From: Lishizhenia tianjinensis
GTDB lineage: Bacteria; Bacteroidota; Bacteroidia; Flavobacteriales_D; Crocinitomicaceae
Direction of reading: 5' to 3'
Assembly: GCA_943330745.2 (NCBI GenBank)
Contig: CALQIX020000012.1
Span: forward strand, 1 to 64,000
DNA length: 64,000 nt
This document shows positions 1 to 64,000 of this stretch, in pieces. The notes beneath the pieces are model-generated. The model had not been told where the DNA came from and did no database searches. It saw only the letters and a program-made list of their open reading frames with translations. Position 1 is the first letter of the stretch. Every line of letters starts with the position of its first letter. The translations under genes and the position numbers were made by a program.

Positions 1-432
1 ACCTCAGTAGGATTGGCTTGTTTACCATCAGATGTTGCACTTTGGTTTTTCGTAACGTTCTCTTTTTCAGTCACCTCAGTAGGATTGGCTTGTTTACCAT
101 CAGATGTTGCAATTTGGTTTTCCGTAACGTTCTCTTTTTCAATCACCTCAGTAGGATTGGCTTGTTTGCCATCAGATGTTGCAATTTGGTTTTCTGTAAC
201 ATTCTCTTTTTCAATTACTTCAGTAGGATTGGCTTGTTTACCATCAGATGTTGCAATTTGGTTTTCCGTAACGTTCTCTTTTTCAATCACCTCAGTAGGA
301 TTGGCTTGTTTACCATCAGATGTTGCAATTTGGTTTTCTGTAACGTTCTCTTTTTCAATTACTTCAGTCGGATTAGCTTGTTTACCATCAGATTTAGCGA
401 TTTGTTTGTTATCGACTTGCTGTTTTTCATCC
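1..432. repeat. 72-bp tandem repeats encoding 24-residue units
   Basis: Units start at 1, 73, 145, 217, 289 and 361. The first five differ from one another by only a few bases; the sixth (361-432) is clearly diverged. On the minus strand each unit reads roughly QIATSDGKQANPTEV followed by IEKENVTEN, acidic and Asn/Thr-rich. The array is in frame inside the TPR/PD40 gene and continues past the left edge, so copy number is unknown. Near identity at DNA level indicates recent expansion or homogenisation. Confidence 0.95.
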
Positions 433-2996
433 AACTTCATTGCCTGTAATTTGGAAGTACTCTCTTGAAGTTTTTCATTTAAAAATCGAATAAATGAAGA
501 CGAATCTGAATTCCCCCCTTTTTCAATAAGTTGCTGTAAAGTATTTGAATAGTCTTGTTCTATCGCAATCATTTGCGTTTGATCATTATCTGAATTGGAG
601 ATTGACTCCATTTTTGTTACGTATAATTTAGAGGCCTTACTGTAAGCAACTTCTTCGGGGGTTAAATTTTCCTCAAGTTGCTTTATTTGTTGGGCGATTT
701 CCTCAGATTTTGAAACATAATTCGATTTTGAATCAAAATAGTTCTTAATAGCGTCCTCATAACTTGTTGGTTCTTCATAGTCTTCCTTAATTACAGCAGC
801 AAGGATGTTTCTCTTTAATTCTTTTTCTGTTTTTTCAACATTCAAATTACTTTTATCCAACTTTATTCGAGTAATCTGTTTTTCACTAGAAGTGATTTTT
901 TGTTCAAGATTCATTCTTGATTTTTCCAATTCGATCTTTTCCTTCTTTGTTGAGTTCCTCAGTTTAATTTCTATTTCGGTAAGTTCATCTTGATATTTTG
1001 TTTTTTCATTCATTAAACCAATAACTTTTTTATCTATTCTCGATAATTCCAATTCAATGTTCAGTAAGTCATTATAAATCGTTTCGAATGCTGTTTCAGT
1101 GGTTTGCGCCAAAAATTGTTGATGATTATTAATGATTTTTTGATATGCTTCAGATTGATTTTCTTGTTGTGTTAACTCTATAATTTCCTCACCTAACTTT
1201 TGTACTAGCTTGAAGTTACTTTCGTTCAATTTTTGAACATTTCGGATTGAATCATTTAATTGTTGAAGCCAAATAGTTTGCCGAGCTACCTCAGTTTGTT
1301 CGGCTGAAATATTTTCAATATACTTCAGTTTTTCTAATTTTTCAATCTTTGGTAAATCGCTTAAACTTGGACTTAGGGAATCAATTTCGTACTGTAGCTG
1401 CTGATAATAGGTCTTGTTTTGAGCAATCGCAGAATTTAACTTCAATAGTAATTCTATATTTCCTTTTTGAGCTAGCTCGATTTCTATTATTTTATCCGAA
1501 ATCGCATCTATAACTTCTACTTTACTAAAACCATCCATTCCAAGTTTCTCAAGGACTTCCTTTTCATCTTGCTCATTGAAAAGGTTACGTGATTGGGTAT
1601 TGGATTTTTCATCCTTCGTTTTATTTTGAGCTTGTACTATTTCACTATTGACATTTTCAATGATATTGGTAATTGATATTGTTTCTGTGTTCAAATCATT
1701 TAACGAATATTCAATTGCCTGATTTAGTTGTTTGTTCTCATCGGTTATTTCAATATTTGCTTCAAAAACATCCTGGCTACCGGATAATTCAATAATGTAA
1801 CCATAAGATCCAGGCTTTAATTTAATTTCGAAATTATTTGATGATGAAGGGTTTAGCACTTGAACAATTGAGTCATCGGCTCGGTTTTTAACCTTTAGAC
1901 TCTTTAATTTCATGGAATTAATATCCCCATTCTTGAATTGGATATTAACCGTTACTGGCATTTGGAGTGACGAGTCTATAAAATTTACTACTCCTTGAAA
2001 AATGGAAATTTCTCCATTTAGACTAAGCTTTGTTGAACTAATAAATGCTCGATTATTTGAGGGATTGTACATAAAAAGAAAATCGTCAAAAGGCGTTGAA
2101 ATGCCTTTACCAAGGTTTTCGGGAGTTCCGAACTCTTGAGATAATGAATCGTATTTTGAACGAAAAATATCGTAGCCACCAGAACTATTGTGACCTAAAG
2201 ATGAAAAATAAAGGTAATTTGTACTTTCGTCAAATAGTGGGAAATCTTCATCAAAGCTTGTGTTTATTTTTGTGGATAATCGCTCAATTTTCTTATTCTC
2301 AAAACTTCCAGTAACCATGTAAATATCTTTGTTTTCTTCATCTTTTTCACCATGGCTAGCAAAAAAACGCATGGTAGCATTTTCAGATTTGAAAATTAAC
2401 GGTTCGTAGTTCTTTTTTTTGTCCAATTTGGTCTGGAATTCGATACTATTAAAAAATTTACCAGATAATTCAATTTGATTCAACGAATATGATTTACCCA
2501 ACTGGTTGGATACGATAGATCCTGTTTTACTGAATGATGCTACAGCAAGTTCGTCTAATTTTAATGATTCATTACAATAGTTAATATATAAGTCAGCATT
2601 TAATTCAACGCTGGTTTTATTCTTTTTAGTTTTATACAATGATAATTGGTTCAGTGCGCCTTCGAAATCACCAAAACGATGCAGCGCTCTACCCAGATAA
2701 AAATGATACTCGGCAAATGAACCCTCCTTTGCACAAGCAAATCTGAGGTGTCCAATCGCTTTTTCAAGTTTTGTTATGCTATCAGCTTGAAATAGTAAGC
2801 ATGTTCCGTATTTAAAATTGATGTCTGGATTGTTTCGGTCTTGGTTGTAAAGTTCGGCGTAATTGAGAATTACTTCGCGATAATTCCCATTCCAAAAAAG
2901 GCTATTTAATTTTTTTAGGTCATTTTTCGATTGACCAACAGCCAAAGTTTGGCAGGTCAATATAAAATAAACACTATAAATTACAAACTTCTTCAA
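1..2996 (-). CDS. TPR/PD40 beta-propeller, coiled-coil and tandem-repeat protein (3' end outside window)
   Basis: The reading frame is open from a TTG at 2996 to the left edge (about 998 codons), so the C-terminus is missing. TTG was chosen because it starts a signal peptide (KKFVIYSVYFILT, then TLAVGQ) and no ATG lies nearby. Residues about 25-150 look like TPR helices. About 220-330 hold PD40/WD40-like blades, including FPLFDESTNYLYFSS and GGYDIFRS. An Ig-like or regulatory domain follows, then roughly 400 residues of Glu/Lys/Gln-rich coiled coil. The visible end consists of 24-residue tandem repeats. TPR plus PD40 is the front half of PorE-type proteins, which anchor the T9SS to peptidoglycan through an OmpA domain. 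No OmpA domain is visible before the edge, so function is inferred only loosely. It lies 21 bp after plsY and probably shares its transcript. Confidence 0.75.
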   Translation of the reverse strand, partial: MKKFVIYSVYFILTCQTLAVGQSKNDLKKLNSLFWNGNYREVILNYAELYNQDRNNPDINFKYGTCLLFQADSITKLEKAIGHLRFACAKEGSFAEYHFYLGRALHRFGDFEGALNQLSLYKTKKNKTSVELNADLYINYCNESLKLDELAVASFSKTGSIVSNQLGKSYSLNQIELSGKFFNSIEFQTKLDKKKNYEPLIFKSENATMRFFASHGEKDEENKDIYMVTGSFENKKIERLSTKINTSFDEDFPLFDESTNYLYFSSLGHNSSGGYDIFRSKYDSLSQEFGTPENLGKGISTPFDDFLFMYNPSNNRAFISSTKLSLNGEISIFQGVVNFIDSSLQMPVTVNIQFKNGDINSMKLKSLKVKNRADDSIVQVLNPSSSNNFEIKLKPGSYGYIIELSGSQDVFEANIEITDENKQLNQAIEYSLNDLNTETISITNIIENVNSEIVQAQNKTKDEKSNTQSRNLFNEQDEKEVLEKLGMDGFSKVEVIDAISDKIIEIELAQKGNIELLLKLNSAIAQNKTYYQQLQYEIDSLSPSLSDLPKIEKLEKLKYIENISAEQTEVARQTIWLQQLNDSIRNVQKLNESNFKLVQKLGEEIIELTQQENQSEAYQKIINNHQQFLAQTTETAFETIYNDLLNIELELSRIDKKVIGLMNEKTKYQDELTEIEIKLRNSTKKEKIELEKSRMNLEQKITSSEKQITRIKLDKSNLNVEKTEKELKRNILAAVIKEDYEEPTSYEDAIKNYFDSKSNYVSKSEEIAQQIKQLEENLTPEEVAYSKASKLYVTKMESISNSDNDQTQMIAIEQDYSNTLQQLIEKGGNSDSSSFIRFLNEKLQESTSKLQAMKLDEKQQVDNKQIAKSDGKQANPTEVIEKENVTENQIATSDGKQANPTEVIEKENVTENQIATSDGKQANPTEVIEKENVTENQIATSDGKQANPTEVIEKENVTENQIATSDGKQANPTEVTEKENVTKNQSATSDGKQANPTE

Positions 2997-3017
2997 AATA
3001 CAAAGAGTGATATACAA

Positions 3018-3650
3018 TTATCGCTTAAAAAGGTTCATTTTATTTTCCTTTCCATTGAGTAAACGGAAAATATTCTTTCGGTGCGTAAAAACAACGGCCG
3101 AACTGAGAATAACAGTAAAAATCAATTCATGCGGAAGAACTGTTGGATCTACAAAATAAACAATAAATGGATAGGTAATTGCCGAGGATATTGCACCAAG
3201 AGAAACATATTTTGATGCAATGAACACACATAGAAATACAGAAAAGCAAATCAATGCTGCAAGTGGTTGAAGACCAATTAATACGCCAAGGGATGTAGCA
3301 ACACCTTTACCCCCTTTAAATTTGGCAAAGACAGGTAAAACATGGCCAATCATGGAAAAAATGGAAGAGATGAGTCGCAATGATATCAAAAAAGTATAAC
3401 TCATTTCATGAAATTCATTGAAAATAATTGGAAACATCGAAGCAATTACACCTTTTAACACGTCAATAAAAAGTACAATAATTCCAGGTTTTTTTCCCAA
3501 AACGCGAAAAGTATTCGTAGCACCTGCATTTTTACTGCCATGTTCTCTAACATCTATGTTAAAATAAAAGCGACCAATCCATACAGCTGTCGGTATTGAT
3601 CCAAAAAGATAACCGATAATTGCCGCAGAAAACACTAAGAGATACTCCAT
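3018..3650 (-). CDS. plsY: Glycerol-3-phosphate acyltransferase PlsY
   Basis: PlsY transfers the acyl group from acyl-phosphate to glycerol-3-phosphate in the inner membrane, the first acylation of phospholipid synthesis. The 210-residue length is normal. All three family motifs are visible: an N-terminal GSIPTAVWIGR segment, SKNAGATNTFR at about residues 38-48 (phosphate loop) and KGGKGVATSLG at about 114-124 (glycerol-3-phosphate site). Several hydrophobic segments span the membrane. It starts 6 bp after the stop of the 1535-residue gene, and the repeat protein follows 21 bp later, so the three are probably co-transcribed. Confidence 0.96.
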   Translation of the reverse strand: MEYLLVFSAAIIGYLFGSIPTAVWIGRFYFNIDVREHGSKNAGATNTFRVLGKKPGIIVLFIDVLKGVIASMFPIIFNEFHEMSYTFLISLRLISSIFSMIGHVLPVFAKFKGGKGVATSLGVLIGLQPLAALICFSVFLCVFIASKYVSLGAISSAITYPFIVYFVDPTVLPHELIFTVILSSAVVFTHRKNIFRLLNGKENKMNLFKR

Positions 3651-3656
3651 GATAAA

Positions 3657-6600
3657 TTAAAAAATTTCATTAAACAGTTCTTTAATTTCTGGGTTTTCAG
3701 TACCGTCATAGCTAAAGTTTTTAATTTTTTTCATTTTAGGTTTAATTTCAAATAGAGTTTTATTAAATAGTTCATCTGTGGTTAGAATCTTTAAATCTCT
3801 TGATGTTTTAATAGTTTTTAAATCAAAAAAATATTCTGAGTTACCTACGATAAAATTGAGTCCAAAGTTATATTTATTTAATTCCTCTACAGCCAAATCG
3901 ACATAGAACTCGCATGGTACAGTTTTAAAAACAGGTTTATCATACATGCCGATAATAATTGCGTTTGTTGCATTTGATCTTAATCCACGTCTATCATTTT
4001 TAACATAACTAACCAATTCTAAACCACTTAATATAATGGTTTGCTCCATGTTTTTAGGGAATTTAGGAGTGGTTTCATTTAAAACAGCTTCTCTTATTTT
4101 TTCGTAATCTTTTTGATTATTCCAATGTTTGATAGCTCTATCAAAACTAGTTTTATTTAAGTCAGATTCTTTCGTGGCATTCAATTCTTCTGCACTTTTC
4201 ATTTTTTTTGCTAAATCGACCATCAGTTCTTGATTGACAGGAAATGAGAATTTTGATGTGAGTGACAAACTGATTTTTTTTGTACCCGTCGCGTCATAAC
4301 GGACTGTGCCAAATGATTCAATGGATGTTTCACCAACAGGTATTCCAAGTTTAATTTCTCCCTCGCCGTAAAGATTACAGTTGTTATTTTCTAAATCCAA
4401 AGACAAATAATTATCAGTTGTTAAGGCATCAATTGAGATATTCTCATTCCGTTGCTTGAGTTGTTGTTTTGTCGATACCTGAAATTCATTCTTAACAGCG
4501 TTAAATTGCAAATAACCAGTTGCTGAATAGACTAATTCGTCCTCGGGCATATTCGTGAGTGACAGAAAAGTAGTGTATAGATTCTTATTCTCTTTATCCC
4601 AATAAATTCCTAACCCGAGAGGTTGATCATCCGTGTTTTTAATTTCCTTACCTACCGGAATTTGAATGTTTAATGGTTGGATTTTGTCTTTAAAGGCCAT
4701 CCATGATTTTTTGTATTTGCAATCATGAACAATCCGGGTACTACCATCGCAATAAATACTGTCTTCGTTTGTCAAAACCTCGATGTTTCCAAAATATTCA
4801 AATTGTTTCGAAAGTTTAAATCCACGATTTTCTTTTATGACCCCTATTGCTTTTGTTTTAGAATTACTACATAAAATTTCGTCCATTTGAATAAATGAAA
4901 CCTCCTTATCAACATCGATATATTTGTATTTACCTTTGGCTTTATAATAAGTTTTATCTATTACATCTACAGCGCATTGCTCAAATACATGCATTTTATT
5001 GAGTGTTTGAATTTGCGCGTTAACAAGCGGTCGAATCACCGCTTTCTTTTCAATAACTAATCGGTTACTATCTGGATGTATCAATACATCACCGATTGGC
5101 AAATTGACTACCTTTTCGCAATATATCTGTTGTGTTTTCAAATCGTATCGGGCGTTTAAGGATTTAAAGCTTATTTTACGTTTATTATCAAATTTTGAAT
5201 CATAACAATAAAAATTTGGAACTATACCGGATGCGTCTGCTTCAAATGAGGTAAGGCCATCTTTGTTTCTTTCCAAATCAATACTTAATTCATCCATATA
5301 CCAGAAGAACTTATCCATTTGGCAATAGTATAAATTAGCGGGAAATTCAATTTGTTTCGTTTTGGATGAATTAAACTCACCTTTTCGGGTTTTAAAACTA
5401 ATCCTTGCAGTAACCCCATCTGCTTTTAACGCTAAAGGGTCCTCTCCTTGTTCCCTAAAGGCATTTTTTAGAAAAAAACTCGACGTATCTGCTAATATTT
5501 CCCATCTATTAAATTGATAAAATTTAGAATACATAGAGGCAGTTTTAAACCCCATTTCTCCGCTCCCCGTCATTCCCTTTTCAGAGAAAACTAATGTACC
5601 TCCGAGATGAGCTTCGTTATTGAATAAACGCATTGGATTATCATTAGTAGAAGAGGCTTTAAGCAATTTCAATTTGGGTAAATAGCAGATAAAGGATCGG
5701 TCATTATAAACATCGGGCAATTGTAGTTTTTCTTCTGATGGATTATTTATGAATTTAGCAATTCCTATTGTTGAATCTGGCAGAAAAGTCAAGCGATTTG
5801 ATTCCGCAGATGCTTGAAGGAATTGGATAGTTCCTGCTCCTTGTAGTCCATTTCCAGATAGAATGATTTTATTTTTGTAATTTGTATTCCCTTCGTAAAA
5901 TTTATAGCCATTTTCAGGTGCCTGTGTTGAAAACCCAAATGAATAGTCGTCCATTATTCGAATGTTCTCTTTTATTTTTGGGAAAATCCCAGCGGATGTT
6001 AACTCCCCTTTTAATACAAGTGATTTTTCATTGAAGTTATCCAAACTATCCAATTCAAATGGATCAATTGTTACATAAAATCGAGTGGAATCATATGCAC
6101 CTTTTAACAGATTGTTGTAGAATATAGTACAAGGTTTGCTGAGTGATAATTTGGGATAATCCGAGAACATCTTGTTCTTACCTGATCTATTGTTTACGTC
6201 ATCAACGCTAAGTATTCCAGTTACATTAGATAACTCTGAAATCATTTGTATCGGCTCACCAATTTTTTCCTTTTCTGTAAATGGTCTAACGGTTAAGGAA
6301 ACTTTTTTAGCGTTCTTAATCTGAAATGAATTTGTTAGATAATTGAATTCACCTGTTTCAGATGTGACAGCCATTTTTCCTGAATGAATAATTCCATTGA
6401 AAGAAAAATTACGATTTGCTTTGATTGTTAATTGTAAATCTGTCGGTGAAACATAAGTTGGTTGGTTTACTGAGAGAGTTAAATAATCAACTCCATCAAT
6501 GATTAAGTGAGATGTGTTCAGGTCTAAAATGGCATAAAAAGGCAATTTTTTTCTTCGATTATCATTGGATAGCATTTGTGTGTAATCGGATAGAAGATTT

Positions 6601-8264
6601 GAATCTGATTTGATTGTTTGGAGTTCCTGTTCAGAAAAGTTTTTTAATTGTGGAGACAAATCACTGGTGAAACTTAGGTTGTCAAAATCTCGATTACCAG
6701 ATTTATAGTCGACATATTTAAAAAGTTTATCATTCACTTCAACTGATTTCTTTTCCACATTATATTGAATAAATCCATGTACAGCCATTTCGAGTATTAA
6801 TGGTTTGCATTGAGTAATGAATTTATTGATTCCACTTGCAAATTCTCCCTCCGTAAATACTTTCGTGTTTTTATCAATAGCATATTTTGCGGCTAGTGTT
6901 AATGGGTTTACCGCATCCATACCTTTAAATGATTCAAAAAGTTTTTCATCAAAATAATCTTTCGATTCAAATTTTGCATTACGCAAATCAATTGGTGCTC
7001 CATAATCATAGGTGAATCGAATTTCATTTGTTCCAATTGCGTATAAAATTCGTTGAGCATGAATATCCAGTTGATGATATGAATCTTCAAACGGAGCAAA
7101 ACCCCTTCCCTTTATAGGTCGCGCAATTTCAATTTCCTTGGTTGAATTATTATAATTGAAATTAATCGAATTATGTGAAATGGAATCCTTACCAATTAAA
7201 ATCTTAATAGCTGTTTGATTGGATTGTATGGAATTAATTGTAAATTGAAAAACATCAGCTGTTGCTATGATGAATGGGCTTTTATTCTTTTTAATAATAA
7301 CTTGAGCGGGATGTTCATTGTCTCCTTTCCCAATGAGTTTTTCTCCCTCAATTAAAAAACCACCCAAATAATCAATTCCATCCATTATATTTAAAACCTT
7401 TTCTTCTTTGGTATAAGAATAAAAACGAGGGTAGATTCGATCAACATCTCTTAAATACGTCGAAGTTCGGTCCTCAATTGTACCAAATACCGGATTCTGG
7501 AAGTAAGGAGCCGTTAATTGAACAGAATCTAATTTAATTTCGGATCCTTTTGTATTGATTGTGTAGAGACTATTCAGAGTAGCAAACATTTTCTTTTGAT
7601 CGACACCTGTTTTCGTCCAATTTATGTTACCACCTGAACCTACCCATTTTTTCGTTGATAGGTTTAATGTTCCGTTTGTTTCGTGAATTACAATGCTGTC
7701 AGTTGCGTTTGAACCAGACGATTTTTCTGAAAGTAAGCATCGTAGATTCCCGTTTTCCAACCGAACATTGACAGATGTACCTATTTCGAAGGAAAAATCC
7801 CCATTCGTATAAAACCATTTTGAATTGGCAGCGTCGGATAATTTACCGTATAAAAAAAATTGAAGAGAAAATTTCAGAAAGTCATCAGTGCTCTTATTCT
7901 TAGTCGATAATAACTGATCAATTACGTTATGCCAATTCTCCAACTTGTCAGGACTTGTCTCTTTGGATATTAAATGGTTGTAGGAATACAAGTAATTAAA
8001 AATGTCTGGATATGATTTTAATGCGTTTTCCTGCATGGAGTTGCAGGTGTTGACAATTTGCGTAAAAGTTGCGTCGTCAATTTTTCCATTTTTCAAGAGA
8101 TTGTCCTTCAACAAATCATCTGGAAATTTTTTTACTTTATCTGATTCATTATCAGCATAAAGGTCATTAAGATGTTTAATGAATTTTTGTTTATCAGATG
8201 GAAATGACTGCGCCGATATAACAGCGTACTTGAAAAGGAAGAAAAAAATGAAAATCTGTTTCAT
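3657..8264 (-). CDS. Large secreted protein of unknown function, 1535 residues
   Basis: I do not recognise a named family. The protein starts with a clear signal peptide (MKQIFIFFFLFKYAVISAQS). It has a short alpha-rich N-terminal part (about 20-150), then more than 1200 residues of beta-rich sequence with recurrent short strands, suggesting a long beta-helix or beta-solenoid-like fold. No lipobox, T9SS sorting domain or transmembrane barrel signature is evident. The C-terminus ends in a helical segment (KELFNEIF). It heads the operon with plsY and the TPR/PD40 protein, which hints at an envelope role. Periplasmic or outer-membrane location is inference from the signal peptide. ATG at 8264 is preceded by an A/T-rich leader. 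Confidence 0.8.
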   Translation of the reverse strand: MKQIFIFFFLFKYAVISAQSFPSDKQKFIKHLNDLYADNESDKVKKFPDDLLKDNLLKNGKIDDATFTQIVNTCNSMQENALKSYPDIFNYLYSYNHLISKETSPDKLENWHNVIDQLLSTKNKSTDDFLKFSLQFFLYGKLSDAANSKWFYTNGDFSFEIGTSVNVRLENGNLRCLLSEKSSGSNATDSIVIHETNGTLNLSTKKWVGSGGNINWTKTGVDQKKMFATLNSLYTINTKGSEIKLDSVQLTAPYFQNPVFGTIEDRTSTYLRDVDRIYPRFYSYTKEEKVLNIMDGIDYLGGFLIEGEKLIGKGDNEHPAQVIIKKNKSPFIIATADVFQFTINSIQSNQTAIKILIGKDSISHNSINFNYNNSTKEIEIARPIKGRGFAPFEDSYHQLDIHAQRILYAIGTNEIRFTYDYGAPIDLRNAKFESKDYFDEKLFESFKGMDAVNPLTLAAKYAIDKNTKVFTEGEFASGINKFITQCKPLILEMAVHGFIQYNVEKKSVEVNDKLFKYVDYKSGNRDFDNLSFTSDLSPQLKNFSEQELQTIKSDSNLLSDYTQMLSNDNRRKKLPFYAILDLNTSHLIIDGVDYLTLSVNQPTYVSPTDLQLTIKANRNFSFNGIIHSGKMAVTSETGEFNYLTNSFQIKNAKKVSLTVRPFTEKEKIGEPIQMISELSNVTGILSVDDVNNRSGKNKMFSDYPKLSLSKPCTIFYNNLLKGAYDSTRFYVTIDPFELDSLDNFNEKSLVLKGELTSAGIFPKIKENIRIMDDYSFGFSTQAPENGYKFYEGNTNYKNKIILSGNGLQGAGTIQFLQASAESNRLTFLPDSTIGIAKFINNPSEEKLQLPDVYNDRSFICYLPKLKLLKASSTNDNPMRLFNNEAHLGGTLVFSEKGMTGSGEMGFKTASMYSKFYQFNRWEILADTSSFFLKNAFREQGEDPLALKADGVTARISFKTRKGEFNSSKTKQIEFPANLYYCQMDKFFWYMDELSIDLERNKDGLTSFEADASGIVPNFYCYDSKFDNKRKISFKSLNARYDLKTQQIYCEKVVNLPIGDVLIHPDSNRLVIEKKAVIRPLVNAQIQTLNKMHVFEQCAVDVIDKTYYKAKGKYKYIDVDKEVSFIQMDEILCSNSKTKAIGVIKENRGFKLSKQFEYFGNIEVLTNEDSIYCDGSTRIVHDCKYKKSWMAFKDKIQPLNIQIPVGKEIKNTDDQPLGLGIYWDKENKNLYTTFLSLTNMPEDELVYSATGYLQFNAVKNEFQVSTKQQLKQRNENISIDALTTDNYLSLDLENNNCNLYGEGEIKLGIPVGETSIESFGTVRYDATGTKKISLSLTSKFSFPVNQELMVDLAKKMKSAEELNATKESDLNKTSFDRAIKHWNNQKDYEKIREAVLNETTPKFPKNMEQTIILSGLELVSYVKNDRRGLRSNATNAIIIGMYDKPVFKTVPCEFYVDLAVEELNKYNFGLNFIVGNSEYFFDLKTIKTSRDLKILTTDELFNKTLFEIKPKMKKIKNFSYDGTENPEIKELFNEIF

Positions 8265-8413
8265 AAAATAAATTGAAAATTGAAGGTAATCATTTTTAAC
8301 CTATAAAAGATAAATTCAAACAATTTGTAAGCATGATTTACCTTTGAAAAGAATAACCTAACAAATATTAAAATTAGTTTTTCGTTTTTTTTAGAAAAAA
8401 AAGCAATTGGTTA

Positions 8414-8443
8414 TTGCAGATAAAAAAAAAAGTCATACATTTG
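8414..8443 (+). promoter_or_regulatory. Bacteroidota-type sigma-A promoter of the tRNA-tuf operon
   Basis: TTG at 8414-8416 is separated by 19 bases from TACATTTG at 8436-8443, matching the -33 TTG / -7 TAnnTTTG consensus of Bacteroidota. It lies about 50 bp before the first tRNA, in the only sizeable intergenic space between the divergent 1535-residue gene and the tRNA cluster. The start of transcription would be near 8450. Confidence 0.75.
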
Positions 8444-8493
8444 CAATCCGAAATTTGGGGTACGTTCTTTAACTTATCGTTAACAAAACACAA

Positions 8494-8567
8494 GCCGATG
8501 TAGCTCAGTTGGCCAGAGCAGCTGATTTGTAATCAGCTGGTCGGGGGTTCGAATCCCTCCATCGGCT
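8494..8567 (+). tRNA. tRNA-Thr (anticodon TGT)
   Basis: The cloverleaf is clear. Acceptor GCCGATG pairs with CATCGGC, the D-stem is GCTC/GAGC, the anticodon stem GCTGA/TCAGC encloses loop TTTGTAA, and the T-arm contains GGTTCGAAT. The 3' CCA is not encoded. It is the first gene after the operon promoter. Confidence 0.96.
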
Positions 8568-8576
8568 CAGAGTGTT

Positions 8577-8661
8577 GGGGGTGTCGCATAGTGGCTATTG
8601 CAGCAGACTGTAAATCTGTCACCGTTTGGTATCGTTGGTTCGAGTCCATCCACCCCCACCA
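8577..8661 (+). tRNA. tRNA-Tyr (anticodon GTA)
   Basis: This is a class II tRNA with a long variable arm, as expected for bacterial tRNA-Tyr. Acceptor GGGGGTG pairs with CACCCCC. Anticodon stem GCAGA/TCTGT encloses loop CTGTAAA. Discriminator A at 8658 is followed by an encoded CCA (8659-8661), unlike the neighbouring tRNAs. Confidence 0.95.
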
Positions 8662-8677
8662 AGGTAGTATTATTAAA

Positions 8678-8751
<74 letters not shown>

Positions 8752-8761
8752 AATAATTTCT

Positions 8762-8833
8762 GCCGGTGTAGCTCAGGGGTAGAGCGCTTCCTTGGTAAGG
8801 AAGAGGTCACGAGTTCAAATCTCGTCATTGGCT
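8762..8833 (+). tRNA. tRNA-Thr (anticodon GGT)
   Basis: Acceptor GCCGGTG pairs with CATTGGC, including two G-T pairs. Anticodon stem CTTCC/GGAAG encloses loop TTGGTAA. CCA is not encoded. With the first tRNA this gives two threonine isoacceptors (TGT, GGT) flanking Tyr and Gly, the usual bacterial tuf-linked tRNA block. Confidence 0.96.
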
Positions 8834-8923
8834 CTACAGTAATAATGAAACAACAGTATCTTTGAGATACTTTGTAATATAAAAGGTTTAACTAAAATTA
8901 TTAACCGTAACAATTTTTAAAAA

Positions 8924-10111
8924 ATGGCAAAAGAGAATTTTGATCGTTCCAAGCCGCACGTAAACATCGGAACAATTGGTCACGTTGACCACGGTAAAAC
9001 AACTTTAACAGCAGCAATCTCTAGCGTTTTAGCTAGTAAAGGTTTGGCGGCTGTTCGTGATTTCTCCTCAATTGATAACGCTCCTGAAGAGAAAGAACGT
9101 GGTATTACTATTAATACCTCACACATTGAGTATGCAACTGCTAATCGTCATTACGCTCACGTTGACTGTCCAGGTCACGCGGATTACGTAAAGAATATGG
9201 TTACCGGAGCTGCCCAAATGGATGGAGCTATTTTGGTGGTAGCTGCAACTGATGGTCCAATGCCTCAAACACGTGAGCACATTCTTTTAGGTCGCCAAGT
9301 TGGTGTTCCAAGAATGGTAGTTTTCATGAATAAAGTGGATATGGTTGATGATCCAGAATTATTGGAATTGGTTGAGATGGAAGTACGTGAATTACTTTCT
9401 TTCTATCAATATGACGGAGACAATGCTCCAGTTATTCAAGGTTCTGCACTTGGTGCACTTAATGGTGAAGAACAATGGGTGAAAACTATTGAAGAATTAA
9501 TGGATGCTGTCGATACTTATATTGAACTTCCTCCACGTGACATTGACAAACCATTTTTAATGCCGGTTGAGGATGTATTTACGATTACTGGTCGTGGTAC
9601 TGTAGCAACAGGAAGAATAGAAACAGGGATTATAAATTCAGGTGATCCAGTTGAAATCTTAGGTATGGGTGATGATAAATTAACATCAACTGTAACCGGA
9701 GTTGAAATGTTCCGCAAAATCCTAGATAGGGGTGAAGCTGGTGACAATGTTGGTCTTTTGTTAAGAGGTATTGAGAAAACTCAAATTAAACGTGGAATGG
9801 TTATCTGTAAAGCAGGTTCAACAACTCCTCATAATGAGTTTAAAGCAGAGATATATGTATTGAAAAAAGAAGAAGGTGGTCGCCACACTCCTTTCCACAA
9901 TAAATATCGTCCACAGTTTTATTTCAGAACAACTGACGTTACAGGAGAGATTTTGTTAACGGATGGTCGTGAGATGGTTATGCCAGGAGATAACGTTACT
10001 ATCAATGTTAAATTGATTGTTCCGATTGCAATGGATAAAGGTCTACGTTTTGCAATCCGTGAGGGTGGTAGAACTGTAGGTGCAGGTCAGGTTACTGAGA
10101 TTATTGCTTAA
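8924..10111 (+). CDS. tuf: Elongation factor Tu
   Basis: EF-Tu delivers aminoacyl-tRNA to the ribosomal A site with GTP hydrolysis. The 395-residue length is normal. GTPase motifs are intact: GHVDHGKT (G1, residues about 19-26), RGITI (G2), DCPGH (G3), NKVD (G4) and SAL (G5). Domains 2 and 3 follow, including [11 protein letters not shown] and the C-terminal [10 protein letters not shown]. The ATG follows an A-rich stretch (TTTTTAAAAAATGG) without a Shine-Dalgarno sequence. It is preceded by four tRNA genes and followed by a hairpin and tRNA-Trp. Confidence 0.99.
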
Positions 10112-10136
10112 TTAAGTATCATATGAGCTAGATTAG

Positions 10137-10162
10137 GGGGGAGAATTTTACTCCCCCTTTTT
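10137..10162 (+). terminator. Terminator-like hairpin after tuf
   Basis: Stem GGGGGAG (10137-10143) pairs with CTCCCCC (10151-10157) around loop AATTTTA, followed by TTTTT. It sits between tuf and tRNA-Trp. No strong new promoter is visible before tRNA-Trp, so it may be a partial terminator that lowers transcription of the downstream secE-rpoC genes relative to tuf. Confidence 0.75.
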
Positions 10163-10169
10163 AAACCAA

Positions 10170-10242
10170 ACGGGTGTAGCTCAGCTGGTAGAGTAGTGGT
10201 CTCCAAAACCATTGGCCGTGGGTTCGAATCCTACCACCCGTG
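10170..10242 (+). tRNA. tRNA-Trp (anticodon CCA)
   Basis: Acceptor ACGGGTG pairs with CACCCGT, discriminator G. Anticodon stem GTGGT/ACCAT encloses loop CTCCAAA. The T-arm contains GGTTCGAATCC. CCA is not encoded. tRNA-Trp between tuf and secE is the common bacterial order. Confidence 0.96.
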
Positions 10243-10269
10243 CTAATTGAATTAACGAATTGAATTGTG

Positions 10270-10488
10270 ATGAAAATTAAAGAATATATTGTTGAAACTT
10301 ATAACGAAATGATGCATAACGTGTCATGGCCAACATGGAAAGAGTTACAAAGTAACACGATAGTTGTTGTGGTGGCTTCTGTTCTTTTTTCTGTTTCAAT
10401 TTTCGTAATGGATTTTGTATTTGGTATTACGGGGGATTCTGGTTCAACTTGGAGAGGATTAGTGGGGATGATTTATAATATGTTTTAA
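10270..10488 (+). CDS. secE: Preprotein translocase subunit SecE
   Basis: SecE clamps SecY in the inner-membrane protein-conducting channel. The product is 72 residues, the short single-span form. The amphipathic helix carries the hallmark VSWPTWKEL at about residues 18-26, followed by one membrane segment (IVVVVASVLFSVSIFVMDFV). ATG at 10270 is preferred over an overlapping in-frame GTG at 10267 because family members start MKIKEYI or similar. It lies between tRNA-Trp and nusG, 11 bp before nusG. Confidence 0.96.
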   Translation: MKIKEYIVETYNEMMHNVSWPTWKELQSNTIVVVVASVLFSVSIFVMDFVFGITGDSGSTWRGLVGMIYNMF

Positions 10489-10499
10489 TTTCTCATTTA

Positions 10500-11051
10500 A
10501 TGGAAGAAATAAAAAAACGTTGGTATGTAGTTCGCTCTGTGAGTGGAAAAGAGAAAAAGGTAAAAGAATACCTTGAATTAGAAATCAGTCGACATAATTT
10601 GAACGACTATGTTTCTCAGGTGCTTATTCCAACGGAAAAGGTATTTCAAATTCGTAATGGAAAGAAAATTTCAAAAGAAAGAGCTTACTTACCAGGATAT
10701 GTTCTAATTGAAGCTGCTCTCGTTGGTGAAGTTGCGCATGTCATAAAAAATATCACGAATGTTATTGGTTTTTTAGGTGCGGAAAAAGGCGGAAGCCCCG
10801 TTCCTATGAGGCTTTCTGAGGTAAACCGTATTTTGGGTAAAGTAGACGAACTATCTGAAAACGAAGAGGAAATGAAAATTCCTTTCACAATAGGTGAATC
10901 CGTTAAAGTTATCGATGGGCCATTTAATAACTTCAGTGGTGTGATCGACGAAATTAATGAAGATAAGAAAAAATTAAAAGTTATGGTTAAGATTTTTGGT
11001 AGGAAAAACCTACTTGAACTTAGCTATATGCAAGTTGAAAAAGAAGTTTAA
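10500..11051 (+). CDS. nusG: Transcription termination/antitermination protein NusG
   Basis: NusG binds the RNA polymerase clamp and couples transcription to Rho or ribosomes. The 183-residue protein has the N-terminal NGN domain (KKRWYVVRSVSGKEKKVKEYLE near the start, LPGYVLIEA at about 64-72). The C-terminal KOW domain includes FTIGESVKVIDGPFNNFSG and ends in MVKIFGRKNLLELSY. It sits between secE and rplK as in most bacteria. Confidence 0.98.
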   Translation: MEEIKKRWYVVRSVSGKEKKVKEYLELEISRHNLNDYVSQVLIPTEKVFQIRNGKKISKERAYLPGYVLIEAALVGEVAHVIKNITNVIGFLGAEKGGSPVPMRLSEVNRILGKVDELSENEEEMKIPFTIGESVKVIDGPFNNFSGVIDEINEDKKKLKVMVKIFGRKNLLELSYMQVEKEV

Positions 11052-11130
11052 TTTGTATTAACCGTAGGAGTGAAAAGTCGATTAAAGCTTCCCGATCAGA
11101 TTCACGTTTGACTACATAAATTATAGTAAA

Positions 11131-11577
11131 ATGGCAAAAGAAGTCGCAGCGCTAATTAAGCTGCAAATTAAAGGAGGAGCTGCCAATCCTTCACCACCGA
11201 TTGGACCTGCATTGGGTGCTAAAGGGGTGAATATCATGGAGTTTTGCAAACAATTTAATGCAAGAACTCAAGATAAGCAAGGAAAGGTTGTTCCCGTAGT
11301 TATCACAGTTTATGGTGACAAATCCTTCGATTTTATTTTAAAAACGCCTCCCGCAGCTGTGCAGATTGTGGAGCATACTAAAATAAAAAAGGGTTCTGCT
11401 GAACCTAATCGTGTTAAGGTTGGTTCAATTTCATGGGATCAAGTTCGTGCAATTGCCGAAGATAAACTTCCGGATTTGAACTGCTTTACAGTTGATTCAG
11501 CCATGAAAATGGTTGCTGGTACAGCTAGAAGTATGGGTGTTACTGTTAAAGGGGGTGAAGCTCCAAAATCTAAATAA
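11131..11577 (+). CDS. rplK: 50S ribosomal protein L11
   Basis: L11 binds 23S rRNA at the GTPase-associated centre. The 148-residue sequence has the N-terminal [20 protein letters not shown] and central [10 protein letters not shown] of the family. The C-terminal rRNA-binding part ends [12 protein letters not shown]. The 79-bp gap from nusG to rplK can form a weak hairpin (GTGAA near 11071 with TTCAC near 11101). L1 autoregulates rplK-rplA in other bacteria, so a translational control site here is possible but not demonstrated. Confidence 0.98.
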
Positions 11578-11585
11578 GACAAGTT

Positions 11586-12281
11586 ATGAAAAGGATTCCA
11601 AAAAAACGCAAAGAGGTTTTGGCGAAATACGATTTCTCTAAAACTTATTCCTTAAGTGATGCTTGTAATTTGATTAAGGAAGTTTCTACCACTCGATTTG
11701 ATGCTTCAGTTGATATTGCAGTTCGTTTAGGAGTTGATCCTAGAAAAGCAAATCAAATGGTTCGTGGAACAGTTGCCTTGCCTCATGGTACTGGTAAAGA
11801 CGTTCGTGTTTTAGTGTTGTGTACACCAGACAAGGAGTCAGAAGCAAAAGCATCAGGTGCTGATCACGTTGGTTTAGATGATTATATCGAAAAAATCAAA
11901 GGTGGTTGGACAGATATCGATGTTATAATTACTATGCCATCTGTTATGGGTAAGGTTGGTGCACTTGGTCGAATTCTCGGACCACGTGGTTTAATGCCAA
12001 ATCCAAAAACAGGAACGGTTACTATGGACATCGGAAAAGCGGTTCAAGAAGTTAAAGCAGGTAAAATTGATTTTCGTGTGGATAAATACGGTATTGTACA
12101 TGCTGGAATAGGTAAAACTAGTTTCGGTGGTGATCAAATACGTGAAAACGCAAGTGAAATTATTCAAACTTTAATCAAAATGAAACCATCTGCTGCAAAA
12201 GGTACTTATATTAAAAGTATTTACTTGTCTGCAACAATGAGTCCAGGTATTCTAATTGATTCAAAATCTGTCACTGCTTAA
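11586..12281 (+). CDS. rplA: 50S ribosomal protein L1
   Basis: L1 forms the mobile L1 stalk that helps release deacylated tRNA and often represses its own operon. The 231-residue product contains the family signature around residues 120-145 ([19 protein letters not shown], then GTVT). [15 protein letters not shown] is at about 47-61. It starts 8 bp after rplK, so translational coupling is likely. Confidence 0.98.
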
Positions 12282-12293
12282 AATTAAATTAAA

Positions 12294-12812
12294 ATGACAA
12301 GAGAAGAAAAATCAAATTACATAGATGAGTTAGCAGCTGAAATTAAAGCAGCTAGTGTATTCTATATTGCAGATACTGCAGAATTGACAGTTGACACAAT
12401 TAATGCTATACGTAGAAGATGTTTCCAAACCAACATTCGCTTGAGAGTTGTAAAGAATGCTCTTTTAGAAAAAGCAATGGATCGAGTTGAGGGTAAAGAT
12501 TTTGGTGACTTGAAAGAAACATTGAAAGGTGGTACATCTATCATGTTTAGTGAAGTAGGAAATGCCCCAGCAAAATTAATTCAAGAATTTCGAAAAAAAG
12601 GTACTAAACCTGTTTTAAAAGGAGCTTATATTGATGAGGCTATCTTTATCGGTGACGATCAGTTGGCAACATTGGAGTCATTGAAAAGCAGAGAGGAACT
12701 TGTTGGAGATATCATTGGATTGTTACAAAGTCCTGTCAAAAATGTTATTTCTGGCCTTAAAGGTTCTGGTGCCAAAATCGCTGGAATTCTTAAAACTTTA
12801 GAAGAAAAATAA
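12294..12812 (+). CDS. rplJ: 50S ribosomal protein L10
   Basis: L10 anchors the L12 dimers to the ribosomal stalk. The 172-residue length is normal. N-terminal rRNA-binding part: VKNALLEKAM at about residues 53-62 and LKGGTSIMFS at about 80-89. The C-terminal helix that binds L12 includes VGDIIGLLQSPVKNVI. ATG follows AAATTAAA, typical of A-rich Bacteroidota start contexts. It lies 12 bp after rplA and 32 bp before rplL. Confidence 0.98.
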   Translation: MTREEKSNYIDELAAEIKAASVFYIADTAELTVDTINAIRRRCFQTNIRLRVVKNALLEKAMDRVEGKDFGDLKETLKGGTSIMFSEVGNAPAKLIQEFRKKGTKPVLKGAYIDEAIFIGDDQLATLESLKSREELVGDIIGLLQSPVKNVISGLKGSGAKIAGILKTLEEK

Positions 12813-12844
12813 TTAGTGTAAAACGTTTTTAAAATCAAATCAAA

Positions 12845-13222
12845 ATGGCTGATGTAAAGCAAATAGCGGAAACGCTTGTAAATTTAACGGTAAAGGAAGT
12901 GAATGAATTAGCTGCTGTCCTTAAAGATGAGTATGGAATTGAGCCAGCTGCTGCTGCTCCAGTAATGATGGCAGGTGCTGCTGCAGGTGCTGGTGAAGAG
13001 GCTGTTGAAAAAACTGAATTCGACGTTATCCTTAAGGCATCTGGACCTAATAAACTTGCTGTAGTTAAATTAGTAAAAGAATTAACTGGAAACGGTTTGA
13101 AAGAGTCCAAAGATTTAGTTGATAGCGCTCCTACAGCTTTGAAAGAAGGAGTTTCTAAAGACGAAGCAGAAGGACTTAAAAAGTCTCTTGAGGAGGCTGG
13201 TGCTGAAGTTGAAGTTAAATAA
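12845..13222 (+). CDS. rplL: 50S ribosomal protein L7/L12
   Basis: L7/L12 recruits translational GTPases to the ribosome. The 125-residue protein has the N-terminal dimerisation helix ([20 protein letters not shown]), an Ala/Gly-rich hinge at about residues 37-55 and the C-terminal domain with [22 protein letters not shown] and [11 protein letters not shown] hairpin with some terminator character follows before rpoB. Confidence 0.98.
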
Positions 13223-13245
13223 TTTCATTAAATACAATCAGGTCA

Positions 13246-13275
13246 GGCGTCCCGATTTCGGGATGCCTTGTTCTG
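13246..13275 (+). terminator. Hairpin between rplL and rpoB
   Basis: Stem GGCGTCCCG (13246-13254) pairs with CGGGATGCC (13259-13267) around loop ATTT, with one G-T pair, followed by TTGTTCTG. The U-tract is interrupted, so this is more likely an attenuator or RNA-processing site than a full terminator. Such an element between rplL and rpoB is common and sets the ribosomal protein to polymerase ratio. Confidence 0.6.
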
Positions 13276-13333
13276 TTTCAAAAGTCACCTTTTTTAGCGT
13301 ATCTTGTTTTTTATAAATTAAAACTGTTGAACC

Positions 13334-16300
13334 TTGGCAACACAAAAAAATACAACTGAAAGGATCAGTTTTGCATCAAGTAAAAATCAGTTTGAATATC
13401 CTGATTTTTTAGAAATTCAATTGAAATCTTTTCAAGAGTTTTTTCAATTAGAAACTACTCCAGAAAATAGAGAGAGTGAAGGCTTATTTAAAGTTTTTGC
13501 CGAAAATTTTCCAATTACGGATACTAGAAATCAATTTGTACTTGAGTTCTTGGATTATTTTATCGATCCACCTCGTTACACAATTGCTGAATGTATCGAA
13601 AGAGGTCTTACATATAGTGTTCCTTTAAAAGCAAAATTAAAGTTATATTGTACAGATCCTGAACATGAAGATTTTGAAACTATCGTACAAGATGTTTATC
13701 TTGGTACAATTCCATATATGACCCCTAAAGGTTCATTTGTTATTAATGGCGCGGAACGAGTTATTGTTTCACAATTACATCGTTCACCTGGTGTTTTCTT
13801 TGGTCAAAGCCGTCACGCAAATGGAACGAAATTATATTCTGCAAGAATAATTCCTTTCAAAGGTTCTTGGATAGAATTCGCAACAGATATAAACGGTGTA
13901 ATGTATGCGTACATTGATCGTAAAAAGAAATTACCTGTAACCACGTTGCTAAGAGCAATTGGTTATGAGGCGGATAAAGATATTCTTGAGATATTTGGTT
14001 TGGCTGATGAAGTCAAAGTGAATAAAGCAAATGCAAAAAAACTTATTGATCGTCGATTGGCTGCTAGGGTATTAAAAACTTGGATCGAGGATTTTGTTGA
14101 TGAAGATACTGGTGAAGTTGTTTCAATCGAACGTAATGAAGTTTTATTGGATCGAGAAACAATCTTGAAAGAAGAGCATATTGAAGCTATTATGGATTCA
14201 GGTGCTAAGGCCGTTATTCTTCACAAAGAAGATGGTGCTAATATTGATTTTACGATCATTTACAATACCTTGCAAAAAGATACTTCAAATAGCGAAAAAG
14301 AGGCTATTGAACATATTTATAGACAATTGCGTAACGCCGAACCACCTGATTATGAAACGGCAAAAAATGTATTTGAGAAATTATTTTTCTCGGACACACG
14401 TTATGATTTAGGAGAGGTTGGTCGTTTTAGAATGAATAAAAAACTTAAGACAGACCAATCTGAAGAATCTCGAGTTTTAACGAAAAAAGATATTATATCA
14501 ATTATTCAATATTTAATTGAACTAATTAATTCTAAGGCGGATGTAGATGATATTGATCACCTTTCTAATCGTCGTGTTAGAACTGTAGGAGAACAATTGT
14601 ATGCTCAATTTGGAGTTGGTTTAGCTCGAATGGCTAGAACTATTCGTGAACGTATGAATGTTCGTGATAATGAGGTTTTTACTCCTATTGACTTGATAAA
14701 TGCGAAAACACTTTCTTCCGTAATCAACTCTTTCTTTGGTACAAACCAGTTGTCTCAGTTTATGGACCAGACAAATCCTTTGTCAGAGGTAACTCACAAA
14801 AGAAGGTTATCTGCCCTTGGACCAGGCGGTTTATCGAGAGAACGTGCTGGTTTTGAGGTAAGAGATGTGCACTATACGCATTATGGACGTCTTTGTACTA
14901 TTGAAACACCAGAAGGTCCGAATATTGGTTTGATTTCATCCCTTTGTGTTTTTGCTAAGGTAAATAAACTTGGATTCATTGAAACTCCTTACCGTGAAGT
15001 TGATAATGGTAAAGTACAAATGGCAAAACAGCCAATTTATCTTGCTGCTGAGGAAGAAGATGAAAAAATGATTGCTCAAGCTAACGTTCAAATGGATGAC
15101 AAAGGTTCATTATTGAGTGATTTAGTGAAGGCTCGTTTTGAAGGCGATTTTCCGTTGGTTGAACCGAAGAAAATTAATCTGATTGATGTTGGAGCAAATC
15201 AAATTGCATCCATTGCAGCTTCTTCTATTCCTTTCTTGGAACATGATGATGCGAATAGGGCATTGATGGGATCTAACATGCAGCGTCAAGCAGTACCATT
15301 GTTAAGACCAAATTCTCCAATTGTGGGAACAGGAATTGAACGATTAGTAGCGAGAGATTCACGTGTTTTAATTAATGCTGAAGGTACTGGTGTTGTTGAG
15401 TATGTTGATGCAAATCAAATTACGATTAGATATGATTGGACGGATGCTGATAAATTAGTGAGTTTTGAAAGTGAGGTTATTACTTACAACCTTATTAAAT
15501 TCATGAAAACCAATCAAAGTACTTGTATCAATTTGAAACCTATTGTTTCGAAAGGAGATCGAGTTTCTAAAGGTCAAGTTTTATGTGAAGGATATGCAAC
15601 ACAACAAGGTGAATTAGCATTAGGGCAAAACCTGAAAGTGGCATTTATGCCATGGAAAGGATATAATTTTGAAGATGCGATTGTTATCTCTGAAAGAGTT
15701 GTTCGTGATGATATTTTTACCTCAATACATATTGATGAATACTCGTTAGAAGTGCGTGACACAAAACGTGGAATGGAGGAGTTAACTTCTGATATTCCAA
15801 ATGTTAGTGAAGAAGCAACAAAAGATTTAGATGAAAATGGTCTGATAAGAATTGGTGCAGAAATTAAAGAAGGAGATATTCTAATTGGAAAAATCACTCC
15901 AAAAGGTGAAACAGATCCATCTCCCGAGGAAAAATTATTGCGTGCGATTTTTGGAGATAAAGCAGGTGATGTAAAAGATGCATCATTGAAAGCCGGTCCT
16001 TCATTACGTGGTGTTGTTATCAATAAAAAATTGTTCTCAAGAGCAATTAAAGATAGAAAAACAAAATCTCAAGATAAACCAGCTTTAGATCAGTTAGAAT
16101 CTGAATATCAAGTTGAATTAGCTAAATTGAAAGACCAATTAGTTGATAAATTAATACTTATTCTTGGTGAACACAAAACCTCTGGAGTATTCAATAACTA
16201 TAAAGAGGAAATAATTAAAAAAGGAACTAAATTCAATCAAAAGAATTTGCTTTCAATTGATTATACGATTGTGAATCCGTTAAATTGGACAGCAGAACAA

Positions 16301-17146
16301 GATGTAAACCAATTGGTTATTCGTTTATTACACAATTTTAATATCAAGGCAAACGATTTATTAGGTATATACAAACGCAAGAAATTTCATATTTCAGTTG
16401 GTGATGAACTTCCTGCAGGTATTGTTAAATTAGCCAAGGTATACGTTGCTAAGAAACGTAAATTGAAAGTTGGAGATAAAATGGCTGGCCGTCACGGTAA
16501 TAAAGGTATTGTTGCCAATATTGTACGCCAAGAAGATATGCCATTTTTGGAAGATGGAACACCAGTAGATATTGTATTAAATCCACTAGGGGTACCATCT
16601 CGTATGAACCTTGGACAAATTTATGAAACTGTGTTAGGTTGGGCTGGAGAAAAGCTGGGTGTCAAATTTGCTACTCCAATTTTTGATGGCGCAACACCAC
16701 AAGAAATCAACGAATTAACTGATAAAGCTGGAGTTCCTAGATCTGGAAAAACATATTTATTTGATGGTGGAACTGGTGAAAAATTCCATCAGCCTGCAAC
16801 TGTAGGTATTATCTATATGTTGAAATTATCCCACATGGTAGATGACAAAATGCATGCTCGATCTATCGGACCATATTCCCTAATTACACAACAACCTCTT
16901 GGTGGTAAAGCACAATTCGGTGGACAAAGGTTTGGAGAGATGGAGGTATGGGCGATCGAAGCGTATGGTGCATCTAATATCCTTCAAGAGATACTAACTG
17001 TGAAATCGGATGACGTTGTAGGTAGAGCGAAAGCCTATGAAGCAATTGTTAAAGGTGATAACATTCCTGAACCAGGTATTCCTGAGTCATTTAATGTATT
17101 ACTACATGAGTTACGCGGTTTGTGTTTAAACATTTCGTTAGATTAA
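13334..17146 (+). CDS. rpoB: RNA polymerase subunit beta
   Basis: RpoB forms half of the polymerase active-site cleft. The 1270-residue length fits Bacteroidota. The start is a TTG at 13334 reading [15 protein letters not shown]; the following [19 protein letters not shown] is the expected N-terminus, and no better start is nearby. The rifampicin pocket is at about residues 475-520 ([19 protein letters not shown] and [15 protein letters not shown]) with a sensitive-type sequence at the main resistance positions. Further on, [19 protein letters not shown] has Tyr and Thr where E. coli has Pro. [14 protein letters not shown] and the C-terminal [13 protein letters not shown] are conserved. Confidence 0.99.
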
Positions 17147-17172
17147 TTAAGTCTTAACTAAATAAAGTAAAA

Positions 17173-20100
17173 ATGACTTTTAGAAAAGAAACACCAAAAA
17201 AACAAAGTAGTTTTAATAAAATAACTATTTCACTAGCATCTCCAGAACTTATTCTTGAGCAATCTAGTGGAGAAGTATTGAAACCGGAAACAATTAATTA
17301 TAGAACATATAAACCGGAAAGAGATGGTTTATTTTGTGAACGTATTTTTGGACCTGTTAAAGACTACGAATGCCATTGTGGGAAATACAAAAGAATTCGC
17401 TATAAAGGAATTGTTTGCGACCGTTGCGGAGTTGAAGTGACTGAAAAGAAAGTTCGTCGCGAACGTATGGGACACATTTCATTAGTAGTTCCTGTTGCGC
17501 ATATTTGGTACTTTAGATCTTTGCCAAATAAAATCGGTTACATGTTGGGCTTACCAACAAAAAAATTAGATCAAATTATCTACTACGAGAGATATGTTGT
17601 TATTCAAGCTGGTTTAGCAAACACATTGGAAGGTATTCATTTAAAGGAAACAGATTTTTTAACTGAAGAAGAATATTTGGATATTTTAGATGCTCTTCCG
17701 AAAGAAAATCAGTACTTGGAAGATCATGATCCCAATAAGTTTATAGCTAAAATGGGAGCTGAGGCCTTGCATGATTTATTGAGAAATCTTGATTTAGAAC
17801 AATTATCGTATGACCTCCGATATCAAGCAAATCATGAAACTTCTGTTCAACGTAAAAATGAAGCGTTAAAGCGACTTCAGGTTGTTGAGTCAATGCGTGA
17901 TTCTCAAAAACGTATTGATAACAAACCAGAATGGATGATTGTGAAGGTAGTTCCGGTTATTCCCCCTGAATTACGTCCTTTGGTTCCATTAGACGGAGGA
18001 AGGTTCGCAACGTCAGATTTGAATGATTTATATAGAAGGGTAATTATTCGGAATAATCGTTTAAAAAGATTAATCGAAATAAAAGCTCCTGAGGTTATTT
18101 TGCGCAATGAAAAAAGAATGTTACAGGAATCTGTAGACTCTTTGTTCGATAACTCAAGAAAAGCCAGTGCCGTAAAAACTGAATCAAATCGGGCTTTAAA
18201 ATCTTTGTCTGATTCATTGAAAGGTAAACAAGGACGTTTTCGTCAAAATTTACTTGGAAAACGTGTTGATTATTCTGCTCGTTCAGTTATTGTTGTTGGA
18301 CCAGATTTGAAATTACATGAGTGTGGTTTGCCGAAAGATATGGCTGCGGAACTTTATAAACCATTTGTAATTCGTAAGATGATCGAACGTGGTATTGTAA
18401 AAACGGTAAAGTCAGCAAAGAAAATTGTTGATAGAAAAGAGCCTATTGTGTGGGATATATTGGAGAATATTTTGAAAGGTCATCCAGTTCTTTTAAATAG
18501 AGCACCTACATTACACCGTTTGGGTATTCAAGCATTTCAACCAAAATTGATTGAAGGTAAGGCCATTCGTTTGCATCCACTAGTTACAACTGCCTTCAAT
18601 GCAGATTTTGATGGGGATCAAATGGCGGTTCATTTACCGTTGGGTAATGCTGCTATTTTGGAAGCTCAAATGTTGATGTTGGCTTCTCATAATATATTGA
18701 ATCCTGCTAATGGAGCCCCGATAGCCGTACCTTCTCAGGATATGGTTTTGGGATTATATTACATAACTAAAGGAAAGAAAAGTACGGCTGAGGTCATTGT
18801 TAAAGGTGAGGGAAGCACTTTTTATTCTCCAGAAGAAGTTATTATTGCTTACAATGAGAATAAATTGGATTTGCATGCTCATATAAAAGTTAAATCTTAT
18901 GATTTGAATGAAAATAATGAACCTGCCTTAATGCTTATTGAAACTACTTGTGGTAGAGTAATGTTTAATGAAAAGGTTCCAAGAGAAGTAGGATTTATAA
19001 ACGATGTATTGACGAAAAAAGCGTTAAGAGATATCATTGGAAATGTTTTAAAAATATCTGGAACTTCTCGCACTGCTCAATTCTTAGATGATATCAAAGG
19101 ACTGGGATATGAAATGGCTTTCAGAGGTGGTCTTTCCTTTAATTTGGATGATGTAATTATCCCTAAAGAAAAAGACGAATTAGTTCTTAAGGCAGATACT
19201 GATGTGAAAGAGGTAATGATGAATTACAATATGGGTCTTATTACCAATAATGAACGTTATAATCAAATTATTGATATCTGGACACATACCAATGCCAAAT
19301 TGACTCAAACGTTGATGGATCAGTTGAAAAGTGATCGTCAAGGATTCAATTCTATCTATATGATGTTTGATTCTGGTGCAAGGGGTTCTAAAGAACAAAT
19401 TCGTCAGTTATCAGGTATGAGGGGATTGATGGCTAAACCTCAAAAGTCTGGTGCAAGTGCTCAGGAAATTATCGAGAATCCTATCTTATCAAATTTTAAA
19501 GAAGGATTGTCTATTTTGGAATATTTTATTTCAACTCACGGTGCACGTAAAGGTCTTGCAGATACCGCTCTCAAAACGGCTGATGCTGGATACTTAACTC
19601 GACGTTTAGTTGATGTTGCGCAAGATGTTGTTATAAATTCAAATGATTGTGGAACTTTAAGAGGTATTGTTGCAACTGCATTGAAGAAAAATGATGAAGT
19701 TGTTGAGCCATTGTATGATAGAATTTTAGGTAGAACTTCTGTTCATGATGTTTATCTACCAGAATCGGAGCAATTAATAATTGCTTCTGGAGAATTGATA
19801 TCTGAAGAGGTAGCTTTAGCTATTGAAACAGCTGGAATTGAAGAAGTTGAGATTCGTTCTGTTTTGACTTGTGAGATGCGTAAAGGTGTTTGTTCAAAAT
19901 GTTACGGACGTAATTTATCGAATCATCGTTTAGCTCAATTGGGTGATGCCGTTGGTGTAATTGCAGCACAGTCAATTGGTGAACCAGGGACACAGTTAAC
20001 ATTGCGTACATTCCACGTAGGGGGTACAGCATCCAATGTGGCAGATATTTCAGACATCAAGGCAAAAGCTAATGGTAAATTAGAAATTGATGAACTTAGA

Positions 20101-21462
20101 ACAATTGAAAAAGTAAATACTGATGGTACTATACGCACAATTGTTGTTGGTCGTTCTGCTGAATTGAAAATTACGGATGACAAAACAGGAATTGTGGTTA
20201 TGAATGCCAATATTCCTTATGGTTCTGAAATAATGGTTAAAACAGGAGATAAAATTAAGAAAGGTGATGTGATTTGTAAATGGGATCCATACAATGCCTT
20301 GATTATTTCTGAAGTGCCTGGTAAGGTTGTATTTGATAGTATCGTTGAAGGGGTAACCTTCAGAGAGGAAGTCGATGAGCAAACTGGTTTTACGGAAAAA
20401 GTAATCATCGAAACAAGAGATAAAAAGAGAAGTCCAAGTATTCACATTATCGATCCAAAATCTAAAGAAATATTAAGAGAATATTCTTTGCCAGTTGATG
20501 CGCATATTTCTGTAGCAGAAGGTGTTAAGATTGAAGCTGGCGAGATTTTAGTGAAAATACCTCGATTAGCTGGAAAAACAGGTGATATCACAGGAGGTCT
20601 TCCACGAGTAACTGAATTATTTGAAGCGCGTAATCCTTCTAATCCAGCTGTAGTGGCTGAAATTGATGGAACAGCTCAATTTGGAAAAATCAAGCGTGGT
20701 AACCGTGAGATTTCTGTTATTTCAAGAACGGGTGAGGAGAAAAAATACATGGTTCCACTATCTAAACATATCTTGGTTCAAGAAAATGATTATGTGCGCG
20801 CAGGATCAGCTTTATCTGATGGTGCAATCACTCCAATCGATATTTTGAATATTGAAGGACCTACAAAAGTTCAAGAGTATATTGTTAATGAAATACAAGA
20901 AGTATATCGTTTGCAAGGGGTGAAGATTAATGATAAACACTTTGAAGTCATTGTTCGTCAGATGATGCTAAAAAATGAAATTATTGAATCTGGGGATACG
21001 CGTTTTCTTGAGGGACAGTCAATTCATAAAGCAGATATAATGACCGCTAATGATGATTTATTTGGGATGATGGTGGTTGATGACGCTGGTGATTCTGAAA
21101 ATTTGAAGGCTGGGCAAATTGTTTCTTCGCGAAAATTAAGAGATGAAAATTCTCAATTGAAACGAGCAGATAAGAAAATGGTTGAGGCTCGGGAAGCAAC
21201 TCCTGCTACTTCGCGTCCGTTACTTCAAGGAATTACAAGAGCTTCACTTCAAACGCAATCCTTTATTTCAGCTGCATCTTTCCAAGAAACAACCAAAGTT
21301 CTTAACGAGGCTGCAATTTCTGGAAAAGAAGATTGGTTATTAGGATTAAAAGAAAATGTAATTGTAGGTCATTTAATTCCTGCAGGAACAGGTGTCCGAA
21401 ATTTCCAAAATCAAATTGTAGGATCGAACGAGGAATTACAAAAATTGAAAGAAGAAATTTAA
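17173..21462 (+). CDS. rpoC: RNA polymerase subunit beta'
   Basis: RpoC supplies the catalytic magnesium site. It has 1429 residues. The N-terminal zinc-binding motif is at about residues 61-79 ([20 protein letters not shown]). The absolutely conserved [12 protein letters not shown] is at about 475-486. The second cysteine cluster (CGTL, then [13 protein letters not shown]) is in the second half, and [19 protein letters not shown] marks the trigger/bridge region. It starts 26 bp after rpoB and ends just before a strong terminator. Confidence 0.99.
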
Positions 21463-21485
21463 GAATTTAATTTGTATTCTTTAAA

Positions 21486-21510
21486 GGCTGTCAGAGATGA
21501 TAGCCTTTTT
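21486..21510 (+). terminator. Rho-independent terminator after rpoC
   Basis: Stem GGCTGTC (21486-21492) pairs with GATAGCC (21499-21505), one G-T pair, loop AGAGAT, followed by TTTTT. It lies 24 bp after the rpoC stop and ends the long plus-strand operon. The convergent phosphorylase gene ends 80 bp further. Confidence 0.85.
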
Positions 21511-21590
21511 CATTTAAAACTGCTATTTTGTTTATTCTAGCAATAAGTAAGGCTGATTTTAGAATGTAAGAATGGATTTGAATTTTTTGA

Positions 21591-22451
21591 TTAAATTCTA
21601 TCAAGGGTGTATAAAATAAGACTCTCCATTTCTTTTTGATAACCCTTGGAAAATTCCATATTTGGTCTATTTGCAACTCCTAGGCAAATGGTTGAGCACT
21701 GATGCCCTAGTTCTCTACCTAATGCAAATAAAGCAGAACTTTCCATTTCGAAATTCATTATTGGATGATTTGATTTTAACTTACCTAGTTTTATCTGCAA
21801 ATCTTCTGTGTGTGTTTTTAATCTCAGTTTTCGACCTTGTGGCCCATAAAATCCAGAACTTGTTATAGTAATTCCATTGTAGGTTTTTTCAGAAATTAGT
21901 CTATTAGTTAATCCTAAATCTGACTCAATAAAATAAGGTGTAATTGTATCTGGTAAATTAAGGAATGATTTGAGGTCATTTGCCATTTTGATTTCTTCTT
22001 GAGAAAATTCAATGGAATAAAAATGAGCGACATTATCAAGTCCTAATGCATATGACGAAACTATCCATGAGTGAACAGGAATATTCGTCTGTAAAATACC
22101 ACATGTTCCAATTCGGATAATTTCTAAAGATGTCAATGCTGGCTTGTCAGATCTTTTAGCTAAATCTATATTGACAAGTGCATCTAATTCGTTTATAACG
22201 ATATCTATATTATCGGTGCCAATTCCTGTAGATAAAGCTGAAATCTTTTTGTTCTTATATGTTCCAGTATGACAGACGAATTCACGATGAGATGATTTAT
22301 GATCAATCGTATCAAAAAATTGACTTATCAATCCAACACGATCTTGATCTCCAACCAAAATTATTTTGTCCGCAATATTTTCAGGTTGTATCCCTAGGTG
22401 ATAAACTTGCCCTTTATCATTTAATACTAATTCTGAAAGAGGATAATCCAA
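21591..22451 (-). CDS. Nucleoside phosphorylase (uridine phosphorylase-like)
   Basis: Family members split nucleosides with phosphate into base and ribose-1-phosphate (purine/pyrimidine salvage). The 286-residue protein has the PNP/UDP fold: IILVGDQDRVGLISQFFD at about residues 29-46 (phosphate loop), ALSTGIGTDNIDIVINELD at about 72-90, IIRIGTCG near 110 and MNFEMESSALFALG near 235, which carries the ribose-binding Glu-Met-Glu. Substrate choice cannot be read with certainty. Start is TTG at 22451, supported by family alignment of the following residues. It is last in a tight minus-strand operon, 3 bp after the DUF4197 gene. Confidence 0.9.
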   Translation of the reverse strand: MDYPLSELVLNDKGQVYHLGIQPENIADKIILVGDQDRVGLISQFFDTIDHKSSHREFVCHTGTYKNKKISALSTGIGTDNIDIVINELDALVNIDLAKRSDKPALTSLEIIRIGTCGILQTNIPVHSWIVSSYALGLDNVAHFYSIEFSQEEIKMANDLKSFLNLPDTITPYFIESDLGLTNRLISEKTYNGITITSSGFYGPQGRKLRLKTHTEDLQIKLGKLKSNHPIMNFEMESSALFALGRELGHQCSTICLGVANRPNMEFSKGYQKEMESLILYTLDRI

Positions 22452-22454
22452 GTT

Positions 22455-23189
22455 CTATTTATTAGTAATACTTCCAAAAACTTTCATTAAGATATCCGTT
22501 ACGCGTGCAGCAGGATCTTTTCTTATTTTATTTTCTTCCTTCTCAACCATGAAAAACAAACCTATAATTGCTTTTTCAGTTATATAGGCATCTAAATCTG
22601 GATTTAATTTTTGTCCACCTGTTAATGTCATTGCTTGATTGTACCGATTAATAATAGGTGTCCAAGATTCCGTGAGTTTCACTTTGGAAGTGGCTTCTTT
22701 TACTTTAGGACTAAAAGCTGCAACCAATTTCGCGGTTGTTTGATCCTTTAAAAACTTGGTAGCAGCACCATCACCACCTTTTAAAATTGTAAAACCATCT
22801 TGAACAGACATATTAAGAATAGCCTCTTTAAAAATAGGTAATGCTTCCTTTGTAGCTTCTTCCGCGGCTCTGTTTAAAGTAGTCTCAAATTTGTCAACTT
22901 GACCAGAAAGACCAAATTCAATTGCTTTTTCTTTAACTTTAATTGCGTCTTGTGGAAATGGTAGACGTATGGTTTCATTTTTTAAAAATCCATCTGTTAT
23001 GGATGTTAATTCAACTGAATTTTTAATTCCTACTTGTAAGGCTTCTTTTAAACCAGAAATCACCTCATCATTCGTTAAGGTAGGAGCATTTCCTTTATTA
23101 GAAATATCAACAGTTTGAATGGTATTATTTATAATATCACAAGATATTAATAAAGCAAACAAAATAAATCCCAGTAAAATCTTCCTCAT
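22455..23189 (-). CDS. DUF4197 domain lipoprotein
   Basis: The 244-residue product has a lipoprotein signal (MRKILLGFILFALLISC, Cys at residue 17). The rest matches DUF4197: EVISGLKEALQVGIKNSV at about 43-60, IRLPFPQDAIKVKEKA, FTILKGGDGAATKFL and a C-terminal DLDAYITEKAIIGLFFMV. Function is unknown. A periplasmic or outer-membrane lipoprotein is inferred from the lipobox. It is separated by 3 bp from both neighbours, the SprB surface protein before it and the nucleoside phosphorylase after it, so it is co-transcribed with them. Confidence 0.9.
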   Translation of the reverse strand: MRKILLGFILFALLISCDIINNTIQTVDISNKGNAPTLTNDEVISGLKEALQVGIKNSVELTSITDGFLKNETIRLPFPQDAIKVKEKAIEFGLSGQVDKFETTLNRAAEEATKEALPIFKEAILNMSVQDGFTILKGGDGAATKFLKDQTTAKLVAAFSPKVKEATSKVKLTESWTPIINRYNQAMTLTGGQKLNPDLDAYITEKAIIGLFFMVEKEENKIRKDPAARVTDILMKVFGSITNK

Positions 23190-23192
23190 GAA

Positions 23193-25928
23193 TTATCTAA
23201 TTACATTAACAAATCCTGTATAAAACTTACGTCCATCATTATCCTTTTCTTTGAAAGATAATTTCCAAATATAAGTACCATTTGAAACTGTTCTTCCACC
23301 ATAAGTTCCATCCCAAACTCCTTTGGCGTCATGTGATTCCCATATCATTTCGCCCCATCGATTGTATAGGACAAGTTCAAAATTCTCAAAGTCAATTCCA
23401 TCAATTTGAATGGACCAGTTTTGATTATGTTCGTCATCATCAGGAGTAAATGAATTTGGAACGTACATAATAATATCTGGAACGATTTCAATTTCTAAAG
23501 TTATAGAATCCGAACATCCTTCTCCCGTTGTTACTGTTAGAGTTATAGGGTAAGTTCCAACTTGTCCTTCAGGATATGTAATCAAAGCACTGGAGCCACC
23601 CGAAGCAATCGATACTGCTCCTGGACTTGCCCAGTTCCATACCGTAATGTTACCTAAAGATATATCGGATGTTTGAATCGCAGTTTCGAACCATGTCGCT
23701 GGATTTTTCGAAACAGTAAAATCTGCAGTCGGAATAGGAGTAACCTCAATAATATCATCCAAAGTCGTGGTATAAACACATCCATAATTTGATGTAACGG
23801 TCATTTGAACGTCATAAATTCCAACATTTGGAAAAGTAGCGGTTAGATTTTCAGTTCCTATTAGATTATATACATCTCCACTTGAAAAAGCATATTGGGT
23901 AAAAGAAACTGCTCCCGGATTAGAAGATGTGTTTGTAAATGTAAATTCTCCAGGTATACAATCTTTCGGTTTGTCTGGAACAACACTTGGTATAATTGGA
24001 GTTGGAAAAGTTATTACAACACATTCTTGAGTTGTAGGTGATCCGCATTGTTCCGAAAGAGTAACGCAATATTGGGTGTTAGATGCGTTTGGTTCAACAG
24101 AAAAATTGCTTCCAGTATTTAAAGTTGTTCCGTTTTCAGTCCAGGTATAAGTATACGGGGAAGACCCGCCAGAACCTATTGCTATTAAATTAATAATAGT
24201 ACTTGGGCAAATCATTGAGTCAGGAGTGATGAAATCAATTGAAAGAGGTGCAGGTTCGCCAATGGTAACTTGTATAGTTTGCATACAATTGTTGGCATCT
24301 GTTACAGTCACTGTATGAATGTTGGCATTTAAATCTGTTGCAGTATTCGAAATGGATGTCGAGTTGTTCCAGCTATATGAGTATGGAGCTGTTCCTTGAA
24401 CAACATTGATTAGGGCTATACCATCTGATCCTGAATTACAAGTAACGTCGACCTGATTAGTAATGCTTAGAATCATTGGTGGAATTTCTGTTACCGTAAC
24501 GTTTACTGTACCAGAACATCCAATACTTGATGTTACAGTACAAGTATAATTGCCAGCAGATAATCCTATTGCTGTTTGTGTTGTTTGTCCATCACTCCAT
24601 AAATATGTTACAGTTCCTAGTGAAGGAGTCATTGTAGCTGTCGCGGTTCCATCTGTACCACCTGGACAACTTACTTGAGTAGTGGTCCCCGTGAAACTAG
24701 CGGGGGTGTCACCAACAATAACTGAACCATTAGCAGTACAACCATTGCCATCAGTCATAAAGACAGTATATGTTCCTGCAGGAACATTATTAACTGTTTG
24801 ACCAGAAGCACCTAAAAGAGGCCAACTAAAAGTATAAGGTGGTGGTGAGGACGCACCAGGAACTGCCGTAACAGATCCTAAAGACTGAGAACAAATATCG
24901 GGAGTGGAGGTTCCGGTTACAACCGGATTTGCAACAGTTAACCAAGTAGTATCACTTGTGATAGACCCAATACTGGTTCCACAAGCTGCTCCAGACAAAA
25001 AGTATCCGGATGTTCCCGCTGGAATTGCATAGTTTGGATTTGTTGAAGGTAAATTAAGGACGCCATTATTGTACGGGAAGGTCGCTAAAACTGTTCCAGT
25101 TGCATTTACCGCTTGCCACACAAAATTACTTCCAGGACTATTAACCATTACATAAGGAATCTGATTAATTGTATAGTTGTTCGTGTTTGAAGCGCTTGTT
25201 GGAGTAAATCGTCTACCATCTTGATTTGCAGACCATACTGCGTTATTTCTCCCTGGAACTGTATGTGCAACAGTCATTGGGTTATTTTCTGACCCTTGTA
25301 TTGCTAAACCGCTGTTCCATGAATTACAAAGTGGTTTATTTCCAATATGTAGCTCAAAAACATTAGTAGTTTCATGCAAAACAATTGCCATATAATTACA
25401 CTGTGAAGTACAACTGAACATGTAAATGTCTTTGTATAGCACCACAAACTTTCTATTCGGAGCAGTACCTACTGTTTGGTATTGAATTTGCCCACCTAAA
25501 CTGGGGTTAATATCCTGATAAGTCAGCATAATTGAATTTCTTGCGCCAGTTAATACAGCGTTCGGAAGTGGGCCCCCTGTTAATGACCATGGACAATATT
25601 GATTGGCTTGATTTGTATTAAAAGAAATTAGACCATTTGAACCAATAACACATTGGGTATAGTTTTGGCCATAAAAGTTAAATGTAAATCCAACATTAAC
25701 TACCCCTGACCATACATCGTCCGTTAAATTTACACTTGATGGGGCATTTAAATAAATACCAGCAGCATTATTTGCATTGCTACCAGAATTACAGTTTGTT
25801 ATTGTAACGGTTTGTCCAGCACAGATTGTAGCATCCGCTCCTAAACATAAATTAACGGGTTGAGCATTGGAGAAATTAATTGCTAAAATCCAGAAAAATA
25901 GTACTATAAATGAATAAAATGTTTTCAT
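23193..25928 (-). CDS. T9SS-secreted SprB/PKD surface protein with type B sorting domain
   Basis: The 911-residue protein has a signal peptide (MKTFYSFIVLFFWILAINFSNAQ). Residues about 30-330 form a Cys-containing N-terminal domain of unknown type (FTFNFYGQNYTQCVIGSNG). Three SprB-like repeats follow at about 330-557 with PAGTYTV, SAGNYTC and TVTDANNC motifs. Next come an Ig-like domain and two PKD-like domains to about 815. The last 90 residues are the gliding-motility-associated C-terminal domain (VPNSFTPDDD, LYNRWGEMIWES, WDGTYGGR), the type B T9SS sorting signal. It is likely exported and displayed on the cell surface or released. A good promoter lies upstream. Confidence 0.92.
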   Translation of the reverse strand: MKTFYSFIVLFFWILAINFSNAQPVNLCLGADATICAGQTVTITNCNSGSNANNAAGIYLNAPSSVNLTDDVWSGVVNVGFTFNFYGQNYTQCVIGSNGLISFNTNQANQYCPWSLTGGPLPNAVLTGARNSIMLTYQDINPSLGGQIQYQTVGTAPNRKFVVLYKDIYMFSCTSQCNYMAIVLHETTNVFELHIGNKPLCNSWNSGLAIQGSENNPMTVAHTVPGRNNAVWSANQDGRRFTPTSASNTNNYTINQIPYVMVNSPGSNFVWQAVNATGTVLATFPYNNGVLNLPSTNPNYAIPAGTSGYFLSGAACGTSIGSITSDTTWLTVANPVVTGTSTPDICSQSLGSVTAVPGASSPPPYTFSWPLLGASGQTVNNVPAGTYTVFMTDGNGCTANGSVIVGDTPASFTGTTTQVSCPGGTDGTATATMTPSLGTVTYLWSDGQTTQTAIGLSAGNYTCTVTSSIGCSGTVNVTVTEIPPMILSITNQVDVTCNSGSDGIALINVVQGTAPYSYSWNNSTSISNTATDLNANIHTVTVTDANNCMQTIQVTIGEPAPLSIDFITPDSMICPSTIINLIAIGSGGSSPYTYTWTENGTTLNTGSNFSVEPNASNTQYCVTLSEQCGSPTTQECVVITFPTPIIPSVVPDKPKDCIPGEFTFTNTSSNPGAVSFTQYAFSSGDVYNLIGTENLTATFPNVGIYDVQMTVTSNYGCVYTTTLDDIIEVTPIPTADFTVSKNPATWFETAIQTSDISLGNITVWNWASPGAVSIASGGSSALITYPEGQVGTYPITLTVTTGEGCSDSITLEIEIVPDIIMYVPNSFTPDDDEHNQNWSIQIDGIDFENFELVLYNRWGEMIWESHDAKGVWDGTYGGRTVSNGTYIWKLSFKEKDNDGRKFYTGFVNVIR

Positions 25929-25985
25929 AATTAAGTTTAGTTATAAAGAGGACGTCCAACTATCAAATTGGGTTGCGCTTTTTCA

Positions 25986-26015
25986 CAAAAATAATTAATA
26001 TTTAGATAACACCAA
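25986..26015 (-). promoter_or_regulatory. Bacteroidota-type promoter for the 911-residue surface protein operon
   Basis: Read on the minus strand, TTG (26015-26013) is followed after 19 bases by TATTTTTG (25993-25986), a match to the TTG/TAnnTTTG consensus. Transcription would start about 50 bases before the ATG at 25928. A weaker plus-strand candidate for the DHH gene is TAACTTTA at 26051-26058 with TTG at 26027-26029. Confidence 0.65.
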
Positions 26016-26082
26016 ACTTACATAGATTGAATTTATTCTTGATTAAATACTAACTTTACAGAATATACTGAATGAACACAAA

Positions 26083-27102
26083 ATGTTAGATCGAAAAGAA
26101 GATTTTAAAACAGTTTTAGGGTTAATAAAGACAGCTAAGAATATAGTTATTACATCCCATAAATCTCCCGATGGCGACTCATTAGGTAGTTCACTTGCGT
26201 TGTTGAAATTCATTCAAAAATTAAATGATAAAGTAGTTGTTTGTCACCCAGATCAAGCATCCCCATCATTTAATTGGTTAAAAGATATTGACTCAATACA
26301 TTTATTTAAGGACAATAAGGAGGGTGTAATCAAATTTGTTCAAGAATCAGACCTACTGTTCTGCTTGGATTATAATTCGTATGATAGATTGGGGGATGAG
26401 TTTGGTGTATTTGTTGAAAATTCTGCATCAAAAAAAATCCTGATTGACCATCACCAAAACCCAACAATTTCTGCTGCTGTATCCGTTTCTGAAACTGCAA
26501 TAGCATCAACATCGGAATTGATTTTTGAATTAATTGAACAAAGTGGGCAATTAGATTTATTAGATCAAGAAATGGCTCGCTATATTTATTTAGGAATAAT
26601 GACAGATACAGGATCATTTCGATTTCCATCAGTATCGAGTAGAACACATGAGATTGCTGCGAAATTGCTGGAAACAGGACTTCCTCACGCTGTTATTCAT
26701 GAGTCTATTTTTGATACAAACACTCTAGATCGTATAAAATTAAAGTCGTATGCAATTGTTGAAAAGCTTGAGATACTTCAGGATTTACCAATAGGTTTAA
26801 TTTACCTTGAGGTTAAAGAGTTAAACCAATTTAATTATCAAAAAGGCGACACGGAAGGACTTGTAAATACGATTCTGTCTATTGAAAATATCATGGTAGC
26901 GGCCTTGTTTATCGAAACGGACGAAGGAGTGAAAATTTCTTTCCGTTCCAAAGGGGCATATTTTGTTAACGAATTGGCTTCAGTAAATTTTAATGGTGGC
27001 GGACATAAATATGCGGCTGGAGGTTTTAGTGCAGAGAGTATCTTTTTGACAAAGGAACGTTTCAAATCAATAGTTTTATCCGGTTTTTATAATTCTTTAT
27101 GA
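26083..27102 (+). CDS. DHH-family phosphoesterase (NrnA-like oligoribonuclease/PAP phosphatase)
   Basis: NrnA-type enzymes degrade nano-RNA from the 3' or 5' end and can hydrolyse pAp. The 339-residue protein has the DHH domain with SHKSPDGDSLGSSLAL at about residues 25-40 (Asp ligands), a LDYNS motif, DHHQNP at about 122-127 and MTDTGSFRF. The C-terminal DHHA1 domain has FNGGGHKYAAGG at about 304-315. Key metal ligands are all present. The stop overlaps the start of the GldI-like gene by 4 bp, and this DHH-GldI-FKBP group appears to be one transcript. Confidence 0.92.
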   Translation: MLDRKEDFKTVLGLIKTAKNIVITSHKSPDGDSLGSSLALLKFIQKLNDKVVVCHPDQASPSFNWLKDIDSIHLFKDNKEGVIKFVQESDLLFCLDYNSYDRLGDEFGVFVENSASKKILIDHHQNPTISAAVSVSETAIASTSELIFELIEQSGQLDLLDQEMARYIYLGIMTDTGSFRFPSVSSRTHEIAAKLLETGLPHAVIHESIFDTNTLDRIKLKSYAIVEKLEILQDLPIGLIYLEVKELNQFNYQKGDTEGLVNTILSIENIMVAALFIETDEGVKISFRSKGAYFVNELASVNFNGGGHKYAAGGFSAESIFLTKERFKSIVLSGFYNSL

Positions 27103-27647
27103 GCTTATATTATTTTTTCTATTTAATTTTTTTCTCTTTGACCTTATTCTCATGCCGCGAAAGTAAAAAGGAGCAAGAGGCAACTGGAAATACATGGAAT
27201 GATAGCGCATCAGTTGGTTTCAATAAGGATAGAATACAGGAGGAAGAATTGCAAATCAAGTTATTTCTTAGTCATCACAGCGAAATTCAAGCGCAAACTA
27301 CAGGAACTGGATTGAGATACCAAATAATAAAAAAATCTAATGGAATAAACGTGAAGTCTGGTGATTCAGTGGAAGTATCGCTAAAAATTTCATTGTTAAA
27401 CGGTTCGATTTGTTATCAAACAGATTCATCGGATATTGACTTGTTTTTAGTGGATAAAAGTTCAATAGAATCGGGAATTCAAGAAGGGATCAAATATATG
27501 AAAGAAGGTGAAAAAGCCATATTCATTTTACCTAGTAATTTGGCACATGGTCTGTTGGGTGATTTTGAAAAAATCCCACCTATGTCGCCTATTAAAGTAG
27601 ATGTTGAGTTAATAAAAGTGACTAAAAATGATAAAATCAATGATTAA
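27099..27647 (+). CDS. GldI-like FKBP-type lipoprotein
   Basis: The 182-residue product has a lipoprotein signal ending TLFSC (Cys 19). An FKBP-type peptidyl-prolyl isomerase fold covers about 75-177: GDSVEVSLKISLLNG, EGIKYMKEGEKAIFILPS and IPPMSPIKVDVELIKV. The usual AYG near the active site reads AHG, so isomerase activity may be reduced. GldI in Flavobacterium is an FKBP-like lipoprotein needed for gliding, and size and lipobox match. Orthology is inferred, not proven. It overlaps both neighbours (4 bp with the DHH gene, 20 bp with the next FKBP gene). Confidence 0.8.
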   Translation: MSLYYFFYLIFFSLTLFSCRESKKEQEATGNTWNDSASVGFNKDRIQEEELQIKLFLSHHSEIQAQTTGTGLRYQIIKKSNGINVKSGDSVEVSLKISLLNGSICYQTDSSDIDLFLVDKSSIESGIQEGIKYMKEGEKAIFILPSNLAHGLLGDFEKIPPMSPIKVDVELIKVTKNDKIND

Positions 27648-28473
27648 TCCAATTTTCATAATACTCTTGTTTGGAATTTTTGCTTCTTGCGGCGAGGCTG
27701 TGACTAAAAAAACTCAAGCCAAACCAAATAAAAAGAAAGTGAATTCCCTTTCCAAAAATGTTAAATACATTGATTCATTAGTTGAACCTAGTGGATTGAA
27801 AATAAAATGGGCGTTTAAAGGAAAAGGAGGACCCATCGAAAGGGGTGATGTTATTCTTATTAACTATGTGGTGACGCTGCCTAACGGTAAACTCGTAGAT
27901 GGGAATTCGAAAATAACCAAATCGGATTTACCATTTATGGTAGGCTATAACATGCAAACTAAAGGTTGGGATGAAGCGATTTTAGCAATGCAAGTTGGTG
28001 ATGTTGCAACGATTGTTATTCCTGCTGAATTAGGGAGGTCAGATCGTGCCTTGGGTGATGTTTTACCTGCGAATGCTGATAATTTATTGCAAATACATGT
28101 TGTTAAAAAAGTTAAGCCGGCAATTGTTGAAAATGGCGCTAAAATTTGGCGTTGGAGTTTAAAGAAAAATGAAAAAACGGATTTAAGTTTTGGACCTGGA
28201 AAAACAATAAAGTTTCATCTGTTGGCAAATTCATCTAAAGAAGCGGGAATAATCAATACGCATGCAAAAAACATGTTAATCTCTAATCGATTTGAGGATG
28301 AGATAACTCCAAAATCCTTAAAGAAAGCGTTAACAAATGCTAAAAAGGGTCAAGGCATCTTTATGTTGTTAACTTCATCAGAAATCGCACAAATTAAAGG
28401 GTTAGACAGGAAATTAAATTCAGATGAAAGCCTGTTTTACACAATACAAGTTGTAGATGTATTAGCGAAATAA
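27628..28473 (+). CDS. FKBP-type peptidyl-prolyl isomerase, lipoprotein
   Basis: The 281-residue protein has a lipoprotein signal (INPIFIILLFGIFASC). ATG at 27628 overlaps the previous gene; ATG at 27640 is an alternative that still keeps the signal. The FKBP domain at about residues 65-165 includes GDVILINYVVTLPNGKLVDG, VGYNMQTKGWDEAILAMQVGD and IPAELGRSDRALGDVLPA, where canonical AYG is not obvious. A C-terminal extension of about 110 residues looks like a second, degenerate FKBP-like or beta domain. It is expected in the periplasm, attached to a membrane, helping envelope protein folding. Confidence 0.85.
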   Translation: MIKSMINPIFIILLFGIFASCGEAVTKKTQAKPNKKKVNSLSKNVKYIDSLVEPSGLKIKWAFKGKGGPIERGDVILINYVVTLPNGKLVDGNSKITKSDLPFMVGYNMQTKGWDEAILAMQVGDVATIVIPAELGRSDRALGDVLPANADNLLQIHVVKKVKPAIVENGAKIWRWSLKKNEKTDLSFGPGKTIKFHLLANSSKEAGIINTHAKNMLISNRFEDEITPKSLKKALTNAKKGQGIFMLLTSSEIAQIKGLDRKLNSDESLFYTIQVVDVLAK

Positions 28474-28485
28474 TCTAAATAATAC

Positions 28486-28493
28486 TATCTTTG
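28486..28493 (+). promoter_or_regulatory. Candidate -7 element for the M23/LysM gene
   Basis: TATCTTTG matches TAnnTTTG exactly and lies 18 bp before the ATG at 28512, in the 38-bp gap after the FKBP gene. No convincing TTG is placed 19 bases upstream, so this is only a candidate. Confidence 0.4.
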
Positions 28494-28511
28494 GATACAA
28501 CTGCTTGTTAA

Positions 28512-29504
28512 ATGATTGTTTTAAAAAGAACATATTTTATTATATTTTTTGTGTTTTTTTGTTTCCTTACGGTTCAATCTCAAACCCAAAAAATTATCGA
28601 TACCATATCCACCCCCAACGGTGATATCGTTCTTTATTCCAATCGTACGTGGGAATATTTAAAAGATAAAGGGTTTGATGGGGTTTTAAATCCCGGTATT
28701 TACTCAAGTCTCAAGTTGTTGAGTCCGGTTGAGTTTTCTCAAGGTTGGGATAATCAAAAATGTTTTACTTCCTCTAAATCGTCAGATCCATCACAATTGA
28801 AGGACACCTTGTGGTTAAATGTCTCAAATGAAGAACATTTGGCTTTTTCTATGCCGGTTCCGGGTGTTAAAACTTCTCCTTTTGGACCTCGTTGGGGTAA
28901 AAATCACAATGGCGTTGATTTGAATTTGAACGTGGGTGATACAGTTGTTGCTGCGTGGTCGGGTAAAGTGCGCTATGCTAAATTTAATGAGGGCGGTTTT
29001 GGTAATTTAGTAATTATTCGTCATTACAATGGTTTGGAGACTTTTTATGCTCATTTAAGTAAGTTATTGGTTCAACCAAATGATGAAATCAAAGCTGGTG
29101 AGGTATTAGGTTTGGGAGGTAATACAGGTCATTCTTTTGGTCCACATCTTCATTTTGAAGTGAGATTTTTCGATGCACCAATTAATCCGGAGGTTTATAT
29201 TGATGTTTTATCAAAGAAATTAAAAATGGAAAAGTTGTATGTTCACAAAAACATCTTCAGTCCTGGAACGAAACCAATTGAGTATATTAAACCGGTTGAA
29301 AAACAGGAGATTGCAAAAAAAACAATACCTATTAAGCCAAAACCAGTTAAAAAAGAAACGGTAATTTATTACAAGGTAAAAAGTGGTGATAATTTATCAA
29401 AAATCGCTTCGCGGTATGGTACAACTGTCTCTGCACTGTGCAAATTAAATGGAATCAAACCAACAACATCCTTACAAATTGGGAAGAGTTTGAGGGTTAA
29501 ATAA
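28512..29504 (+). CDS. M23 family metallopeptidase with LysM domain
   Basis: This is a likely peptidoglycan DD-endopeptidase. The 330-residue protein starts with a signal peptide (IIFFVFFCFLTVQSQ). The M23 domain at about 115-235 has all zinc/catalytic motifs: HNGVD (HxxxD), YAHLS and PHLHFE. A Lys/Pro-rich linker (about 255-285) leads to one C-terminal LysM domain (YYKVKSGDNLSKIASRYG, LQIGKSLRVK) that binds glycan. It sits between the FKBP genes and bamD, consistent with envelope biogenesis. Confidence 0.95.
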   Translation: MIVLKRTYFIIFFVFFCFLTVQSQTQKIIDTISTPNGDIVLYSNRTWEYLKDKGFDGVLNPGIYSSLKLLSPVEFSQGWDNQKCFTSSKSSDPSQLKDTLWLNVSNEEHLAFSMPVPGVKTSPFGPRWGKNHNGVDLNLNVGDTVVAAWSGKVRYAKFNEGGFGNLVIIRHYNGLETFYAHLSKLLVQPNDEIKAGEVLGLGGNTGHSFGPHLHFEVRFFDAPINPEVYIDVLSKKLKMEKLYVHKNIFSPGTKPIEYIKPVEKQEIAKKTIPIKPKPVKKETVIYYKVKSGDNLSKIASRYGTTVSALCKLNGIKPTTSLQIGKSLRVK

Positions 29505-29514
29505 TAAAAATTAA

Positions 29515-30324
29515 ATGAGAGGCAATCTATTTTTAGTGTTAGTGTGTATTTTGCTTGTTGGATGTTCCGATTACCAGAAAATTGTAAAGTCAGACGATTA
29601 TCAAGAAAAGTTTAAAACAGCCAATGAGTTATTTGATGATGCAAAATATAATAAGGCAATCGTTTTGTTTGAGCAGATTTATCAAAATTCTCCTAAAACA
29701 GATCAAGGTCAGGTTTCATACTATCGCTTGGCAAAATCGTATTTTAATCTCAAAGATTTTTACATGGCAGGATACTATTTTAACTCATTTATTCAGCGAT
29801 ATCCATACAGTGATAAAGTAGAAGAAAGTTTGTTTATGGTTGCAATGTGCAGTGTTAAAAATTCTCCTGAATTTCATTTGGACCAAGATGAAACGAATGT
29901 TGCTATAAATAATATTCAACAATTTGTTAATGAATACCCTAATTCTTTGCTAATTGATAGCTGTAATCGCATTATAGATAATTTGCGATTAAAAATTGAA
30001 ATAAAAGAATTTGAAACCGTAAAATTATATAGCAAAACGGAATCATTCAAGGCTGCAGTAACGGCATCTCAGCTTTTCTTGGAAAATTATCCGCGCTCCA
30101 AATTTACCGAACAAGCATGGGCCATGTTGATAAAAAATTCATATTTCTTAGCAAAAAATAGTATTTCTAATAAAAAAAGCGAACGATTTGAACAAACTAT
30201 AGAAAGATATCGTAACTTTGCGTCCCTCTTTCCTGATTCAGATTTTGTTAAATCATTGATTTATGTTGAGGTTGAATCGGAAAAAGAATTAAATGTATTA
30301 ACTAAAAGAAAGTCAGAGCAATGA
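29515..30324 (+). CDS. bamD: Outer membrane assembly lipoprotein BamD
   Basis: BamD is the essential lipoprotein partner of BamA in outer-membrane barrel insertion. The 269-residue product has lipoprotein signal LVLVCILLVGC (Cys 17) then SDYQKIVKSDD, the usual Bacteroidota start. TPR-like helices follow: KYNKAIVLFEQIYQ, VSYYRLAKSYFNLKDFYMAGYYF and FIQRYPYSDKVEESLFMVA. It overlaps the omega-like subunit gene by 4 bp, the conserved Bacteroidota order bamD, omega, coaBC, porD, recN. Confidence 0.95.
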   Translation: MRGNLFLVLVCILLVGCSDYQKIVKSDDYQEKFKTANELFDDAKYNKAIVLFEQIYQNSPKTDQGQVSYYRLAKSYFNLKDFYMAGYYFNSFIQRYPYSDKVEESLFMVAMCSVKNSPEFHLDQDETNVAINNIQQFVNEYPNSLLIDSCNRIIDNLRLKIEIKEFETVKLYSKTESFKAAVTASQLFLENYPRSKFTEQAWAMLIKNSYFLAKNSISNKKSERFEQTIERYRNFASLFPDSDFVKSLIYVEVESEKELNVLTKRKSEQ

Positions 30325-30644
30325 ATTTCAAAAACATAACTGCGGAGAAATCAACTGTAACAAGAGATACTATTCGTATTGAAGAAAAAACAGGAAATAT
30401 CTATCAGTCAATTGTAGCTATATCCAAAAGAGCGAATCAAATTAGCGCAACGTTGAAAGAAGAATTAACTCAAAAACTTCAAGAATTTAATACATCAACA
30501 GACAATTTAGAGGAAATTTTTGAAAATCGTGAGCAAATTGAAATTTCTCGTCATTACGAGAAAATGGCGAAACCAACAGCAATCGCTACTCAAGAATTAT
30601 TGGAAGATAAACTCTTTATCAGAAACCCAGAGTCAGAAAAATAA
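30321..30644 (+). CDS. RNA polymerase omega-like subunit (RpoZ/Rpb6 family)
   Basis: The 107-residue protein carries the omega core: NIYQSIVAISKRANQISATL at about residues 30-49, matching the helix that clamps beta' in omega, and a C-terminal EKMAKPTAIATQELLEDKL. Bacteroidota omega is longer and divergent from the E. coli protein, and this gene position between bamD and coaBC is where it is normally found. It helps assemble and stabilise RNA polymerase. It overlaps bamD by 4 bp and touches coaBC. Confidence 0.88.
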   Translation: MNFKNITAEKSTVTRDTIRIEEKTGNIYQSIVAISKRANQISATLKEELTQKLQEFNTSTDNLEEIFENREQIEISRHYEKMAKPTAIATQELLEDKLFIRNPESEK

Positions 30645-31846
30645 TGCGTTCTAAACGCGTATTGATTGGTATTACTGCAGGCATTGCCGCGTACAAAATA
30701 CCTTTATTAGTTCGCTCATTTAAAAAACAAGGAATCGAGGTGCGTTGCATTATGACACCTGATGCTAAAGAGTTTATTAGTCCCTTGGTTTTGTCTTCAC
30801 TATCAGGAAATCCAGTTTTTTCAGATCTTATTTCAGATGATAAAACATGGAACAATCACGTTTCAATGGCTGAATGGGCAGATTGTTTCCTTATTGCACC
30901 GTTGACCGCAAATACATTGGCGAAAATGGCAAATGGAATTTGTGATAACCTTTTACTTTCGGTTTATTTTTCCATGAAAGGAACCACAATTGTTGCTCCA
31001 GCAATGGATTTAGATATGTATCAACATCCAACAGTATTTCGAAATTTACAATTGATTCAAAATGATGGAGTACTCGTTATTCCGGCAGAATTTGGAGAAT
31101 TGGCGAGTGGACTCGTAGGCCCTGGTCGAATGGCTGAACCTGAAAAGATTTTTAATGATGTTAATGAATTGCTTTTTTCTGAATCTAATAATTATTTTGC
31201 AGGAAAACAAGTTTTAATAACTGCTGGACCAACCTATGAATCTTTAGATCCAGTTCGTTTTATAGGAAATCACTCGAGCGGAAAAATGGGGTTCGCATTG
31301 GCGGAAGTGTTTCTGAAAAGGGGAGCTCTGGTAAAATTGATTACTGGACCAACTAACCTAACATTGGCGTATAAGAATCTTGATTTGATTCATGTTGTCT
31401 CAGCAGATGATATGTTTAACGAGGTTAAAAATTATTGGAGGGAACAAGATTTTGGCGTTTTTTCTGCTGCTGTAGCTGATTATCGACCGAAGCATTTGTC
31501 TTTGGATAAAATAAAAAAGAAATCCAATGAATTGTCACTGGAATTAATCAAGAATCCAGATATTTTGAAATGGGCGGGAGAAGTAAAAACGGATGCTCAA
31601 TTCTTGGTTGGTTTTGCGCTAGAGACTTCAAATGAATTGGAAAATGCTTCCTTGAAATTGGAAAATAAAAATTTGGATTGCATTGTTTTAAATTCTTTGC
31701 AAGATAAGGGAGCTGGGTTTGCTTCGGATACAAATAAAGTAACTATCTTAGATAAAAGAAAAAACAAAACGGAATTTTCTCTAAAGTCAAAGTACGAAAT
31801 TGCCGAAGAAATCGTTTTGCATATAGAAGAAATGATTAGCCAATGA
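30644..31846 (+). CDS. coaBC: Bifunctional CoA biosynthesis protein CoaBC
   Basis: It joins cysteine to 4'-phosphopantothenate (CoaB) and decarboxylates the product (CoaC) in coenzyme A synthesis. The 400-residue protein has the FMN-binding CoaC half first (LIGITAGIAAYKIP, WADCFLIAPLTANTLAKMANG, VAPAMDLDMY). The CoaB half begins near residue 187 (VLITAGPTYESLDPVRFIGN, HSSGKMG) with KKKSNELSLELIKNPDIL in the active site. Start and stop overlap neighbours by 1-4 bp, so translational coupling is likely. Confidence 0.97.
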   Translation: MRSKRVLIGITAGIAAYKIPLLVRSFKKQGIEVRCIMTPDAKEFISPLVLSSLSGNPVFSDLISDDKTWNNHVSMAEWADCFLIAPLTANTLAKMANGICDNLLLSVYFSMKGTTIVAPAMDLDMYQHPTVFRNLQLIQNDGVLVIPAEFGELASGLVGPGRMAEPEKIFNDVNELLFSESNNYFAGKQVLITAGPTYESLDPVRFIGNHSSGKMGFALAEVFLKRGALVKLITGPTNLTLAYKNLDLIHVVSADDMFNEVKNYWREQDFGVFSAAVADYRPKHLSLDKIKKKSNELSLELIKNPDILKWAGEVKTDAQFLVGFALETSNELENASLKLENKNLDCIVLNSLQDKGAGFASDTNKVTILDKRKNKTEFSLKSKYEIAEEIVLHIEEMISQ

Positions 31847-32751
31847 AAAAGAAACTTATCCTCGTATTTATCGCGTATTTTGTAATTACGCATTTTCATG
31901 CACAGGAATTAAATTGTCAAGTAACGATTGTCGCTGATGCCAAGCTAGAATTAACAACTGTTGATCAAGACATTATTGCACAATTAAAACAGACCATAAC
32001 GGATATGATGAATAATACGCAATGGACAAAAGATAAGTTTAAGGTAGAGGAACGAATCAATTGTGTACTTCAATTGCAAATTAAGGAAAAACCCTCAACT
32101 GGTTCTTATTCTGGATCATTACAAGTTCAATCAACTCGTCCAGCTTTCAATTCAACCTACAACACAACATTGTTGAATTTCTTGGATGAAAATATCACAT
32201 TTAGTTTTTCGCGAAATGCCTTATTGGTTTATGCGCCAAATCAATTTAGAGATAACTTGACTTCAATTCTCGCATTTTATGCTTACTACATTATTGGAAT
32301 GGACTATGATTCTTTTTCTTTGAAGGGAGGATCAGCTTATTTCAATGAAGCTCAGCAAATTGTTTCCTTAGCTCAAAGTTCAGGTGCTTCCGGATGGAAA
32401 TCCAATGAAACCAATAAAAAAAATCGATTTTGGTTGGTTGACAATGTACTACATCAATTGTTCGAACCTTTGCGCGAATGTAATTTTCTCTATCATCGTA
32501 AAGGAGTAGATAAGTTGTACGAAGATAAAGTTGCAGCACGAAAACAAATGTTTGATGCATTAGCTAAATTGAATACCGTGACACAATCACGTCCAAATGC
32601 GATTAACTTAATTAATTTTGTTCAAGCCAAACGCATAGAAATTAAGGAGCTTGCATCAGATTCAGAACAAAAAGATAAAACGGATATCGTGAATTTGATG
32701 AAAAAAATTGATCCTTCAAATGCATCCAAGTACGAGGAAATATTACAATAA
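31843..32751 (+). CDS. porD: Type IX secretion protein PorD (DUF4835)
   Basis: The 302-residue protein has a signal peptide (LILVFIAYFVITHFHAQ) and the DUF4835 pattern: ELNCQVTIVADAKL just after cleavage, NNTQWTKDKFKVEERI, FLDENITFSFSRN, SILAFYAYYIIGMDYDSFS and RCNFLYHRKG-like text near 210. DUF4835 is annotated as PorD, a periplasmic T9SS accessory protein needed for cargo secretion in Porphyromonas. Its presence agrees with the T9SS cargo elsewhere in the window. It overlaps coaBC by 4 bp and recN by 1 bp. Confidence 0.85.
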   Translation: MKKKLILVFIAYFVITHFHAQELNCQVTIVADAKLELTTVDQDIIAQLKQTITDMMNNTQWTKDKFKVEERINCVLQLQIKEKPSTGSYSGSLQVQSTRPAFNSTYNTTLLNFLDENITFSFSRNALLVYAPNQFRDNLTSILAFYAYYIIGMDYDSFSLKGGSAYFNEAQQIVSLAQSSGASGWKSNETNKKNRFWLVDNVLHQLFEPLRECNFLYHRKGVDKLYEDKVAARKQMFDALAKLNTVTQSRPNAINLINFVQAKRIEIKELASDSEQKDKTDIVNLMKKIDPSNASKYEEILQ

Positions 32752-34400
32752 TGTTAGCATTTCTGAGGATTTCTAATTTTGCCTTAATTGATTATATTGA
32801 GCTTGAGTTCAAAAATGGGTTTACCGTTATAACAGGTGAGACGGGTTCTGGAAAATCAATTTTATTAGGCGCTTTGGATTTGATTTTAGGGGAACGTGCT
32901 GATTTTTCAGTAATTGGGCCTGATAGCTCCAAATGCTATGTGGAGGCTGAATTTCAATTAGCGGATACGTTCCTATCATTTTTTGAAGAAAATGACATTG
33001 ATTTTAATTTATCTACCATAATTCGAAGGGAGATTAATACTCAAGGGAAATCGCGCGCTTTTATAAACGATACTCCCGTTTCTTTGCAGGTGTTGCGAGG
33101 TCTTACATCTCAACTTGTTAATATTCATTCTCAATACAACACACTTGAACTCAAAGACAAAAGTTATCAATTGGATATGCTCGATTGTTTGGCTGATATA
33201 GAGTGTGATAAAACAACGTATTTAGGACTATTCAACCAATGGAAAAGTAAGCAGCAACTGCTACTAGTTCAGCAGGAAACGTACGAAGAAAGACTAAAAT
33301 GGCTTGATTATAACCAATTTCAATTGAATGAATTAGCGGAACTAAATTTAGAGCAACTTGATTTTAGTCAAATTGAAAATGAGTTACATACCTTGGAAAA
33401 CAGTGAATCATTAAAGTCTAATTTTTATCATTTAGCCCAAACTATTCAGGCTGAATCAGGTATTTATTCCAATTTAATTTCATTAAAATCTGTATTGGAT
33501 AAAAACAATGTCAGCAATGCAAACTTAAATGCATTAAAAGATCGATTAGCCAGTATTGTTCTTGAATTGAAGGATATTGGCGAAGAAGCTGAAAATTTTG
33601 CAGATAATTTGGAAATGAATCCAGATAAAATTATACAGCTTACAGGGCAATTAGATGCGTTTAACAGATTGTTATCAAAACATCAGAAGCAGTCACAAGA
33701 AGAATTGAAGATTTTGATGAATGAATTAAGTAATTCGGTGGATGATACAGATTTGATGCGCGAAGAATTGGAGCAACTAAATCGAGAGGTCGAACAAGAG
33801 TACGACGAACTAATTATTCGGGCTGGTATTCTTCACAATAATCGATTAAATGCAGTTGGACCTATTTCTAACGCGATTCAAGCAATATTGACTGACTTAA
33901 AAATGCCTGACACATTGTTGTTATTTCAATTGACTCAATCAGAAAATCTGACTGTATCAGGTAATACTGAAATACAATTGTTATTTTCTGCAAATAAGGG
34001 AATTACTCCCATTTCAATTGAAAAAGCGGCAAGCGGTGGTGAATTATCTCGGGTAATGTTGGCTTTGCAAAAATTGATATCAGAGAAGCGTCAGCTACCG
34101 ACAATTTTATTTGATGAAATAGACACCGGGGTTTCTGGAGAAGTGGCACATAAAATTGCCTCTTTGCTCGGTTCAATGAGTAATGAAGCACAGTTATTTG
34201 CTATTACACACCTGCCTCAAGTTGCAGCAAAGGCAAATCACAACGCGAAGGTTGAAAAAATGCAAAAGGGAGAACGAACTATTTCAAAAGTCGAATGGTT
34301 GGCTGGTGAGGAAAAAGTAACTGAAATTGCCCGATTAATGAGTGGTGAAATTATTACACCTGCAGCAATTGAAAATGCTAGAAATTTAATTTTGAACTAG
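32751..34400 (+). CDS. recN: DNA repair protein RecN
   Basis: RecN is an SMC-like ATPase acting in double-strand break repair. The 549-residue protein has Walker A GETGSGKS at about 27-34, a central coiled coil (about 150-370), signature ASGGELSRVMLAL at about 425-437 and Walker B ILFDEIDTGVSGE at about 449-461. H-loop ITHLPQVAA follows. The start overlaps the porD stop by 1 bp, and the GSCFA gene starts at the next base after its stop. Confidence 0.97.
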   Translation: MLAFLRISNFALIDYIELEFKNGFTVITGETGSGKSILLGALDLILGERADFSVIGPDSSKCYVEAEFQLADTFLSFFEENDIDFNLSTIIRREINTQGKSRAFINDTPVSLQVLRGLTSQLVNIHSQYNTLELKDKSYQLDMLDCLADIECDKTTYLGLFNQWKSKQQLLLVQQETYEERLKWLDYNQFQLNELAELNLEQLDFSQIENELHTLENSESLKSNFYHLAQTIQAESGIYSNLISLKSVLDKNNVSNANLNALKDRLASIVLELKDIGEEAENFADNLEMNPDKIIQLTGQLDAFNRLLSKHQKQSQEELKILMNELSNSVDDTDLMREELEQLNREVEQEYDELIIRAGILHNNRLNAVGPISNAIQAILTDLKMPDTLLLFQLTQSENLTVSGNTEIQLLFSANKGITPISIEKAASGGELSRVMLALQKLISEKRQLPTILFDEIDTGVSGEVAHKIASLLGSMSNEAQLFAITHLPQVAAKANHNAKVEKMQKGERTISKVEWLAGEEKVTEIARLMSGEIITPAAIENARNLILN

Positions 34401-35324
34401 GTGAACCAGTTTTTTTTACCTTTATTACTGTCACCGTCTAAGCATAAAATAAATCATTCTCATGCTCTCACATTTTTAGGTAGTTGTTTTTCAGATGAAA
34501 TTGGTTCGCAAGCGAAGTTGTCTGGATTCGATACTTTAGTTAATCCGTTTGGTACAATATTCAATCCAATTTCATTGGCTCAGCAGGTACTAAATGCGAT
34601 CAATACATCAAACGACATAGCAGTTTTGGAAAGGGATAATAATTTTTATTCCTGGGAAGCATCGACCAAAATAGTTGGAGATTCACACGTGGAAATAACG
34701 GATTTAATTTTGGAGAAACGCGCACAATTACGCCATCATTTGTCCAAGTCAGGGTTTTTGGTCGTGACTTTTGGGACTGCTTTTGTCTATAAAATAGAGT
34801 CTACAATGGTTGTAGCAAACTGTCACAAAAAACCAGGAAATCTTTTTCAAAAAGAGTTAGCCAGACAAACTGAAATTGTGTCTTTGTGGAGATCAGTTCT
34901 TGGTATTTTAAACGAGTTTAATCCCAATTTAAGAATTTTATTTACTGTAAGTCCTGTAAGACATACCCGAGATGGGGTTGTCGAAAACACGAGAAGTAAA
35001 GCTCGATTAATTGAGGTTGTATCTGAATTGATTACTGAAAGAAATACAGGTTATTTCCCATCTTATGAAATTGTTTTGGATGAATTGCGCGACTATCGAT
35101 TTTTTAAGCAAGATAGAGTGCATCCAAATCAAGAAGCTATTGACTATGTTTGGATACGTTTTTCAGAAGTTTATTTTACCGATGAAACAAAATCCACAAT
35201 AAATCAAATTAGACAAATTAGGAAACGCTTTTCACATCAGTCTGAAACAGAAATAAAATTAGACGAAAATACCGAAAGGTTACTAAATGGATTTAAACAA
35301 AATTATCCATGGATTCTATGGTAA
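34401..35324 (+). CDS. GSCFA domain protein
   Basis: The 307-residue product matches the GSCFA family by LGSCFSDEIG at about residues 25-34 and NPFGTIFNPISLA at about 48-60. VSPVRHTRDG is near 184, and DRVHPN near 236 resembles the catalytic Asp-x-x-His end of SGNH/GDSL-like hydrolases. Substrate is unknown; acetyl or acyl ester hydrolysis is inferred. The start is a GTG immediately after the recN stop, with no spacer. It ends the tight bamD-recN run. Confidence 0.88.
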   Translation: MNQFFLPLLLSPSKHKINHSHALTFLGSCFSDEIGSQAKLSGFDTLVNPFGTIFNPISLAQQVLNAINTSNDIAVLERDNNFYSWEASTKIVGDSHVEITDLILEKRAQLRHHLSKSGFLVVTFGTAFVYKIESTMVVANCHKKPGNLFQKELARQTEIVSLWRSVLGILNEFNPNLRILFTVSPVRHTRDGVVENTRSKARLIEVVSELITERNTGYFPSYEIVLDELRDYRFFKQDRVHPNQEAIDYVWIRFSEVYFTDETKSTINQIRQIRKRFSHQSETEIKLDENTERLLNGFKQNYPWILW

Positions 35325-35342
35325 TGAAATGATTCAAAGTAT

Positions 35343-35350
35343 TATCTTTG
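35343..35350 (+). promoter_or_regulatory. Candidate -7 element for fbaA
   Basis: TATCTTTG fits TAnnTTTG exactly, 19 bp upstream of the fbaA ATG at 35369. No clear TTG lies at the -33 position. It would give fbaA-accD its own transcript apart from the recN-GSCFA genes. Confidence 0.45.
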
Positions 35351-35368
35351 TCTACAAAATAGATTCAT

Positions 35369-36436
35369 ATGTCAATCAATTCGGGAGTTGCAACGGGCGA
35401 TCAAGTTCAAGCCATTTTTCAACACGCAAAAAAACATGGGTATGCATTACCTGCGGTCAATGTTACTGGCTCAAGTACGGTAAATGCAGTAATGGAAACT
35501 GCCGCAAAGTTAAACTCACCTGTTATAATTCAATTTTCAAATGGAGGAGCATCATTTAACGCAGGAAAGGGGTTGTCTAATGCGAATGAGCAATCGGCTA
35601 TTTTAGGAGGGATTGCAGGTGCTCAACACATTCATGCTCTAGCGGAAGCGTATGGCGCTACTGTGATTTTACATACAGATCATTGTGCAAAGAATTTATT
35701 GCCTTGGATAGATGGTTTACTGGATGCGAGTGAAAAACACTTTGCCTTAACAGGGAAGTCATTATACAGTTCCCACATGATTGATTTATCAGAGGAACCT
35801 TTGGTTGACAATTTGGAAATATGTAAACATTATTTGGAGAGAATGTCTAAAATGGGGATGACTTTGGAAATAGAATTAGGGATTACTGGTGGTGAAGAAG
35901 ATGGAGTGGATAACTCAGATGTTGATTCTTCAAAACTCTATACTCAACCGGAAGAAGTTGCTTTTGCGTACGAGGAATTAATGAAGATTTCTCCTCGATT
36001 TACGATTGCCGCTGCATTTGGGAATGTTCATGGGGTTTATAAACCAGGTAATGTGAAACTGACTCCGGTGATTTTAAAAAATTCTCAAGATTTCGTACAA
36101 CAAAAGTTTAAAACGGAGAGTAATCCAGTAGATTTTGTTTTTCATGGTGGTTCCGGTTCAACATTAGAGGAAATACGAGAAGCTATTTCTTATGGAGTCA
36201 TAAAAATGAACATTGATACGGATTTGCAATTTGCATATACTGAGGGTACAAGGGATTATATTTCCACTAAAATTGATTATTTGCATACACAAATTGGTAA
36301 TCCAGAAGGCGATGATCAACCGAACAAGAAATTTTATGATCCGCGCAAATGGATTAGAGAATCAGAATTGACCTTTATTAAACGGTTAGAAAAAGCATTT
36401 TCTGATTTGAATAATGTGAATAGTTTAGCTAAATAA
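35369..36436 (+). CDS. fbaA: Class II fructose-bisphosphate aldolase
   Basis: It interconverts fructose-1,6-bisphosphate with glyceraldehyde-3-phosphate and dihydroxyacetone phosphate in glycolysis and gluconeogenesis. The 355-residue length matches class IIA. Motifs are YALPAVNVTGSSTVNAVMET near 24-43, LHTDHCAKNLLPWIDG near 107-122 (zinc His), ELGITGGEEDGVD, FGNVHGVYKPGNV and FHGGSGSTLEEI. The start MSINSGVATGDQV is the usual one. It is followed 22 bp later by accD. Confidence 0.98.
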   Translation: MSINSGVATGDQVQAIFQHAKKHGYALPAVNVTGSSTVNAVMETAAKLNSPVIIQFSNGGASFNAGKGLSNANEQSAILGGIAGAQHIHALAEAYGATVILHTDHCAKNLLPWIDGLLDASEKHFALTGKSLYSSHMIDLSEEPLVDNLEICKHYLERMSKMGMTLEIELGITGGEEDGVDNSDVDSSKLYTQPEEVAFAYEELMKISPRFTIAAAFGNVHGVYKPGNVKLTPVILKNSQDFVQQKFKTESNPVDFVFHGGSGSTLEEIREAISYGVIKMNIDTDLQFAYTEGTRDYISTKIDYLHTQIGNPEGDDQPNKKFYDPRKWIRESELTFIKRLEKAFSDLNNVNSLAK

Positions 36437-36458
36437 TTGCTGATTAAAATTAAAAATA

Positions 36459-37304
36459 ATGAGTTGGTTTAAACGAAATAAGGAGGGGATTACCACTTCG
36501 ACAAAAGAAAAAAAGGAAACACCAGAAGGGTTGTGGGTTAAATGCTCAAATTGTAAAACTCTTTTTACTTCAGATGACTTCGCTAGGAATAATTTTGTTT
36601 GTGATCGATGTTCCCATCATGAAAGAATTAGTGCGGGTGATTACTTCAATTTGATCTTTGATGAGAAAAAATTTAAAGAACTAGACCCAAAGTTAACTTC
36701 AGGCGATCCCTTAGAATTTGAGGACACTAAAAAATATGTAGATCGGGTTAGTTCAACTCAAAAAGCTACTGGATTAAAAGATGCTGTTCGTACTGCTCAT
36801 GGAAAATTGGATGGGCATGATTTTGTTGTTGCAGCGATGGATTTTGCTTTCATTGGTGGTTCAATGGGTGCCGTAATGGGAGAGAAAATTAGTCGAGCAA
36901 TAGATGAAGCGATTAAACACAACTGTCCGTTTATGATTATCTCAAAATCGGGGGGAGCACGAATGATGGAGGCTGGTTTTTCATTGATGCAAATGGCTAA
37001 AGTTTCTGGCAAATTAGGTCAATTGGCTGAAAAGAAATTGCCTTACATTTCTTATTTGACCGACCCAACAACTGGTGGAGTAACTGCTTCATTTGCCATG
37101 CTTGGAGATATCAATATTGCTGAACCAGGAGCCTTAATCGCATTTGCTGGACCAAGAGTGGTAAAAGAGACAATTGGTAGAGATTTACCAGATGGTTTCC
37201 AAACTTCTGAGTTTCTGTTAGAACATGGTTTTTTAGATTATATCATTGATCGTACGGAAATTCGTGAGAAATTGAGTTTGTCGCTTAAGTTATTTTCGAA
37301 ATAA
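36459..37304 (+). CDS. accD: Acetyl-CoA carboxylase carboxyltransferase subunit beta
   Basis: AccD with AccA moves the carboxyl group from biotin to acetyl-CoA to form malonyl-CoA. The 281-residue protein has the N-terminal zinc ribbon at about residues 29-51 (CSNCKTLF and FVCDRCSHH). The crotonase-like core contains [36 protein letters not shown] and [18 protein letters not shown]. It overlaps the next small gene by 1 bp (TAATG). Confidence 0.98.
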
Positions 37305-37558
37305 TGAAATTCAGAAAAGAAAATTGGGAATCAATACGCAAAAAAGGGTTCCTTAATTTTTTCTTGGTGAGAGGACTATTATTCTTTGGTTTACCATTCA
37401 CATCAGTTCAGTTTTTTTTGAAATGGCAAGATGGCAATAAGATAAATTTCATTGCTCTTATTCTTTCAGGCATAATTGCCGGATTAATATACAGCGGATC
37501 AATGTGGTATTTCGCTGAAAGAAAATTTAAAAAAGAAAATCCTAAAAATGAGACTTAA
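37304..37558 (+). CDS. Small membrane protein of unknown function
   Basis: The 84-residue product starts inside the accD stop (TAATG), which supports it being translated. It has two hydrophobic segments (FFLVRGLLFFGLPFTSVQFF and FIALILSGIIAGLIYSGSMW) and a basic C-terminus (ERKFKKENPK). No family is recognised. Its 3' end overlaps the convergent trxA gene by 17 bp. Confidence 0.7.
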   Translation: MKFRKENWESIRKKGFLNFFLVRGLLFFGLPFTSVQFFLKWQDGNKINFIALILSGIIAGLIYSGSMWYFAERKFKKENPKNET

Positions 37559-37838
37559 TTTTTCCTTCTAAAACGGATAAAGGAAAAGCACCACTTTCTC
37601 GCCAGATTTTCTCGCCAGACTTAAAAAGAATAAAGGTTGGAACTCCTTGTACTCTGTATTGCGCTGCTATCGCTTTGTTTTTATCTACGTCAATCTTTAA
37701 AATTCTAATTTTTTCTCCGGACCTCTCTTTTAATTTATCTAAAATTGGATGCATCGTTTTACATGGTCCACACCATGTTGCGTAAAAATCAACTAGGGTT
37801 GGAGTATTGGATTGGATTATTTGATTAAAATTACTCAT
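37542..37838 (-). CDS. trxA: Thioredoxin
   Basis: This is a 98-residue single-domain thioredoxin, a cytoplasmic disulfide reductase. The active site WCGPCK is at residues 22-27 inside TLVDFYATWCGPCKTMHPIL. The cis-proline loop is VQGVPTFILFKSGEK. It could supply electrons to the thioredoxin-dependent-type ArsC encoded about 7 kb away, but that is inference. It is convergent with the small membrane gene and divergent from the SDR/photolyase genes. Confidence 0.96.
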   Translation of the reverse strand: MSNFNQIIQSNTPTLVDFYATWCGPCKTMHPILDKLKERSGEKIRILKIDVDKNKAIAAQYRVQGVPTFILFKSGEKIWRESGAFPLSVLEGKIKSHF

Positions 37839-37882
37839 GATACGAAGTTAAGATTTTCTATATTTTTACTTTGTAACCAATG

Positions 37883-37919
37883 ATACAATAGTTGTATTTT
37901 TTTATCCTGTTTACTTTTT
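37883..37919 (+). promoter_or_regulatory. Inverted repeat and candidate promoter before the photolyase cassette
   Basis: ATACAA (37883-37888) and TTGTAT (37892-37897) form a perfect inverted repeat around TAG. The TTG in the right half is followed after 17 bases by TACTTTTT (37912-37919), a near match to TAnnTTTG. A regulator bound to the repeat would block such a promoter. The spacing is short and other candidates exist (TATTCTTG at 37949-37956), so this is tentative. Confidence 0.35.
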
Positions 37920-37975
37920 TTTGTTTTCTTTTACCGAATAGCAAACATTATTCTTGCTAGGCTTGTTTTGAGAGA

Positions 37976-38650
37976 ATGAAAACATTCCTATTTATTGGAG
38001 CCAATTCTGACATGGCTATTGAAGCTCGGAAATTATTGGAAACGCAAGGTGACAAAGTCATTTCAATTTCCCGTTCAGAAAATACTTATTTCCCGGATTT
38101 TATTGAAGGAAATCCAGTTTTAAATGAATTACCTGAAATCGAATCTACGTTTAATGGTTTGGTTTATTTCCCGGGAAGTATTACGCTAAAACCTTTTCGT
38201 TCGCTGAAGTCTACTGATTTCCAAACTGAATTCGAAATAAATGTATTAGGTGCTATAAACGCGTTACAAAAATATTCAAGTCGCATGAACGAAGGTGCAA
38301 GTGTAGTATTGTTTAGTACTGTGGCGGTTCAGGTGGGGATGCCTTTTCATAGTGCAGTTTCCATGGCTAAAGGAGCTGTTGAAGGATTAACGAGAGCCCT
38401 AGCGGCAGAATTTGCTCCAAAAATTAGAGTGAATTGTATCGCTCCTTCATTGACGCATACTAAAATGGCTGAAAAGTTCTTGAGCACTCCTGAAAAGATT
38501 GATGCGGTAGCACAACGACATCCTTTGAAGAAAGTGGGTTCCGTAGCCGTTTTAGCGAAGTCGATTGTTTATTTATTGAGTGATTCTTCTGCGTGGATGA
38601 CAGGACAAATACTGCATCTCGATGGTGGAATGTCTTCAGTGAAGGTATGA
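37976..38650 (+). CDS. SDR-family protein lacking the catalytic tyrosine
   Basis: The 224-residue protein has an SDR Rossmann fold: FLFIGANSDMAIEARKLL at the N-terminus (nucleotide-binding loop), LVYFPGSITLKPF (NAG-like region), INVLGAINALQKYSS, the Ser region VVLFSTVAVQVGMPF, and the C-terminal IRVNCIAPSLTHTKMAEKFL and LHLDGGMSSVKV. The classical YxxxK motif is altered: Lys is kept in VSMAKGAVEG but Val replaces Tyr. It may therefore bind NAD(P) without standard oxidoreductase activity, or use another residue. Its stop overlaps the DUF2256 gene by 4 bp, and it is the first gene of the photolyase cassette. Confidence 0.88.
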   Translation: MKTFLFIGANSDMAIEARKLLETQGDKVISISRSENTYFPDFIEGNPVLNELPEIESTFNGLVYFPGSITLKPFRSLKSTDFQTEFEINVLGAINALQKYSSRMNEGASVVLFSTVAVQVGMPFHSAVSMAKGAVEGLTRALAAEFAPKIRVNCIAPSLTHTKMAEKFLSTPEKIDAVAQRHPLKKVGSVAVLAKSIVYLLSDSSAWMTGQILHLDGGMSSVKV

Positions 38651-38793
38651 GCCACAAAGGAAATAAATCTTACCTTCCTTCAAAAGAATGTAAAGCTTGT
38701 CAAAGGGAGTTTAGCTGGAGAAAAAAGTGGGAGAAAAATTGGGATGAGGTGAAGTATTGCAGTGAGAAATGCAGAAAGCTCAAAGATGAATAA
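38647..38793 (+). CDS. DUF2256 mini-protein with four-cysteine motif
   Basis: The 48-residue product starts at the ATG overlapping the SDR stop (ATGA). It is Lys/Trp-rich and carries two Cys pairs, CKAC at about residues 15-18 and CSEKC at about 38-42, suggesting a small zinc-binding fold. In between is the sequence FSWRKKWEKNWDEVKYC typical of DUF2256. Function is unknown. The family is often found beside cryptochrome/photolyase genes, as here. It overlaps the next gene by 8 bp. Confidence 0.88.
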   Translation: MSHKGNKSYLPSKECKACQREFSWRKKWEKNWDEVKYCSEKCRKLKDE

Positions 38794-40333
38794 AACCTTT
38801 ACAACGATCAAACTGATTCTGGGTGACCAATTAAATAGCGAGCATCCGTGGTTTGAAAGTGTTGATTCAAATAACTTGTTTGTGATGATGGAAGTGCGCA
38901 GTGAAACAGACTACGTAAAACATCATATTCAAAAAGTAGTGGCCATTTTTGATTCCATGAGAAATTTCGCGAATCAATTGACTGAAAATGGACATCAAGT
39001 GCATTATTTCAGAATTAACGACCCTGACAATGAGCAATCTATAACAAAAAACGTAGCTCTGTTAGTTCAGAAATATAACATTAGTAAGCTACATTACCAA
39101 TTTCCAGATGAGTATCGCGTAGATCAAGAATTGAAATCCCTCTCTGATACAATTGGAATTTCTGTCGGAGCTTTTGATACCTATCATTTTTTGACAACTA
39201 GGAATGAACTTGGGTTACTTTTTGAAGGTAAGAAAACGTATTTGATGGAGACCTTTTACCGTAAAATGCGTGTGAAACATCAAGTCTTAGTAGATTTTGC
39301 GAATCAACCGATTGGTGGGAAATGGAATTTTGATCAAGAAAACAGGAAGAAAGTCCCCAAAAATCACCAGATTTTAACAACGCCTTTACTCGAGAAGAAT
39401 TGCGCTCATTTGTTGGCTGAAATTGAAGAGGCTGGAATTCAAACTATAGGTGAGATAGATTCAAGTTCTTTTTCTTGGACCACAACAAGGCAAGAAGCAT
39501 TATCCTTGATGGATGATTTTGTGGAAATTGCACTACCGTATTTTGGGACCTTACAGGATGCTATGACTGAAAAGCATTGGTATTTGTATCATTCACGTTT
39601 ATCTTTTGCCTTGAATGTTAAGCTGCTTAATCCTTTAGAGGTAATTCATCGCGCTGAAAAGGCTTATTCGGATTTCCCTAATCGGTATGAATTAAATCAA
39701 ATTGAAGGATTCATTCGACAGATTCTCGGTTGGCGCGAATACATGCGTGGAATTTATTGGGCAAAAATGCCGGATTATGCAACATTGAATTTTTTTAATC
39801 ATCAAAATCCACTGCCAAATTGGTTCTGGACAGGTGAAACGAAAATGAATTGTTTGAAACATGCAATCAAACAATCACTTGAACAAGCTTATGCCCACCA
39901 CATTCAACGATTGATGATCACAGGAAATTTTGCTTTACTTGCTGGTATTCATCCCGATGAGGTTGATCAATGGTATCTTGGGATTTATATTGATGCCTTC
40001 GAGTGGGTGGAGATTACAAATACTCGTGGAATGAGTCAATTTGCTGACGGCGGTATTGTCGGTTCCAAACCATATGTGAGTTCGGCAAGTTATATCGATA
40101 AAATGAGCGATTATTGCCAAAATTGCCATTACAAGAAAGACTTGAAAATTGGTCAAGGGGCTTGTCCGTTTAATTCTTTGTATTGGAATTTCTATGACGC
40201 CCACCAAGAAAAATTGAAATCTAATCCAAGACTAGGAATGATGCTCAATGTTTGGAAAAAGATGAATCCAAATCAGAAAACGGAAATATTACAACAAGCG
40301 TCTTATTATCTGGATAACATTGAAACATTATGA
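38786..40333 (+). CDS. Iron-sulfur photolyase/cryptochrome (FeS-BCP, PhrB-like)
   Basis: The start is taken as ATG 38786 (MNKTFTTIKLILGDQLN), which overlaps DUF2256 by 8 bp; an upstream in-frame ATG at 38762 would overlap more. The 515-residue protein begins with the LILGDQLN of photolyase-related proteins. It contains the FAD-binding half with GFIRQILGWREYMRGIYW and LMITGNFALLAGIHPDEV. Four Cys that hold the [4Fe-4S] cluster in Agrobacterium PhrB are present: one in MNCLKHAIKQ and three in YCQNCHYKKD and QGACPFN. Relatives repair (6-4) photoproducts with blue light or act as photoreceptors, and which applies here is unknown. It overlaps the DASH gene by 4 bp. Confidence 0.93.
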   Translation: MNKTFTTIKLILGDQLNSEHPWFESVDSNNLFVMMEVRSETDYVKHHIQKVVAIFDSMRNFANQLTENGHQVHYFRINDPDNEQSITKNVALLVQKYNISKLHYQFPDEYRVDQELKSLSDTIGISVGAFDTYHFLTTRNELGLLFEGKKTYLMETFYRKMRVKHQVLVDFANQPIGGKWNFDQENRKKVPKNHQILTTPLLEKNCAHLLAEIEEAGIQTIGEIDSSSFSWTTTRQEALSLMDDFVEIALPYFGTLQDAMTEKHWYLYHSRLSFALNVKLLNPLEVIHRAEKAYSDFPNRYELNQIEGFIRQILGWREYMRGIYWAKMPDYATLNFFNHQNPLPNWFWTGETKMNCLKHAIKQSLEQAYAHHIQRLMITGNFALLAGIHPDEVDQWYLGIYIDAFEWVEITNTRGMSQFADGGIVGSKPYVSSASYIDKMSDYCQNCHYKKDLKIGQGACPFNSLYWNFYDAHQEKLKSNPRLGMMLNVWKKMNPNQKTEILQQASYYLDNIETL

Positions 40334-41619
40334 AGAAAATTGGCATCATTCTATTCACCTCAGATTTAAGACTTCACGATAACATAACCTTGCATCAGGC
40401 GATTAAAGAAAATGATTTGGTGATTCCTCTTTTCTGTTGGGATATAGAATACATGAATCAGGGACAGTTGGGATTTCCTCGACTCGGAACCATTCGAAAA
40501 GGATTTTTACATAAAATCCTACAAGACTTACACGGTCAATTAAAACAAATTGGAGGTTATTTATTGGTGAAAAAAGGAAACCCGATTGATGTAATAACTG
40601 AGATTATCGGTGAGTTTTTCATTCATAAAGTGTATACTAAAAAACAGGTGGGAATTGAAGAAAAAAGACAAAATGATAGCATAAAAAAATTATTACTCAC
40701 AAAAGGAGTTGATTTTGAGGAATACAGCACAAGCACCGTTTTTCATCCTTCTGATATGCCCTTTTCGATTTCAACCATACCCGAGGTATTCACTAAGTTT
40801 CGAAAAATTGTGGAGAAGGAAGTCGAAGTGCGCGAACTAATTCCAACTCCTACGAAAATTAACTGTCCGGTATTACCAAAAAATTGGATTGAATCGATTG
40901 ATGCAGAAAACGTTATTTCTGACGGAAAAAGTCATTCCTTGCCTGAAATGGGGGGTGAGACAAGCGCTTTACATCATCTTAATTGGTATCTTTTTGAGAA
41001 ACAATCAATTCTTCATTATAAAGAAACGCGAAACGAACTTTTTGGACTTGAATTTTCCTCTAAACTTTCACCTTGGCTAGCCTTAGGTTGTTTATCGCCT
41101 AAATTCATTTACCATGAAGTAAAGCGTTTTGAAAATGCATTTTTAGCCAATGACTCAACCTATTGGTTAATATTTGAATTGATTTGGCGTGATTTTTTTC
41201 GGTTTTCATTTAAAAAGCATCCAATTGAATATTATCAATTACATGGAATTCTAGGACGTTCGGAGCGAAAAGAAAATCGAGATATTGGAATTATAGAATC
41301 TTGGATTGAAGGAAAAATAGAAAATAATTTTGTGAATGCCGCCATGCATGAGTTAAAATCTACAGGTTGGATGTCGAATCGCATGCGACAAATCGTAGCG
41401 AGTTATTTTATTTACGATTTAGACCAAGATTGGCGAGTGGGTGCGGCTTACTTTGAGTCACAGTTGATAGATTATGATGTTTCTTCTAATTGGGGGAATT
41501 GGGCATACATTGCAGGAGTGGGAAATGATCCTCGCGCAGGCCGAAAATTCAATACAGACAAACAGGAAGAACAATATGATAGAGATAAACGTTATCAAAA
41601 CACATGGAACATAAACTAA
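40330..41619 (+). CDS. DASH-family cryptochrome
   Basis: The 429-residue flavoprotein has an N-terminal photolyase alpha/beta domain (IILFTSDLRLHDNITL, then TSTVFHPSDMPF and VFTKFRKIVE). The C-terminal FAD domain contains LSPWLALGCLSPKFIYHEV, YWLIFELIWRDFFRF, STGWMSNRMRQIVASYF and SNWGNWAYIAGVGNDPR. HPSDMPF, the WLIFELIWRDFFRF segment and GVGNDPR identify the DASH group. DASH proteins repair cyclobutane dimers in single-stranded DNA and may bind RNA or act in signalling. It overlaps both neighbours, so it is translated with the FeS-BCP gene. Confidence 0.93.
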   Translation: MKKIGIILFTSDLRLHDNITLHQAIKENDLVIPLFCWDIEYMNQGQLGFPRLGTIRKGFLHKILQDLHGQLKQIGGYLLVKKGNPIDVITEIIGEFFIHKVYTKKQVGIEEKRQNDSIKKLLLTKGVDFEEYSTSTVFHPSDMPFSISTIPEVFTKFRKIVEKEVEVRELIPTPTKINCPVLPKNWIESIDAENVISDGKSHSLPEMGGETSALHHLNWYLFEKQSILHYKETRNELFGLEFSSKLSPWLALGCLSPKFIYHEVKRFENAFLANDSTYWLIFELIWRDFFRFSFKKHPIEYYQLHGILGRSERKENRDIGIIESWIEGKIENNFVNAAMHELKSTGWMSNRMRQIVASYFIYDLDQDWRVGAAYFESQLIDYDVSSNWGNWAYIAGVGNDPRAGRKFNTDKQEEQYDRDKRYQNTWNIN

Positions 41620-41954
41620 TTTGTCATTACAGCGATTTGCCTTCACCCATGGCTTATGTGGAAGAGAAAAAGCCAGAAGCGAAAATGCTTTCGGCGAGTG
41701 ACATTGATCGAATCATTGAAATGGCCTGGGAAGACCGTACTTCTTTTGATGCCATAAAACATCAGTTTGGATTGAATGAACAAGCTGTTCGAAATTTGAT
41801 GAAAAAAGAACTGAAATTTAGTAGCTATCGTTTGTGGCGCGAGCGCGTCGAATGTTCAAATACGAAACATAGCAAATCGCGTGTTGCTGATATCAATCGA
41901 TTTAAATGTTCTCGTCAGCGCTCTATTTCAAATAATAAAATCGGTAAGCGATGA
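41604..41954 (+). CDS. DUF2805/TIGR03643 family protein
   Basis: The 116-residue product contains the conserved core LSASDIDRIIEMAWEDRTSF-like text at about residues 29-49, then DAIKHQFGLNEQAVRNLMKK and YRLWRERV, a helical pattern resembling a helix-turn-helix. The C-terminus is basic. ATG 41604 overlaps the DASH gene by 16 bp; a later ATG at 41649 (MAYVEEKK) would shorten the protein to 101 residues and is equally plausible. Function is unknown. Its place in a photolyase cassette is known for the family. The stop overlaps the flavin reductase start by 4 bp. Confidence 0.85.
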   Translation: MEHKLICHYSDLPSPMAYVEEKKPEAKMLSASDIDRIIEMAWEDRTSFDAIKHQFGLNEQAVRNLMKKELKFSSYRLWRERVECSNTKHSKSRVADINRFKCSRQRSISNNKIGKR

Positions 41955-42568
41955 TTGGTATATCGAAAGAAAACTTCTCCAATTGGAACAAAATACCTAA
42001 AATAAATCTCATCAATAGTTGCATGGGATATAAGTCTGCCAATCTAATTGGAACTCAATCAAAGGACGGATCAACAAACTTAGCCATTTTTTCAAGTGTC
42101 ACTCATTTAGGAAGTGATCCCGCATTGTTAGGTTTTATTGTAAGGCCAACTACAGTGCCGCGACATACATATGCAAATATCAAAGAAACTGAATACTTCA
42201 CTGTTAATTCCATAACTGAAACTATGATAGAAGAAGCTCATCATACTTCGGCGAATTATGCAAAAGAAATTTCCGAATTTGATAAAGCAGGTTTGTCCAA
42301 GGAATACCTCGATACTATTGCAGTTCCCTTTGTTGGAGAAAGTCCGCTGAAATTACTCTGTAAATATGTCAACGAGTATGAAATAAAGGAAAATGGAACA
42401 ATTCAAATTATTGCTTCAATTGAAAAAATATATGTTGATGAATTATTGTTGCAAGACGATGGATTTATTCAATTAGACTTAGGGAAAGTAGTTTCAATTA
42501 ATGGATTAGATGGCTATTCAGTATCTCAATTAGTGAAACGACTCCCTTATGCCAGACCAATTCTTTGA
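41951..42568 (+). CDS. Flavin reductase-like FMN-binding protein
   Basis: The 205-residue protein matches the flavin reductase/split-barrel family: SCMGYKSANLIGTQSKDGS at about residues 24-42, LAIFSSVTHLGSDPALLGFI at about 45-64, VPRHTYANIKET and YFTVNSIT. Members bind FMN and reduce flavin with NAD(P)H or act on other substrates. In this cassette it could keep photolyase/cryptochrome flavins reduced, but that is inference. It starts within the stop of the DUF2805 gene (ATGA). Confidence 0.88.
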   Translation: MIGISKENFSNWNKIPKINLINSCMGYKSANLIGTQSKDGSTNLAIFSSVTHLGSDPALLGFIVRPTTVPRHTYANIKETEYFTVNSITETMIEEAHHTSANYAKEISEFDKAGLSKEYLDTIAVPFVGESPLKLLCKYVNEYEIKENGTIQIIASIEKIYVDELLLQDDGFIQLDLGKVVSINGLDGYSVSQLVKRLPYARPIL

Positions 42569-42610
42569 TGATTTGAATTTGTCTATTTATGAATCTCATT
42601 GTTACGAATT

Positions 42611-43354
42611 ATGAAAATTGAAATTTGGAGTGATATTGTTTGTCCATTTTGCTATTTAGGAAAAAAGAAATTGGAACGGGCCATCGAAAAAGTTGGTTTG
42701 ATTGATGATGCTGAAGTTATTTGGCATAGCTATCAATTGGATCCTGATTTTCCGATAGGCATTTCAGTTCCTTCTACTCAATATTTGTCAGAAAAAAAAG
42801 GATATCCATTAAATCAAATTCAAGCTATTCAACATCAATTGAGGGAGCAAGCATTGGATTATGGGTTTGATTTTAACTTTGATACGGCTCTTTCGTTTAA
42901 TACAGGTAAGGTACATCAATTGTTGCATTGGGGTAACCAATTTGGAAAAACGAATGAATTGAAAGAAGTGTTCCTGAAAGCGTATTTTACAGATGGAATT
43001 GATTTGAGTATCAATCAGAATATAGCTCAATTAGTCATAAAAGTAGGGTTAGATGAAAACGAAGCATTGCTAATATTATCTAGCGAAAAATACAAGGATG
43101 AGGTTGAAGCCGATTATTATGCCGCCAGTCAAATAGGGGTGAGAGGAGTTCCATTTTTTCTGATTAATAATCAAACGGCTATTTCAGGAGCTCAGCCAGA
43201 TCAAGTATTTGAACAAGTATTGCAAACTGAAATGATTAAATCAGGTATTTCCGTTAAAACTTCTACAGATGGAACGTGTTCAATAGATGGCTGTAAATTA
43301 GTTGACGTACCATTTTTTTCTCAACCAAAAAGCCAGACGAACCATCAAAATTAA
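42611..43354 (+). CDS. FrnE-like DsbA-family oxidoreductase
   Basis: The start is ATG 42611 (MKIEIWSDIVCPFCYLGKK); an in-frame ATG at 42599 adds only four residues. The 247-residue protein has a thioredoxin-fold active site CPFC at about residues 11-14, a helical insertion (about 60-150) and the cis-Pro region GVRGVPFFLINNQ at about 177-189. It lacks a signal peptide, so it should be cytoplasmic. FrnE of Deinococcus is a stress-linked disulfide isomerase. A C-terminal Cys pair (TCSIDGC) fits FrnE. The last 19 codons overlap the 3' end of the convergent acr3 gene. Confidence 0.9.
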   Translation: MKIEIWSDIVCPFCYLGKKKLERAIEKVGLIDDAEVIWHSYQLDPDFPIGISVPSTQYLSEKKGYPLNQIQAIQHQLREQALDYGFDFNFDTALSFNTGKVHQLLHWGNQFGKTNELKEVFLKAYFTDGIDLSINQNIAQLVIKVGLDENEALLILSSEKYKDEVEADYYAASQIGVRGVPFFLINNQTAISGAQPDQVFEQVLQTEMIKSGISVKTSTDGTCSIDGCKLVDVPFFSQPKSQTNHQN

Positions 43355-44335
43355 AGCGGGTACCTCTACTAATGGACCTATTACACCCACAAAGGCTTGT
43401 CCACTGTTGATACCAAAAACTCCAATGGATACGGCTATGGCTAATTCGAAATTATTTCCTGATGCAGTGAAAGAAAGAGCCACATTTTCTGCGTAATCCG
43501 CACCTGATTTTTTTGCTAAGTAAAACATTAGGATAAACATTATTGCGAAGAAAATCACCAATGGAATTGCAACCTGAATTACGTCAATAGGGATAGAAAC
43601 AATCATTGCTCCTTTCAAACTGAACATAATTATAATGGTAAAAAGTAAAGCAATTAATGTTATGGGAGAAATTGTCGGAATAAATTTTCGATTTAGCCAA
43701 TCAATACCCTTTGTTTTAATTATTATAAATCGAGAGGATACAGCGAGTAAAAATGGAATTCCTAAGTAAATTCCAACGGTTAGCGCGATATCAGAAAATG
43801 CGATATCAAAAACTTGTGATTCAAATCCGAATAAAGGCAACATGATTTTCAAATAGAAATAGGCGTAAGAACTGAAGAATAAAACTTGCAGTAAACTATT
43901 AATTCCAACAAGTCCAGCTACCAATTCGCGATTGCCTTGTGCTAATTCATTCCAAACCACAACCATGGCAATGCAAGGAGCCAAACCTATGATAATCAAA
44001 CCGGTCATATAGGTAGGATTATCTTTTAAAAAAGTAATAGCCAAAAGAAACATCAGAAAAGGTCCAAAAATCCAAGTGATAAAAAAAGACAGTGAAAGAA
44101 GTTTCGGTTTTTTTAGAATGGAATGAAGTTTTGTGAAATCAACTTTAACCAATGGTGGATACATCATTACGATTAAACCAACGGCCAAAGGGATATTGGT
44201 TGTATTGTAGGTCAATTTGTCCATGAAAGTAGATACTGCTGGAGTAAAGTACCCCAGTAAAACTCCTACAGCCATTGCAAGGAAAATCCATAAAGTAAGA
44301 AATCGATCTAAGAAACCTAAACGCTTTGCTTTCAT
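43298..44335 (-). CDS. acr3: Arsenite efflux transporter Acr3
   Basis: Acr3 exports As(OH)3/arsenite, driven by the proton gradient. The 345-residue protein is almost wholly hydrophobic with about 10 membrane segments. The conserved Cys lies in IIGLAPCIAMVVVWNELAQG at about residue 115, and FTASGNNFELAIAVSIGVFG is the second signature near 290-310. It is last in the ars operon, 6 bp after arsC. It overlaps frnE tail to tail by 57 bp. Confidence 0.95.
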   Translation of the reverse strand: MKAKRLGFLDRFLTLWIFLAMAVGVLLGYFTPAVSTFMDKLTYNTTNIPLAVGLIVMMYPPLVKVDFTKLHSILKKPKLLSLSFFITWIFGPFLMFLLAITFLKDNPTYMTGLIIIGLAPCIAMVVVWNELAQGNRELVAGLVGINSLLQVLFFSSYAYFYLKIMLPLFGFESQVFDIAFSDIALTVGIYLGIPFLLAVSSRFIIIKTKGIDWLNRKFIPTISPITLIALLFTIIIMFSLKGAMIVSIPIDVIQVAIPLVIFFAIMFILMFYLAKKSGADYAENVALSFTASGNNFELAIAVSIGVFGINSGQAFVGVIGPLVEVPALILMVRLAFWLRKKWYVN

Positions 44336-44341
44336 ATTACA

Positions 44342-44953
44342 TTAGTTCACGTTAGAAAATACATATAGACATTCAAGAGCAATTTGGTTCGCTCTTTCTA
44401 GATATTTTTCTACTTCTAATGGAGTTCCATCAAACTCTTTGGGATCATCATAGGTTGTTGAAATGCGCAGCGCAGCCTCGGGAATAAATGGACAATTCGT
44501 TTCGGCATCAGAACAAACCATGATAGCGGCAAAATCCTGTGTTGGATTCCTTGAATCATTAAAAAGCTTGGAGAAACAAAGCAGATTATCATTTTCCCCA
44601 TAATTTATCTCATACAATGGATTAGTTGAATCTGAGCTCCTATGTGTCTCAAATCCTTGATTTTGTAGTGCATTGATAGCATTCGGATGACATCGTGTAA
44701 CTTCCATTCCTCCTGAGTATGTTGTGCAATTATCAATACCGTAGAAACTCGCGGCAGTCTGTGCCCAAATCTGACCAAAAAAACTTCTTCTTGCGTTGTG
44801 CGTGCAGATATAAACTAAGGAAATAGGCTTGTTCGAGTCTTTTCTTTGCTGAATGTAAGCAGTTATTTTCTCTAATATTTCCTTTCTTTTTTCAGGGATT
44901 GAATCAAATTGAGTTATTAAGGATTCGCACAAGGAATTAATTTTATTATTCAT
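44342..44953 (-). CDS. arsC: Arsenate reductase, low-molecular-weight phosphatase type
   Basis: It reduces arsenate to arsenite for Acr3. The 203-residue protein carries the phosphatase loop CTHNARRS at about residues 50-57. A later pair of cysteines, C-x6-C in CSDAETNC near 147-154, matches the redox pair of thioredoxin-coupled ArsC enzymes. FDGTP-like text (EFDGTPLEVEKYLE) is near the end. An N-terminal extension of about 45 residues is seen in Bacteroidota members. It lies between the DUF6428 gene and acr3. Confidence 0.9.
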   Translation of the reverse strand: MNNKINSLCESLITQFDSIPEKRKEILEKITAYIQQRKDSNKPISLVYICTHNARRSFFGQIWAQTAASFYGIDNCTTYSGGMEVTRCHPNAINALQNQGFETHRSSDSTNPLYEINYGENDNLLCFSKLFNDSRNPTQDFAAIMVCSDAETNCPFIPEAALRISTTYDDPKEFDGTPLEVEKYLERANQIALECLYVFSNVN

Positions 44954-44962
44954 AGCATTATT

Positions 44963-45433
44963 TTAACAACATCCGCTTTTTGGATCGCAACAACTATTTT
45001 TAGTTTGTAATTCCGAGAGATTCACTTTTTGTTTTTGGGAGGGAATGCCGCATGCATCTTCTGCTAAACAAGCCGTTTGCTTATTCGTTAGCAAGAATGT
45101 AATCCCATTAAATTCTAGGCCGTATTTTCCAATGGTTTCACTTTGATATTCTACTTCAATTTCAGTATCTCGTAAATGCAAGGCTTTCTCTGCCAATTCA
45201 ACAATCGATTTTAGTTTCTGTGGTGCTATGCGATGATCAAAATCATCTGCTTCCCACAATTGAAAATTTATTACCTGCTCTTCCCGAATCTTGCCACCGC
45301 AATCGATGTAATTTTTTTTGGTTACCCCAACTTCTGTTACATGAAAGTGAATGGGTACAAGCTTTCCATTGGGTAACTGAAATCTAATAGCATTGATGTC
45401 GGTTAAAATTTCTTTAAATTGGTGTAGTTTCAT
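44963..45433 (-). CDS. DUF6428 family protein of the ars operon
   Basis: The 156-residue product has the family pattern: LPNGKLVPIHFHVTEVG at about residues 20-36, KKNYIDCGGKIREEQVINFQ and LWEADDFDHRIAPQKL. It ends in SCCDPKSGCC, a thiol-rich tail that could bind arsenite. The function of the family is unknown. Its position between arsR and arsC is seen repeatedly in Bacteroidota. It starts 21 bp after arsR. Confidence 0.88.
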   Translation of the reverse strand: MKLHQFKEILTDINAIRFQLPNGKLVPIHFHVTEVGVTKKNYIDCGGKIREEQVINFQLWEADDFDHRIAPQKLKSIVELAEKALHLRDTEIEVEYQSETIGKYGLEFNGITFLLTNKQTACLAEDACGIPSQKQKVNLSELQTKNSCCDPKSGCC

Positions 45434-45454
45434 GATTTTTTGTTTTAATTGTTA

Positions 45455-45784
45455 TTAACAGCATTGATCTTCAGGGTGGAAATTCGATAAAATTGAATTG
45501 AAAAAGCTTACTAAATCTTTGATAACTTTTGGATTTATGCAATAACAGATCGCTTTTCCTTCAATTGTCCCTTGAATGATTCCAGCGTTTTTTAACTCTT
45601 TTAAATGTTGAGAAATTGTTGGTTGTGCAAGGGGTAATTCGTTAACAATATCATTGCAAATACATTCTTTTTGATTGAGTAAAAATTGGACGATAGCTAT
45701 TCTGGCTGGATGACCTAGCGCTTTTAATCGATTGGCTGTTTCAATCTGAATTTCTGTATAGCTACTTGTTTTTGATACGCCCAT
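45455..45784 (-). CDS. arsR: ArsR-family metalloregulator
   Basis: The 109-residue repressor has the winged helix-turn-helix core: ANRLKALGHPARIAIVQFLL, the sensor-type segment KECICNDIV (Cys at 41 and 43) and PLAQPTISQHLKELKNAGII. The C-terminus ends DQCC, giving extra thiols. ArsR proteins leave DNA on binding As(III) and so induce the operon. It is the first gene of the minus-strand ars operon, and a palindrome lies directly before its ATG. Confidence 0.95.
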   Translation of the reverse strand: MGVSKTSSYTEIQIETANRLKALGHPARIAIVQFLLNQKECICNDIVNELPLAQPTISQHLKELKNAGIIQGTIEGKAICYCINPKVIKDLVSFFNSILSNFHPEDQCC

Positions 45785-45790
45785 TTGTAT

Positions 45791-45818
45791 TTATATATTG
45801 CAATATTACGATATATTA
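45791..45818. promoter_or_regulatory. Palindromic operator for ArsR
   Basis: TTATATATTGCAAT (45791-45804) and ATTACGATATATTA (45805-45818) form an imperfect inverted repeat (11 of 14 positions) centred 7-34 bp before the arsR ATG. It matches the AT-rich dyad operators of the ArsR/SmtB family. Autoregulation of arsR is the expected reading. Confidence 0.65.
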
Positions 45819-45853
45819 TTTAATTATAGATAACCGTAAATGAAAAAAAGTTG

Positions 45854-45861
45854 TATTTTTG
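45854..45861 (+). promoter_or_regulatory. Candidate -7 element for the cobalamin riboswitch transcript
   Basis: TATTTTTG fits TAnnTTTG and lies just before the riboswitch fold begins near 45868. No good TTG is seen at -33. Transcription would run away from the divergent arsR gene. Confidence 0.5.
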
Positions 45862-45867
45862 TCACGT

Positions 45868-46080
45868 TCTTTGGTTTCCATTGAGTTGGAATTAATAAGG
45901 AATCCGGTGTAAATCCGGAGCTGTATCTGCAGCTGTAAGCACTGTAAGCGGTTGATAACCACTGTGAAAACGGGAAGGTAACTAGCGTTGGTGTGAGCCA
46001 GAAGACTTGCCAATGAGCGGAGAGAAGACTTCAGATTAAAGTCGGACTCGGTTGTGGGAGTGTTGCACCCATGCCTTGCC
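45868..46080 (+). ncRNA. Cobalamin (B12) riboswitch
   Basis: The core shows the class hallmarks. GGAATCCGGTGTAAATCCGG (45899-45918) is the conserved pseudoknot-side hairpin, GCTGT and CTGTAAGC lie in the core, CACTGTGAAAACGGGAAGG follows, and the B12 box AGCCAGAAGACTTGCC is at 45996-46011. After the box, a GC-rich stretch and CCCTCTTTTTTC near 46077-46090 may form the expression platform, either a terminator or an RBS-masking stem. It would switch off the downstream beta-propeller gene when adenosyl- or methylcobalamin is plentiful. Confidence 0.93.
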
Positions 46081-46138
46081 CTCTTTTTTCTTCTTCATGT
46101 TTTTTTAGTTTATTTATTAACCGTTTAAAACAGAACGA

Positions 46139-47386
46139 ATGAAAAAGGTTTTATTTACAATTGGCTTTGGCCTTTCTACGCTTGTGCAGGCGCAAAATTA
46201 TGTACATCAAGCAATTATTTTGAATGAAGGTTACTTTGATTATCAAACGAATGAAATCCTAGTTCCAGTTACTATTGGCAGCTACAATCCGACTACTCAA
46301 CTTTATCAAGTGGTAGATACCTTAGATGGAATGCGTTTTGCTTCTGATTTAATTATTCAAGGGGATTATTATTATGTCGCTGCTGATTCCAGAATTTTCA
46401 AAATGGATTTGAACACGCATCAAGAAATTTCTTCAGTATCATGTCCGGGTGTTAGAAATTTAGGGATATATCAAAATAAATTAGTTGCCACACGAGGAGA
46501 GTATTTAACATCGTATGACTCATATTTACACGTGTATGATGCTACAAGCATGTCATTAATCGCAGCTATTGATACAGTACAAGGTCCAAAATGGGCGACA
46601 CAGAATGTAGTTGTAGATGGTTCAAATGCTTTTATCGCAGTAAACAATGGATACGAATGGGGGAATGAAAAAGGCATCATTGGAAAATTAGATTTGAATT
46701 CCTTGAGCTATGGAAATGAAATAGATTTGGGCCCAGAAGGAAAAAACCCAGATAATTTACTGAAAATTGGTTCATTTATTTATTCGGTAAATAACAAGGA
46801 TTGGACGGGTGCATCTATTTCAAAAATTGCATTGGATGGAACGTCTAATTCCACAGTGAATTTGGCAACTGCATCAACTGGTTGTGGAACATCGGCCTTA
46901 CGTGATGATAAATTGGTGTATCAAATTTCTATGGAGACTACTTTGAACGAATTTGATATTAACATGATGAATAATGTTGGTCCAATTAGCGGACATTCTA
47001 GCAATTATTATGAATTAGCTCAAGAACCAGTTTCAGGGAATTTGTATGCAAGTGAAACAGATTTTTTCTCTTTTGGTAAAGTTCATTTATTTGATTCACA
47101 AAACAATGAGATTAGTAATTTTAACGTGGGCGTTTCTCCAGGAACAGTTGTTTTTGATGTACGTTCATCAGCAGGTGTTTCAGAAATTAATGAGTCTATT
47201 TCGATCTATCCAAATCCTACTGTTGATGAATTGCATGTTATTAAGGAGGGAGTTAAGCGTGTTTTTGATTTGACAGGAAAGTTACTATTCCAATCAAATG
47301 AGAATATATTGAATGTAAGTGATTTAAATCAAGGGATGTATGTGCTTGAGGTAAATGGAGCGAAAGCACATTTTATCAAAAAGTAA
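46139..47386 (+). CDS. T9SS-secreted beta-propeller under B12 control (BtuG-like)
   Basis: The 415-residue protein has a signal peptide (MKKVLFTIGFGLSTLVQAQ). YncE/DUF5074-like propeller blades follow: AIILNEGYFDYQTNE near 25, FASDLIIQGDYYYVAAD, VRNLGIYQNKLVATRG and GKNPDNLLKIGSFIYSVN. The last 70 residues form a type A T9SS sorting domain (SIYPNPTVDELHV, VFDLTGKLLF, LNQGMYVLEVNG). DUF5074-type propellers include BtuG, the surface lipoprotein that captures B12 for BtuB in gut Bacteroides. The riboswitch supports a similar role here, but B12 binding is inferred. No BtuB or other B12 transporter gene is in the window. Confidence 0.82.
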   Translation: MKKVLFTIGFGLSTLVQAQNYVHQAIILNEGYFDYQTNEILVPVTIGSYNPTTQLYQVVDTLDGMRFASDLIIQGDYYYVAADSRIFKMDLNTHQEISSVSCPGVRNLGIYQNKLVATRGEYLTSYDSYLHVYDATSMSLIAAIDTVQGPKWATQNVVVDGSNAFIAVNNGYEWGNEKGIIGKLDLNSLSYGNEIDLGPEGKNPDNLLKIGSFIYSVNNKDWTGASISKIALDGTSNSTVNLATASTGCGTSALRDDKLVYQISMETTLNEFDINMMNNVGPISGHSSNYYELAQEPVSGNLYASETDFFSFGKVHLFDSQNNEISNFNVGVSPGTVVFDVRSSAGVSEINESISIYPNPTVDELHVIKEGVKRVFDLTGKLLFQSNENILNVSDLNQGMYVLEVNGAKAHFIKK

Positions 47387-47403
47387 AAGATTTTAGATGA
47401 TAG

Positions 47404-47436
47404 AATCCCGGTTGTTAAACACAATCGGGATTTTTT
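47404..47436 (+). terminator. Rho-independent terminator after the B12-regulated gene
   Basis: A 12-bp stem (47404-47415 with 47421-47432, one G-T pair) encloses loop TAAAC and is followed by TTTTTT. It shows that the riboswitch controls a single-gene transcript. The convergent HAD gene ends 6 bp further on. Confidence 0.88.
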
Positions 47437-47441
47437 ATGTT

Positions 47442-47861
47442 TTAATAAATTCCCGTTTCTCTAAACTGCTTGTCCAATTCTAGCCAATCAACCATCAATA
47501 AATGACAGCCAATACAAGGCCTTAGCGGAATGTTTTCGGTGTCATCATCAATAAATAAAATATTGTCTTCCATGAATTTGGCTAAATCCCAAGCAGGAGA
47601 TTTTACTTTTTTCTCATTGGTTGGAATTCGATCTTTAGTAGGGGAAATTCCAATTTCTTTCAAAAAGGCATGAGCATCTTCTAATGTACCATCATTTAAG
47701 TCAGCACGGTATGTATTTAATACAATATCATGACCAGCTTTTCTAAGTTTATCAATTACCTCAACGGATCCCGGATTCAATAATCCGATGTTGGGATAAT
47801 CAAATTCAACGACCGTTCCGTCAAAATCTAATTGTATGAGCATAGGTTTAAATTCGTTCAA
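47442..47861 (-). CDS. HAD-like hydrolase
   Basis: The 139-residue protein has the HAD motif I LDFDGTVVEFDYP with both catalytic Asp at about residues 12 and 14. Motif II-like text is HDIVLNTYRAD near 44-54, and a late acidic motif NILFIDDDTENIP is near 94-106. It is short, without a large cap domain, so it may act on a small phosphorylated substrate or polynucleotide end. Start at 47861 overlaps the HutD gene by 14 bp; an in-frame ATG at 47843 (MLIQLDFDG) is also plausible. Confidence 0.8.
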   Translation of the reverse strand: MNEFKPMLIQLDFDGTVVEFDYPNIGLLNPGSVEVIDKLRKAGHDIVLNTYRADLNDGTLEDAHAFLKEIGISPTKDRIPTNEKKVKSPAWDLAKFMEDNILFIDDDTENIPLRPCIGCHLLMVDWLELDKQFRETGIY

Positions 47862-48414
47862 TTACTGTTTTAATAATATTACCTGATTCGATGCAATAAA
47901 CATCCGTTCTTTCTGAACCATTAGTTTCAATTTCAATCAGGTCACCGGCTGAAACAAGTTGATCATTGATTTCAAATTTGCCATTAAAAATAAAAAGGAA
48001 AGTTTTGCTTTCATCTAATGCAATTTCAAGACTTTTATTCGTTTGAAGAAATAAATGAACCACGCTTGCATCATAATTTTCATTAAACATAACATTGAAA
48101 TCTTGTACCTTTCCTTTACTGCTTGTATTCCATGAACCATCAAATCTATCCTGATCAAATGTGTCTAATTCTTTAGAATATCTTCCTGCATGTATCAAGG
48201 TTAACTTTCCTTTGAGAATTAACAAGATACGAGTTAACCCAGTAAAGTCTGAAAAATGAGTTTCTTCAGCTTCAACGGTTGCAGTGCTGATTCTGTAATC
48301 AAAAGCTCGAGTTTGAAAATCGCCATCAGGTGGACATACAAATAACTCAGTACTGGTTCCGCTTGCCCAAGAAATAGTTTTGGAAGAATTTAATGGATGA
48401 ATGATTAGTTTCAT
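47848..48414 (-). CDS. HutD/Ves family protein
   Basis: The 188-residue cupin-like protein matches HutD/Ves: SWASGTSTELFVCPP near residues 15-29, FDYRISTATVEAEETHFSDF near 38-57 and LTRILLILKGKLTLIH. Members accompany histidine utilisation or are induced by cold (Ves), and the biochemical role is unknown. No hut genes are here. It lies 9 bp after the small membrane protein gene and overlaps the HAD gene. Confidence 0.85.
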   Translation of the reverse strand: MKLIIHPLNSSKTISWASGTSTELFVCPPDGDFQTRAFDYRISTATVEAEETHFSDFTGLTRILLILKGKLTLIHAGRYSKELDTFDQDRFDGSWNTSSKGKVQDFNVMFNENYDASVVHLFLQTNKSLEIALDESKTFLFIFNGKFEINDQLVSAGDLIEIETNGSERTDVYCIESGNIIKTVIERI

Positions 48415-48423
48415 ATCGTTTTT

Positions 48424-48690
48424 TTAATTGCTGCCGATATAAAGGAAATAACCGAAAATAATAGCAGCAATAACTAGTAAAATCCAACACCCAGACTGCA
48501 TGGTATCCAATAAACCATCCCCTTTTTTTCGAAAAAGCAATCCGATTAGTAATGAAATAAAAACTAAGGATATAAAAATTCCCATTTTTAATAAAATTGA
48601 TGAATAATCAAAGATATTAATATATGTTGGATTCGAAAAAAGAAATACAATTTCTTGCAATCTGAATAGTAAATACCGAGATTTGTTCAT
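48424..48690 (-). CDS. Small membrane protein of unknown function
   Basis: The frame from ATG 48690 gives 88 residues, but that start shares bases with the divergent tex ATG (CATG). A start at 48585 giving 53 residues (MGIFISLVFISLLIGLLFRK) is more likely and leaves about 100 bp for both promoters. Two hydrophobic segments are visible (GIFISLVFISLLIGLLF and GCWILLVIAAIIFGYFLYI). No family is recognised. It may be co-transcribed with the HutD and HAD genes. Confidence 0.55.
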   Translation of the reverse strand: MNKSRYLLFRLQEIVFLFSNPTYINIFDYSSILLKMGIFISLVFISLLIGLLFRKKGDGLLDTMQSGCWILLVIAAIIFGYFLYIGSN

Positions 48691-50797
48691 GCAAAAAAAC
48701 GATTACATACAAGCGAATTCGGGCCTGCAACCCAAATCAATTCAAAATACAATCAATTTGTTGGAGGGAGGGGCTACTGTTCCTTTTATAGCTCGTTATC
48801 GTAAGGAAATGACCAATGGTTTGGATGAGGTAGAAATAGCATTCATTCGAGATTTGGCTAAGAAATTTGATGACCTACTTGCTCGTCAAAAAACGGTTTT
48901 GTCTTCTATTGAGGAGCAAGGTAAATTATACAATGAATTGAGAGAAAAAATAGAACAGTGTTTTGATCCTATCCTATTAGAAGATTTATATTTACCATTC
49001 AAACAAAAGCGTCAAACCAAAGGTGATAAAGCTAAAAAACGTGGGTTGGAACCATTGGCGAAAATGATCATGGCTCAACGTGGAGGTAATCCTGATGCAA
49101 TGGCTCAACAATTTGTGAAGGGAGAGGTTGAAGATGAGGATATGGCGATTTCGGGCGCGAAAGATATCATTGCTGAATGGATACATGAAAATTCGGTGGC
49201 TCGCTCTAGAATGCGCCAACTCTTTCAACGGAAATCAATATTGGTGTCAAAATTGGTGAAGGGAAAAGAGGAAGAGGCTTCAAAATACCGAGATTATTTC
49301 AATTTTTCTGAGCCTTTGTTTCGTTGTGCATCCCACCGATTGCTTGCATTAATCCGCGCAGAACGCGAAGGATTTCTTTCCTTAAAAGCTCAACCAGATG
49401 TAGAAGAAGCTATTGACTCCTTGGAGCGATTTTTTGTAAAAAGTAACGATGATTGTTCAACTATAGTAGCAGAGGCCTGTAAAGAATCTTATAAACGATT
49501 GATGTGTCCATCGTTAGAAAATGAAATTTTGAAAGAAGCCAAAGAGAAAGCCGATAAAGAAGCCATTAACGTGTTCTCTACCAATTTACGTCAGTTATTG
49601 TTGGCCCCACCTCTCGGCTCGAAACGTATTTTGGCAATTGATCCAGGATTTAGAACGGGGTGTAAAGTGGTCTGTTTGGATGAATCTGGTGAATTGTTGA
49701 TGAACCAGACGATTTATCCTCATGCCCCGCAAAATGAGAGTTCCGCTGCAAAATCGAAATTAGCTCAATGGGTCCAGGCATATAAAATTGATGCCATTGC
49801 CATTGGAGATGGAACCGCTGGAAGGGAAACAGAAAGTTTAGTGAAGCATGTCCGATTTGATCGTGAGTTAGAAGTGTATGTTGTTCGAGAAGATGGGGCA
49901 TCCATTTATTCAGCAAGTGCCATAGCCAGAAAGGAATTTCCAAATTATGATGTTACGGTTAGAGGTTCGGTTTCAATAGGTCGCAGGTTGATGGATCCCT
50001 TAGCTGAATTGGTAAAAATTGATCCGAAATCGATAGGAGTAGGACAATATCAGCATGAGGTAAATCAAACATTGTTGAAAGATGCGTTAGATGATGCGGT
50101 TGTTTCATGCGTGAATGCTGTTGGAGTAGATTTAAATACGGCTTCCCCTTATTTATTGAGTTATATTTCCGGACTGGGACCAACGCTTGCTGAAAACATT
50201 GTTGCTTATCGGTCAGAAATTGGAGCATTTAATTCAAGAGAAGAATTGAAAAAAGTGAAGCGTTTAGGGGATAAAGCATACGAGCAGGCTGCAGGCTTTT
50301 TACGGGTGCGGAATGCAGAAAATCCATTGGATAATTCGGCGGTGCATCCAGAATCCTATTCGGTGGTAAAGAAAATGTCAAAAAAACTTAATGTGGAGGT
50401 AAAAGATCTCATTGGAAATGAATCTTTGGTTGGGCAACTAAATAAAACTGATTTTCCTGATTTAGATAGTTTCACTTTCGATGATTTGGTTAAGGAACTA
50501 AAAAAACCGGGAAGGGATCCGAGAAAAAAAGCGAAAGTATTAGAATTTGATTCTACCATACGAACTATTGATGATTTGCGTACCGGAATGATTTTACCAG
50601 GAATTGTCACCAATGTAACTGCTTTTGGAGCTTTTGTTAATATTGGAATCAAGGAAAATGGGTTAATTCATAAATCAAATTTAGCTGACGTATATGTTGA
50701 AGATCCAGCCAAGTTTATTGCTTTGCATGAGCATGTTCAAGTTCAAGTATTAGAAGTGGATGCCGCAAGAAAACGAGTGGGGTTGAAAAGGGTTTAA
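48689..50797 (+). CDS. tex: Transcription accessory protein Tex
   Basis: Tex is a conserved nucleic-acid-binding protein that affects transcription. ATG 48689 gives about 702 residues (MQKNDYIQANSG); an in-frame TTG two codons earlier is less likely. Domains in order: N-terminal helical part with GATVPFIARYRKEMTNGLDE near 28-47, a YqgF-like domain near 310-440 (RILAIDPGFRTGCKVVCLD, AIGDGTAGRETE), helix-hairpin-helix motifs near 490-550 (YISGLGPTLAENIVAYR) and a C-terminal S1 domain (GIVTNVTAFGAFVNIGIKE). No anomalies seen. Confidence 0.97.
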   Translation: MQKNDYIQANSGLQPKSIQNTINLLEGGATVPFIARYRKEMTNGLDEVEIAFIRDLAKKFDDLLARQKTVLSSIEEQGKLYNELREKIEQCFDPILLEDLYLPFKQKRQTKGDKAKKRGLEPLAKMIMAQRGGNPDAMAQQFVKGEVEDEDMAISGAKDIIAEWIHENSVARSRMRQLFQRKSILVSKLVKGKEEEASKYRDYFNFSEPLFRCASHRLLALIRAEREGFLSLKAQPDVEEAIDSLERFFVKSNDDCSTIVAEACKESYKRLMCPSLENEILKEAKEKADKEAINVFSTNLRQLLLAPPLGSKRILAIDPGFRTGCKVVCLDESGELLMNQTIYPHAPQNESSAAKSKLAQWVQAYKIDAIAIGDGTAGRETESLVKHVRFDRELEVYVVREDGASIYSASAIARKEFPNYDVTVRGSVSIGRRLMDPLAELVKIDPKSIGVGQYQHEVNQTLLKDALDDAVVSCVNAVGVDLNTASPYLLSYISGLGPTLAENIVAYRSEIGAFNSREELKKVKRLGDKAYEQAAGFLRVRNAENPLDNSAVHPESYSVVKKMSKKLNVEVKDLIGNESLVGQLNKTDFPDLDSFTFDDLVKELKKPGRDPRKKAKVLEFDSTIRTIDDLRTGMILPGIVTNVTAFGAFVNIGIKENGLIHKSNLADVYVEDPAKFIALHEHVQVQVLEVDAARKRVGLKRV

Positions 50798-50825
50798 TTT
50801 ATTTTGTAAATAGATCAGTATTTAT

Positions 50826-53800
50826 TTACCGAAGAAGGTTGACGTGTCCTGCTTTGTCATATACCCGATAATCATACCAAGTAAATTGCATTTTCCAAGT
50901 ATATGTTCCGTCTTGACAATTATTTCCATGGTAGTTACCATCCCATCCTTTAGATGGGTCCGTCGTTTCAAATACGAGTTCCCCCCAGCGATTAAATACT
51001 TGAACCTTGTATTTTTTTATATTGTCTAAATTAGAAAAAATAGGTAGCCACACATCATTTCGGTTGTCTCCATCAGGGATAAACGTATTTGGAATGTAAT
51101 AGAATGGATCATTGTTAAATAAGATTTGCTGATAAGCTGTATCAGCACAACCTTCCGTTGTTACAGCATATAGTGTAATCATAAATGTATCTGCAATATT
51201 GGCTGGGTATTCATATGCTCCAGGTTCAAAATACATTTCATCATGATCACCAACACCCATATTCCAAATGTAGAAATCACCACCAATTGAAGTGTTTAAA
51301 ATCGTAGTTACAGGAGTTTCAGGGAACAAAATGATAGGGTCAGCAGTCAAACTCGCTGATGGGGTTTGATTTACTGTTATGTAGTTGCTATACGTTATGT
51401 CGTTAAAACATCCGTTGGCATCATAGGCAATCAGATTTACATCGTACACTCCTCCCGTATCAAATGTTATAATAACATCATCGCATCCAGTATAACTCAA
51501 TGAATCACCAAATGTCCACGCGCAATTAAAATTAGCGTCCGAAGTATTAAAAAACTCAACAACTAGTGGAGAACAACCAACAAGGATGTCCGAATCAAAT
51601 GAAGGTTGGATTTGTGCTGGTTGGTCAAGGAAACAATCTAAATCGAAAATACATCCATTGGCATCCGTAATTTGAACTGAATAATTACCAGTAGGAATGG
51701 AGTCAATCATTGATGTTGAATCATTTGTTGACCAATTATATTGATAGCCTGGTGTGCCTCCAGTTGCAGAAACAATTAATTGACCATCTGAGTAACCAAA
51801 GCACTGAGGTTCTAAAGTTGAGTATGTAGCGTTCAGTGGCGCTGCTGGTTGAAAAATGATGGCAGTTTCTACGTATGTGCAACTAGTTGAATCAATGACT
51901 TGTATAGCAAAGACTCCAATAGGAAGTGAATCAATAAATAGGGTGGTATCAGATGTAGACCAAGAGAACTGATAAGGTGCTGTTCCACCAAAAATACTTG
52001 CTTCAATACTTCCTGTACTATCACCAAAACAATTCACGTTTTCAATCGTGAACGTTACGTCAATTGGAGCTTGGGGTTGACTTAAACTGACAACTAAGGT
52101 ATCGTCGCATCCTACTAAATCAGTTACAACGACTTGATAATTCCCTGCAACAAGAGTTGAAATATCCTCTGTTTGTTGGTTGTTTGACCAATTGTAACTG
52201 TAAATTGGTGTTCCACCACTTACCGATAAATCAATCGATCCAGTAGCTGCTCCAAAGCAAAGGATGTCTTGATGGCTCTCGCTTAGTTGTATGGGTTCTG
52301 CGGGTTGTGTAATGAGCGTTGAAATTGAGTCTTGACAATTATTTATATCCGTTACAATAACTTGATAAATACCAGTATCAAGCAAGAAAACATCTTGAGT
52401 GGGTTGACCGTTATTCCAAGAATATGAATAAGTTGGAGTGCCTCCTGCAACCGTTAAATTGATTGAGGCTGTCGATTCACCAAAACAAGCAACATTGGTT
52501 TGAGTTAATGAAAGTGTTATGGGTTGAGCTGGTTGTGAAACGGCATAGGTGAAATTTCGTATGCAACCATTTGAATCTGTGATTTGAACAGAATAACTCC
52601 CCGTTGAAAGTGAGTCAATGTCTTGGGTTGTTTCACCATTAGACCAAAGATACATATATGGAGCAATTCCTCCTGAAACGGTAATGTTTAAAAATCCATC
52701 GCTGCCACCGAAACATTTAACAGGGCTCATTAATGCTGTAGATTGAATTTGAGTGGGTTGATATATTGTCGTATCAACAAGAAGTTGACACCCATTTACA
52801 TCGCTAATAACAACTTGATAATTACCTGCAGTTAAATGAGTAATGTCTGCTGTGTTTTGAGAATTAGACCACGAATAATTATAGGTTGACGAACCTCCGA
52901 AAACGCTTAAATCGATAGCCCCTAATGCAGCACCAAAACACAGGTTGTTAGTTGTCATTAAACTATAAGACAAAGGCGCAATAGGTTGATTGATTTGGGC
53001 AGTGTCATAAGCTAAACATCCATTTGCATCGGTAACTAGTACAGTGTATTGTCCTGCGATTAGGTTGTTTAGTCCTGATGTGATAGCTAGATTACTCCAA
53101 GCATAAGAATAAGGAAGAACACCTCCTTGAACGGAAGAACTGATGCTGCCGGAAGCATTTCCATAACATAAAACGTTTGTTGGATTTAAATTGACCGTAA
53201 GTAAATTTGGCTGCGTAACAGTAATATTAGCCGTTGATTGACAATTATTTACATCTGTTACAACAACAGAATAATTTCCTGCAACTAATCCTATTGCGGT
53301 TTGCGCTGTTTGGCCATTTGACCATAGGTATGTGTACCCTGCAGTTCCTCCAAAAGCCATTACAGTAGCTGTTCCTGTGGCTTGAGAATAACAAATCACC
53401 GGAGTCATTGAAATTTGGGACGTTAATGCTGATGTGGGTTGAGAAATATAATAAGATTGTGTTGAGCTACATCCTTTGAAATCAGTCGCTGTTACGGTGT
53501 AATTTCCTGATTGTAAATTATATTGATCTTCCACTGTTGAGGCATTGGACCAATTATATACATAATTACCATTTCCACCGTTGGCCGTTATATTGATTGA
53601 TCCATTGGTGCCACCGGTGCAAGAAACTGGTGACACAATTCCGGAGAGTGATACTGCCGCACTTGGTTGTATAATTGGTACAGTGGTTGATGTAGTACAA
53701 TTGTTCCCGTCTGTTAGAATCAATGTGTAATTCCCTGCGGCTAAATTACTTATGTCTTGTGTGGTTGCTTGATTGCTCCAAGAATATTGGTAGTTTCCAA

Positions 53801-56800
53801 CTCCTCCAGCAGGAGTAATATCAATGGATCCCGTGCTGTTTGAAAAACAATTAACATCTATGTGTCCTTGACCAATCACCAAATCTAAGGGTTGATAAAT
53901 AATTGTTGAGAAGCTAAATTGACATCCATTGGCATCTGTAATAGTTAAGGAGTAACTGCCCGCCATAAGGTTTACTAAATCTTCAGTAGTTGCTCCATTT
54001 GACCAGAAATAACTATATGGTGCGGTGCCACCTGAAGTTGTAATTTGAATTGACCCGGTTAATTGACCAAAACACAGTACATCTGTTATTATTGCTGTGG
54101 CTGTCAAAGCGCTATCTGGCTCATCAACTAATACAGATATAAATGATTGACACGTATTTGCATCTGTTACAATGACAAAATAGTTTCCTTGTATCAATCC
54201 AGTAGCATCTTGACCAACTTGTCCATTTGACCATGAATATGTATAGGATGGAGTTCCTCCTAAAACGTTTAGGTCAATAAATCCATTGGATCCACTATAG
54301 CATGAAACGTCCGTATGACTCGTTGATAATACAAGGGTGTTGGAAGGATCTAGGATAGCAATAGATATCGTATCAAAACATAAATGATTATCAGTAACAA
54401 CACACGAATAAGTTCCGGCAACTAAATTCTGTATGTCCTGAATCGTTTGATTGTTATTCCAATTGTATGTATATGGACTCGTTCCGCCACTCACAGTTAA
54501 GTCAATTGTTCCTTGTAGGCCGCCCACACAAACAGCATCTGTGTGTGTTTCAGTAAGAGACAGAGGAGAAATTGGTTGTTGAACATTGATTGTTCGATTG
54601 GCTTGGCACCCATTATTATCTGTAACAGTAACCAAATATATTCCTGCTGGTATATTGGTTAGGTCTTCTTGAGTTGATCCATTGGACCAAAGGAATGTGA
54701 AGGGAGCTGTACCACCATTTGGCATTAGGTTGATTGATCCGGTTGAATTCCCGTAACACAAAACATCAACTTGTGAGTGCATTAAACTAACCGGTGCTGG
54801 TTCTGTAATAACGGTGTCTCCAACGATAATACAACCATTTAAATCTGTTACGGTTACTTGATAAAATCCAGAACCAACAGCAGGAAGATCTTCCGTTAAT
54901 GCCCCGTTATTCCATAAATAAGCATAAGGAATTGTTCCGCCTGAAATTGAAATATCAATATTTCCGTCAATTCCACCGAAGCAATCTGGTTCATCCATCG
55001 TTAGTGAAAGCGAAAGTGGTGACGCGGGTTGTGTAATTGTTCCAATATTTGTTGAAATGCAATTATTTGCATCCGAAATTTGAACACTATAATTTCCAAC
55101 TGATAAATTCGAAATATCTTCAGAAGTAGCAGCATTAGACCAAATAAAAGTATATGGGGCTGTTCCTCCGGTTGGGTTTAAATTTATTATCCCTGAAGCT
55201 CCACCAAAACAAGCTACAGGAGATACAGCAATACTTGATGAAAGTGCTGCATTTGGTTGGGTTACCGTAATTGTTAAAACAGAAGTACATCCTTTGAAAT
55301 CAGTTACTGTCACCGAATAATTACCCGCTATTAAATTAGAAATATCTTGAGTTGTTTGTCCACTAGACCATGCATAAGTATAAGGGCTTGTTCCTCCAGC
55401 AACCGTTAAATCAATACTTCCAGTGCTATTTCCAAAACACTTTACGTTTAAATGGGTTTGAGTTAAGGATAAAGGGGCTGCCGGTTGGGTAATGCTAATA
55501 GTTGATTGTTTGATACAACCGTTCAAGTCAGTAGCTGAGACAGTATACGAACCAGCTGAAAGTGAGTTTATATCTTCTGTAGTTTGTCCACTGGGTGCCC
55601 AAGAATAAATATATCCAGGAGTACCACCGGAGGATGTCAAGTTAATTGAACCATTTGATCCGCCAAAACAAGAAACATTGATTTTTGTGTTTGTCAATGT
55701 GATTGCTGTGGGTTGTGTCAAAGTAACGGAGCTTGTTTTTATACAGCCGTTTGCATCCGTTATAGTGGCTGTGTAGGTACCAGGTCCTAAATTAGAAACG
55801 GAAGGAGTTGAGGCTCCTCCTGGTGACCATGAAATCGAATAAGGTGCTGTTCCTCCCGAATAAGAAACAGATGCAGATCCATCAGAAGCACCAAAACAAC
55901 TTATGTTTTTGCCATTATAATTAGAGGTTATGACCGATTGAGCCGTCAAAGCGGTTGGTTGTGTAATTGTATAACTCGCTGTAGCTGTGCAGGTATTCTG
56001 GTCAGTTGCTGTAACGGTATAACTGCCGGGAGCTAAATTTGAAATTGTTGGAGTGTTTAAGTTGTTGCTCCATGAGTATGTGAAAGGACTATTTCCTATG
56101 CCAGCTACTGTTATCGATCCATTATTGGAATTAAAGCACAAACTATTCGATAAATTTACTTGTTGGATGGTAGGATTCTGGTAAATGACAACACTATCAA
56201 ATAAATTGTTATAGGTACAGGAACCATCCTGCAACGAAACACTCAAGGAGTACATTCCTGAATTGATTGCAGACGCATTAGGAATTGAAATGGAGGATGA
56301 ATCAGATATGAACCCATTTGGACCAGTCCAAGAATAATTAGCGTAAGATGAATAAGGAGCTGTTAGTAGCAGATTGTCCCCAATACAAAATGGGGCGTTA
56401 TCGATAATTGAAATTTGTGGGCAGTTAGGTGCGAATACTGAAATTAAATTACTTGATGTAGATGGACAACCATTTGCATCATATAGATCGGAAGCGCCAC
56501 CGTTATTATACGAATTACTCGAGATGCCACCAGTTCCAAAAATGTATGCTTTGTTTTCAAGTGTGCTATCGCAACTTAAAATAACACAATCGTCTACGAC
56601 ACGCACTCTGAATCGAACCACGGCACTGTCTGATCCAGTTGATGTATTTAACATGAGCCCACCTGTCGAATTTGTTGCCCCACTGTTTACACGCGCTTTT
56701 ATAATTCGATTAATCGGATCGTATTCTGCTTGATCATCTCCAGTGGCATCTGTTTTTGTTCCAACGAATGGACCGTTCAAATAACTAATTGAATTAGGAA

Positions 56801-58055
56801 CGTAATCCGTTCGGATATCTAAGGTATCATTAATGAAGGTGTTAAAAGATTGGTCAGACCCAATATTCTTACCTACTATGGTATATTCTAAAATATCATT
56901 TGGTTGTGCAGGTGCGCCATTTAGATCGTTGATATAAACCGTTGCGCGCAAATCTGGCTCGTAAATATCGATGGCAGAGGTAATTACTCGTGGTAAGATG
57001 GCGTCCTGGGTCGTTGCAACTCTTACTGTAGCCGATGTTGCACTATTCGGAAGGTACGTTTGTGTGGTGTTATTTGGTGAAAAAATTCCGGCATCAAAGC
57101 CTAGAGTGTTATTATAACTGGGAATTCTGTAAGGAGTTAATGCTCCATTGTAGGTCAATGTGCTATTAAAAAAATCATTGGCATTTCTTAAAGGATCAGG
57201 TACATTTAAAAAAGTTCCGTTCCCGTTGAATTGCAACTTATCTCCTTGAATCGAGCGATCCCCCTCATACGCAACAACCCCTAATTCAAAACTGACTGGC
57301 CCAACAGAAGGTGTCGTAAAACCCGAAATTGGAATATCAAGATCATTGCCATTACTCACATAAGCCATTCCGTCAAAAACGGTTAAATTTCGCATGGATT
57401 GAAGTGAGTTTTTGTAAACAACCACGATAGTCCAAGCACCAAACAAATTATTTGATCCCGTTCGAGAAACAATATTAGCAACCGTAAAACGACCGTTTCC
57501 ATTCGTTGGTTGAACAAGAGAAGTAATGTTTTTAAAGCAAAAGTATCCTGGCATTGCGAAATTGTTATTGCCCGGTATAGTTGTAACATCCAACAAATCA
57601 TCAGCAACCAGATTTACGTAAGCGCCATTATTCACTTTTAATTTTACTTGGTTTCTAATGGCATAATTTGTCGTTGTGGTGGTGATTCTGGCAGACCAAT
57701 AAAGTCCAGCCCAAGAAATTTCGCTGCACATGTCAAGGTTCAAACTATCACTACTAGACATCCATGTAGCTGTAGTATTGTCTGTGTCAACATAACCTAA
57801 AGTGATTCCGCCATCTTGGTTGTGATTACCGGAGGGAGGAAATTGATTTTGATACGTAGCACAATTGGTGTTACCTGAATTACATGTCAAAGCAACATTG
57901 GACAATAGCATTATACCACCTTTTTGATTTGTTTGATAACGAATATTAAAAGGAGAAACAATTTGACTGTGCGAAGCAAAATGGAACATTGATAATGTTA
58001 TGATTATCAATAATATATAAATTTCCTTAGGATAAAGAGATTTTTGTAGTATCAT
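50826..58055 (-). CDS. Giant SprB-repeat surface protein with type B T9SS sorting domain
   Basis: The 2409-residue protein starts with a hydrophobic signal (IYILLIIITLSMFHFASHSQ). An N-terminal domain of about 330 residues (GGIMLLSNVALTCNSGN) is followed by a DUF11-like domain (DLRATVYINDLNGAPAQPND) and a Cys-rich Ig-like part. Twenty SprB repeats of about 76 residues fill residues about 624-2148; each has CFG, GGTxPYxYxWS, DISNLxAGNYxVxVTDxNGC and QP. Two PKD-like domains and the type B sorting domain follow (IPNTFIPDGDNRNDVW, VFNRWGELVFETT). SprB in Flavobacterium is the motile adhesin of gliding. This is a probable T9SS-exported adhesin, and a motility role is inference. Confidence 0.93.
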   Translation of the reverse strand: MILQKSLYPKEIYILLIIITLSMFHFASHSQIVSPFNIRYQTNQKGGIMLLSNVALTCNSGNTNCATYQNQFPPSGNHNQDGGITLGYVDTDNTTATWMSSSDSLNLDMCSEISWAGLYWSARITTTTTNYAIRNQVKLKVNNGAYVNLVADDLLDVTTIPGNNNFAMPGYFCFKNITSLVQPTNGNGRFTVANIVSRTGSNNLFGAWTIVVVYKNSLQSMRNLTVFDGMAYVSNGNDLDIPISGFTTPSVGPVSFELGVVAYEGDRSIQGDKLQFNGNGTFLNVPDPLRNANDFFNSTLTYNGALTPYRIPSYNNTLGFDAGIFSPNNTTQTYLPNSATSATVRVATTQDAILPRVITSAIDIYEPDLRATVYINDLNGAPAQPNDILEYTIVGKNIGSDQSFNTFINDTLDIRTDYVPNSISYLNGPFVGTKTDATGDDQAEYDPINRIIKARVNSGATNSTGGLMLNTSTGSDSAVVRFRVRVVDDCVILSCDSTLENKAYIFGTGGISSNSYNNGGASDLYDANGCPSTSSNLISVFAPNCPQISIIDNAPFCIGDNLLLTAPYSSYANYSWTGPNGFISDSSSISIPNASAINSGMYSLSVSLQDGSCTYNNLFDSVVIYQNPTIQQVNLSNSLCFNSNNGSITVAGIGNSPFTYSWSNNLNTPTISNLAPGSYTVTATDQNTCTATASYTITQPTALTAQSVITSNYNGKNISCFGASDGSASVSYSGGTAPYSISWSPGGASTPSVSNLGPGTYTATITDANGCIKTSSVTLTQPTAITLTNTKINVSCFGGSNGSINLTSSGGTPGYIYSWAPSGQTTEDINSLSAGSYTVSATDLNGCIKQSTISITQPAAPLSLTQTHLNVKCFGNSTGSIDLTVAGGTSPYTYAWSSGQTTQDISNLIAGNYSVTVTDFKGCTSVLTITVTQPNAALSSSIAVSPVACFGGASGIINLNPTGGTAPYTFIWSNAATSEDISNLSVGNYSVQISDANNCISTNIGTITQPASPLSLSLTMDEPDCFGGIDGNIDISISGGTIPYAYLWNNGALTEDLPAVGSGFYQVTVTDLNGCIIVGDTVITEPAPVSLMHSQVDVLCYGNSTGSINLMPNGGTAPFTFLWSNGSTQEDLTNIPAGIYLVTVTDNNGCQANRTINVQQPISPLSLTETHTDAVCVGGLQGTIDLTVSGGTSPYTYNWNNNQTIQDIQNLVAGTYSCVVTDNHLCFDTISIAILDPSNTLVLSTSHTDVSCYSGSNGFIDLNVLGGTPSYTYSWSNGQVGQDATGLIQGNYFVIVTDANTCQSFISVLVDEPDSALTATAIITDVLCFGQLTGSIQITTSGGTAPYSYFWSNGATTEDLVNLMAGSYSLTITDANGCQFSFSTIIYQPLDLVIGQGHIDVNCFSNSTGSIDITPAGGVGNYQYSWSNQATTQDISNLAAGNYTLILTDGNNCTTSTTVPIIQPSAAVSLSGIVSPVSCTGGTNGSINITANGGNGNYVYNWSNASTVEDQYNLQSGNYTVTATDFKGCSSTQSYYISQPTSALTSQISMTPVICYSQATGTATVMAFGGTAGYTYLWSNGQTAQTAIGLVAGNYSVVVTDVNNCQSTANITVTQPNLLTVNLNPTNVLCYGNASGSISSSVQGGVLPYSYAWSNLAITSGLNNLIAGQYTVLVTDANGCLAYDTAQINQPIAPLSYSLMTTNNLCFGAALGAIDLSVFGGSSTYNYSWSNSQNTADITHLTAGNYQVVISDVNGCQLLVDTTIYQPTQIQSTALMSPVKCFGGSDGFLNITVSGGIAPYMYLWSNGETTQDIDSLSTGSYSVQITDSNGCIRNFTYAVSQPAQPITLSLTQTNVACFGESTASINLTVAGGTPTYSYSWNNGQPTQDVFLLDTGIYQVIVTDINNCQDSISTLITQPAEPIQLSESHQDILCFGAATGSIDLSVSGGTPIYSYNWSNNQQTEDISTLVAGNYQVVVTDLVGCDDTLVVSLSQPQAPIDVTFTIENVNCFGDSTGSIEASIFGGTAPYQFSWSTSDTTLFIDSLPIGVFAIQVIDSTSCTYVETAIIFQPAAPLNATYSTLEPQCFGYSDGQLIVSATGGTPGYQYNWSTNDSTSMIDSIPTGNYSVQITDANGCIFDLDCFLDQPAQIQPSFDSDILVGCSPLVVEFFNTSDANFNCAWTFGDSLSYTGCDDVIITFDTGGVYDVNLIAYDANGCFNDITYSNYITVNQTPSASLTADPIILFPETPVTTILNTSIGGDFYIWNMGVGDHDEMYFEPGAYEYPANIADTFMITLYAVTTEGCADTAYQQILFNNDPFYYIPNTFIPDGDNRNDVWLPIFSNLDNIKKYKVQVFNRWGELVFETTDPSKGWDGNYHGNNCQDGTYTWKMQFTWYDYRVYDKAGHVNLLR
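51610..56182. repeat. Twenty diverged SprB-coding repeats of about 228 bp
   Basis: The repeats average 76 codons and tile the gene without spacers. Protein-level landmarks recur regularly but DNA identity between units is modest, so this is an old array under selection, unlike the fresh 72-bp array at the left edge. Every repeat keeps two cysteines (CFG and NGC positions), which could form one disulfide per unit. Confidence 0.88.
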
Positions 58056-58387
58056 TTGCTTGGTAAAAAAACGAATAAAAACGCAGTTACGTTGCCTTTT
58101 CCAGCTGAAAACAATAGAAAGTTGTCTTTAATTTGAAAATCTTAACATGTTGACGATATAACAAGCTTTTAATTGAATTGTTGAAATATGTTAAAGCGCA
58201 CCTTAATTTGTGGCAAATGCAAAATAAATTAGTCCATTCTCCCAGATTTTACCTAATTTTATAAAAATGGCAGTTTTGCGGATTTATTTCATGCGAATTC
58301 GGAAATTTCGAACAACCAAATAGTATCGTTTTACTCTCCCATTTATTAAGTAAATTACTTTATACACTAATGCGAAACAGAATTTAA
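58056..58387. other. Intergenic region between divergent giant adhesin and cold-shock genes
   Basis: This 332-bp AT-rich stretch must hold promoters for both genes, but I see no convincing TTG/TAnnTTTG pair on either strand, no RNA fold of known class and no ORF. A CSP-type leader could exist, since cold-shock genes often have long 5' regions. Confidence 0.5.
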
Positions 58388-58834
58388 ATGGGGAGATCAC
58401 AAGAAACTTTTAATAAAAAAGAAAAAGATAAAAATAAACTTAAGAAGCGCCAGGAAAAGTTAATCAAAAAGGAAGAGAGAAAGGCAAATACCAAAGGTGG
58501 TGGTCTTGAAAATATGATGGCTTATGTAGATGAAAATGGAAATATTTCAGATACACCAATGGATCCAAAAGTACGCAAAGCGATTAGTGCAGAATCAATT
58601 GAAATTGGAATCCCAAAGCGTGAAGATATTCCAAATGATGGAAAACGAATGGGTAAAGTTGCATTTTTCAATTCTTCCAAGGGTTATGGTTTTATCAAAG
58701 ACTTAGAAACCCAGGAAAACATTTTCGTTCACATCAACGCTGTTTCCGGCGAAATAGTTGAAAATGATAGTGTGACATTTGAAATGGCCAGAGGTCCAAA
58801 GGGTTGGAATGCTGTCAATGTTAAAAAAAACTAA
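58388..58834 (+). CDS. Cold-shock domain protein with basic N-terminal extension
   Basis: The 148-residue protein has a Lys/Glu-rich N-terminus (residues about 8-36, rich in KK and KE) and a short acidic linker. A C-terminal cold-shock domain covers about 82-148: GKVAFFNSSKGYGFIKD holds RNP1 (KGYGFI) and ENIFVHINAV holds RNP2. It should bind single-stranded RNA or DNA. It is followed by a terminator and then a DEAD-box helicase; both may act in cold adaptation as RNA chaperone and helicase. Confidence 0.93.
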   Translation: MGRSQETFNKKEKDKNKLKKRQEKLIKKEERKANTKGGGLENMMAYVDENGNISDTPMDPKVRKAISAESIEIGIPKREDIPNDGKRMGKVAFFNSSKGYGFIKDLETQENIFVHINAVSGEIVENDSVTFEMARGPKGWNAVNVKKN

Positions 58835-58911
58835 AGAAAAATAATAGATTGACCTCAGTTGTCAATGGTCTTTGTGAAATTTACATTTTAAATTTTTTTA
58901 AAACTGCATGT

Positions 58912-58946
58912 AATCGAAGTTGGGGAAGCCTAGCTTCGATTTTTTA
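58912..58946 (+). terminator. Rho-independent terminator after the cold-shock gene
   Basis: AATCGAAG (58912-58919) pairs with CTTCGATT (58934-58941) around a 14-base loop and is followed by a T-run. It separates the cold-shock gene from the helicase gene. Confidence 0.8.
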
Positions 58947-59104
58947 ATTTACACTTTTCTGATTTCCTTTCTCGTTTATTGTTTAATCTAAATTTTACAA
59001 GTTTTTCGGGAGAAATTTAGTTTGAATTTTATTTCAATACGTTAACAAAGCCTAATCAATTTGAATTTACTAGGTTTTACACTATTTTATCCTTTTTTTA
59101 TACC

Positions 59105-59112
59105 TATCTTTG
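59105..59112 (+). promoter_or_regulatory. Candidate promoter -7 element for the DEAD-box gene
   Basis: TATCTTTG matches TAnnTTTG exactly, 22 bp before the ATG at 59135. The -33 position is T-rich without a clear TTG. Apart from this and the upstream terminator, the 58835-59134 gap shows nothing recognisable. Confidence 0.5.
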
Positions 59113-59134
59113 CGACTAATTTTTAATATAGTAT

Positions 59135-61117
59135 ATGACATTTGAAGAACTCGGATTGGATGGTGCAGTTTTGAAGGCATTAACCGAATTAGGTTTCGAA
59201 ACACCAACCCCGATTCAAGAACAGGCTATTCCAGCCTTATTAAACCAACAAAGAGACTTAGTCGGTTTAGCTCAAACAGGAACAGGTAAAACAGCAGCTT
59301 TCGGTCTCCCATTAATTACTAATATAAATAACAAAAAGAGTATCCCTCAAGGACTTGTTCTTTGTCCTACTCGCGAATTGTGTTTACAAATCACTAAAGA
59401 CCTCGAAACCTATTCTAAATTCATGGAATTGAGTATCGTTTCTGTTTATGGTGGTACAGATATTCGTAAACAGATGTCTGATATCAAAAGAGGAGCATCA
59501 ATTATTGTTGCTACTCCAGGGCGTTTAATGGATTTGATTAATCGTCGTGCAATTGCATTGGATGACATCAAAATTGTAATTTTAGACGAGGCAGATGAAA
59601 TGTTGAATATGGGGTTCAAAGAAGACCTAGATTCAATTTTAAGTCAGACTCCAAAAGAAAAAAATGTTTGGTTGTTTTCGGCAACAATGCCAACGGAAGT
59701 TTCGAGAATTGCTTCTAATTATATGTCCGACCCATTTGAGGTTTCTGTGGGACATAAAAATCAAAGTAATGAAAATATTGAACACACGTATTTTCAAGTT
59801 AGAGAAAAAGATCGTTTTGAAGCAGTTAAGCGTTTAATCGACTTTAATCCAACTATTTTTGGACTTGTTTTTTGTCGCACACGAATGGAAACAGCTAGTG
59901 TCGCAGAAAAATTAGCGAAGGATGGTTATAATGCAGAACCTTTGCACGGAGATTTAACTCAAGCAATGCGTGATCGTGTAATGGATCGTTTCAGAAAGCG
60001 CGAAATTCAATTATTGGTTGCAACTGACGTTGCTGCACGTGGTTTGGATATCGATAACATTACTCACGTGATCAATTATAATCTTCCTGATGATATAGAA
60101 AATTATACACACAGAAGTGGTCGTACAGCACGTGCTGGAAAAACGGGTAAATCTTTGATCTTTATAAATGCTCGTGAAACGGGTAAAATACGTCAATTGG
60201 AAAGACAATTGCGTGTACCAGTAACCAAAGGATTGATTCCGTCGGCGGCTGAAATTTGTGAAGTTCAATTGATGAAACTGGTGTCACGAGTGGAAGAAAT
60301 TGAGGTTAAAGAAAGAGATATTGCAGGTTTTGTTCCTATGTTGTTGGAGAAGTTTGAAAATCTTTCGAAAGAAGAGGTGATCAAAAAATTCATCTCCATG
60401 GAGTTTAATCGTTTTATTGAATACTACGAACGTGCTGGAGATTTGAATATTGACGAACGCGATAAAGGAGCTCGTGGTAGAGATCGAGACTTTGAAAGTG
60501 GCGGTTTTGAACGTGGTGGAAGAGAAAGAAGAGATCGAAATGATCGTGGTGATCGCAATGATCGCGGTGGTCGTTCAGGAAATGAAACAGAAGCAGGTAA
60601 AACTCGATTTTTTGTAAGTGTTGGTCGCGATCAGAATTTTAATCCTGGAGCGATGGTTCGTGTTATTTGCGATTCAACAGGTTTAAGTTCTAATTTGATT
60701 GGTCGTATACAAGTGATGAGTGGTTTTTCATTCTTCGAGGCTGATACTGAGCACACTAGTTCTATCCTGAAAAATGTAAATGGCCAAAACTACGAAGGGA
60801 ATACACTTCGTGTTGAGGTGACTAAAGAACGAGATAGTAGCGGTGGTGGTTCAAGGTCTGGAGGTGAACGCTCTTCGGGTGGATCATATGGTGGCCGCTC
60901 TTCAGGTGGTTCTTATGGTGGTCGTTCCTCAGGAGGGTCATTCGGTGGCCGTTCTTCAGGATCAGGAAGTAGTTTCGGAGAAAGAAGAGATCGCGATAGG
61001 GGTGGTTCATCCGATAGAAAACCTTTTGGAGAAAAAAGAGCATTTGGATCAGATCGCGGTTCAGAAGGATCAAGAGATAGAAAACCAGGTGGATTCGGAA
61101 GAAAACCTAAATATTAA
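59135..61117 (+). CDS. DEAD-box RNA helicase with Gly/Arg-rich tail
   Basis: The 660-residue ATP-dependent RNA helicase carries motifs Q (GFETPTPIQEQAIP), I (AQTGTGKT), Ia (PTRELCLQ), II (DEAD, LDEADEMLNMGF), III (SAT), IV (VFCRTRMET), V (ATDVAARGLDID) and VI (HRSGRTARAGK). A DbpA-type RNA-binding domain follows at about 490-570 (RFFVSVGRDQNFNPGAMV, IGRIQVMSGFSFFEAD). The last 90 residues are low-complexity Gly/Ser/Arg with three near-identical SSGGSYGGR-type units. Such proteins help ribosome assembly and RNA unwinding in the cold. It has its own promoter candidate. Confidence 0.96.
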   Translation: MTFEELGLDGAVLKALTELGFETPTPIQEQAIPALLNQQRDLVGLAQTGTGKTAAFGLPLITNINNKKSIPQGLVLCPTRELCLQITKDLETYSKFMELSIVSVYGGTDIRKQMSDIKRGASIIVATPGRLMDLINRRAIALDDIKIVILDEADEMLNMGFKEDLDSILSQTPKEKNVWLFSATMPTEVSRIASNYMSDPFEVSVGHKNQSNENIEHTYFQVREKDRFEAVKRLIDFNPTIFGLVFCRTRMETASVAEKLAKDGYNAEPLHGDLTQAMRDRVMDRFRKREIQLLVATDVAARGLDIDNITHVINYNLPDDIENYTHRSGRTARAGKTGKSLIFINARETGKIRQLERQLRVPVTKGLIPSAAEICEVQLMKLVSRVEEIEVKERDIAGFVPMLLEKFENLSKEEVIKKFISMEFNRFIEYYERAGDLNIDERDKGARGRDRDFESGGFERGGRERRDRNDRGDRNDRGGRSGNETEAGKTRFFVSVGRDQNFNPGAMVRVICDSTGLSSNLIGRIQVMSGFSFFEADTEHTSSILKNVNGQNYEGNTLRVEVTKERDSSGGGSRSGGERSSGGSYGGRSSGGSYGGRSSGGSFGGRSSGSGSSFGERRDRDRGGSSDRKPFGEKRAFGSDRGSEGSRDRKPGGFGRKPKY

Positions 61118-61170
61118 TCAAATAAATTGCGGTTTCATAAATCAAACGAACGCAATTGAAAATATCCAAT

Positions 61171-62973
61171 ATGGAAATTAGAAATATAGCTATTATTGCC
61201 CACGTTGACCACGGAAAAACTACTTTGGTTGATAGAATGATTGAAGCGGGGAACTTCGTGAACGAGAGAAATAGACCTACGGGAGAATTGATGCTTGATA
61301 ACAATGATTTGGAGCGTGAGCGTGGAATCACAATCGTTTCAAAAAACGTATCTGTATCCTATAAAGGAACAAAGATCAATATTATTGATACTCCAGGTCA
61401 CGCCGACTTTGGAGGTGAGGTAGAGCGTGTCCTAAACATGGCTGATGGAGTTTGTTTGTTAGTCGATGCTTTTGAAGGACCAATGCCTCAAACTCGTTTC
61501 GTTTTAGGGAAGGCATTAGCCCTTGGATTAAATCCACTCGTTGTTATTAATAAAGTTGATAAAGAGAATTGTACACCGGAGGAAGTGCATGAAAAAGTAT
61601 TTGATTTAATGTTTGAATTAGATGCTTCTGAAGAACAATTGGATTTTCCTGCCATTTATGGCTCGGCTAAAAATGGTTGGATGTCAGAGGATTGGAAAAA
61701 TCAAACAGATAGCATCACACCACTTTTAGATAAGATTATTGATTATTTCAAACCGAAAGAAATACAAGAAGGAAATACGCAAATGTTAATCACTTCGTTG
61801 GATTATTCTTCTTTTGTCGGTCGGATTGCAGTGGGTCGTTTGTTACGTGGTGTAATCAAAGAAAACATGCCTATTCAGTTGTCAAAACGTGATGGAACCT
61901 TAGAAAAACATCGAATTAAAGAGGTTTATGTTTTTGAAGGATTGGAGCGTAAAAAAGTTGATCTGGTTCAGCCAGGAGATATTTGTGCGATTACAGGAAT
62001 TGAAGGATTTGATATCGGCGATTCCATTTGTGACGCCGAAGATCCGGAGCCGTTGCCAACAATCAGTTTGGATGAACCAACGATGTCCATGCTATTTTCA
62101 ATCAATGATTCACCATTCTTTGGTAAAGAAGGTAAGTTTATTACCTCTCGTCACATTCAAGAACGTTTGGAAAAAGAATTAGAGAAAAATCTAGCTATGC
62201 GCGTTGAGCCTACAGACAAAGCTGACAAATGGATGGTTTTTGGTCGTGGTGTATTGCATTTATCCGTTTTGATTGAAACAATGCGTCGTGAAGGGTATGA
62301 AATGCAAGTGGGTCAACCTCAGGTAATTATAAAAGAAATTGAGGGTAAAAAATCAGAGCCAATTGAAGAATTGACAATCGATTTACCGGATTCTATGAGT
62401 GGAATTGCAGTGGAGGCAGTTACTCGCCGTAAAGGTGATTTGTTGCAGATGGAAACAAAAGGGGAGCGAGTAATTGTTCGTTTCAATATTCCATCGCGTG
62501 GTATTATTGGATTGAGAAGTTATTTATTAACACAAACTGCTGGAGAGGCCATTATGACTCATCGCTTTTTAGAATACCAGCCCATGAAAGGAGATATTCC
62601 AGGAAGACAAAATGGATCGTTGATTTCATTAGAACAAGGTACAGCCATTCCTTACTCAATCAATAACTTGCAAGATCGTGGAACGTTCTTTATTAACCCG
62701 AATGAAAATATTTATGAAGGTCAAGTAATTGGTGAAAACTCAAGAGCAGGCGATTTGTGTGTGAATGTTACCAAAACTAAAAAGTTAACCAACATGCGTG
62801 CTTCCGGTTCAGATGATAAAGTACGTATTGCACCTGCAAAAGTATTTACGCTAGAGGAAGCATTAGAATTTATTCAGGATGATGAATATGTGGAAGTAAC
62901 TCCAAAAGGATTACGTATCCGAAAAATTCTTTTACGCGAAGCAGAACGGAAAAGAGGTTCAAAAATCGATTAA
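61171..62973 (+). CDS. typA: Translational GTPase TypA/BipA
   Basis: TypA/BipA is a ribosome-associated GTPase for stress and low-temperature growth and 50S assembly. ATG 61171 ([18 protein letters not shown]) is preferred over an in-frame TTG at 61156. The 600-residue protein has G1 [11 protein letters not shown]2 RGITI, G3 DTPGHADF, G4 NKVD, EF-G-like domains and the TypA-specific C-terminus (SRAGDLCVNVTKTKKLTNMR, ASGSDDK). It lies 53 bp after the helicase; no promoter is obvious between, so the two may be co-transcribed. Confidence 0.97.
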   Translation: MEIRNIAIIAHVDHGKTTLVDRMIEAGNFVNERNRPTGELMLDNNDLERERGITIVSKNVSVSYKGTKINIIDTPGHADFGGEVERVLNMADGVCLLVDAFEGPMPQTRFVLGKALALGLNPLVVINKVDKENCTPEEVHEKVFDLMFELDASEEQLDFPAIYGSAKNGWMSEDWKNQTDSITPLLDKIIDYFKPKEIQEGNTQMLITSLDYSSFVGRIAVGRLLRGVIKENMPIQLSKRDGTLEKHRIKEVYVFEGLERKKVDLVQPGDICAITGIEGFDIGDSICDAEDPEPLPTISLDEPTMSMLFSINDSPFFGKEGKFITSRHIQERLEKELEKNLAMRVEPTDKADKWMVFGRGVLHLSVLIETMRREGYEMQVGQPQVIIKEIEGKKSEPIEELTIDLPDSMSGIAVEAVTRRKGDLLQMETKGERVIVRFNIPSRGIIGLRSYLLTQTAGEAIMTHRFLEYQPMKGDIPGRQNGSLISLEQGTAIPYSINNLQDRGTFFINPNENIYEGQVIGENSRAGDLCVNVTKTKKLTNMRASGSDDKVRIAPAKVFTLEEALEFIQDDEYVEVTPKGLRIRKILLREAERKRGSKID

Positions 62974-62996
62974 GATATAGTATAGTTTTTCAACTA

Positions 62997-63026
62997 AGCC
63001 GGGTCAGTTTGATTCGGCTTTTTTTG
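62997..63026 (+). terminator. Rho-independent terminator after typA
   Basis: A 10-bp stem AGCCGGGTCA (62997-63006) with TGATTCGGCT (63010-63019), two G-T pairs, loop GTT, followed by seven T. It is 23 bp after the typA stop. Confidence 0.9.
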
Positions 63027-63059
63027 TAATTTTGATTTTGAAATTAAGAATTTATCTAT

Positions 63060-64000
63060 ATGAAAAAGTTGATTTTATTTTTATTTTTCTTTAAACTAAC
63101 ATTCATTATTATCGCGCAAGGAGATCCTGAAGTACGAGAAAAAATAGAATGGCTTAAGAAGGATTACAAAACAGATATGGTGACATGTTTTGATTGGGAG
63201 ACGTATTCAATACAAAATAACAAGACAAAAAAGTGGGGCTTGTATTACATGGGGAAATTAGTTTTATCTATGAAATATGACAGCCTAAAACACTATAGTT
63301 TTGGTTTAGCATTATATAGTAAAGGTAAATTAGGTGTTTATTTTTTCGAACAAAAAAAACAGACCATTGGTTGTGAGTTTGATAATTTTGTTTTTCGTAA
63401 ATACACTGAAAATTGCTCTGAAGACATAGTAGAGAGCGATGTTGATCAACCTTTGTACTGTAACGGTGCTATTGCGTTGATGAAAAATGGTAAAGCCGCT
63501 TGGATCAATTCGAAAACGGGTAATGCTCTCAACGAATTTATTTATAGTGGTAACGATTTACCGGAAATAAGCATAATATTAAATTGGCAGAAAAAAATAA
63601 ACAAGGAAAAAGCAAAACGTAATCTAAATTTGATTAAAATCATAAGGGGAGCTGCTGGTGAGGATGGTGTTTATTTGGGTAGGAATAAAGTCAATAATAA
63701 ATGGGGTGTTTTTCAAGGTAATGATGAGTTAATCCCCGCACTCTATGATAGTATTGGCCCCCTTGGCTATAATCCTTCTTTTATAACGGTTTACTTAAAT
63801 GGAAAAGCTGGTATTTATATGTGGAGAAAAAAAGAAACGGTAGCATGTATGTATGATAAAATAAAGTACATAACATTTACTGGATTTATTAGTTGCGGAA
63901 ATACCGATGAATATTATGAATGTTTTATGACAGGTGCGCAAAAGGGCAATAAATGGGCTTGGATAAACCCTCGTAATGGAGTTCCAAGGACTGAGTTTAT
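63060..64000 (+). CDS. Secreted WG-repeat-like protein, 3' end outside window
   Basis: The frame is open from ATG 63060 to the right edge (313 codons). The start gives a signal peptide (KKLILFLFFFKLTFIIIAQG). The rest has recurrent short motifs resembling WG (KWG) repeats: KKWGLYYMGKLVLSMKYDSL, KLGVYFFEQ, KWGVFQGNDELIPALYDSI and KWAWINPRNG. WG-repeat proteins in Bacteroidota are exported and of unknown function. The family call is by eye only. The C-terminus, which might show a sorting domain, is missing. Confidence 0.7.
   Translation, partial: MKKLILFLFFFKLTFIIIAQGDPEVREKIEWLKKDYKTDMVTCFDWETYSIQNNKTKKWGLYYMGKLVLSMKYDSLKHYSFGLALYSKGKLGVYFFEQKKQTIGCEFDNFVFRKYTENCSEDIVESDVDQPLYCNGAIALMKNGKAAWINSKTGNALNEFIYSGNDLPEISIILNWQKKINKEKAKRNLNLIKIIRGAAGEDGVYLGRNKVNNKWGVFQGNDELIPALYDSIGPLGYNPSFITVYLNGKAGIYMWRKKETVACMYDKIKYITFTGFISCGNTDEYYECFMTGAQKGNKWAWINPRNGVPRTEF

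Follow-up and report, generated by a model that had tools for sequence, protein, structure and literature searches.

A T9SS-tagged BtuG-like propeller gene under a cobalamin riboswitch alternates with the BtuB operon in the genus of Lishizhenia tianjinensis

A single-gene unit behind a cobalamin riboswitch

The window analyzed here is the whole stretch of 64,000 nucleotides of Lishizhenia tianjinensis DNA (contig CALQIX020000012.1, positions 1 to 64,000). A cobalamin riboswitch aptamer was identified at 45855..46028 (+); it spans the full RF00174 model (1-189) and, at 101.3 bits (E 3.6e-24) against a gathering score of 31.5 bits, belongs to that family. The next gene 3' of it, in the same orientation, encodes a 415-aa T9SS-tagged BtuG-like beta-propeller protein (46139..47386, +; open reading frame list, profiles, and predicted model), and an intrinsic terminator-like hairpin at 47402..47434 (+) closes the unit. 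Because the genes on either flank lie on the opposite strand, the riboswitch-propeller unit is monocistronic. The reading of this locus in a first-pass annotation, as a B12 riboswitch followed by one gene and a terminator, was thus borne out. A genome search for further B12 riboswitches, which that annotation had proposed, was run on the whole 3.06-Mb genome (99.9% complete) and found none besides the window copy. The riboswitch also lies ~100 nt 5' of the propeller gene in other genomes of the genus, with different neighboring genes.

Two features of the flanks were identified by eye only. Directly 5' of the riboswitch is a divergent arsenic-type cluster (43298-45784, -) with genes for an ArsR-like regulator, an arsenate-reductase-like protein, and an arsenite-permease-like protein, and at 50826-58055 (-) lies the gene for an SprB-like repeat protein of 2409 aa with a C-terminus of the gliding-motility type.

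The leader was compared with its orthologues in an alignment of 23 leaders, in which pairings and hairpins were counted out of 22. A Bacteroidota-type -7 promoter box, TATTTTTG (consensus TAnnTTTG; 45854..45861, +), was read directly and is kept in the alignment; no clear -33 element was seen. The L5 loop of the aptamer (TATCTG; 45924..45929, +) is complementary to the L13 loop of a P13-like hairpin (GACTT-CAGATTA-AAGTC; 46027..46043, +) that is near-invariant in the 23 leaders, and at least 4 contiguous L5-L13 pairs were present in 18/22. A hairpin with such an L5-complementary loop corresponds to the P13/L5-L13 kissing-loop arrangement familiar from B12 riboswitches. It is followed by a second hairpin and a T6 run (46044..46089, +), a probable attenuator: its sequence varies among leaders, and hairpin plus T-run are kept in 19 of the 22. 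Fold z values, from shuffles preserving mononucleotide content only, averaged -1.9 for the leader family, the window's own copy being weak (-0.1). The recurrence of a variable hairpin and T-run after P13 suggests that the gene is controlled by premature transcription termination.

A propeller specifically related to BtuG

Residues 19-343 (46193..47167, +) make up a strongly acidic beta-propeller domain in the predicted model of the protein (mean pLDDT 82.8, pTM 0.73). When PDB structures were searched with this model by Foldseek, the best 13 matches were all BtuG, mostly cobalamin-bound (E 4e-15 to 3e-13; TM-score 0.73-0.82 by target length), as expected of a BtuG-type propeller fold. The first non-BtuG match was a designed propeller (8e-11), and then came Escherichia coli YncE (1e-9). 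Sequence profiles gave the same ranking. A profile of 26 orthologues run against PDB sequences with hmmsearch matched, T9SS-tail matches aside, BtuG chains only (3dsm, 8bmy, 8baz, 8bai, 8bn0, 8bmx, 8okv, 8puj, and 8p97; best E 2e-6), and hhalign against Flavobacteriales BtuG lipoproteins encoded beside BtuB aligned 297 columns with a probability of 98.9 and an E value of 1e-17, so that homology to BtuG is evident from sequence as well. The first-pass annotation would have abandoned its BtuG interpretation had the likeness been no better than that of a generic propeller; structural prediction and profiles both placed BtuG above generic propellers, and the window propeller is specifically BtuG-like.

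That annotation had also called the product a DUF5074/YncE-like propeller. The propeller stands, through BtuG-specific profiles and structure; the DUF5074 label does not, as DUF5074 (PF16819) had no Pfam match in the protein at E values up to 10 and the sorting tail is its sole Pfam domain. The DUF5074 model does match the operon-encoded BtuG of a sister species. With sequence identity between the propeller and BtuG at only ~16%, the BtuG/DUF5074 kinship is visible solely through profiles and structure. This low identity, and the fact that beta-propellers are common, would suit a generic extracellular propeller that came under the riboswitch by chance, for example, an adhesin or an enzyme substituting at low B12 for a B12-dependent function. 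We regard that explanation as quite improbable because structure and profile searches both ranked BtuG first, propeller homologues head BtuB operons in relatives, and the ligand loops carry invariant motifs, the last two points being described below.

Across the 26 orthologues, the net charge of the propeller domain ranged from -15 to -31, which fits the negative face reported for BtuG2. Simulations of BtuG2 have been reported in which two loops, Asn54-Thr64 and Asp236-Pro249, grip cobalamin between them (PMC10404256). BtuG2 numbering was fixed on chain 8bmx_D, in which Cys32, Trp194, Asp236, and Trp272 fall as published. The first of these loops reads NEGNFQYSNAT in BtuG2 and NEGYFDYQTNE in the window protein, where the aligned motif NEGYFDYQTN occupies residues 29-38 (46223..46252, +) and N29, E30, G31, D34, and Y35 are invariant among the 26 orthologues. 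By profile alignment, the second, the beta5A loop of BtuG2, corresponds to VNNKDWTGAS at residues 217-226 (46787..46816, +); here N218, N219, K220, D221, and S226 are invariant in the same set, and the residues differ from the BtuG sequence at the aligned site. The NEG..DY and NNKD motifs are probably the counterparts of the cobalamin-gripping loops of BtuG2, which makes the window protein a putative corrinoid binder.

The export signals point to the cell surface or beyond. A signal peptide is predicted at residues 1-19 (46139..46195, +; MKKVLFTIGFGLSTLVQAQ, read by eye), and no lipobox cysteine occurs in the N-terminus (MKKVLFTIGFGLSTLVQAQNYVHQ), so that the protein lacks the lipid export signal by which BtuG becomes a surface lipoprotein. 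At the other end, residues 356-415 (47204..47383, +) form the type A T9SS sorting domain that the first-pass annotation had named, scoring 40 bits with PF18962 (cut-off 27) and 34.8 with TIGR04183 (cut-off 23). Sorting domain and by-eye signal peptide together are those of type A T9SS cargo. Similar T9SS tails were found on several other open frames of the genome.

The BtuB operon and propeller relatives in other Flavobacteriales

In most of the Flavobacteriales genomes that were inspected, the riboswitch leads a four-gene operon, DUF4465-BtuB-BtuG-AAP, that encodes, in order, a T9SS-tagged DUF4465 protein, a receptor of ~650 aa, a DUF5074 BtuG lipoprotein, and a protein of ~320 aa that is usually T9SS-tailed; it was present at loci L119-L122, L137, L138, L156, and L248, among others. 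The receptor, the operon BtuB, had TonB-B12 as its best NCBIfam match (E 4.5e-21), below the cut-off of that model. At two loci from two other families (L117 and L118), the first gene of a riboswitch-BtuB-BtuG operon is a distant homologue of the window propeller (hhalign E 3e-30). As distant homologues head such operons, the propeller family belongs inside B12 uptake operons.

Several further proteins were seen in or near these units. The ~320-aa protein, with the motif APAxGxxGSTAIHKDS and often a T9SS tail, is encoded at the fourth or second position in nearly every Flavobacteriales B12 operon (L119-L123, L137, L138, L156, and L248; e.g., L137:7834-8790:-); the one member scanned had no Pfam family beyond the sorting tail, and we consider this protein a candidate new component of B12 uptake. 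At two loci (L143:9386-10909:- and L147:790-2322:+), a T9SS protein of ~510 aa replaces DUF4465 as the first operon gene; the L143 copy had no Pfam match besides its sorting tail. In family f9 (L131-L136), propeller relatives have a divergent C-terminal tail, and upstream of most of them lies a gene for a very long protein with a dockerin-like motif at its end. No cobalamin riboswitch was detected with any of these f9 relatives, and a further search with permissive settings at four of the loci found none either.

Propeller and BtuB operon are mutually exclusive in three genera

Of the 86 genomes examined from the window's genus, 71 carried the propeller (E at most 1e-12), 8 the riboswitch-DUF4465-BtuB-BtuG operon (BtuB E below 1e-200), none both, and 7 neither, six of the latter being 63-86% complete. 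The probability that all 8 BtuB genomes would fall among the 15 propeller-negative ones is ~1e-7 if genomes are taken as independent, which they are not. Genus g8 was similarly divided, with the propeller but no BtuB in 5 genomes and BtuB but no propeller in 4, as was genus g60, from another family, with 2 propeller genomes and 1 BtuB genome. Within the three genera examined, propeller and BtuB operon are mutually exclusive. The exception lies outside these genera: in two genomes (G005 and G011), a single operon encodes both BtuB and a distant homologue of the propeller.

The alternation also occurs at one chromosomal site. The riboswitch unit of many species in the genus sits between pnp-rpsO and conserved genes for proteins of 339, 164, and 269 aa. 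At this site, with the same genes on both sides, genome G299 carries the lone propeller and G322 the four-gene operon, and in two more genomes (G260 and G238) the four-gene operon lies ahead of the same conserved downstream genes. In the window's species, the unit is at a different site, beside the arsenic-type cluster. The simplest reading is an in-place swap, in which the operon was replaced by one gene under one riboswitch, or the reverse. In a tree of the propellers, genera g1 and g8 are intermingled and f3 sequences fall among g1; supports were moderate, several forks stayed open, and the tree no more than hints at horizontal transfer of the propeller.

Probable B12 use without a detected operon-type BtuB

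The first-pass annotation had noted the absence of an adjacent BtuB, which proved an understatement: besides the opposite-strand neighbors that leave the propeller gene without a linked btuB, a protein search at E 1e-3 found no operon-type BtuB homologue anywhere in the window's genome, a search with one BtuB as query that a very diverged BtuB could escape. Signs of B12 use are nonetheless general in the genus. Proteins with the B12-binding domain PF02310 were found in 85 of the 86 genomes; those of the window's genome include open reading frames that read, by size, as MetH and methylmalonyl-CoA mutase, and one FecCD permease was found there as well. Since the MetH-like and methylmalonyl-CoA-mutase-like genes and the permease are kept, B12 is presumably imported.

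The genome encodes 17 plug-domain TonB receptors, among which a partner for the propeller was sought. For each of the receptors on contigs C36, C27, and C19, orthologues occur in species that retain the BtuB operon. The 812-aa C36 receptor was rejected as a dedicated partner, because BtuB genomes have it whereas many propeller genomes do not, and a receptor pair near metH was rejected since both kinds of genome have it. The C27 receptor, the most TonB-B12-like, has orthologues in 10/10 genomes compared, BtuB carriers included, and so does not discriminate. None of these receptors compared across genomes (C36, C27, C19, and the pair near metH) tracks the propeller. As a separate observation, the C36 receptor is paired with a T9SS protein bearing a GNSNLESW motif (G000:C36:10496-13875; L171), and orthologues of this pair lie immediately 5' of the riboswitch-propeller unit in several relatives (L059, L063, L077, and L084).

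These surveys bear on two other explanations. One is an ordinary BtuB-BtuG system split over two loci, in which a T9SS-exported propeller pairs with a very diverged BtuB. With 17 plug-domain receptors to choose from, and C27 the most TonB-B12-like among them, such a partner is a real possibility, though one we rather doubt, because the C27, C19, and C36 receptors have orthologues in species with a true BtuB operon and none of the three reaches the TonB-B12 cut-off, a cut-off that the operon BtuB does not reach either. The other is that the propeller is released to the water as a B12 sink, public or competitive, that keeps corrinoids from competitors, or as a store, while a constitutive receptor does the uptake. 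A T9SS tail allows release, none of the receptors compared tracks the gene, and the propeller is the only riboswitch target in the genome; reciprocal occurrence with the BtuB operon at one site suggests instead that the propeller does the operon's job, which is uptake, and we think the sink unlikely.

Proposed role of the exported propeller

The explanation we favor, and hold to be probable, is that a T9SS-delivered relative of BtuG captures corrinoids and passes B12 to a receptor other than an operon-type BtuB. It agrees with the first-pass annotation, which had suggested a secreted or surface B12 scavenger. When B12 is scarce, the riboswitch would permit transcription into the propeller gene; the product would enter the periplasm and cross the outer membrane via the type IX system to the cell surface or the medium; there, the acidic propeller would capture corrinoids in its central cavity, between the NEG..DY and NNKD loops, and deliver them to a TonB-dependent receptor of the outer membrane, different from the operon-type BtuB. 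In the window's genus, the propeller would thereby stand in for the riboswitch-DUF4465-BtuB-BtuG operon, which occupies the same site in sister species. The fuller claim, that one T9SS-exported propeller replaced the four-gene operon in place under the same riboswitch and that B12 now enters without any BtuB-type receptor, is put forward tentatively, at a little under an even chance.

The Bacteroides view of B12 capture is one of BtuG lipoproteins that act as lids on BtuB. Here, a relative of BtuG takes an unrelated export route and, in three genera, is confined to genomes that lack BtuB, which raises the questions of how B12 crosses the outer membrane without the operon BtuB and whether a capture protein can work apart from its transporter. 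The window's host is a freshwater bacterium whose sole B12 riboswitch is spent on one exported protein, and the findings bear on B12 capture in freshwater communities, many of whose bacteria are unable to make this vitamin.

Comparison with known systems

In the open literature (subscription journals and preprints were outside the scope), we found no description of a T9SS-exported B12 propeller. Several known or newly seen systems come close. BtuH and BtuJ, which are DUF4465 proteins (PMC8941943, PMC12751083, PMC13398666), are likewise riboswitch-controlled corrinoid-binding surface proteins and are T9SS-exported in Flavobacteriales, yet theirs is a jelly-roll fold, whereas the window protein is a propeller. 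The Flavobacteriales DUF4465-BtuB-BtuG-AAP operon shares with the window unit its riboswitch, its chromosomal site in the genus, and the T9SS tails of its first and usually its last gene products; in contrast, it comprises four genes including a receptor, and the window unit only one. Also similar are T9SS proteins of 575-650 aa from other genera of the same family (L140, L142, L149, L152, and L153), each the product of a lone riboswitch gene, with a T9SS tail and an N-terminal BtuG-like propeller that has an EGN motif and matches BtuG at E 2e-6. Unlike the window protein, they bear HYR domains behind the propeller, and both checked genomes with such a protein (G106 and G052) have a BtuB operon elsewhere, with its own riboswitch.

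The nearest relation in fold is to BtuG itself (BtuG2/BT1954 and BtuG3 of Bacteroides thetaiotaomicron; PMC6143338, PMC10404256), the top structural and profile match, with which the window protein shares the acidic propeller, the NEG loop at the same place as in BtuG2, B12-riboswitch control, and a predicted surface-directed destination. BtuG, however, is a lipoprotein exported by a lipid signal; its gene lies with btuB, and the protein itself binds BtuB. The window protein lacks a lipobox, ends in a T9SS tail, and is encoded alone; BtuG2 acts through BtuB, and no operon-type BtuB was detected in the window's genome. Lacking both the lipoprotein signal and the btuB linkage, it is not a BtuG in the strict sense but a putative BtuG-like capture protein.
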